Shown: piece after piece, positions 1 to 64,000 of the stretch
Layout: every line of letters begins with the position of its first letter
Position numbering within the stretch: the stretch's first letter is position 1
Assembly (NCBI GenBank): GCA_021234155.1
Contig: JAJEKV010000030.1
Coordinates: forward strand, 9,158,390-9,222,389
DNA: 64,000 bases
Direction of reading: 5' to 3'
DNA from: Isoetes taiwanensis
Taxonomy: Eukaryota > Streptophyta > Lycopodiopsida > Isoetales > Isoetaceae
Position numbers and translations under genes: made by a program
Notes under the pieces: model-generated
Databases searched by the model: none
Told to the model about the DNA's origin: nothing
What the model saw: only the letters and a program-made list of their open reading frames with translations

Positions 1-80
1 TATCAAGGATGTTATGCCATTGCAACTGTTGCAGAGCCTGCATCCTTCGCCGGATCTGAAATAAACACTCGGATCACGTT

Positions 81-246
81 GTTAAGGCGGATAACGCCCT
101 GATCCCTATGCAACAAAAATTTCAGGCCATTTTGTGCATGGCCAAAATATCTCGGGCCGCCCTCGACATTTCGGCCATACACAAAATGGCCCTCAATTTT
201 TTTTTTGGCATAATACCCTCGATCAGGGCGTTATCCCTCTCATAAC
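81..246. repeat. Foldback (MITE-like) element, about 166 bp
   Basis: A perfect 16-bp inverted repeat (GGATAACGCCCTGATC at 89-104, its reverse complement at 221-236) encloses a second imperfect inverted repeat built on GGCCATTTTGTG and CACAAAATGGCC. The whole segment can fold into one long stem. The outermost bases GTTA and TAAC also pair. No open reading frame is credible here. It resembles a small non-autonomous foldback or MITE; no clear target-site duplication was identified. Confidence 0.7.
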
Positions 247-370
247 AAGGGTAACTCTATTTTCACCTGTTGTCTCAGATATTATCGGATTTAATTTACC
301 GAGTCTACCATATTGCTAGAGATGAGACACGTACCCACGCACAGAGAGGAGGAGAGTGGATCGGGACGAC

Positions 371-474
371 TGCATTATACAGCCCCCCCTTCGATGTGGC
401 ACAATCCCAGCCCTCCAATCCAAGCCTGGAGGGCCAGATATCAGCGACACAGGGGAGGGGGGCTGTATAATGCA
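371..474. repeat. Second foldback hairpin, 104 bp, 18-bp perfect arms
   Basis: TGCATTATACAGCCCCCC at 371-388 is exactly complementary to 457-474. Inside lies a second perfect 7-bp stem, CCCTCCA against TGGAGGG. The arms contain a run of C/G. It could be a MITE or a transcribed hairpin precursor; nothing in the sequence decides between these. It lies about 125 bp from the first foldback element. Confidence 0.65.
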
Positions 475-530
475 TTCTACCCAGTGGATCTGGTTTTAGG
501 TGGCAAAGAGCAAGGTCGCCGCATCTGCAA

Positions 531-780
531 ATCGCTGAAGAAAGCGGATTGATGGCTTAGGTGGGCAAAATGATGTGCAAAATTGCATGAAAAAAATTAT
601 CCATTACCTATGGAAGTTAAATAACCAGACAAAGATAAAGACAAGTGGCAAACATGCCTTATAAGATGCAATGCAAAGGTGCATAGCAAAATGTGCAAGA
701 GAGGGGATGGCATAAATAGGGAGAGAGTTGTGTAAGGCAAGGGAAAGCAGGGAGGAGGGAATATGGGGTCCTATCTTTCA
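531..780 (+). repeat. Promoter-proximal direct repeat, partner of 4381-4650
   Basis: About 250 bp upstream of and including the start of gene A is nearly identical to 4381-4650, upstream of gene B. The main difference is a 22-bp segment present only at 4407-4428. The repeat shows that genes A and B arose by local duplication including their promoters. Confidence 0.85.
711..720 (+). promoter_or_regulatory. TATA-box of gene A
   Basis: The sequence CATAAATAGG lies about 45 bp upstream of the gene A start codon and is conserved at the same place upstream of gene B (around 4580). Position and sequence fit a plant TATA element with a short 5' leader. Confidence 0.5.
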
Positions 781-1086
781 GTCTACAACAACACCAGCGA
801 TGTGTATCAAGTGAAAGTTGGGCCTGATGAGGCAGCTCTGAAGATTGCAAACATAGTTCTTGCAGTGGTGGGGGCTGTGGCTGCTGTTTTGACCATTGCA
901 GGTTTGGGCGCAGGATTCTCTGCAGCATTGGTCGCTAATGGAGTGGTGGAAGTGTTTGGCATGTCGACCAGCACCCTTGCAGCCCTCACTTCCCTTGCAT
1001 CCACCCTCCCTGGTTATATTATTGCCGCAGATGCCCTCGGCTTTGCCGTCAGCATGACCACCATCGGTTATACGTTTAAGAAATAA
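763..1086 (+). CDS. Gene A: small hydrophobic protein of unknown family, 107 aa
   Basis: Function is not recognised. The protein starts MGSYLS, which fits an N-myristoylation context (Gly2, Ser6), followed by a short polar stretch (YNNTSDVYQVKVGPDE). Two Ala/Val/Leu-rich segments follow, at roughly residues 27-65 and 70-98, that could span or lie in a membrane. The start is supported by a TATA box about 45 bp upstream and by conservation of the same ATG in gene B. The protein ends soon after the second hydrophobic segment (SMTTIGYTFKK). Gene B continues beyond the matching point with a polar C-terminal exon, so gene A is a short isoform or a 3'-truncated duplicate. Downstream sequence at 1111-1236 is shared with the region after gene B. 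Confidence 0.65.
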   Translation: MGSYLSVYNNTSDVYQVKVGPDEAALKIANIVLAVVGAVAAVLTIAGLGAGFSAALVANGVVEVFGMSTSTLAALTSLASTLPGYIIAADALGFAVSMTTIGYTFKK

Positions 1087-1110
1087 AATGAAAATATGAT
1101 CTGGCTAATT

Positions 1111-1236
1111 TAGCTGAAAAACTTGATTTGCCTTAGTTGTTAATCGAATATAAGGGATCACATCATTCTTGAACAATCCTTAAATAAACCTATTCGATTC
1201 ATCACCTGGAGTGACTTAAAAAGTCATGGAACAGTA
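1111..1236 (+). repeat. Downstream direct repeat shared with 10132-10259 and 37531-37658
   Basis: The segment starting TAGCTGAAAAACTTGATTTG recurs downstream of gene B and again at the start of the second 27-kb copy. At 1111-1236 it is more diverged from the other two than they are from each other. This marks the 3' flank of the original gene A/B duplication. Confidence 0.8.
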
Positions 1237-2606
1237 GAATTGAATTGAAATAATTGTGCTCGAGCATTATAGATTGCTTCTATGTTGTTGGGGGAGAGTT
1301 AATTCCCAACCTACGCATAGAAAAGTGTGTTTATAGATTTGCGGTTCTAGATATGATGATATTTTAAGCTTTTATTGGTGTAAACATGTAGGGAAGATAT
1401 TGAGTTTATGTAAGGCTAGAAATAAGATTGGATGTTCAATACTTCGTAAAGAAAGTTTTTGAACATGTTTGACATTTGTTTTGAAAATGTGTAGTTGTGA
1501 ACATAAAGGGCATTTCAACATGTCAAATGAGGCAAACACATTGAAACAAACATTAGCATTGGTTAAACATTCTACAATTTTTTTTTTTAAATATTTTCTT
1601 TAGAGTAACTTACAGTAAGACCAAGCTTTTTTGGCAAAATGGGCTGAACTTTAAACTAGTTAAGGTTATACCATCAACGTGATTAGGGCAAAGGGATATA
1701 TGCCAATGGAAAGCAATAGAGCAACTTGTAGGCAAGAGGAGCACTGGGCTACAGACTGGATGTACATGTGAGCATGGGATTTTTAATAGTTCCTTTCTGC
1801 CTTGGTTGAATTTTGAAGCGTAATCATTGCCTATGCTCATCTTTTGAAAGAATTTTGCCGCAATCCAGGCTACAAAGCCCATTCAGATCTGGCACGCACA
1901 TTCAAATCTGGCAAGAAGAATGGCTTAAATAGCTCCAAAGGTGCAGAGGCACAAACCATTGTGGAAAGAATGAAAAAGGTTGAATCGTCTACATCAAACC
2001 TCTTTGCAAAATATGGCACTTCATTTTTTATACTATATATTGATGTTTCTGCCTTCTTTGCCATAACCACAGAGGAAAACAAATGTCGAAACGAAAGTAA
2101 AGCTATGAGCGCACCCATATCTATCCCTACATGAAGTATTGTGGCTAAGTCTAGAATTCGAAGCTTCCAATTTCCATATTAGGCAACAGTAGGTAGGGTA
2201 TCAACTGCTACATCGTGCAGCCATCTTACAACGAACTGAATAACGAGAATAATCTAGCCTGGTTATTTCCAACAAGAAAATTATAATCAAAACATGGGAA
2301 GCAGCTCAAACCCAGTGAATATATGAACCAAAAGCATCAATCCAAGATTTTTTTTAGTTTCCAAGATTTTTTTTAGTTTGATTATATCTTCACCAAGGAT
2401 CCGTGACGTTTAGTAATTATATTTGAGATGTTTTAGCCTAGTGCAATAAGGTTAACTTTACACAGCGTAGTTTTGTAAGCATTAGATTTATAGTTATCAT
2501 TTATAAACCACTATGATAACCAATAATGCTCTGTAGTCTTGTAGTTTGAAGCATTTCAAGTTTAGTAGACTAGAACTATTAAAGACTGTGGATGGTGTCT
2601 TATGTA
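1237..2606. other. Intergenic stretch without a supported gene
   Basis: AT-rich sequence between gene A and the minus-strand gene. Reading frames of 80-96 codons exist on both strands around 1610-2134 but overlap each other and show no splice-site logic or recognisable protein features. A short direct duplication of CCAAGATTTTTTTTAG lies near 2342-2380. Confidence 0.5.
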
Positions 2607-4282
2607 TTAAAGTATTATTTCAAAAATTAGAGAGCAAGGGGATTTGAACCCCCTACCATTTCCAAAACTCATAAACAATAAATTCCATAACTCAAAATTA
2701 TCAAATCTGCACAAAAAAACAATAAGATACTTTAAGCATGAATGTAAGGTATGTTAGTGCATGTAACGCACTAAGATACATATTGTTGACTAGGATATCA
2801 TCCGGTCGATAAATAATTCCTTTCTTCTGATACACAATGATATGCTTGTTACAAAAGAAAAACATAGCTATGCATGAATCGTAAAGCTCATACCTTCTCA
2901 AACACCTCAATGAAATGGAAGATGCTAATACCTCATCCATCTACAAAAACAAATATATGCATTGACATTACCTTGTTGGCAAAGCTACAGAATTTCACAA
3001 TCAAAACTTTAAGAAATGCTTACTATAAAGCTGCATAACTTAGCAGCCAATTGACTGCGCTCAAGATCATTTTCAATCAGATTTATATCCAAACATGAAA
3101 TTTCATAATCCAGTTGCACATGTTTCACCTAAGACAAAGTTCCTTGCCGCATCTCCATACACAAGATTACCACCACGAGTTGCAAATAAAACCTGCAAAC
3201 AAAAACTTGTTTTCCAACATAAATGCACAGCGACCATCTTTAAAACCAGTCTATGATATAGAATAAACTTGCGAGGCATTTGCTGATTGAAATACCAGGT
3301 GGCGCCTTCCATTCCCTCAATTGTGGAAGTTGCATCTATAACCCTGCAGTAACCTGATTTGCTGGAAAGTTTGGCACAGTTAACAACTTAATAAAGAAAT
3401 AGACATAAGAAAATCGTGATATAGCCAACCTTAATGGCATATGGCATAATTTCTTTGTCTCAGCATGATAATTAGATCTAAAAGTGATAGAAGTAATACT
3501 AAACCTCATATGCATCACTTTCTTTAAGATAGTAACTTCTGGCAGGTCTTTATTCTCCAAAACATTCTTGTAAAGGTAGACACTAACATCTGCACTGTTT
3601 AGATAAGAAATATGGTCAGGTTTCGAGCTTTTTGAATCCTTACGATTTGAATTGCCGCCGCAGCTCAACCTATTTACATCCTCAAGGCAATATTCCAACA
3701 CTTTAGTAATTACAGCTCTGCATACTACATGGCCTCCAACAACCCAAATTTTCAAAGATTTAAGCACAAAACCCAAGAACCCAATGTAAACCCGAGCTGC
3801 ATCTCTTACATCCTGCCTGGGCATCCATTTTTTTACAGTTGTTTAATGCTTCAACAATTACCTGTGTTGTCAGATCTAAGATTTTCACAGACCAACGGCA
3901 GAGCATATCTGCGGTAGAATGCACAGGCATTCCCACAATTAAGCTGCTGGAATTTAGTGACGAATCGTTGCAGAATCTGGCTATGGATATGGGTTCGAAA
4001 TTGCGAGGCAATCTGGCTTTGAGCTCCATCATAAAACGAATTAAATGGACCACAGTTTGCAAAACCTGGCCACTGCTTCTCTAGTAATTGCAAACTATGG
4101 CAAGAATTTCTTGATCCACAGATTCAAAATGCTGGATCATTACGGTGAGAGACAGGAAATACTTGCAGCTCAAGCACATAAGACTTGATTACCTGATAAA
4201 CCGAAAAATACAGAAAAAGAACGATAAGCATCCGAATGAAGTTTCGACGCACCAAATCCAGCCTCCTCGCCTTGGCCGCCAT
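2607..4282 (-). CDS. Seven-exon gene of unknown function, with one in-frame stop
   Basis: I do not recognise the product (about 356 residues). A consistent model on the minus strand has exons 4193-4282, 3862-4131, 3505-3812, 3193-3343, 3024-3128, 2894-2940 and 2607-2706. Every intron starts GT and ends AG, and codon phase is kept across all six junctions, which is unlikely by chance. The N-terminus is basic and then strongly hydrophobic (IRMLIVLFLYFSVYQ), suggesting a signal anchor or membrane segment; the rest is mixed alpha-helical in composition. The start ATG at 4282 lies in a GC-rich leader. A TAG codon at 4081-4083 interrupts exon 2 seventeen codons in; it is either a real inactivating mutation or a base error. 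The last exon includes a tRNA T-arm-like string, so its 3' end may be foreign. Family assignment needs a protein search. Confidence 0.6.
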
Positions 4283-4380
4283 ATCCTTTGTTCACGTTGT
4301 TAGGGCTACGTCTTAGGGTTTACCATTCTACTTTCTGATTTTGGTGATAACGTCTCCGTTATCAACCACTACTCTTGATT

Positions 4381-4650
4381 ATCGCTGAATAAAGCGGATT
4401 GATGGCACTGAATTAAGTTACCTGGCTTAGGTGGGCAAAATGATGTGCAAAATTGCATGCAAAAAATTATCCATTACCTATGGAAGTTAAATAACCAGAC
4501 AAAGATAAAGACAAGTGGCAAACATGCCTTATAAGATGCAATGCAAAGGTGCGTAGCAAAATGTGCAAGAGAGGGGATCGCATAAATAGGGAGAGAGTTG
4601 TGTAAGGCAAGGGAAAGCAGGGAGGAGGGAATATGGGGTCCTATCTTTCA
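4381..4650 (+). repeat. Promoter repeat of gene B, partner of 531-780
   Basis: This copy contains the TATA element near 4580 and the first six codons of gene B, identical to gene A up to TATCTTTCA. The match to gene A breaks at 4651, where an insertion begins. Confidence 0.85.
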
Positions 4651-4975
4651 ATTATAAAGGGAAAGGCCGGGAAAGATTTTCGACGATGGAAAGATGGGTG
4701 AGGCCGCCTTTGATCTGCCAAAAAAACATGCCTTTGCATAACGGAAAACATCCATTGGGCTTCATTCTGGGCTTCATTCTGCTCCTGAATGCAAGGTAGA
4801 ATCGACGGAATGCGGGTAAGATCAACGGAATGCGAGGGGTAAAATCGATGAAGGAAAGGTAAAAATCTGCCATTTGTTCTTGCTCTGTTCTTGCTTTCGA
4901 CTTTCGGATTAAGAAACCATGCCACGGTCGGATCCGATTGGATGAGAACACGTAATGAAGCCTAATGGTTTTAAA
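4651..4975. mobile_element. 325-bp insertion in gene B
   Basis: Compared with gene A, the sequence between TATCTTTCA and GTCTACAACAACACC is interrupted by 325 bp. The insert holds short tandem motifs (GGGCTTCATTCTG twice; variants of ATCGACGGAATGCG three times). No terminal inverted repeat or target duplication is obvious and it has no meaningful coding capacity. It is not an intron in the gene A sense because the left border lacks GT. Confidence 0.55.
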
Positions 4976-5123
4976 GTCTACAACAACACCCGGCGATGTG
5001 TATCAAGTGAAAGTTGGGCCCGATGAACTCGAAGATTGCAAACATAGTTCTTGCAAAGTGGTGGGGGCCTGGGTTCTTTGTTTTGACCATCGCGCAGGTT
5101 TGGCGCAGGATTTCTGCGGCATT

Positions 5124-8100
5124 GGAGTGGTCCATGAATGGCGATAGGCCCATCGATGATAATCCACGTGGGCACATATTGGCCCACGACTTGGCCACAT
5201 GGAGACCCTAGCCGGTTTAGGGTTCTTACCTTTTTGGCACGATTGAGATTAGGGTTTGGCGATCGGCGAACTCTGTTTTAGGCGGCGACTACGTTCTTCA
5301 TGGCGCTTGAATGCGCCGCCATGGATTATCCTCACCGCGGCCGGATTTGGTGGCCTCGCATGGCTACTACCGTAGCCCTTGTTGGCGACCTTACTCGCCC
5401 TCACCGCTATGCTTGTTGCAAAGCAGCTCCAAGACTAAGAATCTTAACTTAGGCGGCTGCTTTGGGATCCAGGTAGTATTGCTTCATGCATTTGACAATA
5501 GAAATGCTAGGATCATGCAATAATTTGGAATTTTGATTTCATTCCCTCCATTAGTAGTGAGTTCAAATTTTCAAAGTGTTCTTGGGCGCCCTTTCAGGAC
5601 ATGATCCAGCACATTAGAATGCTTGATCTTGCGGTTGAGAAGAAGGATCACTTGCATGGCAAAATCTACTCCATTCAATGCTTGGCTTGAAGTCGCCATC
5701 TTGTGGCAACTTTGAACATGGAATGCTTTGTTTTAGAGGTATAAAATGCTGAGCGCCCAAGAACACTTCCACCTGCACACTGGCTCACAAGTGGTTAGCA
5801 TTTTGTTTCAAAGCTTGCTTGGTAAGCATTTTTTATTATGTCTCCATTTGATTCTCTACTTTGTGCATGTTGTTGATTGCTTATTCGTTTTGCAGGTCCA
5901 AGGTGCTTAATCCTCCTTGCTGGTATCTTGCATTCTTCTTGCTTGATACTCCTTACCATGCAACTAAGAAGAAATAGGGTTGTTGCCGCACCACCACACC
6001 GCTCCTAATTCTATAGGAGTTGCTAATGAGCATGTTGCTAGTGCCTCTCCGCTTTCGGAAGAAGAAGAAGAATACTTCGCTAACATCCAAGCCAGACGGA
6101 TGATCTTCCAAGCAAGGATCTTGTAAGGAAACCAGCAAGGGGGCTTGGACAATTCAAGCTCTTGAGGCTGCCATTGATGCAATTGATGACAGACCGATGT
6201 CCATAAGAGGGGCTAGCATCCACTATGGCATACCACGAGACCACTCTTAGAAATCACCTAGGAGGTCCGACATTGAACAAGGCGGGTTGTATTCCTAGAG
6301 CATTGATCTGCCGCAGAGAAGAAAATGACCTTCTTTGCTTGGGCCTTGCAACAAGCAAACAATGGCGGGGCAATCACATTAGAAATTTTAGGGAGAGAGT
6401 TTTGAACTTGCTATAAACAAGGCCTACTACCTTTAAGGATGGACTCCCCGCCGTAAATGGTGGAGGGGTTTAAAAAAGGCATCCCGAGATTAGGGTCGAG
6501 GGCTGCCCAACCAGTTGAGATGCCGAGAACAAGATCCTTGACCACCGCCAATCTAGACAATTTCTACCTCACTCTACATAAAATCTATGCTGATTTGAAG
6601 TTGGATCCGCCCGAATAACTGGAATTTCGATGAGACTGGGATCCAAGCCGGAGATAGGACAGGGGATTAGGGTGCTTGCAAGATCTCTGAGACAAGTATG
6701 TTGGTGGGACTGTTCCACAAAGCAGAGAATGGGTGACATTATTATGTTGTGTGAATGCTGCAGGGGGTAGAATTCCAAATATGTATGTCTTTAAAGGCAA
6801 GAGAATGCGTGACATTAATGTGCTTGTCGGGTCGTGGAGTCCGGGGGGCGGTTTGGACTTACAAAAAAAGCTTGGATTACAGATGTTCTTTTTGCAGGTT
6901 GGCTAGATCACTTCAAGGCATGTGTTCCTGGGGGTGTAAGCAAGGAAAGGCCACACCTTCTGATCCTTGATGGCCATGGTAGCCATGTCACCATTGATGC
7001 CATCACAAAGGCAAGGGATATGGGACTTCACATCTTGGTTTTGCCTCCACACACTTCACACAAGCTACAACCTCTGGATGTTGCTTGTTTCTCACCATTC
7101 AAGCAGGCCTTTAGGAGACTAAGGGCAAAGTTGATGCACTCCTCTAATTATGTTGAGCCCACCAAACCAGACTTAGCCACACTTATTTACAAGGCCTATG
7201 ATGCTGCCTTGACTCCTGAAAACATCAAAGCAGGTTTTGCTACAACTGGTATTTGGCCCTTTCGTGCAGGTGCTGTTCCACCAGAACCCAATGCTGACCA
7301 ATATGCAGCAGAGCATGGAGATGCAGCAGAGTGTGCTGAGGAAGGTGAGGATGGAGAAGGTGATGGAGAAGAGGGTGATGATGTTAATTCTAATGCAGGT
7401 GAGGATGCAAGAGAGAATGCAGCAGCCAATCCAGGTGAGAATGCAGCAGCCAATCCAGGTGCAAATGATTTAGCAAATGGGAATCCAATTGTGCCAAATT
7501 CTGAGGCACCTTCTGCTGGCCTGCAAACGTTGGCCAGAGCTGCAAGTTTGGATTGCAACGAGGGGTCTAAGGCTGTAAGAAAATCATGCAGACTTCCACC
7601 TGCACTAAAGAAAAAGCTTTATGTAACTTCTGATGAGTTTGTGGCAGCAAAAGTAGAGCATCTAAAACAGTTAGAGGAGGCCAAGGAGTTAAGAAAGAAA
7701 TTAGTAGAAGACAAGGCAAGGTTGAGAGAGGAGAGGGCTAAGAAGAAAGAGGAGGATAAGGCAAGAAAAGAGAAGGCCAGATTAGAGAGGGAGGAGAAGA
7801 GGAAAGAGATGCAGAATGGGAGGAAGAAGAGGCCAAGGAAAAAAACCATTGTGGAGGATGAAGAGACTTCAGAAGATGAAGATGAGATAGGGAACATGGA
7901 AGTGGTTTACAGGACCAGCAAACGAGCAAGAAAGCCTTCTAGAAAGGCTTTAGAGGCTGCTGCAAATGAAGATCCAACCCAGGTACACATAAAATCTATG
8001 CTATTATTATGTATGTCTTTTTTCACTTCAATGACAAAATCTGTTTTGCAGGAGAAGGAGGCTGAAGTTGTTGCTTGTGGGGCTGCAATTTTTGATGCAG

Positions 8101-9189
8101 CAGCAGCAGATAGAGAAGAAGCTTTGCAGGATGAAGCACCTTTGAATAATCTTGATTTGCAGGATGAAGAAGTGGATGATACGTTTGAGGACACACATGA
8201 AGATCTTGCCTTCCAAGATAGCCAGCCAATAGAGGAAGAATCAGAAGCAATTGGTTGCAGCTATGAAGGTACACATGAGTGTTCATGGGATGAACACCTT
8301 AAGCTTAGAAACATGAGTAAGAATGCTGCACCATCAGAATTTCCTGAGCCTTGGGAAATATGGTCTGATGCAGACAAATACCCTGTAGCATCACAAACAC
8401 AAGGTGCACCAAAGAGAACAAGGTGCATCAATGACCTCTACTAATATATGTTTGCACATAAGAACAATCTTTTGTATATCTGGAATGCAATGTACCCATC
8501 CAACAGAATTTAAAGGCATGTGTTTTTTCTTCTTGTGTCATTTGTCTTAATTTTCGCATTCTTGATGTTTGTCATTGTAGGGCATTGTATTCCTGGCTTG
8601 TGCTCAACTTCATTTCGTTTGGATGGCCAAATCTGTACATATGCAGGTAAATCTGAACCCTAAACTATTGTTTTAAACCTGCCATTGAACAATGGCTGGT
8701 TAGTAGATAGGTGCTTGGAGGTTCAAGTCCTCCAATACTCTATATTAGTAGTGATTTTTAGGTGCAGGTTGGGTGCATTCAAGGTGAATGCAATGCCCAC
8801 TTTAGGTATTTCAGTGCACCACAAGGGTGCAGTTGCTGCTCCATAATGGTCAGATGCATGGTCACACATGGGGTCTGCCTTGAACATATTGGGTGTTTCA
8901 GCTCTCCATTTAGGTGCCTAGATAGCACCATCTGTGCATAACCATATTGGTACAAAGTATCACCATAAGATGAGCCATGAGGGTACATAACATCACCTAC
9001 TGGGTCCCCGACCCCCTCTTGTTTGACAGCTTGTAGAAGTAGGTTCACTAACAATATTTTAGTTTTGCAGGTCCAAATCAATGTATTAGGATCTGGAGCA
9101 TAATTTCTGGTCATTAGCAGGTTGTTTGGGCACTTCCACATCAAGTTATATCGATTCTACCCTTAAGTTCACCATTCATGGACCACTCC
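5124..9189 (+). mobile_element. Pogo-like (Tc1/mariner superfamily) DNA transposon, 4066 bp
   Basis: GGAGTGGTCCATGAATGG at 5124-5141 is exactly complementary to 9172-9189, giving perfect 18-bp terminal inverted repeats. The element carries one DDE transposase gene on the plus strand and sits inside the coding region of gene B. A TA target duplication, usual for this superfamily, is not visible. An extra 28 bp follows the right repeat before gene B resumes at 9218, and 16 bp of it (AGCTCTCCATTTAGGT) also occur at 8900-8915 inside the element. The 3' part (8450-9170) is non-coding and includes a T-arm-like string GGAGGTTCAAGTCCTCC near 8725. Confidence 0.75.
6137..8443 (+). pseudogene. Pogo/Jerky-type DDE transposase
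   Basis: The N-terminal DNA-binding part is visible around 6137-6290 as a pipsqueak-type helix-turn-helix (ALEAAIDAIDDRPMSIRGAS, then a frameshift before LRNHLGG). The first catalytic aspartate lies in NFDETGIQ near 6629. From 6834 the frame is open for 536 codons: LLILDGHGSH supplies the second aspartate (residue 46), LQPLDVACFSPFK the third (residue 82), giving DD35D spacing, and TGIWPF near residue 140 is a family signature. The tail is acidic, then a Lys/Glu-rich coiled coil with runs of basic residues, probably nuclear. A 69-bp segment at 7983-8051 has intron borders (GTACAC...TTTTGCAG) but is also in frame. Several frameshifts before 6834 break the N-terminal half; some may be base-calling errors. 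The 3' frame ends normally at 8443. Confidence 0.85.
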
Positions 9190-9861
9190 ATGCTGTCCAG
9201 ATAGCTCTCCATTTAGGTCGCTAATGGAGTGGTGGAAGTGTTTGGCGTGTCGACCAGCACCCTTGCAGCCCTCACTTCCCTTGCATCCACCCTCGCTGGT
9301 TATACCATTGCCGCAGATGCCCTCGGCTTTGCCGTCAGCATGACCACCTTCGTTACTGATAAGCTCCAAAAAGAGGAGGGTTACGTCGAAATCAAACCAG
9401 GTACGTTATCTTATTCTGCCTCTCTGCCCTTGCATACATAGTAAAATTAATAAAATTACCGATTAATAAAATTATGTTTTGCTTGACCAGGGAACAAAGA
9501 ATCGTTTGGCAAGTATACCTTGTCGTTATGGAGGCAGGCTTGCTGCCGCAGGGTCCGCCCCAATCCAAGCAACTCGGAGGAGGTTCTGATGGATGAATTG
9601 TACATGCGGCCCATCTTCACTGGAGCCACAGACGGATCCACTTTGGAGCACGATATGATGTATTGGATAGAGAAATGGGGCCACGAGAATGAGCAACGTA
9701 TCACCATGAGCCCTTCTACTAGAAGCGCCATCGACTATGAAGAAGCCCAAAGGCTGGCCGATCTATACAGTTCCACCATCGACTGGAAGAAAATGGCTGA
9801 GGATGCTGGCCTCCAGTCTCGAAAAGTGCAGGAGGAAGCTCATCATGAAGCTGCTAAGTAG

Positions 9862-10074
9862 CTCTCAATACAAGGTCCTATATAAGTTACTTCCATGCTT
9901 TTTTGGTCCGCTTCTATGGCTATGCTAAAATTAGCTCCTCAAATAATTTCTTGCAAATAATATGTAAGTTCCTTTATGTTTCTTCTAAACTACCATCGTC
10001 CTTTTCTATAGCATTCTTCAACTTATGGATTCATGATTAAAGGCCCACTATTGATAGTATCACATCTTCTTAAT
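9862..10074. other. 3' flank of gene B up to the tandem-duplication breakpoint
   Basis: AT-rich sequence after the gene B stop. Identity with the second 27-kb copy begins at about 10075 within GTGTTTTGGATTGTGG; bases before that have no partner near 37472. Confidence 0.6.
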
Positions 10075-11084
10075 GTGTTTTGGATTGTGGATTATTTTAG
10101 GCCTTAAGTAGGATAGGAAAAAGATGCGTGTTAGCTGAAAAACTTGATTTGCCTTAGTTATTAATCGAATATAAGGCATCACATCATTCTTGAACAATCC
10201 TTAGGTAAAACTATTAGATTCATCACCTAAGGAATAACTTAAAAAGTCATGGAACAGTATATCAAAAAATTTTATTAAAACTATCCACCCTTAATTGAAT
10301 AGTAAAATATTTGGAGTGGTGGAGAATTATGCAAACAGACAGTAAAATCTGGAATTGTGGAGGTTATGCAAACAAGGTAAAGGGCTTTATGCTATAGTTG
10401 TAGGAGTGTTATGATTTTTAAAATCTCTCCATTTTCACTTCCTCATTAACATCTACTAATCTCGAAACATTTTTGTTATAAGAAATTATTATATCTACAT
10501 CCAATAATTCCAACCTGCTTGCTTTAAAGCTCGACCAATGTCCCTCCAACTTATTATAAGTTAGCATGTGCTCTTGGATGATGTTGTGTTTTATAGTGTT
10601 GTATGATTCATGTAACTTTGCACATGATGCAACAATCCTAATAACTGCTACTCACCAATTAATTTTCTCGTTTTTCTTATTTAGATAGTATACAATAGCA
10701 AAAGTTAGAGGTACCATGCCCCACCTCCCTCCCTCAAACATGTGGCTTCCCAGTAATCTGTTTATTCAACATCACTACCTCTCAATATTGTTCTGGGTTG
10801 AGGTTCATTATTTCGAAAGGAAATTTTTCTAAGACAGTGAAACAATGACATTAAGATTAAACTACAAAAGAAATTGAGTTCACACATTATATAATGCACT
10901 TGTAGCATGTTGTTTTTGGTACTCTTTTTTCCCCAAGCCGACTTCAACTCATCTGGTGAAGCATATTGTTCAACATGTTTGTAAAGTTGTCTGTAAGTAT
11001 ATCCGATGGCATTGAGATCTGGTTTTGAATCCAGATACTTGTGCAAATGGATTCTTGTGTTTTCTCCTTAATCCAAAAAAAAAG

Positions 11085-11105
11085 AGAAGGAAGGAAGGAA
11101 GGAAG
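11085..11105. repeat. GGAA microsatellite and poly-T tract nearby
   Basis: A short (GGAA)n tract of about five units. A poly-T run of about 24 bases at 11749-11772 is longer in copy 2 (39165-39192). Both are simple repeats in non-coding sequence. Confidence 0.7.
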
Positions 11106-12590
11106 TATATTTTAACGTCCACGGAGGAGGAAGAGAGGAGGGGGAGAGAAAGATCGAAGTAGTTGGACATGTGGCATGAAATTTTGAATTTGCTTAATCA
11201 ACCTGAACCTGCATTATAACTAACTCTTCCATAACTTTTGGTTCATACTAAAATTCGCCCACGCACTACAAATGTGGCGTAAAAATATAGTGAAAAAATG
11301 AAACACCATTTTCATGGATTGGATCTTTTCATCTGAGGCATAACTACTTCTCCAGACCCCTCTGTTCATCGTCAAGCGGGTTCCTGTACTACCTTAAAAT
11401 GTTTGCTTCAAAGCTTAGTTCAATTTAGGAAACCTTTTAACTATTGCAATCCCAACACCAGCGTCAGTCAATTTCGTTTGGAAATTCACTTCTTTATGGA
11501 ATGTGGTTACACGCCTGCAGTTGTCCACTATGCCTTTACGAAAATGGTCACCTCTATCTTTCTCATTTATGCCACTCTTGAGTTGAGTCTTTCTACTTGA
11601 GCTGACACTATCAAGTATGGTGAGATGATTGCTGCCTACCATGGGCCTCTTCATCCCCACAATCGTTAGGATCAAACTTCCCTTGAAGGCTTTTCTCTAG
11701 CATAAGTGCTTCCAGCTTTTTTGGAAGCTCAGATATTGGTTTTAGGATTTTTTTTTTTTTTTTTTTTTTTTGGGGGGTAGTCATGTGCCTAAGGACAAAG
11801 GCTTTTTTCTAAGATATATTAGAGAACCATGGCATGGAGATATCGCGGCCCTTACGGTGTGATCCTTTCTTGTCAGCTATCACAACCTTCATGGGATGAT
11901 ACCTTAGTTTGACGCGTCATGACCTCACGGTGTGACCACTCAAGTTCACGCATCACGACTTCATGGCGTGACAATTTACCATGGTCCCTATGACATGACC
12001 CTATTTAGAGGACCACCCAACCCCACCAGCTAGGACGACCGCTCAAATACTTATTTCTAGCAGTTTTGCTATTTTGGGCCTAAGGCCATTGTACTATATA
12101 TACCATAAGAGTAGACTTAGAAGCTAGATAAGACTTGAGATTTTTCTCTTATTTCAAATGATCTCTGCGTCTAGTGAAATCCCTTTTGTTTTTGCTCTCA
12201 AAAGATCCTCGTTTCTCATTGTTGTTTCTCTTATTTTCATTCTGTCTTTTCTGTTGTTCTTTTTGAAAATCACGTGGGACACTGTATACATAGGATTTGG
12301 AAGTTCGTGGGTCCACATAATGGGTTGTCTTGCAAGCTATCCAAAATCCAAACCCTCCCTCCCCCAATTGATAATTTGTTCAAATCTCAAATGCAAATCA
12401 AGTCAATCACGTTGTCATTAATTTACACAAATACTTCATCATTACTTAGACCATTGGACCATTACAATCAAAGCCATTATAATGCAATTCAAATACAATT
12501 ATGTGACTGGTAATAAATCGAAGCATATGAGATAAGAAATACTTTGTCTACATCATTGTTCCATTCAAACTTACAGATTGGTTCCCCCTA
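11106..12590. other. Non-coding stretch with diverged tandem motif
   Basis: No supported gene. Between about 11880 and 12000 a motif of the type TCACGG(T/C)GTGAC recurs several times in variants (TCACGGTGTGAC, TCATGGCGTGAC, CATCACGAC). TATATATACC near 12096 resembles a core promoter or LTR TATA. The minus-strand frame at 12149-12367 is Lys/Arg/Asn-rich low-complexity and unlikely to be real. Confidence 0.45.
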
Positions 12591-13113
12591 GAGCCGATTC
12601 ACCTCCCGGTTCTGGCCAGATATAATTTAACTGTTTTATCCATTTTATTTAGCTTGTTCCCAGCCGGTTCGGCATCAGCTCAGCTTACTTCTATTCACGT
12701 TCATTCTTTGTCACCATCCCATTTGGCCGAGCTCTATTTTCCATCGACCAATAGCTAACTCTCGAATCATTAATTCTGATAACCTTGAATATCCCATGGT
12801 CTAATTCTGATAACTTCATATATCCCATTGTCTCGACCTCTTTTATAAAATAAGGTTTTACCCCTTAACCTAGTTCACCAACCTGAAACTAGAGATATTG
12901 ATTCATGACATATATTAACCTTCATTCCCCCTTCATGAATCAATATCAAACTGTTAGATAAGCATGAAGCACTATTAAACTGTAACTGAGGCAACCGATC
13001 ATTTTACTTCATCATGTTCTTTATATTTGCTTCTGATTCATACTGCGGTAAACTTCATTCTGCTCTAATTACTTCCTTACTGTATTACTGTCTGCAAGCT
13101 TAAAATATTACAC
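12590..13113 (-). repeat. Probable 3' LTR region of copia copy 1
   Basis: Reading on the minus strand, the copia stop is followed by a T-rich then purine-rich tract (TTTTGAAAAGG) and TGTAATATTTTAAGC, as at a polypurine tract/LTR start near 13113. Further in are a perfect 14-bp inverted repeat (arms 12894-12907 and 12934-12947, GATATTGATTCATG) and a TATA-like TTTTATAAAAG near 12841-12851 on the same strand. No matching LTR exists beyond the gag end, so the outer border is a guess. Confidence 0.45.
12894..12947. promoter_or_regulatory. Perfect 14-bp hairpin in LTR-like region
   Basis: GATATTGATTCATG at 12894-12907 pairs exactly with 12934-12947, loop 26 nt. The copy at 40318-40371 is identical. 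It sits about 40 bp from the LTR TATA-like sequence and could be a regulatory palindrome or RNA hairpin. Confidence 0.6.
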
Positions 13114-13152
13114 CTTTTCAAAAAAAAGGTTATGATAACTGTAAATCTAAAT

Positions 13153-16100
13153 CTAAGGCATCACACCTTTTACTGCATGTACTCCCAATAGCCCTTGCAA
13201 CTTCTGAAACTTTGTGATAGTGATTGCCTTAGTCAAGGTATCAGCAATCTGGTCATCTGTATGAATATATTCCACCGTGATAAGTCCGGAAGCAAGCATT
13301 TCCCTAATGTAATGAACATGTAATTCGATGTGTTTTGTTATTTCATGCAGCACTGGATTTCTTGTGATTGAAATACAACTCATATTGTCTGAAAACAGAC
13401 TAGTTGGTTGTGTTTGTGGTATACCCAGCTCTTCCAAAAGTCTTCGAACCCATATGATCTCTCGTGAAGCTAATGATGCTGCTTTATATTCTGCTTCAGC
13501 CGTAGACATAGCTATGCTTTCTTGCTTTTTACTTCTCCAAGATATACATGCTCCTCCAAGTATTAGTGCATGTGCATATCTATATCTCCAGCCCAATCAG
13601 CATCAGAGTATGCTACCAAGTTCAGATTATTGTTACAATAAGTAATGCCATAATTCTGAGTTCCTTTCAGAAATCTCAGAATCCTCTTGGCTGCTTGCCA
13701 ATGTTGTCCCCCTGGATTGTTCAAAAACCTGCTAAGCATATTTACCCCAAATGAGATATCTGGCCTTGTGCAATTAGACACATATAACAAACATCCAATC
13801 AGCTCTCTGTAAGGCACGTTTGCCATTTGTTCTAGTTCTGCTTTAGTTGAAGGACATGAATTAGAACTGATTTTCTGTCCTTGGACCAGAGGTGTATTTG
13901 CTGCATTGCATGAGGTCATGCCAAATCTTCTTATCATTCCTTCTATGTTTTCCTTTTGAGTCAAGACAAGTTTTTCCTTTTATTCCCAGGAATTTTTGTA
14001 ATATTCCCAAATCTGTCATCTCAAATCTATCTTTCAAAACTGTTTTGCATTTGTTCAAGCATTCCATTCTGTTTGAGACCATAATGCAGTCATCTACGTA
14101 CAAGGCTATAATGCAAAAATTATCCTCATACCTGTATTTGTACAGATTCCCTTCATTTTTCAGTTTTGCATATCCATGCTCCTTTAGAAAATTGTCCATG
14201 CACAAGTATCATTGCCTGGGTGACTGTCTTAGCCCATATACGGCTCGATCTAACTTCCAGGCCTTGTCACTGTCTATTTCAAAGCCTTTAGCTTGCTGCA
14301 TAAATATTTCATGCTCTAGTTTTGCATTCAGAAAGATGGTTTTGACATCCATATGAATTATAAGCATTTGCATATGCCAACAGGGTTCGTATGCTTGTCA
14401 ATTTAACCAGGGGCGAAAAAGTATCCTCAAAATCAATGCCCTTTTTCTGAGTGAAGCCTTGAGCCACTAATCTGGCCTTGTACTTCTTTTGGCCATCATT
14501 TCATTTCTTAAGTTTAAATATCCACTTGCTTCCTACAATGTTTTTTTCTTTAGGCTTGTCTACTACCTTATATGTGTTCGTCCTTTTAAACGAAATAATT
14601 TCTTCCATCATAGCTCTTTTCCATTTCTCAGCATCTTTAGACTCTAAAGCATCCTCATACGAATGTGGCACATCCGGTTCCACAATAGCAAGCACAGCAA
14701 GAATGTCCTTCTCTTCTAACCTTTTACTTCTTCCCACTTCTTGTCTCCCAAATCTAGTTGTGTCAAAATTTATTCCTCTCTTCAATTGTTCCAATTCTGT
14801 TTTTCCTTTTGGTCTTGTTTCTCTTACTTTATTTTCTGTTTCAGCCTCAGCAGCCTGCTCTAATTCAGAATTCTGGCCTTGTTCCAGGTTTTCTATTGTC
14901 TCTTCTTCCATGTCACTGTACTCTTCAATGTACTGATCTGCCTGAGCATTCTTCTCTCTTGTTTCCTCTTCTACTTCTTCCCTTTTCTCTTCATTTTCAG
15001 TTTTATTCTTTCCAATTAATACATCTCTATTTTTGAACAGCACATTTTCGTCAAAGCTCACATCCCTACAAATGATTATTCTTTTATTCTCATGATCATA
15101 TAGCCGATAGGCTTTAGAGATTTCATCATACCCAATCAAGAAACTCATTTTTGCTTTGTCATCTAACCTTTTCCTCAATTCTTCTGGAATATGTGCAAGT
15201 GCAACACATCCATAGGCTCTAAATTTTTCAAAGCTCACTTCTCTATTTGTCCATATCTCCTCTGCCATTTTCCCATTTAGACTTGCGGAGGTATTACGTT
15301 TTTGTATATGCGGTTGTGAGTAACGCTTCTTCCCATAGGTAGTTTGGAAGTCCGGTGTGCTTTAACATAGCTCTAAGCGCGTGCAAGCTAGTTACGTTTC
15401 TTACGCTTACGCAACACCATTTTGTTGGGGAGTATCTACATGTCAACTGCCTTTTGATTCCCTTTTCTGCACAGTACCTTTTGAATTCATGAGATAAATA
15501 TTCTCCACCACGATCTGATCTAATGCACTTTATTTTTCTATTAGTTTCTCTTTCCACTTCTGCCTCAAACCTTTTAAAAGCATCAAATGCTTGATCCTTA
15601 GTTTTAAGTGTATAACATTTCGTTCTTCTAGAATAATCATCAACAAACATTACAAAGTACCTTTTTCCATGAAGACTCCTCACGTTTAAAGGACCACAAA
15701 GGTCTGAATGTATCAGGTCCAGAATTCCTTTTGCTCTCTTCTTCGATTTCTGGAAAGGTAGACGAGTGTGCTTACCAAGTTTGCAGCCCAAACATATAAA
15801 TTGTTCGATGTTATCATCTGAAGCTATTATTCCCCTTTTGATCATGAATTTAATATTATTTTGATGAGTATGTCCCAGCCTTTCATGCCACAGCCGTGCA
15901 GATGGTATTGATACAACATTAATACTTTCTGAAACATTCTTATTTGAAAAGCCAAACAAATTTCCCACTCGTTTTGCCAAAAACTTGATTTTATTATTGT
16001 AAAACACTTTACAATACTTCTTCTCAAAGCACACTTTATATCCTAAGTCAACTAACTAACTTATGGATATCAAGTTTCTGACAATTGAAGGTACGCATAA

Positions 16101-16293
16101 GACATTTTCTAGATTCACTAGATTTCCATCTAGACCATACAGATCTAGCCAGCCAGCTTCTTCCACCTTCTGAACCATTCCCCATCTGCACATGATGTGA
16201 GGTCTTCGTTTTCCTATTTCTGAGTTTATTTGCTGACTTAACTATGCTTCTCTCAGCTCCACTATATAGCACATATAATTCAGTATTACTCAT
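13153..16293 (-). pseudogene. Copia pol (protease-integrase-RT-RNase H), copy 1
   Basis: Recognisable segments on the minus strand: protease region near 16250, with YSGA where the family has DSGA; integrase 15294-16034 with an H-x4-H/C-x2-C zinc site (WHERLGH, CLGC) and the acidic triad (HSDLCGP, FVDDYS, the E of ERETNRK region); reverse transcriptase with ALYVDDCIMVS near 14105; and RNase H with STAEAEYKA near 13505. Frames are broken between integrase and RT at 15290-15430 and again around 13560 and 14350. Many of these breaks coincide with CAG/CTG sites that read differently in copy 2. Protein function is lost in this copy as written. Confidence 0.85.
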
Positions 16294-17308
16294 TTTCTAA
16301 AGCACTCAAAGCATTATCAATAGTTACCTCAGCCTCTGTATCAGATTCTCCATTATCAGCATCTTTTGCTACATTTACGGATGCAAATTCTCTGTTGCCA
16401 GTTCCTCTACCTCTCCCTCTTGCAGTTCGTGTGCCTCTCCTACTATTAGTAAGGTTTCTGCCTCTTCCTCTTCCCATATCCTTTGGACTGGAGCAGTTGC
16501 TTGCAAAGTGTCCGTACCCTTCGCAATTAAAGCATCTCAATTCCCTACCTTCTCTATTCCTTGGACAGTTCGCTTTCAAGTGCCCAAACATCTTGCAGCT
16601 AAAGCAGGGTCCTATCTTGTTTGCAATGCCTTTACTTTTCTCAGCTAGAAGTACCTCAGTATGTATGTCCTCATCCTCCTCCTTTGCTAACTTCATTTGT
16701 TCTATTTTACATTACGATCGATTGCCAGGTCTTCTCCCTATTTCTTCCTACTGTCCTAACTAGAGTACTTAATTGACCAAAGCTCGAAAAGGCTCTAGCC
16801 AGATTGAGTACCTGAAATTCTCGCGTAATAGGCACCTTGGCTGCTTCCAAATCTTCAATAATATTATCAAATTTTTGGAAAAACTGAGTGAGATTATCAC
16901 CTTCTTTATATTTGAGTCTCCTTAATTCTCTGTCAATCATCTCAATCTGAGATGTATTTTTGACTTCATAAGTTTTAACAAGATATTCCCACATTTCCTT
17001 GGGCGATTTATCTCTGATTTTATGCAAGATACTAGAGCTTAGCTTGCTTGCAATAATGACTTTAGCTTCCTGCACCTTTCCTTTCACATTACTTCTTTCA
17101 CTTGTACCAGCACCACTAGAAGTTCCTTCACCATGTTGTGAATTCGTTGAGCTGTGTTCACCTTCAGCATCCATGTCTCCACTGACATAATCCCACAGTC
17201 CCTCTGCAATAAGACATCTGTCATTCTGCCTTTCCAGGCCTGAAAGCCTGCTTCCCCTTTGAACATATTAATTCCACTCATTAGACTTGCTTCAAGCCTT
17301 GTTGCCAT
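16286..17308 (-). pseudogene. Copia gag, copy 1
   Basis: The gag has a typical N-terminus (FKGEAGFQAWKGRMTDVLL), a UBN2-type core, and two CCHC zinc knuckles (CFSCKMFGHLKANC, CFNCEGYGHFASNC) followed by an Arg/Gly-rich tail. A frameshift just after LLQR (near 17205) separates the start from the core in both copies. A further break near 16700 is unique to copy 1, where copy 2 reads through. Confidence 0.85.
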
Positions 17309-17314
17309 ATCTAT

Positions 17315-17502
17315 AGGTTGACCCGCGATGCTATTTTCATGACACGTTGTGGGTCTGGCATTTATTTCAGATTATGCATTTATTGCAGAGGTTGACCCGC
17401 GATGCTATTTTCATGACACGTTGTGGGTCTGGCATTTATTGCAGATTATGCATTTATTGCAGAGGTTGAACCGCGATGCTATTTTCATGACACGTTGTGG
17501 GT
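17315..17502. repeat. 74-bp tandem repeat, about 2.5 units
   Basis: Units start at 17315, 17389 and 17463 with AGGTTGACCCGCGATGCTAT (ACCC is AACC in the third) and each contains CATGACACGTTGTGGG. The third unit is partial. The same array is at 45088-45277 in copy 2. It directly abuts the gag start of the copia element. Confidence 0.85.
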
Positions 17503-17891
17503 AATTGACATGTGATATTGGGATATGAATGTTAAATTCGCACGTGCTCTAATTGCATTTATGAATCAAAAATATAGGAAGTAATGATTTGACATGATTT
17601 GTAAGTACACGTGGCATATTCGCGTGAGATACACCTTCTAGAAGTTGACATGTGATATTGTGATATAAATGTTAAATCTTGCATTTATGACTCATATGAT
17701 TGGCATATTTATTATAGGATAAGATATCAATCCCAAATATATCCATAATTATCCTAAAAAAATGGATATCATTAGGATTCCATGTATATCCAATGATATT
17801 AATAATTACATGCAAATTGTGACGTCGACACTTGGCATAAATATAACCGTAGATTTGTCATATGTGTCGACCGTCCGAGAAAACTCCATCC

Positions 17892-17899
17892 TATAAATA
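17892..17899 (+). promoter_or_regulatory. TATAAATA core promoter-like site
   Basis: TATAAATAGAAGGGTTTAGGG, with GTCGAC-containing sequence upstream, looks like a plant core promoter directed rightward. The copy at 45665-45672 is identical. No coherent coding gene follows; 18187-18570 contains only a weak reading frame that changes length between copies. Confidence 0.35.
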
Positions 17900-18248
17900 G
17901 AAGGGTTTAGGGTTGTCTCAACCCATTCAGATCACTTGAAGAGCTATTGTGAGCGCTTCTCTTCTCCTTCACTAATTACATGCAAGGTGAATATTCTCCC
18001 ATTTTGTTCCATTATGCCCGCAGCATTGGCAACTACATAGGTTAGAATTCCCCATGCTCAAACACAGTTCAATTTTTTGTATGTTTGGAACTTAGATTCT
18101 TTTGATTTGATGCAAAACATATTTCACAACGAGTCGTTATGTTCAATATTCTTCTATCGTGCGGGCACTGAACACAAAGCAACAAAATGCAAGTTCAAAT
18201 TCTGCATGTTCTAGCATGCGTAGACGAGTTGGGGAAGAGAAACGTTCG

Positions 18249-18287
18249 TGGCGGCCTTGGCCGCCGCGATAAGTTTCTTGTAATTGT
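18249..18287. repeat. CACTA-end-like motif, right-end orientation (copy 1)
   Basis: GTGGCGGCCTTGGCCGCC followed by GCGATAAGTTTCTTGTAATT reads, on the minus strand, as (A)TTACAAGAAACTTATC plus a GC palindrome, the general shape of CACTA terminal sequences. The copy 2 counterpart is 46021-46056. Confidence 0.45.
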
Positions 18288-21200
18288 AATTCACAATGGC
18301 GATGAGATTCTTAATTCTTTACCATTCTCTAGGGCTATGGGATTGGAGCATGCATTGAATAGGAAAAAAAGATTCAGAAGCTTGCAATATTTTCCTTTCA
18401 TATTTGTGGAGGGGTTTCTGGCATGGTTTATCCTTGATTTCTGTGGCGTATTGTATAGAAATTCGTATCTTTCTGCAAGTTTGAGGAGCTTGTGGCAGTT
18501 AGTGGTGAAAATGCCTTTTTTGGCTTCAGTTTCAGGTTATGTGGCCGATGCCTGCATGGTATGGAAATAGAAAGGGTGGAATGCGGATATGGCTAGATCT
18601 ACTGGGTGGACATATCTCTTAACATGCCGGTTCTATCGGATGTGGAATTTTGAGCAGATTGAGAGCGCCTAGCAGGATGGTGATCATGAAGCCGAACCCA
18701 CACTGTGTTTAACGCAGGTTCAAAAACACAGGCGTTAAGTTTTGACAGAGGGGCAAAGGCGTTAAGTTTTGGCAAGGCAGGGGCAGGGGCCGATTCCTGA
18801 AATTGAGCAGAATTGAATGGCGACTGGTAACGAAATTGAGCAAAATCGAACGGTGATGGGATTGCTAAAATTGAGCGAAATTGAATGGTGAAATTGAATT
18901 GGTAGCCGCGGGGCATCCAAGGCGAGCTAGCGAGGTTTCTTGATGGTGGTAGCATCCAAAGATCCGGTTAAGTGGTCGATGCTACCATTGGGTATTTTTT
19001 CTAGATTAATGTAATTTCACCGTATGGTCAATCGAGACCATAAGAAATGGTATATGCGATGGCATTAATGTATTTTTGTTAATATCCATGAATGTGGCAC
19101 AAAATTAGGAATATGCCACCAATCAACGGCTCCCAATCAACGATGGATAAAAATCCATAAGGAACAAAAACTTTGTGCCATAATACAAACTATTATATTT
19201 GGCACTTTTAAATTAAATTCCCCTTGAACCTTTTTTGTTTGGGTGCATATTCACACGGGGTAATCAAGGCATCGAAAAGTCGTTGTATGGGCATATTATC
19301 AAATTATTACTCAATCTTAATTGTATAGCGATCCTCATTGTGTGGTATGCTTGTACAAGTTTTTGTATATTGTATAATGAGGTTTGTAAAATACTATAAA
19401 GTTTGGGGTAATGTGCTAAATAGTATTGATTTTGTACATGTCTTATCTGTTTCTTCCAGTGCAAAAATAGCTCTCGTCGCCCGATGTCACCCCCGTATGA
19501 ATATGTACCAAAACCAAAGGGGGTATAAGGGGGAATTTAATTTAAAAGTGTTAAATGTAATGCTTTGTGTAAGTAAAGTTGGCCCCTTACGGAGCCTTCT
19601 GAAATGTGTAGAGAATGATGGCCAAAGTAAAGAACATACGTAGTATATATGTGATGATATTATAGATGTGTTGAAGACATTTTATTCATACATTCATTCA
19701 GGAATTGAAAATAGATATAAGTTACATGTGAAGTTTGTATGCTTCAATAAGGGTAGTGATATAAGATATGATAGATATCTTCTTTGATCTGCCTATTAAA
19801 CAACCTGCATAGGGCTGATGAGCATGGGCCTCATCTGTTTTCTACCATTCTTCTCATCCTTAACTGTATATATAAAAGGGAACAATCATGAGAATTTCTA
19901 AAAAAAGTAGTAATACAAGTATCAACATTAATGATCTATTGAGAATAGTGTCTTGTGCCAGTTTTCGCTATTGTTCTAAAGTCATGATATTGTTCTAAAG
20001 TCATGAAACTTGAATAGAAGATTAGGACGGGCGGCCTTTTTCTGAGTTTAGAATCGTTTCTAGAAGTAATGGAAAGGTTTTGTCTTTTCTTTAGGGTTGC
20101 TCGATTTCGCTGAAGCATGCCAGAAACAGAGATGGCTATAATAGAAAGGAAGCCCCATAGACGAAGCAACACAAGTTTTTTTCTCCCTTTTTTTTGGTAG
20201 AATTGTTCGATTTTGCTGAAGCAGGGGAGAACCAAGACATAGGTATGGCAGAAAGAGAGTCCCAAAGGCTTTTTCTGTTTAAGAACAGTGAGCATCATTT
20301 TCATGCTATGGCAAACATTGTCAGAGAGCTGGTCCTTCCAAATTTAAAGACACTGGAATAAGAAATAACAAACAACAAACAAGAATGAAGAAACAAGAAT
20401 AAAGACAAGAATGAAAAACAGAGTTTAGAATAAGAAAGCTTAATCTTTCGTCTAATATTTTTGATCCCTATAGATTGATGCCCATGCTTTTTTCTTGCAA
20501 AAAAAAGAAAGGCATTGTGCTAAACCGAAAAAGATAACAAAAGCCAATTTCTAGCATCAACTAGCATAACAAAAGCGATGGCCTCATACCGATAAGTAGC
20601 AACAATTGACTCCGCCAGCAAGAACAAGAATCGAGAAGGAAAGGGTCCAGAGGACAAAAGTTATGGAGTTCGATGTAGATGAATGCTTGTTACTTGTTAG
20701 ATTGTTTAAGCCAATTTAAATCAACGCCAAAAAAAATGATGCTCTGAAAATACTATTTAGTATGACTCCATGAATACAACCCCGAATCATAGAAAACTAT
20801 GCCAAAAAACGCGATAAAATTAAAAAAATCCCCGTTATTATGCTAATTAGGGAAGAGAACCACAAAGCCAAGATTGGCGTGGGCTCTACTTGGAAGCACC
20901 TCTACACATGGTAGGTGCAAATGTGTGTGTTCATTCTTAATTATCTCTTTGCTAATGTCCATTGGTCCTTCTATCTCTTTTAATAGTAGCAGCATGGAAG
21001 GTGATACAATATTGACCATACAACTTTGGTGCATGCATGTGTCATTATATTTTGTGAATATCCGAAAGCACTTTTTTTTTTGCTCGAAAGTGCAACTTTG
21101 ATGTGGTGCACAAATATTTTGTTGCAAATCTTAGCCTCACAATCTCCACAACTAGAAGATATATTATGTAGTCATTGCTAATAAGATTAGCTCTCCACAC

Positions 21201-23645
21201 TTAGAGATATTATTACCTAATCATCTACAAACTTACAAGTGAAGATATTAATATTACTTAATAATACAAGAATTTGTCGGGTCGCCGCAGGCCATCTTTG
21301 CAGATTCTTAGCTTCACTCTAATTGCCACTTTGTTTCAAATATGAGAAGGCAAATTCGTGTACTAATTCATGTTGTGCTACCTCTCCACATAATCTTCAT
21401 TCATTTCTTGAGAAAAGTTCGCCTCATAGCAAATAGATGATCATAATAATTTTGATAGGAATTATAAAAGCTTGGATTAAAAAGGTTGTCTAAGCATGTA
21501 TTCTAGTGTCTTGAAAAAATTTCATATTATGGCTAGATCATCACATCCCATTACATTGGCAAATGCTTTTTTCAAGCTATTGTTTGAAGGAAAAAGTTTA
21601 GTAAAAAGGTCCCATTTTTTTTAGCGGACGATTGGTTTTAAGGACCTTGTGCATTGGATAGCCCCATGGTTTTTATTGTCGTGGTCATGGGTTCTTATCT
21701 CTTAGACTAGCACAATTTCTTCCATTTCGTTTGTTTCCATCTCCCATAATTTTTCGGTTTCACTTGTTGGAGGTGGTATTATTCCTTGTTGTGAATTGAA
21801 AAGTGGCTAATTTTCCAACATCTTTCTTTTTCTAATTCATCGTGGGTCAAGGTCAACTACTACTTTGTGTATTTTTGCAACTTTGGGGGCTCTTGAGCTT
21901 GTTTCCAGCCTTAGCTACGATCACGGTGCTCCTTTGTTTGGCTCAAGATCGGGGTTTGAATCTTCTTTGGCACATAAGAGACATTTTTTTTATCTAGACT
22001 ATGAAAGATATAATTGTTTTAATTTTTTTCGGCATTTTTACGGATGATGAAAGGTAAGGTTATTCATGTGTCCCTTTATTATTTTATATTTCTAGCATTA
22101 TTTGGCAGGATGATATCGTAAGATCATCATATATTCCTTTACGCAGTTGGTAGGATTCCCAAATTGGCATGTTATGATTTTGCAGGATGCTTTGCATTAA
22201 TTTTCAGGTGAAGATTAGTCGGGGTTTCCTCCAGGATGCTTTGCAAGTGAGATGCTTAGAATTAGTCATCTATTCCTTCAGGCTATCGATAAGGTCTCCA
22301 TAAATGAACATGGTTGCACATTATCAACACGATGGAGTACATTCTCAGATTTCGGCGTAGCTGAGTCCTTTTCATGACATTGGACTTGTGATCCATAAGG
22401 AAACATGTGGCATTTGGTAATACCTTAACCAACATGATGTTATGACTTTTTTTAGTGCTTTAGTGAATATTTCTCATTTCTTTTGCTTTTGGTCTTTACT
22501 TATCTGTGGAACTGGTCTCATTATTTCTTCTATTTGTTTGGCTGCCGTGGTCTTTTTGGTGCATCTCCACCTATACGTTCTTTGACTTAGTTTTTGCATT
22601 TCTAGTGTATAAATTTCAAGACCTAGCTCAGTTGTGCAGTTGTCATTTTGTGGTCTTCTTTGCCCTCTTATGACACATACACAACCTGTGATGTGTGGAA
22701 TGTGATTTTCGGCCTCTGCTTTTTAAGTGTTGCATTATTACTATTGTTTGGCAATTTCTGACTATTGTTGTTCCTTTCTTAGGTTTTTGAGGCATAGGGT
22801 CAGTGCTCATGTGGTACATTTCAGGACTATACCGAGCTTTGTTAGCGCATGTATCATGTAGTACTACTGGTTGGGCTAGGATATTCTTGAGTTTTGTCAT
22901 GAGGTCATTCTTTTTAGGGTAGTAATTCCCATTTATTCACGTTTTCTAGTAATCTTGCTTTCTATGCACATCGTTCAGATATTATAGGTTCTTATGCATG
23001 TTCATCCATCTGGTTTTGATATTAGCACATTTGACATGCCCTTTATATATAGGTAGGGTGATCGTACTGCTTATACTCTAGTTCCTTTCATTATGCTATT
23101 GATCATGTGTTCTTGATAAATCCTTCATGCCTAGCTTCATGTGCAAGTGGCGTTGCTCGACTTTCATATTTGATTTTCTTCAAGGGAATGTATCCTTGCT
23201 TCTTTTCCTCCTACTTTCCATTCATATGTTCACGAACTTGCTACTCGAGTTTCATTGGCTTCTTATTCTACTGTAGTCTACTTGCTCTATGTTCCTTAGT
23301 CATTGTTATAGCCCGTCTTTTCGTTCATGACTCCATCGTCTCTTCTGTTGTGCTCCCTTTGCTTTATGTTCCCTCGATTCCTTCTGCTCAGAATTGCGCC
23401 ATTATTTATTTGCTACTTCTTTTGTGTTGCTTGCTCCGTTCGTTACACATGTTTGTCTAGTCACGTGTTTCTGTCATTTGTTCCTATAGCTCTATTGGTT
23501 TTATTGGTCTAATAGAATTTGAGCATTTGATATGGTGGTTTCATCTCATGTGTATTGGTTCCTTTTAGATTTTATTCTCATAGACGCTTGATTGTTATTA
23601 TGTTCATGCATCTTCCATGATGCCATCTCATTCGTACCATTATCT

Positions 23646-23685
23646 CTACAAGAAATTTATCGGGCGCCTTTGCGACGATGCTAAC
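23646..23685. repeat. CACTA-end-like motif, left-end orientation (copy 1)
   Basis: CTACAAGAAATTTATCG followed by a GC-rich palindromic segment, better preserved in copy 2 at 51437-51474 (GCGGCGGCCTTGCGGCCG). A third, weaker form is at 21270-21300 (copy 2 49049-49095). Together they suggest remnants of non-autonomous CACTA elements. Confidence 0.45.
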
Positions 23686-24117
23686 ATTTCTCTTCTCCAA
23701 CCCACTGCAAAAGAACTTTTATGCTAAGTCAATAGATCTCATTCTGGACATCCTTGAGATGTTTGTGATAGAAATGTATGTTGATTGCGGTTCACATACT
23801 ATGAGGCAAGTCAAGACATGCCCATTTTGACCCCATATTCTTTGCAAGAAGGGTCTAGTGTGCCCAACATAGAATATTCACCATAAACTACTGCAATCTA
23901 ATAGCCTTGAAAAAATTTAGAACACGCGAAATGATAATACACTCCACAAATAATGGAATATTACAAACTGCCTATGTAGAAGATGAGACAAATAGTAAGT
24001 AGATTTCAAAGTTAGTTCTGATTTGTGTACATTCTCATATACAACTATGGGCCCAAGATGTTGTTTGTACATGACCACTTATACCGACAAATTAAGGGTC
24101 TCAAACTACAAGGGATC

Positions 24118-24632
24118 AGCGTGATAATCGACATTTGTCCCGCCGATTATGTCGACCTAAACAGTCGATAATCGACGGTCAACGTCGATCGTCTACGTTG
24201 ACCAGTCAAACGTCGACCGGTGACCATTGAACGTCGATCATCGACGCTCAGTTGGAGTGACGTGTCGCCTTTGACCTCGTGGCATGCCTACCTGGTGGCT
24301 GACTACACGCGTGGCCCAGGGCGTGGTATGGAGCGTCGATCATCGACGTTGTGTCGATGATGACATGGACGGCTGGCCCGATGCCTTTGGTCGGCCGTGG
24401 TCCCCGGTGGGCGTGGCGGCGTGGCGTGGAATGTCGATCATCGGCGTTGTGTCAATGATGACATGGGCATTCTGGCCGATGCCTACGGTCCCTAGCGCCC
24501 GCGCGTGGGCGTTGGCGTGGGCGTGGAAACGTCGATGATCGACGTTGTGTCGAAGATGACGGAATCGTGGGTCGGGCCGAGGCGACGTCGCCCGTGGCGT
24601 GGCATGCCTACGTGGTGTTGAACGCCGATGAT
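24118..24632. promoter_or_regulatory. Subterminal palindromic array (copy 1)
   Basis: Contains repeated CGTCGAT-N-ATCGACG palindromes (for example near 24232, 24335 and 24530) in GC-rich imperfect tandem repeats. Subterminal repeats of this type are the usual binding sites of CACTA accessory proteins. Copy 2 (51908-52452) is cleaner. Confidence 0.65.
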
Positions 24633-25317
24633 CGACGATGTTTTGGCGGAACCCGAGAAGGTATTTATCTTCATTTCATTGTTGTTGTAGTCGATCTCTT
24701 GAGAGTTCTTGGCGCCGTGGGCGTGTTTTCTCTTCATAAGGTAAGATCTTGCATTAACACTAAGTTTATCATGTTCTTACCATTAATTCCTCATAGATAT
24801 TGATTAAAGCAAAAGTTCTTTTAAAAATGTTTTACAAAAAGTGTGGGGTAGGTTGATCCAGATATCGGTCGGCTCCATCCCGAATGGAGAGGACTATAGT
24901 ATCTGCCCAGCCTACCTCAATCATATTGTCTATAAATTTTAAAAAGTGTGGGGTAACTTGATCAAGGTATCGGGTCGGCTCCATCCAGAATGGAGAGGGA
25001 CTACGGTATCGTTCAGGCCTACCTCAATCATATTGTCTATAAATATTACAAATTGTATGAAGGGTAGCATGATCAAGGTATCGGGTGGACTCCATCTCGA
25101 ATGGAGAGGACTAGGTGTATCGGGTTCAGCCCCACAATTAGTGGTTGCTAAACATTACAATATGGGTTTAGGGTTGCGGATGAAGGTAATCGGGTCGGCT
25201 CCATCGAATGGAGAGGACTAGATGTATCGAAGTTCGGGGCCCTCAATCAAATTAGATCTAAAGTCACATTAATACATTAAATTAGTTTTATTAACATTTT
25301 TGCTTGTAGTAAACAAC

Positions 25318-26639
25318 ATGGACAAACGTCGAGCCCGACCATGAACGAAAATGCAACAAAAAGCCACAAGATTGTTAAATGGCGATCGGCGCAAAGATGT
25401 TACCCAACAATTGCCACAAATAGTCCACTTAGACCAAATGTCCGAGTCTTCCCCGCAAACTCCCTTTAGTGGCATGCACTGAAATGAAGGCACGACGATG
25501 TACTAGAAACATGTTTTCAATGATTGCCAACTTTGCATCCTAATAAACTTTTTCGGTTGTACTTGATGAGGCGGCTTTATTGCAATTGCGTGATGTGCAA
25601 AGGACAAATAAAACGGATGAGAAAGACTATCATCGATCACGCTTGATAAATACGGTGAATGGTCGATAAATCCACTTCGCTTCTCGATGCACATGTGCCG
25701 GATATTCCAACGAGGTACGGCTCAACTACTCTCACGCACTTGAATCGACATCTCAACTTATTTTACTTGCATTTTCTTAGGAAGAAACTGAGAATGAAGT
25801 GAGCTCAAGCAATATGTAGATTTTGGGGCCATGTTGTCCTTGGAAGCGTGATGATATTGACACCATAAATGCTTTCATAGAGAACCCTAAGAAAAAGAAA
25901 GCCATCAACTTCGCAAAGAGTATCCCATTATTGATAGAACTCGCGGCGATGGGGCGTAGCCATGATTCTAGGAAATAACAACGTTCACCACAATTGAATG
26001 TACTAGATCCCGTGGAAGAAAATAGCATTCCACAGAACTAGTCCATTTGCTAAAAGCCTTTACGCACGGTGATCGTAAAAATTCCGGTTATATGGCCTAG
26101 AGGTAAGCCAATTATTTATGGGGAGCCATTTACATATTGGGGTAGGCAAGATTTGATTAAAACTAGTCGTCCCCGATGCTGGTCAGGATTATATATTATG
26201 ACAAATATAAAAGTCAAAGATGGCACGCAGTGTTCCCTTTGATGCCATATGTAGGTCCCTGAATACAACTTCCTGAGGCTTGGCATAAATTGAGTAAGCA
26301 CCTGGGGCATGATGCTCATCTCATGGCCTAAATTCTAATGCACTAAGAATAGCGAGACCGATAATGTGACAAAGATTTGAAATACATTGATGGTCGCCCT
26401 CAATTACATGGAAACCTTTACGCTTTTATTAACAAATGGCTCTATCGAATCCGTAAGCTACCAATTGTGATTTCGCCGAGGCAAAAAAGGACCAAGAAGA
26501 TTTCTTTAGGCGGAAAATTGAAGGGAGATATATTATGGTAGATGCTATAAAGAGTCTTCGTGTTGGTGATGAATTGTTCATTCAAGATGAATACGGTAGA
26601 CCAATATCGAGGTCTTTTGATGATGTACTCGAATTATAA
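25318..26639 (+). pseudogene. SET-domain-like gene of CACTA, copy 1
   Basis: Same exon order as 53146-54441: ATG at 25318, the Cys motif CNCVMCKGQ-like exon near 25555, the third exon from 25781. Nearly every exon has small indels relative to copy 2, mostly at CAG/CTG sites. The reading frame toward the C-terminus extends in copy 1 to a TAA at 26637-26639 (DDVLEL), which may be the true end of the protein; copy 2 stops earlier because of one extra base. Confidence 0.6.
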
Positions 26640-26859
26640 TTAATATAAGTTGTGTTGTCCTTTGTGGGAGTCTTACCATGTATTTAATTATTATTTTGTG
26701 GAATGAAATTATATGATTATTATCGTCAATAGGTGGCTTGCTTAAGGCGGAAATTTATATTTTTATATTACAACATGTTTAAGAACCCGGCCAAGCCACG
26801 CCTCAATGCATGTAACATATATTTTTTTGTATCCGCAATCAGGCCGGGCGAAAGTGGAT

Positions 26860-29800
26860 ATGAGACCACATCCAAGCCGCACGTAATTGGCATACATCAA
26901 GAGTCATCATGCTAGCGTAAATAGAATACATCGAGCAATATGGTACAAACATCGGCACAACATATGATGAAGAGTACAACATCGAAGAGGACGAAAGCAC
27001 AACGATGAAGACGGCGAAAGCAGCACAACGATGAAGACGACGCCTACCACATGGAGGTTGAGGAACCCATGGCGACATGTTAGATCGTTCGACCCGATCT
27101 TCGATTAAGCGACCTCGACGAAGAAGCAAATACCCTATATTGACCCGGTCATGAAGATTTATTGGAGGAGGCACAAAGTATTATATGTAGGGGCAACCGT
27201 ATCTAGATTGGCAACATCTTTATTGATATTAAACCTTCAAGCCAAATTCAAATGGAGCAACGCCGGTACACGGCTTTGTTACAGCGGGTACACTTGAAAT
27301 CACCAAGTTAATTGAATTCGTGATTGAATGAATGTATCCGCAAAACAAAAGACTTCATGCGAGTTATTACAAGAGAAAATACTCCCACAAGGGAACACTA
27401 TACCTAGAGACGCGATGAAATAAAAAACATATTGGCAAGTAGTGGTTTGGGATACCATAGGATTCATGCTTGTCCAAATGATGGCATAGTATATTATCCA
27501 AATGACATCTACAAGGACACAAAACGCCCTAAATGTGGTGCCGCTAGGTACAATGTAGACGCTGTAAGGGAAAGACCGGCCCCAATAAAGGTGGTTCGCT
27601 ACTTTCCATTGATCCCGCGATAAGCATAAAGCTATTATTTCGATGTGAGTCTCTAGCTTCGGCCATGGGTTGGTGTGTCGCTATCGCGCCGACAATATGC
27701 TTCGTGGTGGTTAGTGACCGCAAGCAATGGAAGCATATTGATGAAACATGGCCGAATTTGGAAGTGAGTCACTTAAATCTCGATTAGGTCCGGCAACGGA
27801 TGGCGTTAATCCTTATGGACGCCTACCTACCGATGGTCAACGCGGGCCGCTGGTGTTAATCAACTACACCTACCCCCATGGTTGCTAATGAAGACTAGCC
27901 ATTTAATGGTACCGGGACCTAAAAACCGATACACTAGATCCATACCCAAAAAAATAGTTATTGATGAACTTTTGGTAACGGTGGAGTGTAGGTATTGAAG
28001 TTTATGATGTCTCAAGAGAACTCCATGAACAAAGATTTACCTTTGAGAGCAATCCCCGATGTGGACAACGAGTTTATTGGCCCGGTTTGTATGAAATCTC
28101 CGGACTCCAAGTGTCCGATATGCCGCGATGCCACTTGTGTGGGTTTGAACAATTGAATTCACGGCCAATCGGCATTGCACAAGAATGTCTATGCAAACTT
28201 CGTGAGATTCCTACCACTTGAAAATCGACTTGATACGTGAGGCCCAAGAGACAAACATTGTAATCAAGAACCTCCCAAAAGGTTGACAATGAAAGATTGG
28301 GGTAACCAATGGGATGCCGCAAACAAAGGAAAAAAGTCATGAGAAGGACAAACAAGTCGGGAATGAAGTGGAAATCATCCTTCTTCCTTCTACCATATTG
28401 ACAATTGAAGATCCATCATCTTCTTGATCCTATGCATATCTTCAAAAAATGTTTTGTCGCCCATTTGGAGGCACGCCACAGACGAAGGGACACGATGCAG
28501 CAGCGGGAGGATCTACAAGAAGCCGGATCGAAGGCAAAAGCATGGCTAAATGTAGAAGAAGGAACAAGGCATTGTGTCGATTGATCGTGCCTAGAAAAGG
28601 TATGAAGCCCGCTCGAGATGCGATCAAGGCTATAAAGACTCCGACGGGATATATGCATTCGCTATGAATCGCTTGAATCGGAACTAAGGGGAGTTAACAG
28701 TGGTTGAAATCCCACGATTGGCATAAGATGTTGCGTGTATGCTTCGCTCATTATCGTTAGTTTACATCAGATGTTACAAGTACTCAACGCAACATAATTG
28801 CATCTCGACATGTGCGCTTGTTATGCCTATTGTTCTAAGAGGTCGCTCTGTTGACGGTCCACTACATGCAATATGTCTCCCATCGTAGTTTTCTAGGTTC
28901 GCATTGCATTTATTTGACTTGACTTTATTTGACTTTGATTTTGAACTCTCACAATTTGTTTTTCTTTCCTATTGACATGTAGATGGATTACAAAAAAGAG
29001 ATTCCAACAATAGAAAATTTAGACATGCTAACTAAGGTGGTTGAAGCATGTTGTATGCTCGAAAGAATTCCAACGAAGTTTCTTAGACATACAAACTCAC
29101 CATTAGTTCACTTAGTGGACGAAGTGGAGCTTGCGCACAACCAATCCTAGGTGGATGTTTTTCATAGAACGATTTTTAAAGGTCCTCAAGGACTTTGTTT
29201 TAAGGCAAGGCCCGGAGGATGTGCATGGTAAGGTTGGTTAGCCCGAGTCATTATTCTATGTCACCGAAGTTCTTAGCCGATCTACACCCCAATGCTCCAC
29301 GATTATGGACCGATGAAGACAACCCGACTATAATTGGAGAAGTTCCCGGCTGAAGACCGCGAAGCAAATTTTTCACAATAGAGGAACAAGTTTAAAGTCA
29401 ATAAGTTTTCATCTACAACTCCACTCACATGGAGAAATGGATAAAAAGGCAATGGCGAAGCAAAAACAAAAAGAGATGATGAGAGAAGACGCTATCGACA
29501 AAAGTATCGCAAAACAACCATTTTAGCCGATCTAGAGGCTATGCCAAGTGATATAAACAAAATTTGGTTGTCCCAACAACTAGAGGCGGCAAGGAACGCC
29601 GCTAATTAACATGTTTCTAGTGAAGAATTGGCATATACTAAAGGCGTGCGCTTGTGTAAGTGCAACTTTATATATAGTTATCATTTCGTTTGTTATTTTT
29701 TGAACGCTTTTTTTTCGCTATAGTATAATTCATATGCATCAATGTGGTCTTCGCGGGTACTCCTCGACGGAAAAGCACGGATGAAGGAAAACGCGACTTA

Positions 29801-30280
29801 TGATTGTGGCATATATCAGAAAGTTTAGTACAGGTTGCCAAACCGGTAGTGCGCACTCCAAATCCAAAGCAATGTTGGAATGGATTGAACTATTAAGACT
29901 ATCATTGAGGTCGATGCCTGTGAGCGCATTCAAAGCAATGTTGTTTGATGTAGAATGGTTTGATCTTGTATGTACCGGGTGCTCATGCCACGACACGCAA
30001 AAGATCATAGTGGTTTGTATTCACTAGATTCGACTCGCCGATATCGCGGGTCAAGACACACGCTCGCGGGGTTGAGCAATGTGAACAAATATGTTTACTT
30101 AGATTTAATAAATTTTATATATGCGAATACTAAATGAGCTAATGTAATAGAGGTTTTGTAGGTCACCTTCTATCCCGCATCCTTTGCAAGATACTTGGTG
30201 GTTTGTAATTCCGTAAGGCTCGCCTCCACCAAGAGATATTTGAAGGCCAAGAAGAGATGACAAATGAATATGGAGGCTGG
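26860..30280 (+). pseudogene. TNP2 CACTA transposase gene, copy 1
   Basis: Fragments readable in all frames match the copy 2 transposase: the acidic N-terminus, SSGLGYHRIHACPNDGIVYY, KCGAARY, the DUF4218-like segment (near 29040-29390) and the DUF4216-like segment (near 29780-29990). Dozens of indels break the frame. Since most differences to copy 2 follow the CAG/CTG pattern, degradation may be overstated. Confidence 0.7.
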
Positions 30281-31639
30281 GACTATTTTATGATATGAGA
30301 CCATCATTGTTTGAACTTAAAATTTGTATTAATATTACATTTTCTCACACATATGAATAAGAAAATACTTTGACAATGACATTATTTGTGTATACCTCAT
30401 GCTAATAATATTGCAACTTCCATAATAATAATTTCCTTCCACGCCGCCCAAACATATGCCATCTAGACATTCCGACATAAGGGCGGAAGTCCAATCACCG
30501 GACACTTCAAATGGCCTCTACCCTCTTTGAGAAATTGACCCTTGGGTCCGGCCTCTTGGCCTCTACCCTCTTTTGGAGAAATTGACCCCTTGGTCCCGGG
30601 TCACTAAGGTAATGCCGCCATTCCTGACATAATGGCGGAAGTCAATCGCCATTCCTGAGACCCCTCGATCACCTGAATGGCAAGACCCTTTGATTTTTCG
30701 CGACAACCGCTCCGCAGCACGCCATGGGTTTGGCAAGCCGACGGGATCTTTGAATTTTTTGAACCTCGCCAGGCCATTGAAAGGAGGATCCAACTGCCGA
30801 TAGATGAACCGAGCTCGAGGGCTTTTGCATTCGCACGGCTCCACGCGAGGAGCTGGGCTGGCGACGGGCTCCCCTGAACTTTTGGGGTCCGCCTCTTTGG
30901 GTATGGCCTCTACTCCTCCCTTTGAGGCCTCCACGCAGTCCCGATCTGCTCGAATTGACTAGAAGGGTGCCGCTTAACAACAGCAAATGATCGGGGGCGG
31001 TGTGTTGGCACCTTTGCCCGCTTGCCGGATCTGTCCAGACTCCAGTAATGTTGTCCTTGGCGTGAGAGGGAGGATCTTGACTTAAGATCTAAACCTTAAA
31101 CCATTGTGGGAGTGTTTCGTCTCCAACATCCTCTCCCAAAGGCCCCGACGACTTTGGGTATTGGCCTCTACGCTCCACCGGACCCTTGAGGCCTGATTAT
31201 TCAGGGACCCGGCTTGACTGCTCGAATTGGGGAAGGGTGCGTCACCAAAATAATTGTGTAGCCTGACGGGCGGCGGTGTGTCGGCATCCTTGCCCTTCTC
31301 GATCCGGCCTCCAGACCTTTGCACGTTGTCCTCGGCCAGAGGGAGGATGTTGGACGTATCGAACCTTAAAACCAATTCGAGGCAGCTTGTCCCGAGCCGC
31401 CCTCCCCAAAGGCCGCGACGACGGACGCGTTTCTTCGGGACCGCGGAACCCATCGCTCCAATGGACTCAACGCAAGATTATGCAAGCCATGGCTCACGGG
31501 CGTAAGACCAATTCCCATTCCGCTAGAAGCTCCAGTTTCATATCCAAAGACTCTGTAGTCAATTGGTTTCGGTCGTGGAATACCGCCATGTGTGGCTCAT
31601 GTTCCCTTCTTTGGGAAAATTGACCGTGGTAACCTGGTC

Positions 31640-32900
31640 ACTAGGGTAATGCTGCCATTCCCGACATAATGGAGAAGTCGAATCGCCATTCCTCGAGACC
31701 CCCGAGAGGGAGGCGGATTGTTCCAAGGGAAGCATTGATCGCGGAAAAATCATATTGGTCGCGGGAGATCTTAAATTCCTCGCGAGCCGCCCCGTGTAAT
31801 GCAGTCTCGCTTAGTGACCATGTCACTGGCCAATTCTCCAAAGAAAAGGAACTAGGATATACACCATTTATGTTGTCTTTATCTAAGCCATGCAATGTAA
31901 TAATATTTTGGCGCTTTCTACCCTTTATCTCCATCTTCAATACTTACATACTTGGTTTTGATCGCCATCATCTAGGCAAGAATCGCCTCCCATCTTTTCT
32001 TTTCTACTTTTTGGTTTTGATTGTCATCAACTATCTCAGCATTATTATTTAAGCCATGAGGCATTATCTAGCCATGAGATAAATTCGAGCTCATAAACCC
32101 TATTTCCAAGCAGATTCACCCCATCAACGCTAAATCCAATTGGCCGATATGTCCGCGGAGATTGCACATTCCAATTGGGATTTTAAATTTCCTATATTGA
32201 TAACTCTTATTGACCCATTTGAGCATAGGATCTTCAGATTTTGCAATGCTATGTAGATGAGTCCGCTTAATCATATGCAAGAGGAGATGTTTTATTCCCA
32301 CTTCAATCCAAGACCGTAGAGCCTATCTAACAATAAATATCCTTAGATTGAATATGAGAATATAAGTATAAGAAATGCTAGAACAAAAAGATAACCGATT
32401 ATAAAGATCCAAAACTTGAACAAAATACTCAAATATTCTCAAATACTTATCCAATGTGTCACTGAAAGTACACTCAATACTTATCTAAATAAACTTGAAT
32501 ACACTATGATTAGAGTACAAACATCACGCTAAAAAATGTCGAGATCGCGGAGGTTGCCTCAAAGGTGGAAGAGGAAATGAAATTTTCACACTCAATGTCG
32601 CCAAGACATTCAATAATGCCTTCAAAAGAAATTCAGCCCCGTGAAATAATTTGCCAATTTCCAAATACTAATCTGGCAAGATTATCAAACGCAAGCTATT
32701 GTATTCATCTCTCTTCTTCTTCAACAGCTCTAGCTGGTCTTCTATTTCCTCTAATGTTTCATCTTCGCGAATCGGTGATAGTTCTCGAGGATTTCGTGAC
32801 GCCGCCGGGTACACGACAACCATATACCTCAAACGCCTTTTCCAATGCATGCTATTCGTGATAAGAGGCATGCAGGCATCCTCGATCCTCACACATTAGA
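31640..32900 (-). pseudogene. Minus-strand CACTA gene, copy 1
   Basis: Counterpart of 59400-60582. The Glu/Lys coiled-coil segment (EEIEDQLELLKKKRDEYN) is preserved near 32700-32770. Function unknown. Confidence 0.45.
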
Positions 32901-34281
32901 AAGAGCTACAAAATAAGGGCTTAAGAACGATAATGAACAAGGAGGATTGGCGGAGAAAAGTAAATACAAAATGTAACCTTAGATCGCCCAAAGACTGATG
33001 CTTGCTAGAACTAGGATGAAGCTGCCAGCCTTGTTGCCCTCAACCAAGAATATTTCCAGTTTTGCTAGGGCTTTGGATGTCGTGGTTTTCTTTCAATTCC
33101 AACCTTGTAGGTACAATTAACTTTTTTTTTTATATATGTTTTGGCCAACGCCGTATATTGACTACCGCTTTGTCTCCAGATATCCACACGAAAGCATCGA
33201 CGCTTATACCGAATCGCCGATTATCGTCACTGTAATATTTCCTAACGGCATGGAAAACCCGCGGACTTATTTCGGAAAGCAAGCAAAAGAAATCCTTGGA
33301 GGAGCCGCTTTATTCCGTTTGTATTTTTGCTTCATCGGTCTTGAAGCCCATTTCCCTTTGCTAAAGCAAGCTCCGAAGGTATGTGCTTGGATCAACCATC
33401 TCTTTTTGAATCCATGCTTTTTTTTTTTCCAAGTTTTAGGGCTTTATGTTCTTTTGTTGTTTGTTCTTCCCATTCTCATCAATCTTGGCCTCTTTTAGTT
33501 AATTCTTCCATCCCTCTTCCATTTTTGATCCCTTCCAATGTTTCTATCCTCATTTTGCCATGCCCTTTTTTATTCTTTACTTCTTTGCTCTTCCAAATTT
33601 TGCTTCTTCTTCCTTCTTCCAAATCCCTCCCTCTTCTATATTCTTTTCCTAATTCTTACATCCCTTTCTCTCATCATCTCTTTTCCTCTATTTCTTCTTT
33701 TTCTTCTATTTCTTCTTTCATCATCCTCCTCCCACTTTTTCTTCTTCTTCCTCCTCCTCCTCCATTCTTCTTCTTCTTCACCTCTTTTCATCATTCGCTT
33801 TTCCCTTTTCCTTTCTTCTATTTATTCTTCAATGATGAAGGATTCGCCTCCTTTGTTTTTCTTTTTTTTTAATGCAAGGTCGATGAACTTAATCTTTTGC
33901 AATGTTTTGTTTCTTACTTAGTTTAATATTTTTCTAACCATTGATGTCTTGTTTTGCATGCATAACTCCTAACAAAATGCGCTGTTTCTTTTAAGTAATC
34001 CATAAATCTAACACCTTTGTAATTTATTCCAAGTAAGAATTTATTTTTAATAACGCTTTAAGTTTAATGCTTTGTTTAGGTTTTAAAAACTTGGGGAGAC
34101 TTGGGCAAGGGCATGGTCGCATACCCACCTTGGAGTGGAGGGGACTTAGTGCTTCAGCCCGCTCACCTACTACTTTGTAAATTTATTTGCTAATGTATTT
34201 AGGTTAACTACCTAATCCTTTTTTTTCTTTTGTATTTTTTTATGCATTGTCGAGCAAATTAGTTTAATTTGGTTTGTAGGT

Positions 34282-35887
34282 ATGGCCCCAAATGTGAAGA
34301 CACAAATGCTTAGTGAGATTAGATGTGTGCTCATAAATGAGATATGTGCCAACTAAAAGTCCCGTGACAGTGGATTTAAACCGGGTCAACGCCTCAATTT
34401 CATTTTTGTAAGGCATGTCCAAAGGAAGTGTCAAAATGAGTTAGCATCAAAATGGCCTGCCGAGGAAATGTTGACATCTCTTCAACACACATGTAAAGCT
34501 TCAATGCTTGAAACCCCATTGGTCGAATCGAGACATGTTTGAACCATTCGCTGCAGCCTTCAAAGTCCCAATGCAAAGGCTCGTGGTCGAGGAATGGGTA
34601 GCTAGTTGGAATTCCTCCAAAAAAGCGACGCGGCGATCGCAAGAATGCATTAAGGATCTCAATGCACGCCGCTTGAGATAATAAGAAACGCCTTTGCATC
34701 AAGGGGAAGCTCTAGTGGGAGCAGGGCCTAGCATGCCCCACTTTTCTTTGAAAATCACATGAAGATATCAATCTTCGTTGAACCCATACCCATAGAGGCC
34801 GTGAGAGGTGATGCACCTCGATTGAAGAGAGATCAACTCATAGCACATATCAAATCAAGATCATTGGAACACAACACTTCCAAGATGATGAGTTCTGGCG
34901 TCGGATGGGTTTATAAAGGGGGAGATAGGAGCATGTCATATGAGAAGGCCCAAAAATATATACGCTTCAAGAGTCCAAGATCCTCGCGACCGGGCTACAC
35001 CCATTGACTTGCTTATGAAGTTGTTAGCTCTAGCCGGGTACCATAGGGCCAATGGTGATTCTACCATTTATGAATGGAGAAACACTTGCACACTTGTTTG
35101 ACTATTTACTCAAAACCTTTCACGCTATAGGAGATGGTCAAAACGCAATAGCCCACACGATAAAAAAGGCCTCCCAAACACATATCCGCTGAACCAAGGG
35201 GCTGGGCTCGAATGAGAGTCAGAGTATCAGTATGTTCCGTGAGATAGCTCTTTGCCCCTAGAAGTTATAAGGTGTGTCAGCCGAGATCCACACAAGGGGC
35301 CACTTTTGGCTCTCATTAACAAAGCTTCATTGGTAAAAGAGTCAAATTACATTTTGACGACAAGTACACAAAATGTTTGGGTGGCAATTGGTGATTGGGA
35401 GGAAGCATTACATTATTATTGCAAAGAACGCCGTCTCCCATGTTGAAGAGCTGGGCATCACCTTCGCATGGACAAGCCAAATATCCTTGGTCCGAAAAGT
35501 GTCTTGAGAAATCAAGGATGATGATCGTGTTCGGGGGACTTAAATTCATGATGTCTATGCATTGGGATACATCTATGACATGCTCCTTGATTTTGCAAGT
35601 GCTTACGCTAATGGAGTGGTTTAACAATGTCGACAATGGCCAATACATCAATAACACATATGTACCAACGACGCCTTGACAAGTTGGAGGAGCAAAAATT
35701 AAGAAATGATAGCTCATCACGCCAAACGACAGTTCACACAACGATGCAAAGCTCGGGTTGTTGAAGCCTTACAAAGTGTTGGAATATCTTCCACCATGGT
35801 TGTGGGAGACAAAAAGATCTACATATGAAGTGCATGGATGCCTTGGAGATGTCAAAGTTGTTGTTTGTAAAAGACTTAAAAGAATGA
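34282..35887 (+). pseudogene. Third CACTA plus-strand gene, copy 1
   Basis: Begins MAPNVKTQMLSEIRCVL after a 5'-UTR intron, as in copy 2, and contains IAHIKSRSLEHNTSKMMS near 34830. The frame is broken repeatedly. Function not recognised. Confidence 0.45.
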
Positions 35888-36536
35888 ATTAGACATTGTA
35901 TACCTTGTCTAGAACGCTGTGTAACTAGTAAATATTTAAAGACATTTGTAAGTCGAAGCCATGTTAATATCAGCCAAACTTTTATTCTCACAATATAATA
36001 AAACAAAGCTTGTTAAAAGTAAAATGAAGTTTCTATGTAATTAAGGTTTCTTTAATTTCTTAATATGTCATTCAACACACTCAATATTAATAACTTAGGG
36101 GTACTTGTGCATGTCCAAAGAATCATGAGCTTTTAGTCGCTAAGTGGGATTCATATGGGTTGCCAACCCCGCTACTTTGGTGGATTGGCAACATTTCTGA
36201 CAACAAACCCGCCGTCACTTCCACGTTGGGGAAGTACTTGGTTCTGGACGTGTCCGGGCCACCTTCACTCCAAAACCATTTCCATGGATTTGGTATGGAT
36301 TATTATCTAGGTTAACATTTAGGTTAGTAGTTTATTTCTAATATATCTCTAATAAATATTTTTCTAAAATGTAGGGGTATATCCACCATTGTTTTTTCTG
36401 TGCTTGGGTTGCACCCTTATATTTGGGGCCCCGCTTTGGGTACTAACCCCAAACGCGAACCGCTAAAATTTCAAGAAGAATAAGAAGAGGCGTAGGGCTC
36501 ATCTCGCAGGACGCAGGATCCCACGCATCTCGGTAT

Positions 36537-37471
36537 GGATCTCCCGCCTTTATATCACGCATGCCTCACACTGAAGCAAGAAAATAATACCACCCACCGA
36601 CAAGTCCAGCCGACGCTAACGCTGTCGCCGGGTTAAGAATTCGCCAAGTAGTTGCAAAGGGCCCCCTTCGCCGCGAATTCAGGAACGTAGGGGTAGGTTC
36701 CCGCCGACATAGCTTTTGCGGCTCTACACCGGGCGTAATATCGTATGGTAGCCTCGTGAACCTCCCCCTCAAGGAGCCGCTTCTGAATGAGCCGCCGACC
36801 CGCAAAAATAAGGTCCCCCGACTTTCCTCTTCGCCTAGAGAGGCTTCGGACTCTAATCGAACGGGCACACCACTTTATAAGGAGTGAGTTCGCCTTCAAT
36901 TACGTAATTCTATGGTTCACTAACACTTATTCATATGTATTAACTTTGAAGTCGATTTTCTTTGTTGAGTGAAGTTAACACAAGTTTCACAAGGCACTAC
37001 TAAAGATGGAGAGGAATTTCATAGAGACCGAATAATGCCCTCACTTAACAACATTGTTACCAACAGCCCACATGGGTAATACTTGAGGGATGACTCATTT
37101 GATGCAGAGAAAATAGAACTAAGGAATAGCCAGAGATATTCCCAGCCCAAAACAGGAGAGATGTCCTGAAGACCGTGATGACCGTGAGCTGGTCAACATG
37201 TTAAAGCCATGAGGTATTACCTTCCTTTGTTCTTAATCGCGATCAATATCGCATTCATGTTTGATTTACTATGCGGCACGACCGTAAGAAGAGAATGACA
37301 AACATCGGCGAAAGTTCCGACAGAAGAAGCGACTGACCCTCTATTGATGAACGGCTGCCATTCGTAGTGCAGCCCTAAATGCCAGCGCCAGTCAGACTTA
37401 TATCGAGCCATTATAGCGGTCATGACTTGTGCCGTTGGTACGTGCGCCAACATATTGTCGTGGCCGAAAGA
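36537..37471. other. Segment between the two 27-kb copies
   Basis: This stretch follows the last bases that can be compared with copy 2, which runs off the window. The first part (about 36590-36880) is GC-rich compared with its surroundings and has overlapping Arg-rich frames on the minus strand. A 78-codon frame on the minus strand at 37217-37453 (RYKSDWRWHLGLHYEWQPF) is not recognised. The end, GTGGCCGAAAGAGTGTG, joins directly to copy 2. An organellar or other foreign origin is possible but unproven. Confidence 0.5.
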
Positions 37472-37658
37472 GTGTGTTTTGGATTGTGGATTATTTTAGG
37501 CCTTAAGTAGGATAGGAAAAAGATGCGTGTTAGCTGAAAAACTTGATTTGCCTTAGTTATTAATCGAATATAAGGCATCACATCATTCTTGAACAATCCT
37601 TAGGTAAAACTATTAGATTCATCACCTAAGGAATAACTTAAAAAGTCATGGAACAGTA

Positions 37659-39160
37659 TATCAAAAAATTTTATTAAAACTATCCACCCTTAATTGAATA
37701 GTAAAATATTTGGAGTGGTGGAGAATTATGCAAACAGACAGTAAAATCTGGAATTGTGGAGGTTATGCAAACAAGGTAAAGGGCTTTATGCTATAGTTGT
37801 AGGAGTGTTATGATTTTTAAAATCTCTCCATTTTCACTTCCTCATTAACATCTACTAATCTCGAAACATTTTTGTTATAAGAAATTATTATATCTACATC
37901 CAATAATTCCAACCTGCTTGCTTTAAAGCTCGACCACACTTGAAATAACACATGTCCCTCCAACTTATTATAAGTTAGCATGTGCTCTTGGATGATGTTG
38001 TGTTTTATAGTGTTGTATGATTCATGTAACTTTGCACATGATGCAACAATCCTAATAACTGCTACTCACCAATTAATTTTCTCGTTTTTCTTATTTAGAT
38101 AGTATACAATAGCAAAAGTTAGAGGTACCATGCCCCCCCTCCCTCCCTCAAACATGTGGCTTCCCAGTAATCTGTTTATTAAACATCACTACCTCTCAAT
38201 ATTGTTCTGGGTTGAGGTTCATTATTTCGAAAGGAAATTTTTCTAAGACAGTGAAACAATGACATTAAGATTAAACTACAAAAGAAATTGAGTTCACACA
38301 TTATATAATGCACTTGTAGCATGTTGTTTTGGTACTCTTTTTCCCCAAGCCGACTTCAACTCATCCGGTGAAGCATATTGTTCAACATGTTTGTAAAGTT
38401 AATACGTAAGTATATCCGATGGCATTGAGATCTGGTTTTGAATCCGGATACTTGTGCAAATGGATTCTTGTGTTTTCTCCTTAATCCAAAAAAAAAAAGA
38501 GAAGGAAGGAAGGAAGGAAGTATATTTTAACGCCCACTGGAGGAGGAAGAGAGGAGGGGAGAGAAAGATCAAGTAGTTGGACATGTGGCATGAAATTTTG
38601 AATTTGCTTTAATCAACTTTGAACCTGCATTATAACTAACTCTTCCATAACTTTTGGTTCATACTAAAATTTCGCCCACGCACTACAAATGTGGCGAAAA
38701 ATATAGTGAAAAAATGAAACACCATTTTCATGGATTGGATCTTTTCATCCGAGGCATAACTACTTCTCCGGACCCCTCGTTCATCGTCAAGCTGGGTTCT
38801 GTACTACCTTAAAATGTTTGCTTCAAAGCTTAGTTCAATTTAGGAAACCTTTTAACTATTGCAATCCTAACACCGGCGTCGGTCAATTTCGTTTGGAAAT
38901 TCACTTCTTTATGGAATGTGGTTACACGCTGCAGGTTGTCCACTATGCCTTTTACGAAAATGGTCACCTCTATCTTTCTCATTTATGCCACTCTTGAGTT
39001 GAGTCTTTCTACTTGAGTGACACTATCAAGTATGGTGAGATGATTGCTTTGCCTACCATGGGCCTCTTCATCCCCACAATCGTTAGGATCAAACTTCCCT
39101 TGAAGGCTTTTCTCTAGCATAAGTGCTTCGGCTTTTTGGAAGCTTTCGGATATTGGTTTT

Positions 39161-39194
<34 letters not shown>

Positions 39195-40013
39195 GGGGGT
39201 AGTCATGTGCCCTAAGGACAAAGGCTTTTTTCTAAGATATATTAGAGAACCATGGCATGGAGATATCGCGGCCCTTACGGTGTGATCCTTTCTTGTCAGC
39301 TATCACAACCTTCATGGGATGATACCTTAGTTTGACGCGTCATGACCTCACGGTGTGACCACTCAAGTTCACGCATCACGACTTCATGGCGTGACAATTT
39401 ACCATGGTCCCTATGACATGACCCTATTTAGAGGACCACCCAACCCCACCCGGCTAGGACGACCGCTCAAATACTTATTTCTAGCAGTTTTGCTATTTTG
39501 GGCCTAAGGCCATTGTATTATATATACCATAAGAGTAGACTTAGAAGCTAGATAAGACTTGAGATTTTTCTCTTATTTCAAATGATCTCTGCGTCTAGTG
39601 AGATCCCTTTTGTTTTTGCTCTCAAAAGATCCTCGTTTCTCATTGTTGTTTCTCTTATTTTCATTCTGTCTTTTCTGTTGTTCTTTTTGAAAATCACGTG
39701 GGACACTGTATACATAGGATTTGGAAGTTCGTGGGTCCACATAATGGGTTGTCTTGCAAGCTATCCAAAATCCAAACCCTCCCTCCCCAATTGATAATTT
39801 GTTCAAATCTCAAATGCAAATCAAGTCAATCACGTTGTCATTAATTTACACAAATACTTCATCATTACTTAGACCATTGGACCATTACAATCAAAGCCAT
39901 TATAATGCAATTCAAATACAATTATGTGACTGGTAATAAATCGAAGCATATGAGATAAGAAATACTTTGTCTACATCATTGTTCCATTCAAACTTACAGA
40001 TTGGTTCCCCCTA
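37659..40013. other. Non-coding left part of copy 2
   Basis: Collinear with 10260-12590; no supported gene. It contains the GGAA microsatellite near 38505-38520 and a poly-T tract at about 39165-39192. Confidence 0.5.
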
Positions 40014-40536
40014 GAGCCGATTCACCTCCGGTGTCTGCTGTATATAATTCTAATCTGTTTATCCATTTTATTTAGCTTGTTCCCAGTCGGTTCGGCATCA
40101 GCTCAGCTTACTTCTATTCACGTTCATTCTTTGTCACCATCCCATTTGGCCGAGCTCTATTTTCCATCGACCAATAGCTAACTCTCGAATCATTAATTCT
40201 GATAACCTTGAATATCCCATGGTCTAATTCTGATAACTTCATATATCCCATTGTCTCGACCTCTTTTATAAAATAAGGTTTTACCCCTTAACCTAGTTCA
40301 CCAACCTGAAACTAGAGATATTGATTCATGACATATATTAACCTTCATTCCCCCTTCATGAATCAATATCAAACTGTTAGATAAGCATGAAGCACTATTA
40401 AACTGTAACTGAGGCAACCGATCATTTTACTTCATCATGTTCTTTATATTTGCTTCTGATTCATACTGCGGTAAACTTCATTCTGCTCTCATTACTTCCT
40501 TACTGTACTACTGTCTGCAAGCTTAAAATATTACAC
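40013..40536 (-). repeat. Probable 3' LTR region of copia copy 2
   Basis: Same arrangement as 12590-13113, with the 14-bp hairpin arms at 40318-40331 and 40358-40371 and the TATA-like TTTTATAAAAG near 40265. Confidence 0.45.
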
Positions 40537-40576
40537 CTTTTCAAAAAAAAAGGTTATGATAACTGTAAATCTAAAT

Positions 40577-43500
40577 CTAAGGCATCACACCTTTTACTGC
40601 ATGTACTCCCAATAGCCCTTGCAACTTCTGAAACTTTGTGATAGTGATTGCCTTAGTCAAGGTATCAGCAATCTGGTCATCTGTATGAATATATTCCACC
40701 GTGATAAGTCCGGAAGCAAGCATTTCCCTAATGTAATGAACATGTAATTCGATGTGTTTTGTTATTTCATGCAGCACTGGATTTCTTGTGATTGAAATAC
40801 AACTCATATTGTCTGAAAACAGACTAGTTGGTTGTGTTTGTGGTATACCCAGCTCTTCCAAAAGTCTTCGAACCCATATGATCTCTCGTGAAGCTAATGA
40901 TCTTTGCTTTATATTACGCTTGGTAGTAGACATAGCTATGCTTTCTTGCTTTTTACTTCTCCAAGATATACATGCTCCTCCAAGTATTAGTGCATGTGAT
41001 ATCTATATCTCCAAATTTAATCAAAGATCGTAGTATGCTACCAAGTTCAGATTATTGTTACAATAAGTAATGCCATAATTCTGAGTTCCTTTCAGAAATC
41101 TCAGAATCCTCTTGGCTGCTTGCCAATGTTGTCCCCCTGGATTGTTCAAAAACCTGCTAAGCATATTTACCCCAAATGAGATATCTGGCCTTGTGCAATT
41201 AGACACATATAACAAACATCCAATCAGCTCTCTGTAAGGCACGTTTGCCATTTGTTCTAGTTCTGCTTTAGTTGAAGGACATGAATTAGAACTGATTTTC
41301 TGTCCTTGGACCAGAGGTGTATTTGCTGCATTGCATGAGGTCATGCCAAATCTTCTTATCATTCCTTCTATGTTTTCCTTTTGAGTCAAGACAAGTTTTT
41401 CCTTTTATTCCCAAGGATTTTTGTAACATTCCCAAATATGTCATCTCAAATATGTCTTTCAAAAATGTTTTGCATTTCTTCAAGCATTCCATTTTGTTTG
41501 AAACCATAATGCAGTCATCTACATACAAGGCTATAATGTAAAAATCATTCTCATATCTGTATTTGTACAGATTCCCTTCATTTTTTAGTTCTACATATCC
41601 ATGCTCCTTTAGAAAATTGTCTATGCACAAGTACCATTGTTTGGGCGACTGCCTTAGCCCATATAATTTCGATCTAACTTCAGGCCTTGTCCTTTGTCTA
41701 TTTCAAAGCCTTTAGCTTGCTGCATAAATATTTCATGCTCTAGTTTTGCATTCAGAAAGATGGTTTTGACATCCATATGAATTATAAGCATTTGCATATG
41801 CCAACAGAGTTCGTATGCTTGTTAATTTAACCAGGGGCGAAAATGTATCTTCATAATCAATGCCTCGTTTCTGAGTGAACCCTTGGGCCACTAATCTAGC
41901 CTTGTACTTCTTCTGACCATCATTTCCTTTCTTTAGTTTGAATATCCACTTGCTTCCTACAATGTTTTTCTCTTTAACCTTGTCTACTATTTCATATGTA
42001 TTTGTCCTTTCAAACGAGCTAAGTTCTTCCATCATAGCCCTTTTCCACTATTCTGCATCTTCAGACTCTAAAGCATCCTCATACGAATGTGGCACATCCG
42101 GTTCCACAATAGCAAGCCACAAACAAGAATGTCCTTCTCTTCTAACCTTTTACTTCTTCCACTTCTTGTCTCCCAAATCTAGTTGTGTCAAAATTTATTC
42201 CTCTCTTCAATTGTTCCAATCTGTTTTTTCCTTTTGGTCTTGTTTCTCTTACTTTATTTTTCTGTTTCACCTCGTGACTGCTCTAATTGAGGATTCGGCC
42301 TTGTTCGGGTTTTCTATTGTCTCTTCTTCCATGTCACTGTACTCTTCAATGTACTGATCTGCCTGAGCATTCTTCTCTCTTGTTTCCTCTTCTACTTCTT
42401 CCCTTTTCTCTTCATTTTCAGTTTTATTCTTTCCAATTAATACATCTCTATTTTTGAACAGCACATTTTCGTCAAAGCTCACATCCCTACAAATGATTAT
42501 TCTTTTATTCTCATGATCATATAGCCGATAGGCTTTAGAGATTTCATCATACCCAATCAAGAAACTCATTTTTGCTTTGTCATCTAACCTTTTCCTCAAT
42601 TCTTCTGGAATATGTGCAAGTGCAACACATCCATAGGCTCTAAATTTTTCAAAGCTCACTTCTCTATTTGTCCATATCTCCTCTGCCATTTTCCCATTTA
42701 GACTTGCCAGAGGTATTCTGTTTTGTATATGCACAGCTGTGAGTACTGCTTCTTCCCATAGGTAGTTTGGAAGTCCAGTGTGCTTTAACATAGCTCTAAC
42801 TGCGTGCAAGCTAGTTCTGTTCTTACGTTCTGCAACACCATTTTGTTGGGGGGAGTATCTACATGTCAACTGCCTTTTGATTCCCTTTTCTGCACAGTAC
42901 CTTTTGAATTCATGAGATAAATATTCTCCACCACGATCTGATCTAATGCACTTTATTTTTCTATTAGTTTCTCTTTCCACTTCTGCCTCAAACCTTTTAA
43001 AAGCATCAAATGCTTGATCCTTAGTTTTAAGTGTATAACATTTCGTTCTTCTAGAATAATCATCAACAAACATTACAAAGTACCTTTTTCCATGAAGACT
43101 CTACACGTTTAAAGGACCACAAAGGTCTGAATGTATCAGGTCCAGAATTCCTTTTGCTCTCTTCTTCGATTTCTGGAAAGGTAGACGAGTGTGCTTACCA
43201 AGTTTGCAGCCCAAACATATAAATTGTTCGATGTTATCATCTGAAGCTATTATTCCCCTTTTGATCATGAATTTAATATTATTTTGATGAGTATGTCATA
43301 GCCTTTCATACCACAGCCGTGCAGATGGTATTGATACAACATTAATACTTTCTGAAACATTCTTATTTGAGAAGCCAAATAAATTTCCCACTCGTTTTGC
43401 CAAAAACTTGATTTTATTATTGTAAAACACTTTACAATACTTCTTCTCAAAGCACACTTTATATCCTAAGTCAACTAATGTTAGAGCCTAGACTCTAACC

Positions 43501-44067
43501 TTGCAAGAAGGATGAAAAACCCAACAATCCAAGCTCAATCTATCAAATCAAGGCAATGCACAAGACAAAGAATCATCATCTCCATAGCTAGATCAAGCAA
43601 AATGCCCTCTCCCAATACACCGTCTCTCCGTTCTTCTCTCTCTGCTCAGATAATCCCGTGGTCATCATGCCCACAATGCATACGTACAAAATCCTGCACG
43701 CGTGCATGCGCGTATATCACTCCATATACGGTATACTATCACCTCAATAGTGGTGAATGTGGTGAGTGTGGTGAATGTGGTGCAGGTGATGACTGTGGTG
43801 ACTGGTGATCACCCCAACAACTAACTAACTTATGGATATCAAGTTTCTGACAATTGAAGGTACGCATAAGACATTTTCTAGATTCACTAGATTTCCATCT
43901 AGACCATACAGATCTAGCCAGCCAGCTTCTTCCACCTTCTGAAGTACTCCATTCCCCATCTGCACATGATGTGAGGTCTTCGTTTTCCTATTTCTGAGTT
44001 TATTTGCTGACTTAACTATGCTTCTCTCAGCTCCACTATATAGCACATATAATTCAGTATTACTCAT
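40577..44067 (-). pseudogene. Copia pol, copy 2
   Basis: The protease region is at 43825-44067, with YSGA in place of DSGA as in copy 1, so the catalytic aspartate codon is altered in both. The integrase core and C-terminal linker are open in one frame at 42267-43073, including FVDDYSRRTKC and the invariant glutamate 35 residues later. RT has ALYVDDCIMVS near 41530; RNase H is at 40577-40933 with an altered STAEAEY region. Frames break at about 41020, 41640, 42060-42300 and at the nested LTR. Polyprotein production is impossible as written. Confidence 0.85.
43479..43819. mobile_element. Solo LTR, 341 bp, with 5-bp target duplication
   Basis: Copy 2 reads ACTAA then TGTTAGAGCC...CACCCCAACA then ACTAA, where copy 1 has a single ACTAA in CAACTAACTAAC. 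The insert therefore has TGTT...AACA ends and an exact 5-bp target-site duplication (43474-43478, 43820-43824), the hallmark of an LTR retrotransposon LTR. No internal domain or primer-binding site is present, so it is a solo LTR or a very small relative. The first 20 bp form a hairpin (GTTAGAG/CTCTAAC). GGTGAATGTGGTGAGTGTGG repeats lie near its right end. Confidence 0.9.
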
Positions 44068-45081
44068 TTTCTAAAGCACTCAAAGCATTATCAATAGTTA
44101 CCTCAGCCTCTGTATCAGATTCTCCATTATCAGCATCTTTTGCTACATTTACGGATGCAAATTCTCTGTTGCCAGTTCCTCTACCTCTCCCTTTTGCAGT
44201 TCGTGTGCCTCTCCTACTATTAGTAAAGTTTCTGCCTCTTCCTCTTCCCATGTCCTTTGGACTAGAGCAGTTGCTTGCAAAGTGTCCATACCCTTCACAA
44301 TTAAAGCATCTCAATTCTCTACCTTCTCTATTTCTTGGACAATTTGCTTTCAAGTGCCCAAACATCTTGCAGCTAAAGCAGGGCCCTATCTTGTTTGCAT
44401 TTCCTTTACTTTTCTCAGCTAGAAGTACCTCAGTATGTTCGTCCTCATCCTCCTCCTTTGCTAACTTTCGTTGTTCTATTTCTGTTCTGATCAGTACTTC
44501 AGTCTTCTCCCTATTTCTTCCCATTGTCCTAACTAGAGTACTTAATTGACCAAAGCTCAAAAAGGCTCTAGCTAGGTTGAGTACCTGAAATTCTCGCGTA
44601 ATAGGCACTTTGGTTGCTTCCAAATCTTCAATAATATTATCAAATTTCTGGAAAAACTGGGTAAGATTATCACCTTCTTTATATTTGAGTCTCCTTAATT
44701 CTCTGTCAAGCATCTCAATCTGAGATGTATTTTTGACTTCATAAGTTTTAACAAGATATTCCCACATTTCCTTGGGCGATTTATCTCTGATTTTATGCAA
44801 GATACTGGAGCTTAGCTTGCTTGCAATAATGACTTTAGCTTCCTGCACCTTTCCTTTCACATTACTTCTTTCACTTGTACCAGCACCACTAGAAGTTCCT
44901 TCACCATGTTGTGAATTCGTTGAGCTGTGTTCACCTTCAGCATCCATGTCTCCACTGACATAATCCCACAGTCCCTCTGCAATAAGACATCTGTCATTCT
45001 GCCTTTCCAGGCCTGAAAGCCTGCTTCCCCTTTGAACATATTAATTCCACTCATTAGACTTGCTTCAAGCCTTGTTGCCAT
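44060..45081 (-). pseudogene. Copia gag, copy 2
   Basis: The main frame 44060-44947 (295 codons) is open and has the UBN2-type core, both CCHC knuckles and an RGR-rich tail. Its N-terminal continuation (44950-45081) is in another frame, with the shift near 44975 as in copy 1. The gag stop overlaps the protease ATG region (AAAATGAGTAA). Confidence 0.85.
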
Positions 45082-45087
45082 ATCTAT

Positions 45088-45277
45088 AGGTTGACCCGCG
45101 ATGCTATTTTCATGACACGTTGTGGGTCTGGCATTTATTTCAGATTATGCATTTATTGCAGAGGTTGACCCGCGATGCTATTTTTCATGACCGTTGTGGG
45201 GTCCGGCATTTATTTGCGGATTATGCATTTATTGCAGAGGTTGAACCGCGATGCTATTTTCATGACACGTTGTGGGT
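45088..45277. repeat. 74-bp tandem repeat, copy 2
   Basis: Same array as 17315-17502. The second unit here has small indels near 45180-45225. Confidence 0.8.
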
Positions 45278-46020
45278 AATTGACATGTGATATTGGGATA
45301 TGAATGTTAAATTCGCACGTGCTCTAATTGCATTTATGAATCAAAATATAGGAAGTACGATTTGACATGATTTGTAAGTACACGTGGCATATTCGCGTGA
45401 GATACACCTTCTAGAAGTTGACATGTGATATTGTGATATAAATGTTAAATCTTGCATTTATGACTCATATGATTGGCATATTTATTATAGGATAAGATAT
45501 CAATCCCAAATATATCCATAATTATCCTAAAAAAATGGATATCATTAGGATTCCATGTATATCCAATGATATTAATAATTACATGCAAATTGTGACGTCG
45601 ACACTTGGCATAAATATAACCGTAGATTTGTCATATGTGTCGACCGTCCGAGAAAACTCCATCCTATAAATAGAAGGGTTTAGGGTTGTCTCAACCCATT
45701 CAGATCACTTGAAGAGCTATTGTGAGCGCTTCTCTTCTCCTTCACTAATTACATGCAAGGTGAATATTCTCCCATTTTGTTCCATTATGCCCGCAAACAT
45801 TGGCAACTACATAGGTTAGAATTCCCCATGCTCAAAACACAGTTCAATTTTTTGTATGTTTGGAACTTAGATTCTTTTGATTTGATGCAAAACATATTTC
45901 AAGCAAGTCGTTATGTTCAATATTCTTCTATCGATGCGCAACTTGAACACAAAAGCAACAAAATGCAAGTTCAAATTGCATGTTCTAGCATCGTAGAGCG
46001 AGTTGGGGAAGAAAGCGTTG

Positions 46021-46056
46021 GGTGGCGGCCTTGGCCGCTTGATAAGTTTCTTTGTA
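46021..46056. repeat. CACTA-end-like motif, right-end orientation (copy 2)
   Basis: GGTGGCGGCCTTGGCCGC followed by TTGATAAGTTTCTTTGTAAT. On the minus strand it reads ATTACAAAGAAACTTATCAAGC, matching the left-end motif at 51437 in inverse orientation. Confidence 0.5.
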
Positions 46057-49000
46057 ATTGTAATTCACAATGGCGATGAGATTCTTAATTCTTTACCATT
46101 CTCTAGGGCTATGGGATTGGAGCATGCATTGAATAGGAAAAAAAAGATTGAGCTTGCAATATTTTCCTTTCATATTTGTGGAGGGTTTTCGGCATGGTTT
46201 ATCCTTGATTTCTGTGGCGTATTGTATAGAAATTCGTATCTTTCTGCAAGTTTGAGGAGCTTGTGGCAGTTAGTGGTGAAAATGCCTTTTTTGGCTTCAG
46301 TTTCAGGTTATGTGGCCGATGCCTGCATGGTATGGAAATAGAAAGGGTGGAATGCGGATATGGCTAGATCTACTGGGTGGACATATCTCTTAACATGCCG
46401 GTTCTATCGGATGTGGAATTTTGAGCAGATTGAGAGCGCCTAGCAGGATGGTGATCATGAAGCCGAACCCACACTGTGTTTAACGCAGGTTCAAAAACAC
46501 AGGCGTTAAGTTTTGACAGGGCAGGGGCAGGCGTTAAGTTTTGGCAAGGCAGGGGCAGGGGCCGATTCCTGAAATTGAGCAGAATTGAATGGCGACTGGT
46601 AACGAAATTGAGCAAAATCGAACGGTGATGGGATTGCTAAAATTGAGCGAAATTGAATGGTGAAATTGAATTGGTAGCTGTGCAGGCATCCAAGGCAGAG
46701 CTGCGAGGTTTCTTGATGGTGGTAGCATCCAGCATCCAGTTCGTGGTCGATGCTACCATTGGGTATTTTTTTCTAGATTAATGTAATTTCACCGTATGGT
46801 CAATCGAGACCATAAGAAATGGTATGCAGATGGCATTAATGTATTTTTGTTAATATCCATGAATGTGGCACAAAATTAGGAATATGCCACCAATCAACGG
46901 CTCCCAATCAACGATGGATAAAAAATCCATAAGGAACAAAACTTTGTGCCATAATACAAACTATTATATTTGGCACTTTTAAATTAAATTCCCCCTTGAA
47001 CCTTTTTTTGTTTGGGTGCATATTCACACGGGGGTAACTGCGGGCATCGAAAGCTGTTGTATGGGCATATTATCAAATTATTACTCAATCTTAATTGTAT
47101 AGCGATCCTCATTGTGTGGTATGCTTGTACAAGTTTTTGTATATTGTATAATGAGGTTTGTAAAATACTATAAAGTTTGGGGTAATGTGCTAAATAGTAT
47201 TGATTTTGTACATGTCTTATCTGTTTCTTCCAGTGCAAAAATAGCTCTCGTCGCCCGATGTCACCCCCGTATGAATATGTACCAAAACCAAAGGGGGTAT
47301 AAGGGGGAATTTAATTTAAAAGTGTTAAATGTAATGGTTTGTGTAAGTAAAGTCTAATTTTTTTTGGCCCCTTACGGAGCCTTCTGAAATGTGTAGAGAA
47401 TGATGGCCAAAGTAAAGAACATACGTAGTATATATGTGATGATATTATAGATGTGTTGAAGACATTTTATTCATACATTCATTCAGGAATTGAAAATAGA
47501 TATAAGTTACATGTGAAGTTTGTATGCTTCAATAAGGGTAGTGATATAAGATATGATAGATATCTTCTTTGATCTGCCTATTAAACAACTTTGCATAGGG
47601 TGATGAGCATGGGCCTCATCTGTTTTCTACCATTCTTCTCATCCTTAACTGTATATATAAAAGGGAACAATCATGAGAATTTCTAAAAAAAGTAGTAATA
47701 CAAGTATCAACATTAATGATCTATTGAGAATAGTGTCTTGTGCCAGTTTTCGCTATTGTTCTAAAGTCATGATATTGTTCTAAAGTCATGAAACTTGAAC
47801 AGAAGATTAGGACGGGCGGCCTTTTTCTGAGTTTAGAATCGTTTCTAGAAGTAATGGAAAGGTTTTGTCTTTTCTTTAGGGTTGCTCGATTTCGCTGAAG
47901 CATGCCAGAAACAGAGATGGCTATAATAGAAAGGAAGCCCCATAGACGAAGCAACACAAGTTTTTTTCTCCCTTTTTTGGTAGAATTGTTCGATTTTGCT
48001 GAAGCAGGGGAGAACCAAGACATAGGTATGGCAGAAAGAGAGTCCCAAAGGCTTTTTCTGTTTAAGAACAGTGAGCATCATTTTCATGCTATGGCAAACA
48101 TTGTCAGAGAGCTGGTCCTTCCAAATTTAAAGACACTGGAATAAGAAATAACAAACAACAAACAAGAATGAAGAAACAAGAATAAAGACAAGAATGAAAA
48201 ACAGAGTTTAGAATAAGAAAGCTTAATCTTTCGTCTAATATTTTTGATCCCTATAGATTGATGCCCATGCTTTTTTCTTGCAAAAAAAAGAAAGGCATTG
48301 TGCTAAACCGAAAAAGATAACAAAAGCCAATTTCTAGCATCAACTAGCATAACAAAAGCGATGGCCTCATACCGATAAGTAGCAACAATTGACTCCGCCA
48401 GCAAGAACAAGAATCGAGAAGGAAAGGGTCCAGAGGACAAAAGTTATGGAGTTCGATGTAGATGAATGCAGTGTTACTGTTAGATTGTTTAAGCCAATCC
48501 AAATCAACGCCCCAAAAATGATGCGCTCTGAAAATACTATTTAGTATGACTCCATGAATACAACCCCAGAATCATAGAAAACTATGCCAAAAAAAACGCA
48601 TAAAATTACAAAAAAATCCCCCTGTTATTATGCTAATTAGGGGAAGAGAACCACAAAGCCAAGATTGGCAGGGCTCTACTTGGAAGCACCTCTACACATG
48701 GTAGGTGCAAATGTGTGTGTTCATTCTTAATTATCTCTTTGCTAATGTCCATTGGTCCTTCTATCTCTTTAATAGTAGCAGCATGGAAGGTGATACAATA
48801 TTGACCATACAACTTTGGTGCATGCATGTGTCATTATATTTTGTGAATATCTGAGCACTTTTTTTTGCTCTGAGTGCAACTTTGATGTGGTGCACAAATA
48901 TTTTGTTGCAAATCTTAGCCTCACAATCTCCACAACTAGAAGATATATTATGTAGTCATTGCTAATAAGATTAGCTCTCCACACTTAGAGATATTATTAC

Positions 49001-51436
49001 CTAATCATCTACAAACTTACAAGTGAAGATATTAATATTACTTAATAATACAAGAATTTGTCGTGGCTGCCTTCGCCGCCACTGCTGTGCAGTTCTTAGC
49101 TTCACTCTAATTGCCACTTTGTTTCAAATATGAGAAGGCAAATTCGTGTACTAATTCATGTTGTGCTACCTCTCCACATAATCTTCATTCATTTCTTGAG
49201 AAAAGTTCGCTCATAGCAAATAGATGATCATAATAATTTTTGATAGGAATTATAAAAGCTTGGATTAAAAAGGTTGTCTAAGCATGTATTCTAGTGTCTT
49301 GAAAAAATTTCATATTATGGCTAGATCATCACATCCCATTACATTGGCAAATGCTTTTTTCAAGCTATTGTTTGAAGGAAAAAGTTTAGTAAAAAAGGTC
49401 CCATTTTTTTTAGCGGACGATTGGTTTTAAGGACCTTGTGCATTGGATAGCCCCATGGTTTTTATTGTCGTGGTCATGGGTTCTTATCTCTTAGACTAGC
49501 ACAATTTCTTCCATTTCGTTTGTTTCCATCTCCCATAATTTTTCGGTTTCACTTGTTGGAGGTGGTATTATTCCTTGTTGTGAATTGAAAAGTGGCTAAT
49601 TTTCCAACATCTTTCTTTTCTAATTCATCTGTGGCCGAAGGTCAACTACTACTTTTGTCGCTGTTGCAACTTTGGGGGCTCTTGGAGCTTGTTTCCAGCT
49701 AGCTATGATCACAGTGCTCCTTTGTTTGGCTCAAGATCTGGGTTTGAATCTTCTTTGGCACATAAGAGACATTTTTTTATCTAGACTATGAAAGATATAA
49801 TTGTTTTAATTTTCTGGCATTTTTACAGATGATACTGAAGGTAAGGTTATTCATGTGTCCCTTTATTATTTTATATTTCTAGCATTATTTGGCAGGATGA
49901 TATCGTAAGATCATCATATATTCCTTTACGCAGTTGGTAGGATTCCCAAATTGGCATGTTATGATTTTGCAGGATGCTTTGCATTAATTTTCAGGTGAAG
50001 ATTAGTCGGGGTTTCCTCCAGGATGCTTTGCAAGTGAGATGCTTAGAATTAGTCATCTATTCCTTCAGGCTATCGATAAGGTCTCCATAAATGAACATGG
50101 TTGCACATTATCAACACGATGGAGTACATTCTCAGATTTCGGCGTAGCTGAGTCCTTTTCATGACATTGGACTTGTGATCCATAAGGAAACATGTGGCAT
50201 TTGGTAATACCTTAACCAACATGATGTTATGACTTTTTTTAGTGCTTTAGTGAATATTTCTCATTTCTTTTGCTTTTGGTCTTTACTTATCTGTGGAACT
50301 GGTCTCATTATTTCTTCTATTTGTTTGGCTGCCGTGGTCTTTTTGGTGCATCTCCACCTCTACGTTCTTTGACTTAGTTTTTGCATTTCTAGTGTATAAA
50401 TTTCAAGACCTAGCTCAGTTGTGCAGTTGTCATTTTGTGGTCTTCTTTGCCCTCTTATGACACATACACAACCTGTGATGTGTGGAATGTGATTTTCGGC
50501 CTCTGCTTTTTAAGTGTTGCATTATTACTATTGTTTGGCAATTTCTGACTATTGTTGTTCCTTTCTTAGGTTTTGAGGCATAGGGTCAGGTGCTCATGTG
50601 GTACATTCGAGGGACTATACAGAGCTTTGTTTAGCATGTATCATGTAGTACCACTTGGTTGGGCTAGGATATTCTTGAGTTTTGTCATGAGGTCATTCTT
50701 TTTAGGGTAGTAATTCCCATTTATTCACGTTTTCTAGTAATCTTGCTTTCTATGCACATCGTTCCGGATATTATAGGTTCTTATGCATGTTCATCCATCT
50801 GGTTTTGATATTAGCACATTTGACATGCCCTTTATATATAGGTAGGGTGATCGTACTGCTTATACTCTAGTTCCTTTCATTATGCTATTGAACATGTGTT
50901 CTTGATAAATCCTTCATGCCTAGCTTCATGTGCAAGTGGCGTTGCTCGACTTTCATATTTGATTTTCTTCAAGGGAATGTATCCTTGCTTCTTTTCCTCC
51001 TACTTTCCATTCATATGTTCACGAACTTGCTACTCGAGTTTCATTGGCTTCTTATTCTACTGTAGTCTACTTGCTCTATGTTCCTTAGTCATTGTTATAG
51101 CCCGTCTTTTCGTTCATGACTCCATCGTCTCTTCTGTTGTGCTCCCTTTGCTTTATGTTCCCTCGATTCCTTCTGCTCAGAATTGCGCCATTATTTATTT
51201 GCTACTTCTTTTGTGTTGCTTGCTCCGTTCGTTACACATGTTTGTCTAGTCACGTGTTTCTGTCATTTGTTCCTATAGCTCTATTGGTTTTTATTGGTCT
51301 AATAGAATTTGAGCATTTGATATGGTGGTTTCATCTCATGTGTATTGGTTCCTTTTTAGATTTTATTCTCATAGACGCTTGATTGTTATTATGTTCATGC
51401 ATCTTCCATGATGCCATCTCATTCGTACCATTATCT

Positions 51437-51474
51437 CTACAAGAAATTTATCGCGGCGGCCTTGCGGCCGATGC
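51437..51474. repeat. CACTA-end-like motif, left-end orientation (copy 2)
   Basis: CTACAAGAAATTTATCGCGG followed by the palindrome-rich CGGCCTTGCGGCCG. Similar ends (CACTACAAGAAA) are common in plant CACTA families. The motif pair 46021/51437 faces outward, so the two belong to different elements or to a rearranged one. A weaker third motif lies at 49049-49095. Confidence 0.5.
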
Positions 51475-51907
51475 GAACATTTCTCTTCTCCAACCCACTG
51501 CAAAAGAACTTTTATGCTAAGTCGAATAGATCTCAATTCTGGACATCCTTGAGATGCTGTGATAGAAATGTATGTTGATTGCAGTTCACATACTATGAGG
51601 CAAGTCAAGACATGCCTGTTTGACCCCATATTCTTTGCAAGAAGGGTCTAGTGTGCCCAACATAGAATATTCACCATAAACTACTGCAATCTAATAGCCT
51701 TGAAAAAATTTAGAACACGCGAAATGATAATACACTCCACAAATAATGGAATATTACAAACTGCCTATGTAGAAGATGAGACAAATAGTAAGTAGATTTC
51801 AAAGTTAGTTACAGTTTGTGTACATTCTCATATACAACTATGGGCCCAAGATGTTGTTTGTACATGACCACTTATACTGACAAATTAAGGGTCTCAAACT
51901 ACAAGGG

Positions 51908-52452
51908 ATCAACGTAGATAATCGACATTTGTCCGTCGATTATCGACCTAAACAGGTCGATAATCGACGGTCAACGTCGATCGTCTACGTTGACCAGTCA
52001 AACGTCGACCGGTGACCATTGAACGTCGATCATCGACGCTCAGTTGGAGTGACGTGTCGCCTTTGACCTCGTGGCATGCCTACCTGGTCGCCCGACGGCC
52101 GCGTGGCTGTGCGCGTGGCATGGAACGTCGATCATCGACGTTGTGTCGATGATGACATGGCATGCGTGGCCTGGCCGATGCCTACGTGGTCGCCTACGTG
52201 GTCCCCCAGCGCCAGCGTGGCTGTGTGCGTGGCGTGGAATGTCGATCATCGACGTTGTGTCAATGATGACATGGCATGCGTGGCCTGGCTGATGCCTACG
52301 TGGTCCCCTAGCGCCCGGTGTGGTCGCGGCGTGGCGTGGAACGTCGATGATCGACGTTGTGTCGAGATGACGTGGAATGCGTGGTCTGGCCGAGGCCGAC
52401 GTGGTCGCCCGCGTGGCATGCCTACGTGGTGTTGAACGTCGATGATCGACGA
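51908..52452. promoter_or_regulatory. Subterminal palindrome array upstream of the SET-like gene
   Basis: At least five copies of the near-perfect palindrome (A)ACGTCGAT-N-ATCGACG, at about 52022, 52124, 52240, 52341 and 52434, plus related GTCGAT(A/T)ATCGAC sites near 51915-51970. From 52065 to 52440 they sit in about three imperfect GC-rich tandem units of roughly 110 bp that also contain GCATGC and CCTACGTGGTC. In characterised CACTA elements, accessory proteins of the TNPA type bind such subterminal repeats; that role is inferred here. Confidence 0.75.
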
Positions 52453-52456
52453 TGTT

Positions 52457-52467
52457 TTTGGCGGGAA
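52457..52467 (+). promoter_or_regulatory. Canonical E2F-type site
   Basis: TTTGGCGGGAA matches the classic E2F/DP binding sequence exactly. It lies immediately after the last palindrome and about 90 bp before the first splice donor, in the probable core promoter/5' leader of the SET-like gene. It would suggest S-phase-linked expression. Copy 1 has TTTGGCGGAA. Confidence 0.55.
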
Positions 52468-52558
52468 CCCGAGAAGGTATTTATCTTCATTTCATTGTTG
52501 TTGTAGTCGATCTCTTGAGAGTTCTTGGCGCCGTGGGCGTGTTTTCTCTCTTCATAAG

Positions 52559-53137
52559 GTAAGATCTTGCATTAACACTAAGTTTATCATGTTCTTACCA
52601 TTAATTCCTCATAGATATTGATTAAAGCAAAAAGTTCTTTAAAAAATGTTTTACAAAAGTGTGGGGTAGGTTGATCCGGATATCGGGTCGGCTCCATCCC
52701 GAATGGAGAGGACTATAGTATCGGGTTCGGGCCTACCTCAATCATATTGTCTATAAATTTTAAAAAGTGTGGGGTAACTTGATCAAGGTATCTTTGGTCT
52801 GGCTCCATCCCGAATGGAGAGGACTACGTGTATCGGGTTCAGGCCTACCTCAATCATATTGTCTATAAATATTACAAATTGTATGAAGGGTAGCATGATC
52901 AAGGTACTGGTCGACTCCATCTCGAATGGAGAGGACTAGGTGTATCGGGTTCAGGCCCCACAATTAGTGGTTGCTAAACATTACAATATGGGTTTAGGGT
53001 TGCGTGATGAAGGTACTGGTCGGCTCCATCCTGAATGGAGAGGACTAGATGTATCGAGTTCAGGGGCCCTCAATCAAATTAGATCTAAAGTCACATTAAT
53101 ACATTAAATTAGTTTTATTAACATTTTTTGCTTGTAG
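52559..53137 (+). other. 5'-UTR intron with four hairpin repeats
   Basis: Donor AAG|GTAAGATC at 52559, acceptor TTGCTTGTAG ending at 53137, nine bases before the start codon of the SET-like gene. The intron is built from four tandem units of about 110 bp. Each contains a 6-bp stem, CTCCAT/ATGGAG, with a 5-nt loop CYYGA (stems at 52692-52708, 52803-52819, 52915-52931, 53024-53040), followed by GTATCGGGTTC-like sequence. In the first unit the flanks GGGGTAGG and CCTACCTC could close the structure. Confidence 0.7.
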
Positions 53138-53145
53138 TAAACAAC

Positions 53146-54441
53146 ATGGACAAACGTCAGGCCGACCATGAACGTAAAATGCAACAAAAAGCCACAAGAT
53201 TGTTAAATGGCGATCGGCGCAAAGATGTTACTCCAACAATTGCCACAAATAGTCCACTTAGACCCAGCGGTCCGAGTCTTCCCCGCAGCCTTAGTGGCAT
53301 GCACGAAATGAAGGCCGCCGACGTATGTACTAGAAACATGTTTTCAATGATTGCCAACTTTGCATCCTAATAAACTTTTTTTCAGTTGTACTTGACAGAG
53401 CGGCTTTATTGCAATTGCGCGATGTGCAAAGGACAAATAAAACGGATGAGAAAGACTATCATCGATCACGTTGATAAATACGGTGAATGGTCGATAAATC
53501 CACTGCTCTCAGATGCACATGTCGGATATTCCAACGAGGTACGCTCAACTACTCTCACGTACTTGAATCGACATCTCAACTTATTTTACTTGCATTTTCT
53601 TAGGAAGAAACTGAGAATGAAGTGAGCTCGAAGCAATATGTAGATTTTGGGGCCATGTTGTCCTTGGAAGCAGATGATATTGACACCATAAATGCTTTCA
53701 TAGAGAACCCGGCAAAAAGAAAGCCATCAACTTCTGCAAAGAGTATCCCATTACGTGATAGAACTCGGCGTGCGATGGCCGTAGCCATGATTCTAGGAAA
53801 TAACAACGTTCACCACAATTGGAATGTACTAGATCCTGTGGAAGAAAATAGCATTCCACAGGAACTAGTCCATTTGCTAAAGCCTTTTACAGACAGTGAT
53901 CGTAAAAAATTCGGTATATGGCCTAGAGGTAAGCCAATTATTTATGGGGAGCCATTTACATATTGGGGTAGGCAGTACTTGATTAAAACTAGTCGAGGTC
54001 CCCGATGCTGGTGCAGGATTATATATTATGACAAATATAAAAGTCAAAGATGGCACGAGTGTTCCTTTGATGCCATATGTAGGTCCTGAATACAACTCGG
54101 AGGCTTGGCATAAATTGAGTAAGCACCAGTGGCGCATGCTCATCTATGGCCTAAATTCTAATGCACGAAGAATAGCCAGACCCGATAACAGCAAAGATTT
54201 GAAATACATTGATGGTCGTCCTCAATTACATGGAAACCTTGCTGCTTTTATTAACAGCTCTATCGAGAATCCAGAAGCTACCAATTGTGATTTCGTCGAG
54301 GCAAAAAAGGACCAAGAAGATTTCTTTAGGCGGAAAATTGAAGGGAGATATATTATGGTAGATGCTATAAAGAGTCTTCGTGTTGGTGATGAATTGTTCA
54401 TTCAGTATGAATACGGTAGACCAATATCAGAGGTCTTTTGA
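53146..54441 (+). CDS. SET-domain-like protein encoded in the CACTA element
   Basis: Exons 53146-53322, 53386-53538 and 53604-54441, with GT/AG introns of 63 and 65 bp and kept phase. The first exon (59 codons) is basic. Exon 2 has CNCAMCKGQ and a Val/Asp-His segment resembling the zinc-like N-terminus of CACTA transposases. Exon 3 ends in a SET C-terminal signature: YIDGRPQLHGNLAAFINSS (compare the family motif NxxxFINHS) and, about 40 residues on, IKSLRVGDELFIQYEYG (compare GEELTxDYxY). The GxG-containing N-terminal half of a SET domain is not clear, so catalysis is unproven. One frameshift near 54088 splits exon 3; it coincides with AGGTCCTGAA, where copy 1 has AGGTCCCTGAA, so a base error at CTG is likely. 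The gene precedes TNP2 by about 240 bp on the same strand and shares its promoter region. Confidence 0.65.
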
Positions 54442-54683
54442 TGATGTACTCGAATTATAATTAATATAAGTTGTGTTGTCCTTTGTGGGAGTCTTACCAT
54501 GTATTTAATTATTATTTTGTGGAATGAAATTATATGATTATTATCGTCAATAGGTGGCTTGCTTAAGACGTGGAAATTTATATTTCTTATATTACAACAT
54601 GTTTAAGAACTGACCAAGCCACGCTCTCAATGCATGTAACATATATTTTTTTTGTATCTGGCAATCAGGCTGGGCGAGTGGAT

Positions 54684-57600
54684 ATGAGACCACATCCAAG
54701 CGTACGTAATTGGCGACATCAAGAGTCATTGCGGCTAGCAGAAATAGAATACATCGAGCAATATGGTACAAACATCGGCACAACATATGATGAAGAGTAC
54801 AACATCGAAGAGGACGAGCACAACGATGAAGACGACGAGCACAACGATGAAGACGACGTCGGCCACATGGAGGTTGAGGAACCCATGGCCGACATGTTAG
54901 ATGCGTTCGACCCGATCTTCGACAACGACCTCGACGAAGAAGCAAATACTCCTATTGACGGTCATGAAGATTTATTGGAGGAGGCGCACAAAGTATTATA
55001 TGTAGGGGCAACCGTATCTAGATTGGCAACATCTTTATTGATATTAAACCTTCAAGCCAAATTCAAATGGAGCAACGCCAGCGTTACGGCTTTGTTACAG
55101 TAAGTACACTTGAAATCACCAAGTTAATTGAATTCGTGATTGAATGAATGTATCCGTAAACAAAGACTTCATGCAGGTTATTACAAGAGAAAATACTCCC
55201 ACAAGGGAACACTATACCTAGGAGACGCGATGAAATAAAAAACATATTGGCAAGTAGTGGTTTGGGATACCATAGGATTCATGCTTGTCCAAATGATGGC
55301 ATAGTATATTATCCAAATGACATCTACAAGGACACAAAAACGTGCCCTAAATGTGGTGCTGCTAGGTACAATGCAGACGCCAAGGGAAAGACCGTCCCAA
55401 TAAAGGTGGTTCGCTACTTTCCATTGATCCCGCGCATAAGCGCATAAAGCTATTATTTCGATGTGAGTCTCTAGCTTCGCTCATGGGTTGGTGTGCTGCT
55501 AATGCGTCAAGTGACAATATGCTTCGTGTGGTTAGTGACTGCAAGCAATGGAAGCATATTGATGAAACATGGCCAGAATTTGGAAGTGAGTCACGAAATC
55601 TCAGATTAGGTCTGGCAACGGATGGCGTTAATCCTTATGGACGCCAGTCGGCCGCATGGTCAACGTGGCCAGTGGTGTTAATCAACTACAATCTACCCCC
55701 ATGGTTGCTAATGAAGACTAGCCATTTAATGGTACCAGGACCTAAAAAACCAGATACACTAGATCCATACCTCAAAATAGTTATTGATGAACTTTTGGTA
55801 CTGTGGAGTGTAGGTATTGAAGTTTATGATGTCTCAAGAGAACTCCATGCGGAACAAAGATTTACCTTGAGAGCAATCCTGATGTGGACAACGAGCGATT
55901 GGCCCGGTTTGTATGAAATCTCCGGACTCCAAGTGTCTGGATATGCTGCATGCCACTTGTGTGGGTTTGAACAATTGAATTCACGCCGGTCAACGGCATT
56001 GCACAAGAATGTCTATGCAAACTTCAGGAGATTCCTACCACTTGAAAATCGACTTCGATACGTAGGCCCAAGAGACAAACATTGCACTGAAGAACCTCCC
56101 AAAAGGTTGACAATGAAAGATTGGGGTAACCAATGGGATGCCGCAAAACAAAGAAAAAAAAAAAGTCATGAGAAGGACAAACAAGTCGAGGGGGAATGAA
56201 GTGGAAATCATCCTTCTTCCTTCTACCATATTGGACAATTGAAGATCCATCATCTTCTTGATCCTATGCATATCTTCAAAAATGTTTTGTCGTCCATTTG
56301 GAGGCACGCCACGGGGCGTAAGGACACGATCTGGCTTGGGGAGGATCTACACAAAGCTGGATGAAGGCTAAAAGCATGGCTAAATGTAGAAGAAGGAACA
56401 AGGCCCGTGTCGATTGGATCGTGCCTAGAAAAGGTATGAAGCCCGCTCGAGATGCGATCAAGGCTATAAAGACTCGGCGGGATATATGCATTCGATGCGA
56501 ATTTTTTTTTCGAACGAAGGGGAGTTAACAGGGTTGAAATCCCACGATTGGCATAAGATGTTGCAGGTATGCTTCGTTCATTATCGTTAGTTTACATTGT
56601 ATGTTACAAGTACTTCGAACGCAACATAATTGCATTCGACATGTGCAGTTTGTTATGCCTATTGTTCTAAGAGGTCGTCTCGCTGACGGTCCACTACATG
56701 CAATATGTCTCCTATCAGAGTTTTCTAGGTTCGTACAGATTTATTTGACTTGACTTTATTTGACTTGATTTTGAACTCTCACAATTTGTTTTTCTTTCCT
56801 ATTGACATGTAGATGGATTACAAAAAAAGAGATTCCAACAATAGAAAATGCAGACATGCGAACTAAGGTGGTTGAAGCATGTTGTATGCTCGAGAAAGAA
56901 TTCCCAACGAGTTTCTTAGACATACAAACTCACCATTAGTTCACTTAGTGGACGAAGTGGAGCTTGCAGGCACAACCAATCCTAGGTGGATGTTTTTCAT
57001 AGAACGATTTTTAAAGGTCCTCAAGGACTTTGTGCGCCAGAAGGCAAGGCCCGAGGGATGCATGGCCGAAGGTTGGTTAGCCCGAGAGTCATTATTCTAT
57101 GTCACCGAGTTCTTAGCCGATCTACACCCCAATGCTCCACGATTATGGACCGATGAAGACAACCCGACTATAATTGGAGAAGTTCGAAGGAAGACCGCAA
57201 AAGCAAATTTTTTCACAATAGAGGAACAAGTTTAAAGTCAATAAGTTTCTCATCTACAACTCCACTCACATGGAGAAATGGATAAAAAGGTACGATGAAG
57301 CAAAAACAAAAAGAGATGATGAGAGAAGACGCTAGACAACCATTTCCAGTCGATCTAGAGGCTATGCCAAGTGATATAAACAAAATTTGGTTGTCCCAAC
57401 AACTAGAGGCGGCAAGGGAACGCGGCGAACATGTTTCTAGTGAAGAATTGGCATATACTAAAGGCGTGTCTGCTTGTGTAAGTGCAACTTTATATATAGT
57501 TATCATTTTCGTTTGTTATTTTGAACGCTTTGTTTTCTTTCGTTATAGTATAATTCATATGCATCAATGTGGTCTTCTGGTGCTCACTTCCGACGGAAAA

Positions 57601-58103
57601 GCACGGATGAAGGAAAACGCACTTATGATTGTGGCATATCAGCAAAGTTTAGTACAGTTTGCCAAACTGGTAGTGCAGACCTAAATCCAGTCGAAGCAAT
57701 GTTGGAATGGATTGGAACTATTAAGACTATCATTGAGGTCGATGTCGGTAGCGTATTCAAAGCAATGTTGTTTGATGTAGAATGGTTTGATCTTGTATGT
57801 ACTGGTGCTCATGCCACTTCCCACGCAAAGATCATAGTGGTTTGTATTCACTAGATTCGAATTCGTCGATATCGCGGGTCACACGCTTCGCGAGGGTTGA
57901 GCAATGTGAACAAGTATGTTTACTTAGATTTAATAAATTTTATATATGCGAATACTAAATGAGCTAATGTAATAGAGGTTTTGTAGGTCACCTTCATTCC
58001 AGATCCTTTGCAAGATACTTGGTGGTTTGTAATTCCGTGTAAGGCTCGCTCCCGCCGCATATTTGAAGGCCAAGAAGAGATGACAGTCGAATATGGAGGC
58101 TAG
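54684..58103 (+). CDS. TNP2-type CACTA transposase (multi-exon, frameshifted)
   Basis: Cuts and moves CACTA elements. The start ATG at 54684 follows an acceptor-like TATCTGGCAATCAG. The N-terminus is very acidic (EEDEHNDEDDEHNDEDD). A 77-bp intron at 55100-55176 (ACA|GTAAGT...ATGCAG) joins in phase to SSGLGYHRIHACPNDGIVYY and CPKCGAARY. The core carries LRLGLATDGVNPYG, LPPWLLMK, MWTTSDWPGLYEISGLQ, LDPMHIFKNV and GLKSHDWHKMLQ, all in the order seen in TNP2. An intron at 56577-56648 leads to VMPIVLRGRLADGPLHA. A DUF4218-like part follows (56813-57235: RWMFFIERFLKVLKDFVR, RPEGCMAEGW), then a DUF4216-like part near 57600-57810 (FKAMLFDVEWFD) and a last exon 57987-58103 ending EMTVEYGG. Frameshifts occur near 55440 (8 extra bases in an ATAAGCGC duplication), 56205 and 56350-56480. 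Repaired by a few indels it would be full length. Confidence 0.88.
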
Positions 58104-58239
58104 ACTATTTTTATGATATGAGACCATCATTGTTTGAACTTGCAATTTGTATTAATATTATATTTTTTCACATATGAATAAGAAAATACTTTGACACGAT
58201 TATTTGTGTATACTATAGGCAGCAATAATATTGCAACTT

Positions 58240-59420
58240 CCATAAGCAATTTCTTCCACGCGGGCTCCAACATATGCCATCTAGACATTCCGGACATAAG
58301 GGTGAAGTCCAATCGCCTGACTGCCCAAATGGCCTCTACCCTCTTTGGAGAAATTGACCCTTGGTCCGTCTCTTGGCCTCTACCCTCTTTGGAGAAATTG
58401 ACCCTTGGTCCTGGTCACTAAGGTAATGCCGCCATTCCGGACATAATGGCGAAGTCGAATCGCCATTCCGGAGACCCCTGACTGCCCGAATGGCAAGACC
58501 CTTGGATTTTCGCACAACCGTCCAAAGCACGCTTCGCGGTTTGGCAAGCTCTGCCAGACGGATCTTGAATTTTTTGGAACCTGCTCGAAGCAGGGCCATT
58601 GAAAGGAGGATTCAACGGCCAGATAGATGAACCGAGCTTCGGGAGGGCGGGCATTCGCGTACGGCTCCACGGAGGAGCGGTGGCAGTACGGGCTCCCTCG
58701 GGAACTTTTTTGGGGTCCGTCTCTTGGGGTATGGCCTCTACCCTCCCTTGAGGCCTCCACGCAAAGTCCTGGACTCGTTCGAATTGGGGAAGGGTGCCGC
58801 CCAACAACAGGCAGCCGGGACGGGGGGCGGGTGTGTCGGCACCCTTGCCCTTTCCGGATCCGTCCAGGACCTTGCACAGTGTCCTCGCCTAGAGGGAGGA
58901 TGTTGACGCCAGAATACGGAACCTTAAAACCACCCGGAGGCAGCTTGTCCCGAGCGTCCTCCCCCAAAGGCCGCGACGACGGACGGGCAGCTTCCCCTTC
59001 TCAGAATCGCGAAACGACTGTTCCAATGGACTCAGAACACCGGCATTATGCAGGTTACGAAGTTTCGCGGGCAGAAGACCACCCCATCTCCAAGAAGCTC
59101 CAAAGCGCCTCATATCCAGCACTCCTGTAGTCAATTGGCTTTGGCTGTGGAATACTGCCATGTGTGGCGTTCATGTTCCCTTCTTTGGAGAAATTGACCG
59201 TGTAACCTGGTCACTAGGGTAATGCTGCCATTCCGGACATAATGGAGAAGTCGAATCGCCATTCTGGAGACCCCTGAGGAGGCGGATTGTTCCAAGGGAA
59301 GCATTGATCGTGAAAAAAATCATATTGCTGTGGAGATTCTAATTCTCGTGAGCGTCCTGTGCAATGCAGCCTGCTTAGTGACCATGTCACGGTCAATTTC
59401 TCCAAAGAAAGGAACTAGGA
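58240..59420. repeat. GC-rich repeat block with snapback structure
   Basis: GC-rich relative to its flanks. TGGAGAAATTGACC occurs at about 58350, 58392 and 59186 and, inverted, near 59390. GCCATTCCGGACATAATGG with AAGTCGAATCGCCATT occurs twice (about 58430 and 59225). Arms 59175-59216 and 59375-59415 form an imperfect inverted repeat of about 40 bp around a loop of about 160 bp, as in a foldback insertion. Overlapping Arg/Pro-rich frames here are composition artefacts. The copy 1 counterpart is 30470-31860. Confidence 0.6.
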
Positions 59421-60582
59421 TATACACCATTTATGTTGTCTTTATCTAAGCCATGCAACAGAATAATATTTTGGCGTTCCACCCTTATCTCCATCTTCAA
59501 TACTTGACATACTTGGCTTTGACTGTCATCATCTAGGCAAGAATCTGCTCCATCCTTTTCTTTCTCTACTCTTTGGTTTTGATTGTCATCAACTATCTCA
59601 GCATTATCTAAGCCATGAGGCATTATCTAAGCCATGAGTTAAATTCGAGCTCATAACCCTACCCCAAGAGACGGACCCCATCGAACGCAACCAATTCGTC
59701 GATATGTCCGTGAGATTGCACATTCCAATTGGGATTTTAAATTTCTATATTGATAATCCTTATTGACCGATTTGAGCATAGGATCTTCAGATTTTGCAAT
59801 GCTATGTAGATGAGTCTGCTTAATCATATGCAAGAGGAGATGCTGCTATTCCCACTTCAATCCAAGACCAGAGCCTATCTAACAATAACATCCTTAGATT
59901 GAATATGAGAATATAAGTATAAGAAATGCTAGAACAAAAGATAACTGATTATAAAGATCCAAAACTTGAACAAAATACTCAAATATTCTCAAATACTTAT
60001 CCAATGTCACTCGAGTACACTCGAATACTTATCTAAATAAACTTGAATACACTATGATTAGAGTACAAATATCACGCAAAAATGTCGAGATCGTGAGGTT
60101 GCCTCAAAGGTGGAAGAGGAACAGCCTCACACTCAATGTCGTCAGCACATTCAATAATGCCTTCAAAGAAATTCAGCTCCTGCAAATAATTTGCCAACTT
60201 CTCTCCAAATACTAACGGTGCAGTATTATCAGGCAAGCTATTGTATTCATCTCTCTTCTTCTTCAACAGCTCTAGCTGGTCTTCTATTTCCTCTAATGCT
60301 TCATCTTCGCAACTGCATAGTTCCTGGAGGATTTCGTGACGCTGCTGGCACACGATCAACCATACTCTGAAACGTCTTTCCAATGGCGTTATTCGTATAG
60401 TAGGGCGAGGCATCCTGCATCCTCACATTAGAAAGAGCTACAAATAAGGGGCTTAAGAACGATAATGAACAAGGAGTGATTTGGAGAAAGTAAATACAAA
60501 ATGTAACCTTAGATCGCTCCAAAAACGCTTTGGGATGCTTGCTAGAACTAGATGTGAAGCGGCCAAGCTCTTGTTGCCTCAA
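59400..60582 (-). CDS. Minus-strand gene with acidic/coiled-coil segments, unknown
   Basis: Not recognised. The best coding signal is 60072-60413: a Glu/Leu/Lys coiled-coil stretch (EALEEIEDQLELLKKKRDEY) followed by LANYLQELNFFEGIIE and a Pro-rich end. An upstream Ser/Lys-rich segment (60500-60582) and a downstream acidic segment (59540-59623, LDNAEIVDDNQNQRVEKEKD) may be further exons, but the splice pattern is not resolved. It diverges from the plus-strand third gene across a palindrome-bearing promoter. A DNA-binding accessory protein of the TNPA type would fit the position; that is only inference. Confidence 0.4.
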
Positions 60583-60689
60583 CCAAGAATATTTGAAGCG
60601 GCTAGGGTTTTGGATGTCAGGGTTTTTGCTTCAATTCGAACCTTTGTAGGTACAATTAACTTTTTTTTTTTTTTTATATATGTTTTGCC

Positions 60690-60775
60690 AACGTCGATAT
60701 TGACCGTTTTGTCGGTATATCCGTCGAGCATCGACGTTTATACTGAACGTCGATTATCGACGTCGCGCTGTAATA
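60690..60775. promoter_or_regulatory. Divergent promoter with the same palindromes
   Basis: Three sites related to the subterminal array: CAACGTCGATATTGACCG (60690), CCGTCGAGCATCGACG (60721) and GAACGTCGATTATCGACGTC (60747). They lie between the minus-strand gene and the third plus-strand gene. The array upstream of the SET-like gene uses the same core, suggesting one element-encoded or host factor controls all units. Confidence 0.6.
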
Positions 60776-60906
60776 TTTCCGGAACAGGGCGGAAAACCCG
60801 TGACCTATTTCGAGCAAGCAAGAAACTTGGAGGAGCGTTTATTCCAGCGATTTTTGGCGCCCATCGGTCTTGAAGCCCATTTCCTTTGCCAAGCAAGCTC
60901 CAGAAG

Positions 60907-61796
60907 GTATGTGCTTGGATCAACCATCTCTTTTTTTGAATCCATGCTTGTTTTTTTCCAAGTTTTAGGGCTTTATGTTCTTGTTGTTTGTTCTTCCCAT
61001 TCTCATCAATCTTGGCCTCTTTTAGTTAATTCTTCCATCCCCTTTCCATTTTGATCCCTTCCAATGTTTCTATCCTCATATTTGCCATGCCCTTTTTTAT
61101 TCTTGCTTCTTTGCTCTTCCAAATTCTTGCTTCTTCTTCCTTCTTCCAAATCCCTCCCTCTTCTATATTCTTTTCCGAATTCTTACATCCCTTTCTCTCA
61201 TCATCTCTTCCTCTATTTCTTCTTCTTCTATTTCTTCTTCATCATCCTCCTCCACTTTTTCTTCTTCTTCCTCCTCCTCCTCCATTCTTCTTCTTCGAAT
61301 TCTTTTTCATCATTCGTTTTTCCTCTTCAATTCTTCCTCTATTCTTTTCTTCGTCGATGAAGGACGGCTTCCTTTGTTTTTCTTTTTTTCTTTTTTTAAT
61401 GCAAGGTCGATGAACGACCTTGCAATGTTTTGTTTCTTACTTAGTTTAATATTTTTTCTAACCATTGATGTCTTGTTTTGCATGCATAACTCCTAACAAA
61501 ATGCGTTGCTTTTGCGAACGACAACGAACACCTTGTACTTATTCCAAGTAAGAATTTATTTTTAATACGTTTAAGTTTAATGCTTTGTTTAGGTTTAAAA
61601 AAACTTGGGGAGACTTGGGCAAGGGGCATGGTCGACTCCACCTTGAGTGGAGGGGACTAAGTGCTTCGGGTCCAAGCTCACCTACTACTCTTGTAAATTT
61701 ATTTGCTAATGTATTTAGGTTAATCCACCTAATCCTTTTTTTTTTCTTTGTATTTTTTTATGCATTGTCGATAAATTAGTTTAATTTGGTTTGTAG
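60907..61796 (+). other. 5'-UTR intron of the third gene, with pyrimidine tract and hairpin
   Basis: Donor CAGAAG|GTATGTG at 60907; acceptor TTTGGTTTGTAG ending at 61796, two bases before the ATG. It includes a long CT-rich tract (about 61130-61400) and one hairpin unit at 61636-61652: CTCCAC-CTTGA-GTGGAG, flanked by GGGGAGACTTGGGC and GTCCAAGCTCACC, which can pair with each other. Confidence 0.65.
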
Positions 61797-61798
61797 GT

Positions 61799-63369
61799 AT
61801 GGCCCCAAATGTGAAGACACAAATGCTTAGTGAGATTAGATGTGTGCTCATAAATGAGATATGTGCCAACGAAAGTCCCGACAGTGGAGATAAAACGGTC
61901 AACGCCTCGACCATTTTGTAAGGCATGTCCAAAGGAAGTGTCAAAATGAGTTAGCATCAAAATGGCTGGGCCGAGGAGGAAATGTTGACATCTCTTCCGA
62001 ACACACATGTAAAGTCAATGCTTGGAAACCCCATGGTCGAACCGAGACATGTTTGAACCATTCAAAGGCAGCTTCAAAGTCCCAATGCAAAGGCTCGTGG
62101 TCGAGGAATGGGTAGCTAGTTGGAATTCCTCCAAAAAGTTAATGAGATCACAAGAATGTCATTAAGGATCTCAATGCACGCCAGCTTGGAGATAATAAGA
62201 AACGCCTTGCATCAAGGGGAAGCTCTAGTGGAGCAGGGCCTAGCATGCCCCACTTTTCTTTGGAAAATCACATGAAGACATCAATCTTCGTTGAACCCAT
62301 ACCCATAGAGGCCGAGAGGTGATGCACCGATTGAAGAGAGATCAACTCATAGCACATATCAAATCAAGATCATTGGAACACAACACTTCCAAGATGATGA
62401 GTTCTATCTTCGGATGGGTTTATAAAGGGGAGATAGGAGCATGTCATATGAGAAGGCCCAAAAAAATATATACGCTTCAAGAGTCCGTGATCCCTGACTG
62501 GCTACACCCATTGGACTTGCTTATGAAGTTGCTAGCTCTAGCTGGGGGTACCATAGGGCCAATGGTGATTCTACCATTTATGAATGGAGAAACACTTGCA
62601 CACTTGTTTGACTATTTACCTCGGGACCTTTCACGTTATAGGAGATGGTCAAACGCAATAGCCCACATTCTACAAAAAGGCCTCCCAAACACATATCCGC
62701 TGAAGTTAGGGCTCGAATGAGAGTTGTATATCGGTATGTTCCGTAGATAGCTCTTGCCCCAGCGTAAGGTGTCGGCCGAGATCCACAAGGGCCACTTTAC
62801 TCACACAAAGCTCAATTGCAAAAGAGTCAAATTACATTTTGACGACAAGTACACAAATGTTTGGGTGGCAATTGGTGATTGGGAGGAAGCATTACATTAT
62901 TATTGCAAAGAACGTCGTCCCATGTTGAAGAGCCAATACTCACTTTCGGATGGACAAGTTTAAATATCCTTGGTACGAGAAAAGTGTCTTTGAGAAATCG
63001 AAGGATGATGATCGCGGTTTGGGGGACGAAATTCATGATGTCTATGCATTGGGATACATCTATGACATGCTCCTTGATTTTGTGCAAGCTATGCGACGAA
63101 TGGAGTGGTTTAACAATGTCGACAATGGCCAATACATCAATCCAACACATATGTACCAACGACGTCTTGACAAGTTGGAGGAGCAAAAATTAAGAATGAT
63201 AGCTCATCACGCGCACGTGTTCACACAACGATGCAAAGCTTCTGAAGTTGTTGAAGCCTTACAAAGTGTTGGAATATCTTCCACCATGGTTGTGAGACAA
63301 AGACGACATATGAAGTGCATGGATGCCTTGGAGATGTCAAAGTTGTTGTTTGCAGCACTTAAAGAATGA
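61799..63369 (+). CDS. Third CACTA plus-strand gene, unknown function
   Basis: Starts MAPNVKTQMLSEIRCVLINE right after the 5'-UTR intron. Good coding stretches follow at 62319-62720 (LKRDQLIAHIKSRSLEHN, LFDYLPRDLSRYRRWSNAI) and 62950-63369 (DEIHDVYALGYIYDMLLDF, MYQRRLDKLEEQKLRMIAHH), the last ending naturally with LLFAALKE and a stop. Frameshifts or unresolved introns lie at about 61915-62320 and 62720-62950. The C-terminal part is helical and charged. I do not recognise a domain. Its position suggests an element accessory protein or a captured host gene. Confidence 0.5.
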
Positions 63370-64000
63370 ATTAGACATTGTATACCTTGTCTAGAACGTT
63401 GTGTAACTAGTAAATATTTAAAGACATTTGTAAGTCGAGCTATGTTAATATCGTCAAACTTTTATTCTGTCAATATAATAAAACAAAGCTTGTTAAATGT
63501 GCAATGAAGTTTCTATGTAATTAAGGTTTCTTAATTTCTTAATATGTCATTCAACACACTCAATATTAATAACTTAGGGGTACTTGTGCATGTCCAGCAA
63601 TCATGAGCTTTAGTCGCGTGACCTACTATGGGTTGCCAACCCTGTTACTTTGGTGGATTGGCAACATTCTTGACGACAACAAACCCGCGTTCGCCCACGT
63701 TTGGGGAAGTACTTGGTTCGGACGTAGTCCGCCACCGCCACCTAAACCATTTTGCGGATTTGGTATGGATTATTATCTAGGTTAACATTTAGGTTAGTAG
63801 TTTATTTCTAATATATTCTAATAAATATTTTTCTAAATGTAGGGTGCATATCCACCATTGTTCTTTTCTTCGTGTGCTTGGGTTGCACCCTTATATTTGG
63901 GGCCTGTTTGGGTACCAACCCCAAACGCAACCGCAGCCCAAGAAGAATAAGAAGAGGCGAGGGCTCATCTCGAGGACGAGGATCCCACGATCTCGAGTAT
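63370..64000. other. 3' flank of the third CACTA gene
   Basis: AT-rich sequence with AATATAATAAAACAAAG near 63471 as possible polyadenylation context. A more GC-rich stretch from about 63640 includes CCGCCACCGCCACC. The last 120 bp (AAGAAGAATAAGAAGAGGCG) match copy 1 at 36470-36535 up to the window end. No terminal repeat of the element was found. Confidence 0.45.

Follow-up and report, generated by a model that had tools for sequence, protein, structure and literature searches.

Structure of the locus

The window, by which we mean the whole 64,000-nucleotide stretch of Isoetes taiwanensis DNA analysed here, holds on its forward strand a transposon copy in which a SET-domain-like coding region lies just upstream of a TNP2-type transposase. 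The gene opens with exon 1 (53146 to 53322; 177 nt, or 59 codons), which carries a start codon and ends in a phase-0 donor, GTATGT, and continues with exon 2 (53386 to 53538; 153 nt between an acceptor ..TTTCAG and a donor GTACGC, both in phase 0), whose CxCxxC..H pattern resembles the TAD domain (PF13963). The SET exon follows (53604 to 54441), with a phase-0 acceptor at 53604, a match to the Pfam SET profile PF00856 and a stop codon of its own. At a distance of 227 bp from that stop, and on the same strand, come the first TNP2-side exon (54669 to 55099; acceptor cag, phase 0), which starts RPHPSV..., includes an acidic stretch and was given its end by eye from a GTAAGT; the TNP2 catalytic region (55177 to 56199, its start set by eye), with a Transposase_21 match at 55513 to 56124; and the DUF4218 region of the transposase (56876 to 57235). 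An earlier note on this DNA had described a SET-like gene spliced from three in-phase exons, close upstream of TNP2 on the same strand. The position of TNP2 agrees with that description, and the splicing agrees in part: phase 0 holds for exon 1, exon 2 and the acceptor of exon 3, but exon 3 shifts frame inside the SET domain.

This frame switch, from the open reading frame at 53604 to 54089 to the one at 53983 to 54441, leaves the window copy unable to make the whole protein; the exon as such codes for about 120 residues followed by the SET domain and the stop. TNP2 is likewise split over two frames (55160 to 55447 versus 55366 to 56199, with more breaks downstream), and the window copy of the element is dead. 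The acceptor of exon 3 is common to the relatives, as TAG stands immediately 5' of the exon start in 22 of 32 SET copies; the matches in most of the remaining copies start within the exon, and the copy L030 has TAA at the acceptor.

A second copy, which the earlier note did not mention, occupies positions 24104 to 28969 of the forward strand, with its 5' terminus at 24104, a broken SET region (25781 to 26606) and a broken TNP2 (27364 to 28969). It belongs to a tandem duplication of about 26 to 27 kb (10074 to 36536 versus 37473 to 64000, at 87 to 96% identity) that takes in as much of the SET-bearing element as is visible, the gene being broken in both copies. Independent insertion of the two copies was considered and rejected, since both sit in that one duplication.

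The element begins with a degenerate CACTA terminus (AACTACAAGGG; 51897 to 51907, forward strand), and homology to the relative L016 begins 6 to 8 bases earlier (L016:389, corresponding approximately to window position 51889). Relatives have the canonical 5' terminus CACTACAAGGG (L016:395, L037:455), and that of the copies placed below in subfamily C reads CACTACTAGAG (L013, L014, L033, L034 and L035). Behind the terminus, again on the forward strand, lie subterminal repeats made of CGTCGATNATCGACG-like units (51913 to 52453), an array also present in L016 and L037, and then a leader with tandem repeats of about 110 bp (GGCTCCATCCCGAATGGAGAGGACTA; 52649 to 53080). The subterminal sites that had been remarked on before are thus found, as repeated CGTCGATNATCGACG sites in the 5' part of the element. 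The 3' end was not located: the stretches read held no convincing pair of terminal inverted repeats, homology reaches the end of the window, and the scan for inverted ends of the type CACT...AGTG yielded a single weak pair whose flanks do not match. When the window is compared with locus C1052 (L047, L049), homology extends 12 kb beyond the 5' terminus, up to the window end, and further CGTCGATNATCGACG-like sites were seen at 60722 to 60762 (within 60685 to 64000) and at L049:3715-3981. On account of this long homology and these distal sites, the element may measure about 16 kb and include extra genes of unassigned kind. Pfam scans gave no significant match for the open reading frames at 62295 to 62720 and 62929 to 63369, or for a 116-residue frame on the minus strand of the 3' part (60072 to 60422; best E 0.075).

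Family membership and copy number

Transposase_21 (PF02992) is matched with E-values of 2.3e-56 in the window and 2.7e-56 in the relative L009, and DUF4218 (PF13960) lies 3' of it in both (6.4e-18 and 7.5e-16, respectively). Matches to TAD reach 5.8e-6 in L012 (26.8 bits, against a cut-off of 27.7), 1.1e-4 in L042 and an E-value of 0.027 in the window; DUF4216 is weak, with 24.1 bits at best against a cut-off of 30.6. A typical CACTA transposase, as described in the available part of PMC8978399, is a single open reading frame with the order TAD-Transposase_21-DUF4218-DUF4216, TAD being N-terminal. As judged from the TNP2-type transposase, the CACTA terminus and the subterminal repeats, the family is one of CACTA (En/Spm) DNA transposons.

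Genome-wide, at least 150 related SET places were found (151 matches with the window's own included, the best 150 of 1620 candidates having been scored), together with at least 141 TNP2 matches (140 scored of 2680 candidates). Among the matches listed, TNP2 follows within 8 kb on the same strand at at least 59 of the 150 SET places, 56 of these 59 pairs being within 1.4 kb of each other; it was found downstream on the opposite strand at none of the 150 and upstream at one. The SET-plus-TNP2 arrangement, for which the earlier note had proposed a search in other elements, therefore recurs in the genome. Seen from the other side, a listed SET match lies upstream at at least 61 of 141 TNP2 places, and of the 80 remaining TNP2 places 10 were fetched, seven of which had remnants of SET upstream and three none in 4.1 kb. 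PF00856 itself gave at least 72 genomic matches (150 scored of 521 candidates), of which at least 19 come from this transposon family. At two places, L010 and L018, the SET exon is open and no TNP2 match was found over the 8.0 and 3.6 kb fetched, respectively; these are possibly SET-only derivatives.

Relationship to SET proteins

The window frame at 53983 to 54438 reaches 25.9 bits against PF00856, above the cut-off of 22.4, and two relatives with open exons also exceed this cut-off (L009 with 29.6 bits, L012 with 24.4). Twenty of the 25 open SET exons entered the alignment and the PF00856 scan, and all 20 match the profile at E<=0.01. By these scores the SET assignment, which had been made from motifs, is not due to chance. 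A profile of the family (n=20) was compared by hhalign with host proteins from 14 SET loci, six of which entered one comparison and five the other (L055, L058 and L063 were excluded). Against the six host nuclear SET proteins it gave 89.5% probability (E 2e-6) in a match of 55 columns that covers the C-terminal SET motifs only; three TNP2 sequences, used as a negative control, gave 0.6%. The five host proteins of a second type gave 0.5%, and the resemblance is therefore confined to one kind of SET protein. We take the second group to be SMYD-like, one of the five having been checked with Pfam, and the first presumably includes SUVH-like (H3K9-type) and ATX-like proteins. Among solved structures, a sequence search with the L009 protein returned no match at E<=1, and a search with the family profile returned no SET protein and five unrelated chains at E 0.11 to 0.75. 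Single-sequence AlphaFold, run on the window frame only, gave a pLDDT of 36.

Subfamilies and selection

By sequence and C-terminal tail, the open SET exons form three groups, A (the window type), B and C, and in all of them the SET exon occupies the identical site, between the TAD exon and the TNP2 exons. With one copy taken per subfamily, amino-acid identities are 47 (A-B), 47 (A-C) and 61 (B-C) for SET and 53, 55 and 73 for TNP2, and the branching order is alike for the two regions, with B and C as sisters.

Rates of substitution were estimated for 25 of the 32 SET copies (seven were excluded for stops, short reach or a length outside 268 to 280 residues); these copies were selected for open SET frames, a selection that alone does not lower dN/dS. 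Within groups, the median dN/dS is 0.335 for A (66 pairs, range 0.224 to 1.289), 0.778 for B (36 pairs) and 0.531 for C (6 pairs), values as high as those of B and C being expected for young, mostly neutral copies. Between B and C the median falls at 0.224 (36 pairs; median dS 1.42), and in the A-B and A-C comparisons synonymous sites are saturated. Named pairs gave 0.245 to 0.275 for SET in three comparisons between A lineages and 0.216 for B-C, and for TNP2 0.213 (A-A) and 0.094 (B-C). In three pairs divided by region, the SET part alone had values of 0.20 to 0.30. These values, which bear out the comparison of copies advised by the earlier note, indicate that the SET exon is under purifying selection across three diverged subfamilies, with dN/dS of about 0.2 to 0.3 between lineages; SET is therefore constrained, but more loosely than TNP2.

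CACTA elements capture pieces of host genes, and a fragment of a host SET gene could have been caught by chance in the manner of Pack-CACTA elements and carried along as a passenger. A precedent for additional domains is the peptidase domain discussed for CACTA elements in the accessible text of PMC8978399. Against a passenger speak the same insertion site in three subfamilies so diverged that their synonymous sites are nearly or fully saturated, the shared splice phase, the open frames of the 25 analysed copies and the dN/dS between lineages, and we regard this origin as highly improbable.

Motifs and catalysis

GxG and the final Tyr are SET motifs of known role, and pre-SET and post-SET cysteine clusters are typical of SUVH enzymes. 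Both C-terminal motifs pointed out in the earlier note, NLAAFINSS and GDELFIQYEYG, are present in the window copy. Across the 20 aligned copies, the GxG region (A135, G136, G138 and L139) is invariant, as are E263, L264, F265, I266 and Y268 of the C-terminal ELFIxYxY, which contains the final Tyr of an ELxxDY-type motif; the Tyr of the YxG motif is also invariant and the Asn of the NHS motif nearly so. The NHS motif (Asn-His-Ser(-Cys), the SAM/knot motif) reads N-S-S, with Ser in place of His in 20 of 20 copies (FINSS). No post-SET cysteine (zinc) cluster follows the SET domain, and neither a pre-SET nor a post-SET cluster of the kind found in SUVH enzymes was seen in the element's SET region. 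Given the missing histidine and the missing post-SET cysteines, catalysis may be weak or absent.

The domain could thus be catalytically dead, and the protein joining TAD to SET a regulator that methylates nothing and acts by binding element DNA or partners, either in the manner of TnpA or as a competitor of the transposase. The replaced histidine and the lack of zinc cysteines would fit such a regulator, and the available part of PMC12886896 reports that SET-24, a catalytically inactive SET protein, regulates chromatin. The invariant GxG, YxG-motif Tyr and final Tyr, the nearly invariant Asn and the constraint on the SET part in the three divided pairs argue the other way, and we consider a dead domain rather unlikely.

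Splice layout and a SET-less lineage

Phase-0 junctions were computed for the window and for L042; those of other copies were judged by eye. In all copies of A, B and C that were read, the TNP2-side exon follows an acceptor in phase 0, and its starts are related (RPHPSV in A, HPDPLVL in B, RPDPRVLN in C). In subfamily C, an in-frame TAG abuts the conserved TNP2-exon start in five of six copies (L036, the sixth, does not align in this region), and the first ATG lies about 20 codons downstream. Since this acceptor TAG would end translation in frame and the ATG lies so far on, the conserved TNP2 start of these copies must be spliced on. In subfamily B an in-frame ATG stands 14 codons 5' of the TNP2 exon, and in subfamily A an ATG falls at codon 6 of that exon, so that TNP2 may have a separate start in both.

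L042 (on C942), which has no SET exon, joins exon 1 (111 nt), a TAD exon (135 nt) and, across a 71-bp intron, the TNP2 exon into one open frame. A 231-bp probe for this TAD-TNP2 junction gave 41 genome matches: 16 span all of it (82 to 100% identity), one covers positions 1 to 200, 16 end at about 118 to 136, and eight cover the far side only. The point at which the shortened matches stop is the position of the SET exon in the group C copies read. L042 and 15 other places thus make up a SET-less sister lineage in which the TAD exon stands directly before TNP2, some of these places being perhaps local duplicates. Because all three subfamilies have SET in this position, we interpret its absence as a loss, and from the 16 junction places it follows that the SET exon is dispensable and not essential in cis.

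An independent TNP2 gene downstream of a SET gene that has a promoter of its own could account for the stop that closes the SET exon in all three groups and for the early or upstream ATGs of subfamilies A and B. This arrangement is hard to reconcile with the stop right before the TNP2-exon start in the five C copies, with the in-phase joining of TAD to TNP2 in L042, or with the location of TAD, whose match lies 5' of SET and for which a Pfam scan of the window's first TNP2-side exon gave none; we think it unlikely. A splice donor within the SET exon might have fused SET to TNP2; we considered this and rejected it, the exon ends of A, B and C sharing no common donor when compared by eye. From sequence comparison, the SET region is probably part of the transposase gene and no separate neighbouring gene, so that the earlier picture of a SET gene next to the transposase holds for the position of SET beside TNP2 but probably not for its independence. 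Ending in a stop of its own in A, B and C alike, the SET exon acts in our model as an alternative terminal exon: it is likely that shared 5' exons would be spliced either to TNP2 or to SET, the latter giving a TAD-SET protein.

A possible mechanism

The explanation of the whole that we favour, with modest confidence, is that of a CACTA transposase gene holding a selected SET exon, which would yield either TAD-TNP2 or TAD-SET, the latter acting on the chromatin of the element. The promoter and the 5' exons would be common to both products, and the choice of splicing would decide between the transposase, when TNP2 is joined, and the TAD-SET protein, when SET is joined. TAD would then guide TAD-SET to the element DNA that the transposase also binds (the binding of DNA by TAD being an assumption), and SET would methylate nearby histones, or another lysine target, at the element. 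This targeting and methylation, as predicted from the domains, is plausible but falls somewhat short of probable in our estimation. The broader proposition, that a single transposon gene gives two proteins with a common DNA-targeting N-terminus, one of which rewrites chromatin on the element's own copies, we put forward more tentatively. If it is true, splicing would set a balance between movement and the control of chromatin state, and SET-less relatives could depend on TAD-SET supplied by other copies.

As to the direction of the effect, our guess is that TAD-SET would keep the element transcribable, an anti-silencing role like that of other proteins in VANDAL and Spm elements. The main alternative is self-restraint, in which TAD-SET would repress its own element, or target it to heterochromatin, and so limit harm to the host. 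Activating and repressive marks are not distinguished by the sequence, and the host proteins used for comparison, by our presumed labels, include both the SUVH-like (H3K9-type) and the ATX-like kind, which leaves room for repression. Selfish elements, however, usually profit from escaping silencing, the cysteine clusters typical of SUVH enzymes were not seen, and the transposon-encoded chromatin factors VANC and TnpA act as anti-silencers (PMC10398659, available part); self-restraint therefore seems improbable to us.

Comparison with known systems

Plants silence transposons by histone and DNA methylation. In maize En/Spm, TnpA and TnpD arise by alternative splicing of one transcript; to our knowledge TnpA is not a SET protein, and we know of no methyltransferase domain in VANC. 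A search of the open-access literature, covering titles and the beginnings of abstracts, found no report of a SET gene in a CACTA element. SET histone methyltransferase genes are reported in Phytophthora HarbingerS and some MuDR transposons (Kojima & Jurka, Repbase Reports 2014, as cited in the accessible text of PMC12730594), and these resemble the Isoetes element in that a DNA transposon lineage acquired a SET gene and spread with it. They differ in transposase superfamily and in host kingdom, and the Isoetes SET sits 3' of the TAD exon within the transposase gene of a CACTA element; nor is the Isoetes element a HarbingerS, as its transposase is TNP2/Transposase_21 and not Harbinger.

Among plant CACTA elements, those with a TAD-Transposase_21-DUF4218-DUF4216 ORF1 share the transposase domains and the CACTA terminus of the Isoetes element, and some add Transposase_24 and Peptidase_C48 (PMC8978399, in the part available). 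The Isoetes element differs from them in that the added domain is SET, on an exon with its own stop between TAD and Transposase_21. Fungal DNA transposons, EnSpm-type included, carry TET/JBP, according to the accessible part of PMC12730594, and there too a CACTA-type element carries an enzyme for an epigenetic mark; by that account TET/JBP acts on DNA cytosine in fungal hosts, whereas SET would act on proteins and the host here is a plant.

The closest functional parallels are transposon proteins that relieve silencing, VANC of Arabidopsis VANDAL and TnpA of maize En/Spm, the activation by TnpA being tied to demethylation (PMC10398659, available part). With En/Spm the Isoetes element would share the production of two proteins from a CACTA gene, one of which affects epigenetic state (an effect that for Isoetes is presumed), and its products, unlike TnpA and TnpD, would have an N-terminal TAD in common. 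VANDAL belongs to a superfamily other than CACTA, and its likeness to the Isoetes element lies in a factor encoded beside the transposase and in noncoding tandem repeats as possible targets, as far as the same excerpt of PMC10398659 describes them. A selected SET domain, probably sharing the targeting module of the transposase, would offer a handle on how a transposon might edit its own chromatin, and the presence of SET-bearing and SET-less sisters within a single genome provides a natural comparison for SET function. Such a system would give an old lineage of vascular plants its counterpart of VANC and TnpA.
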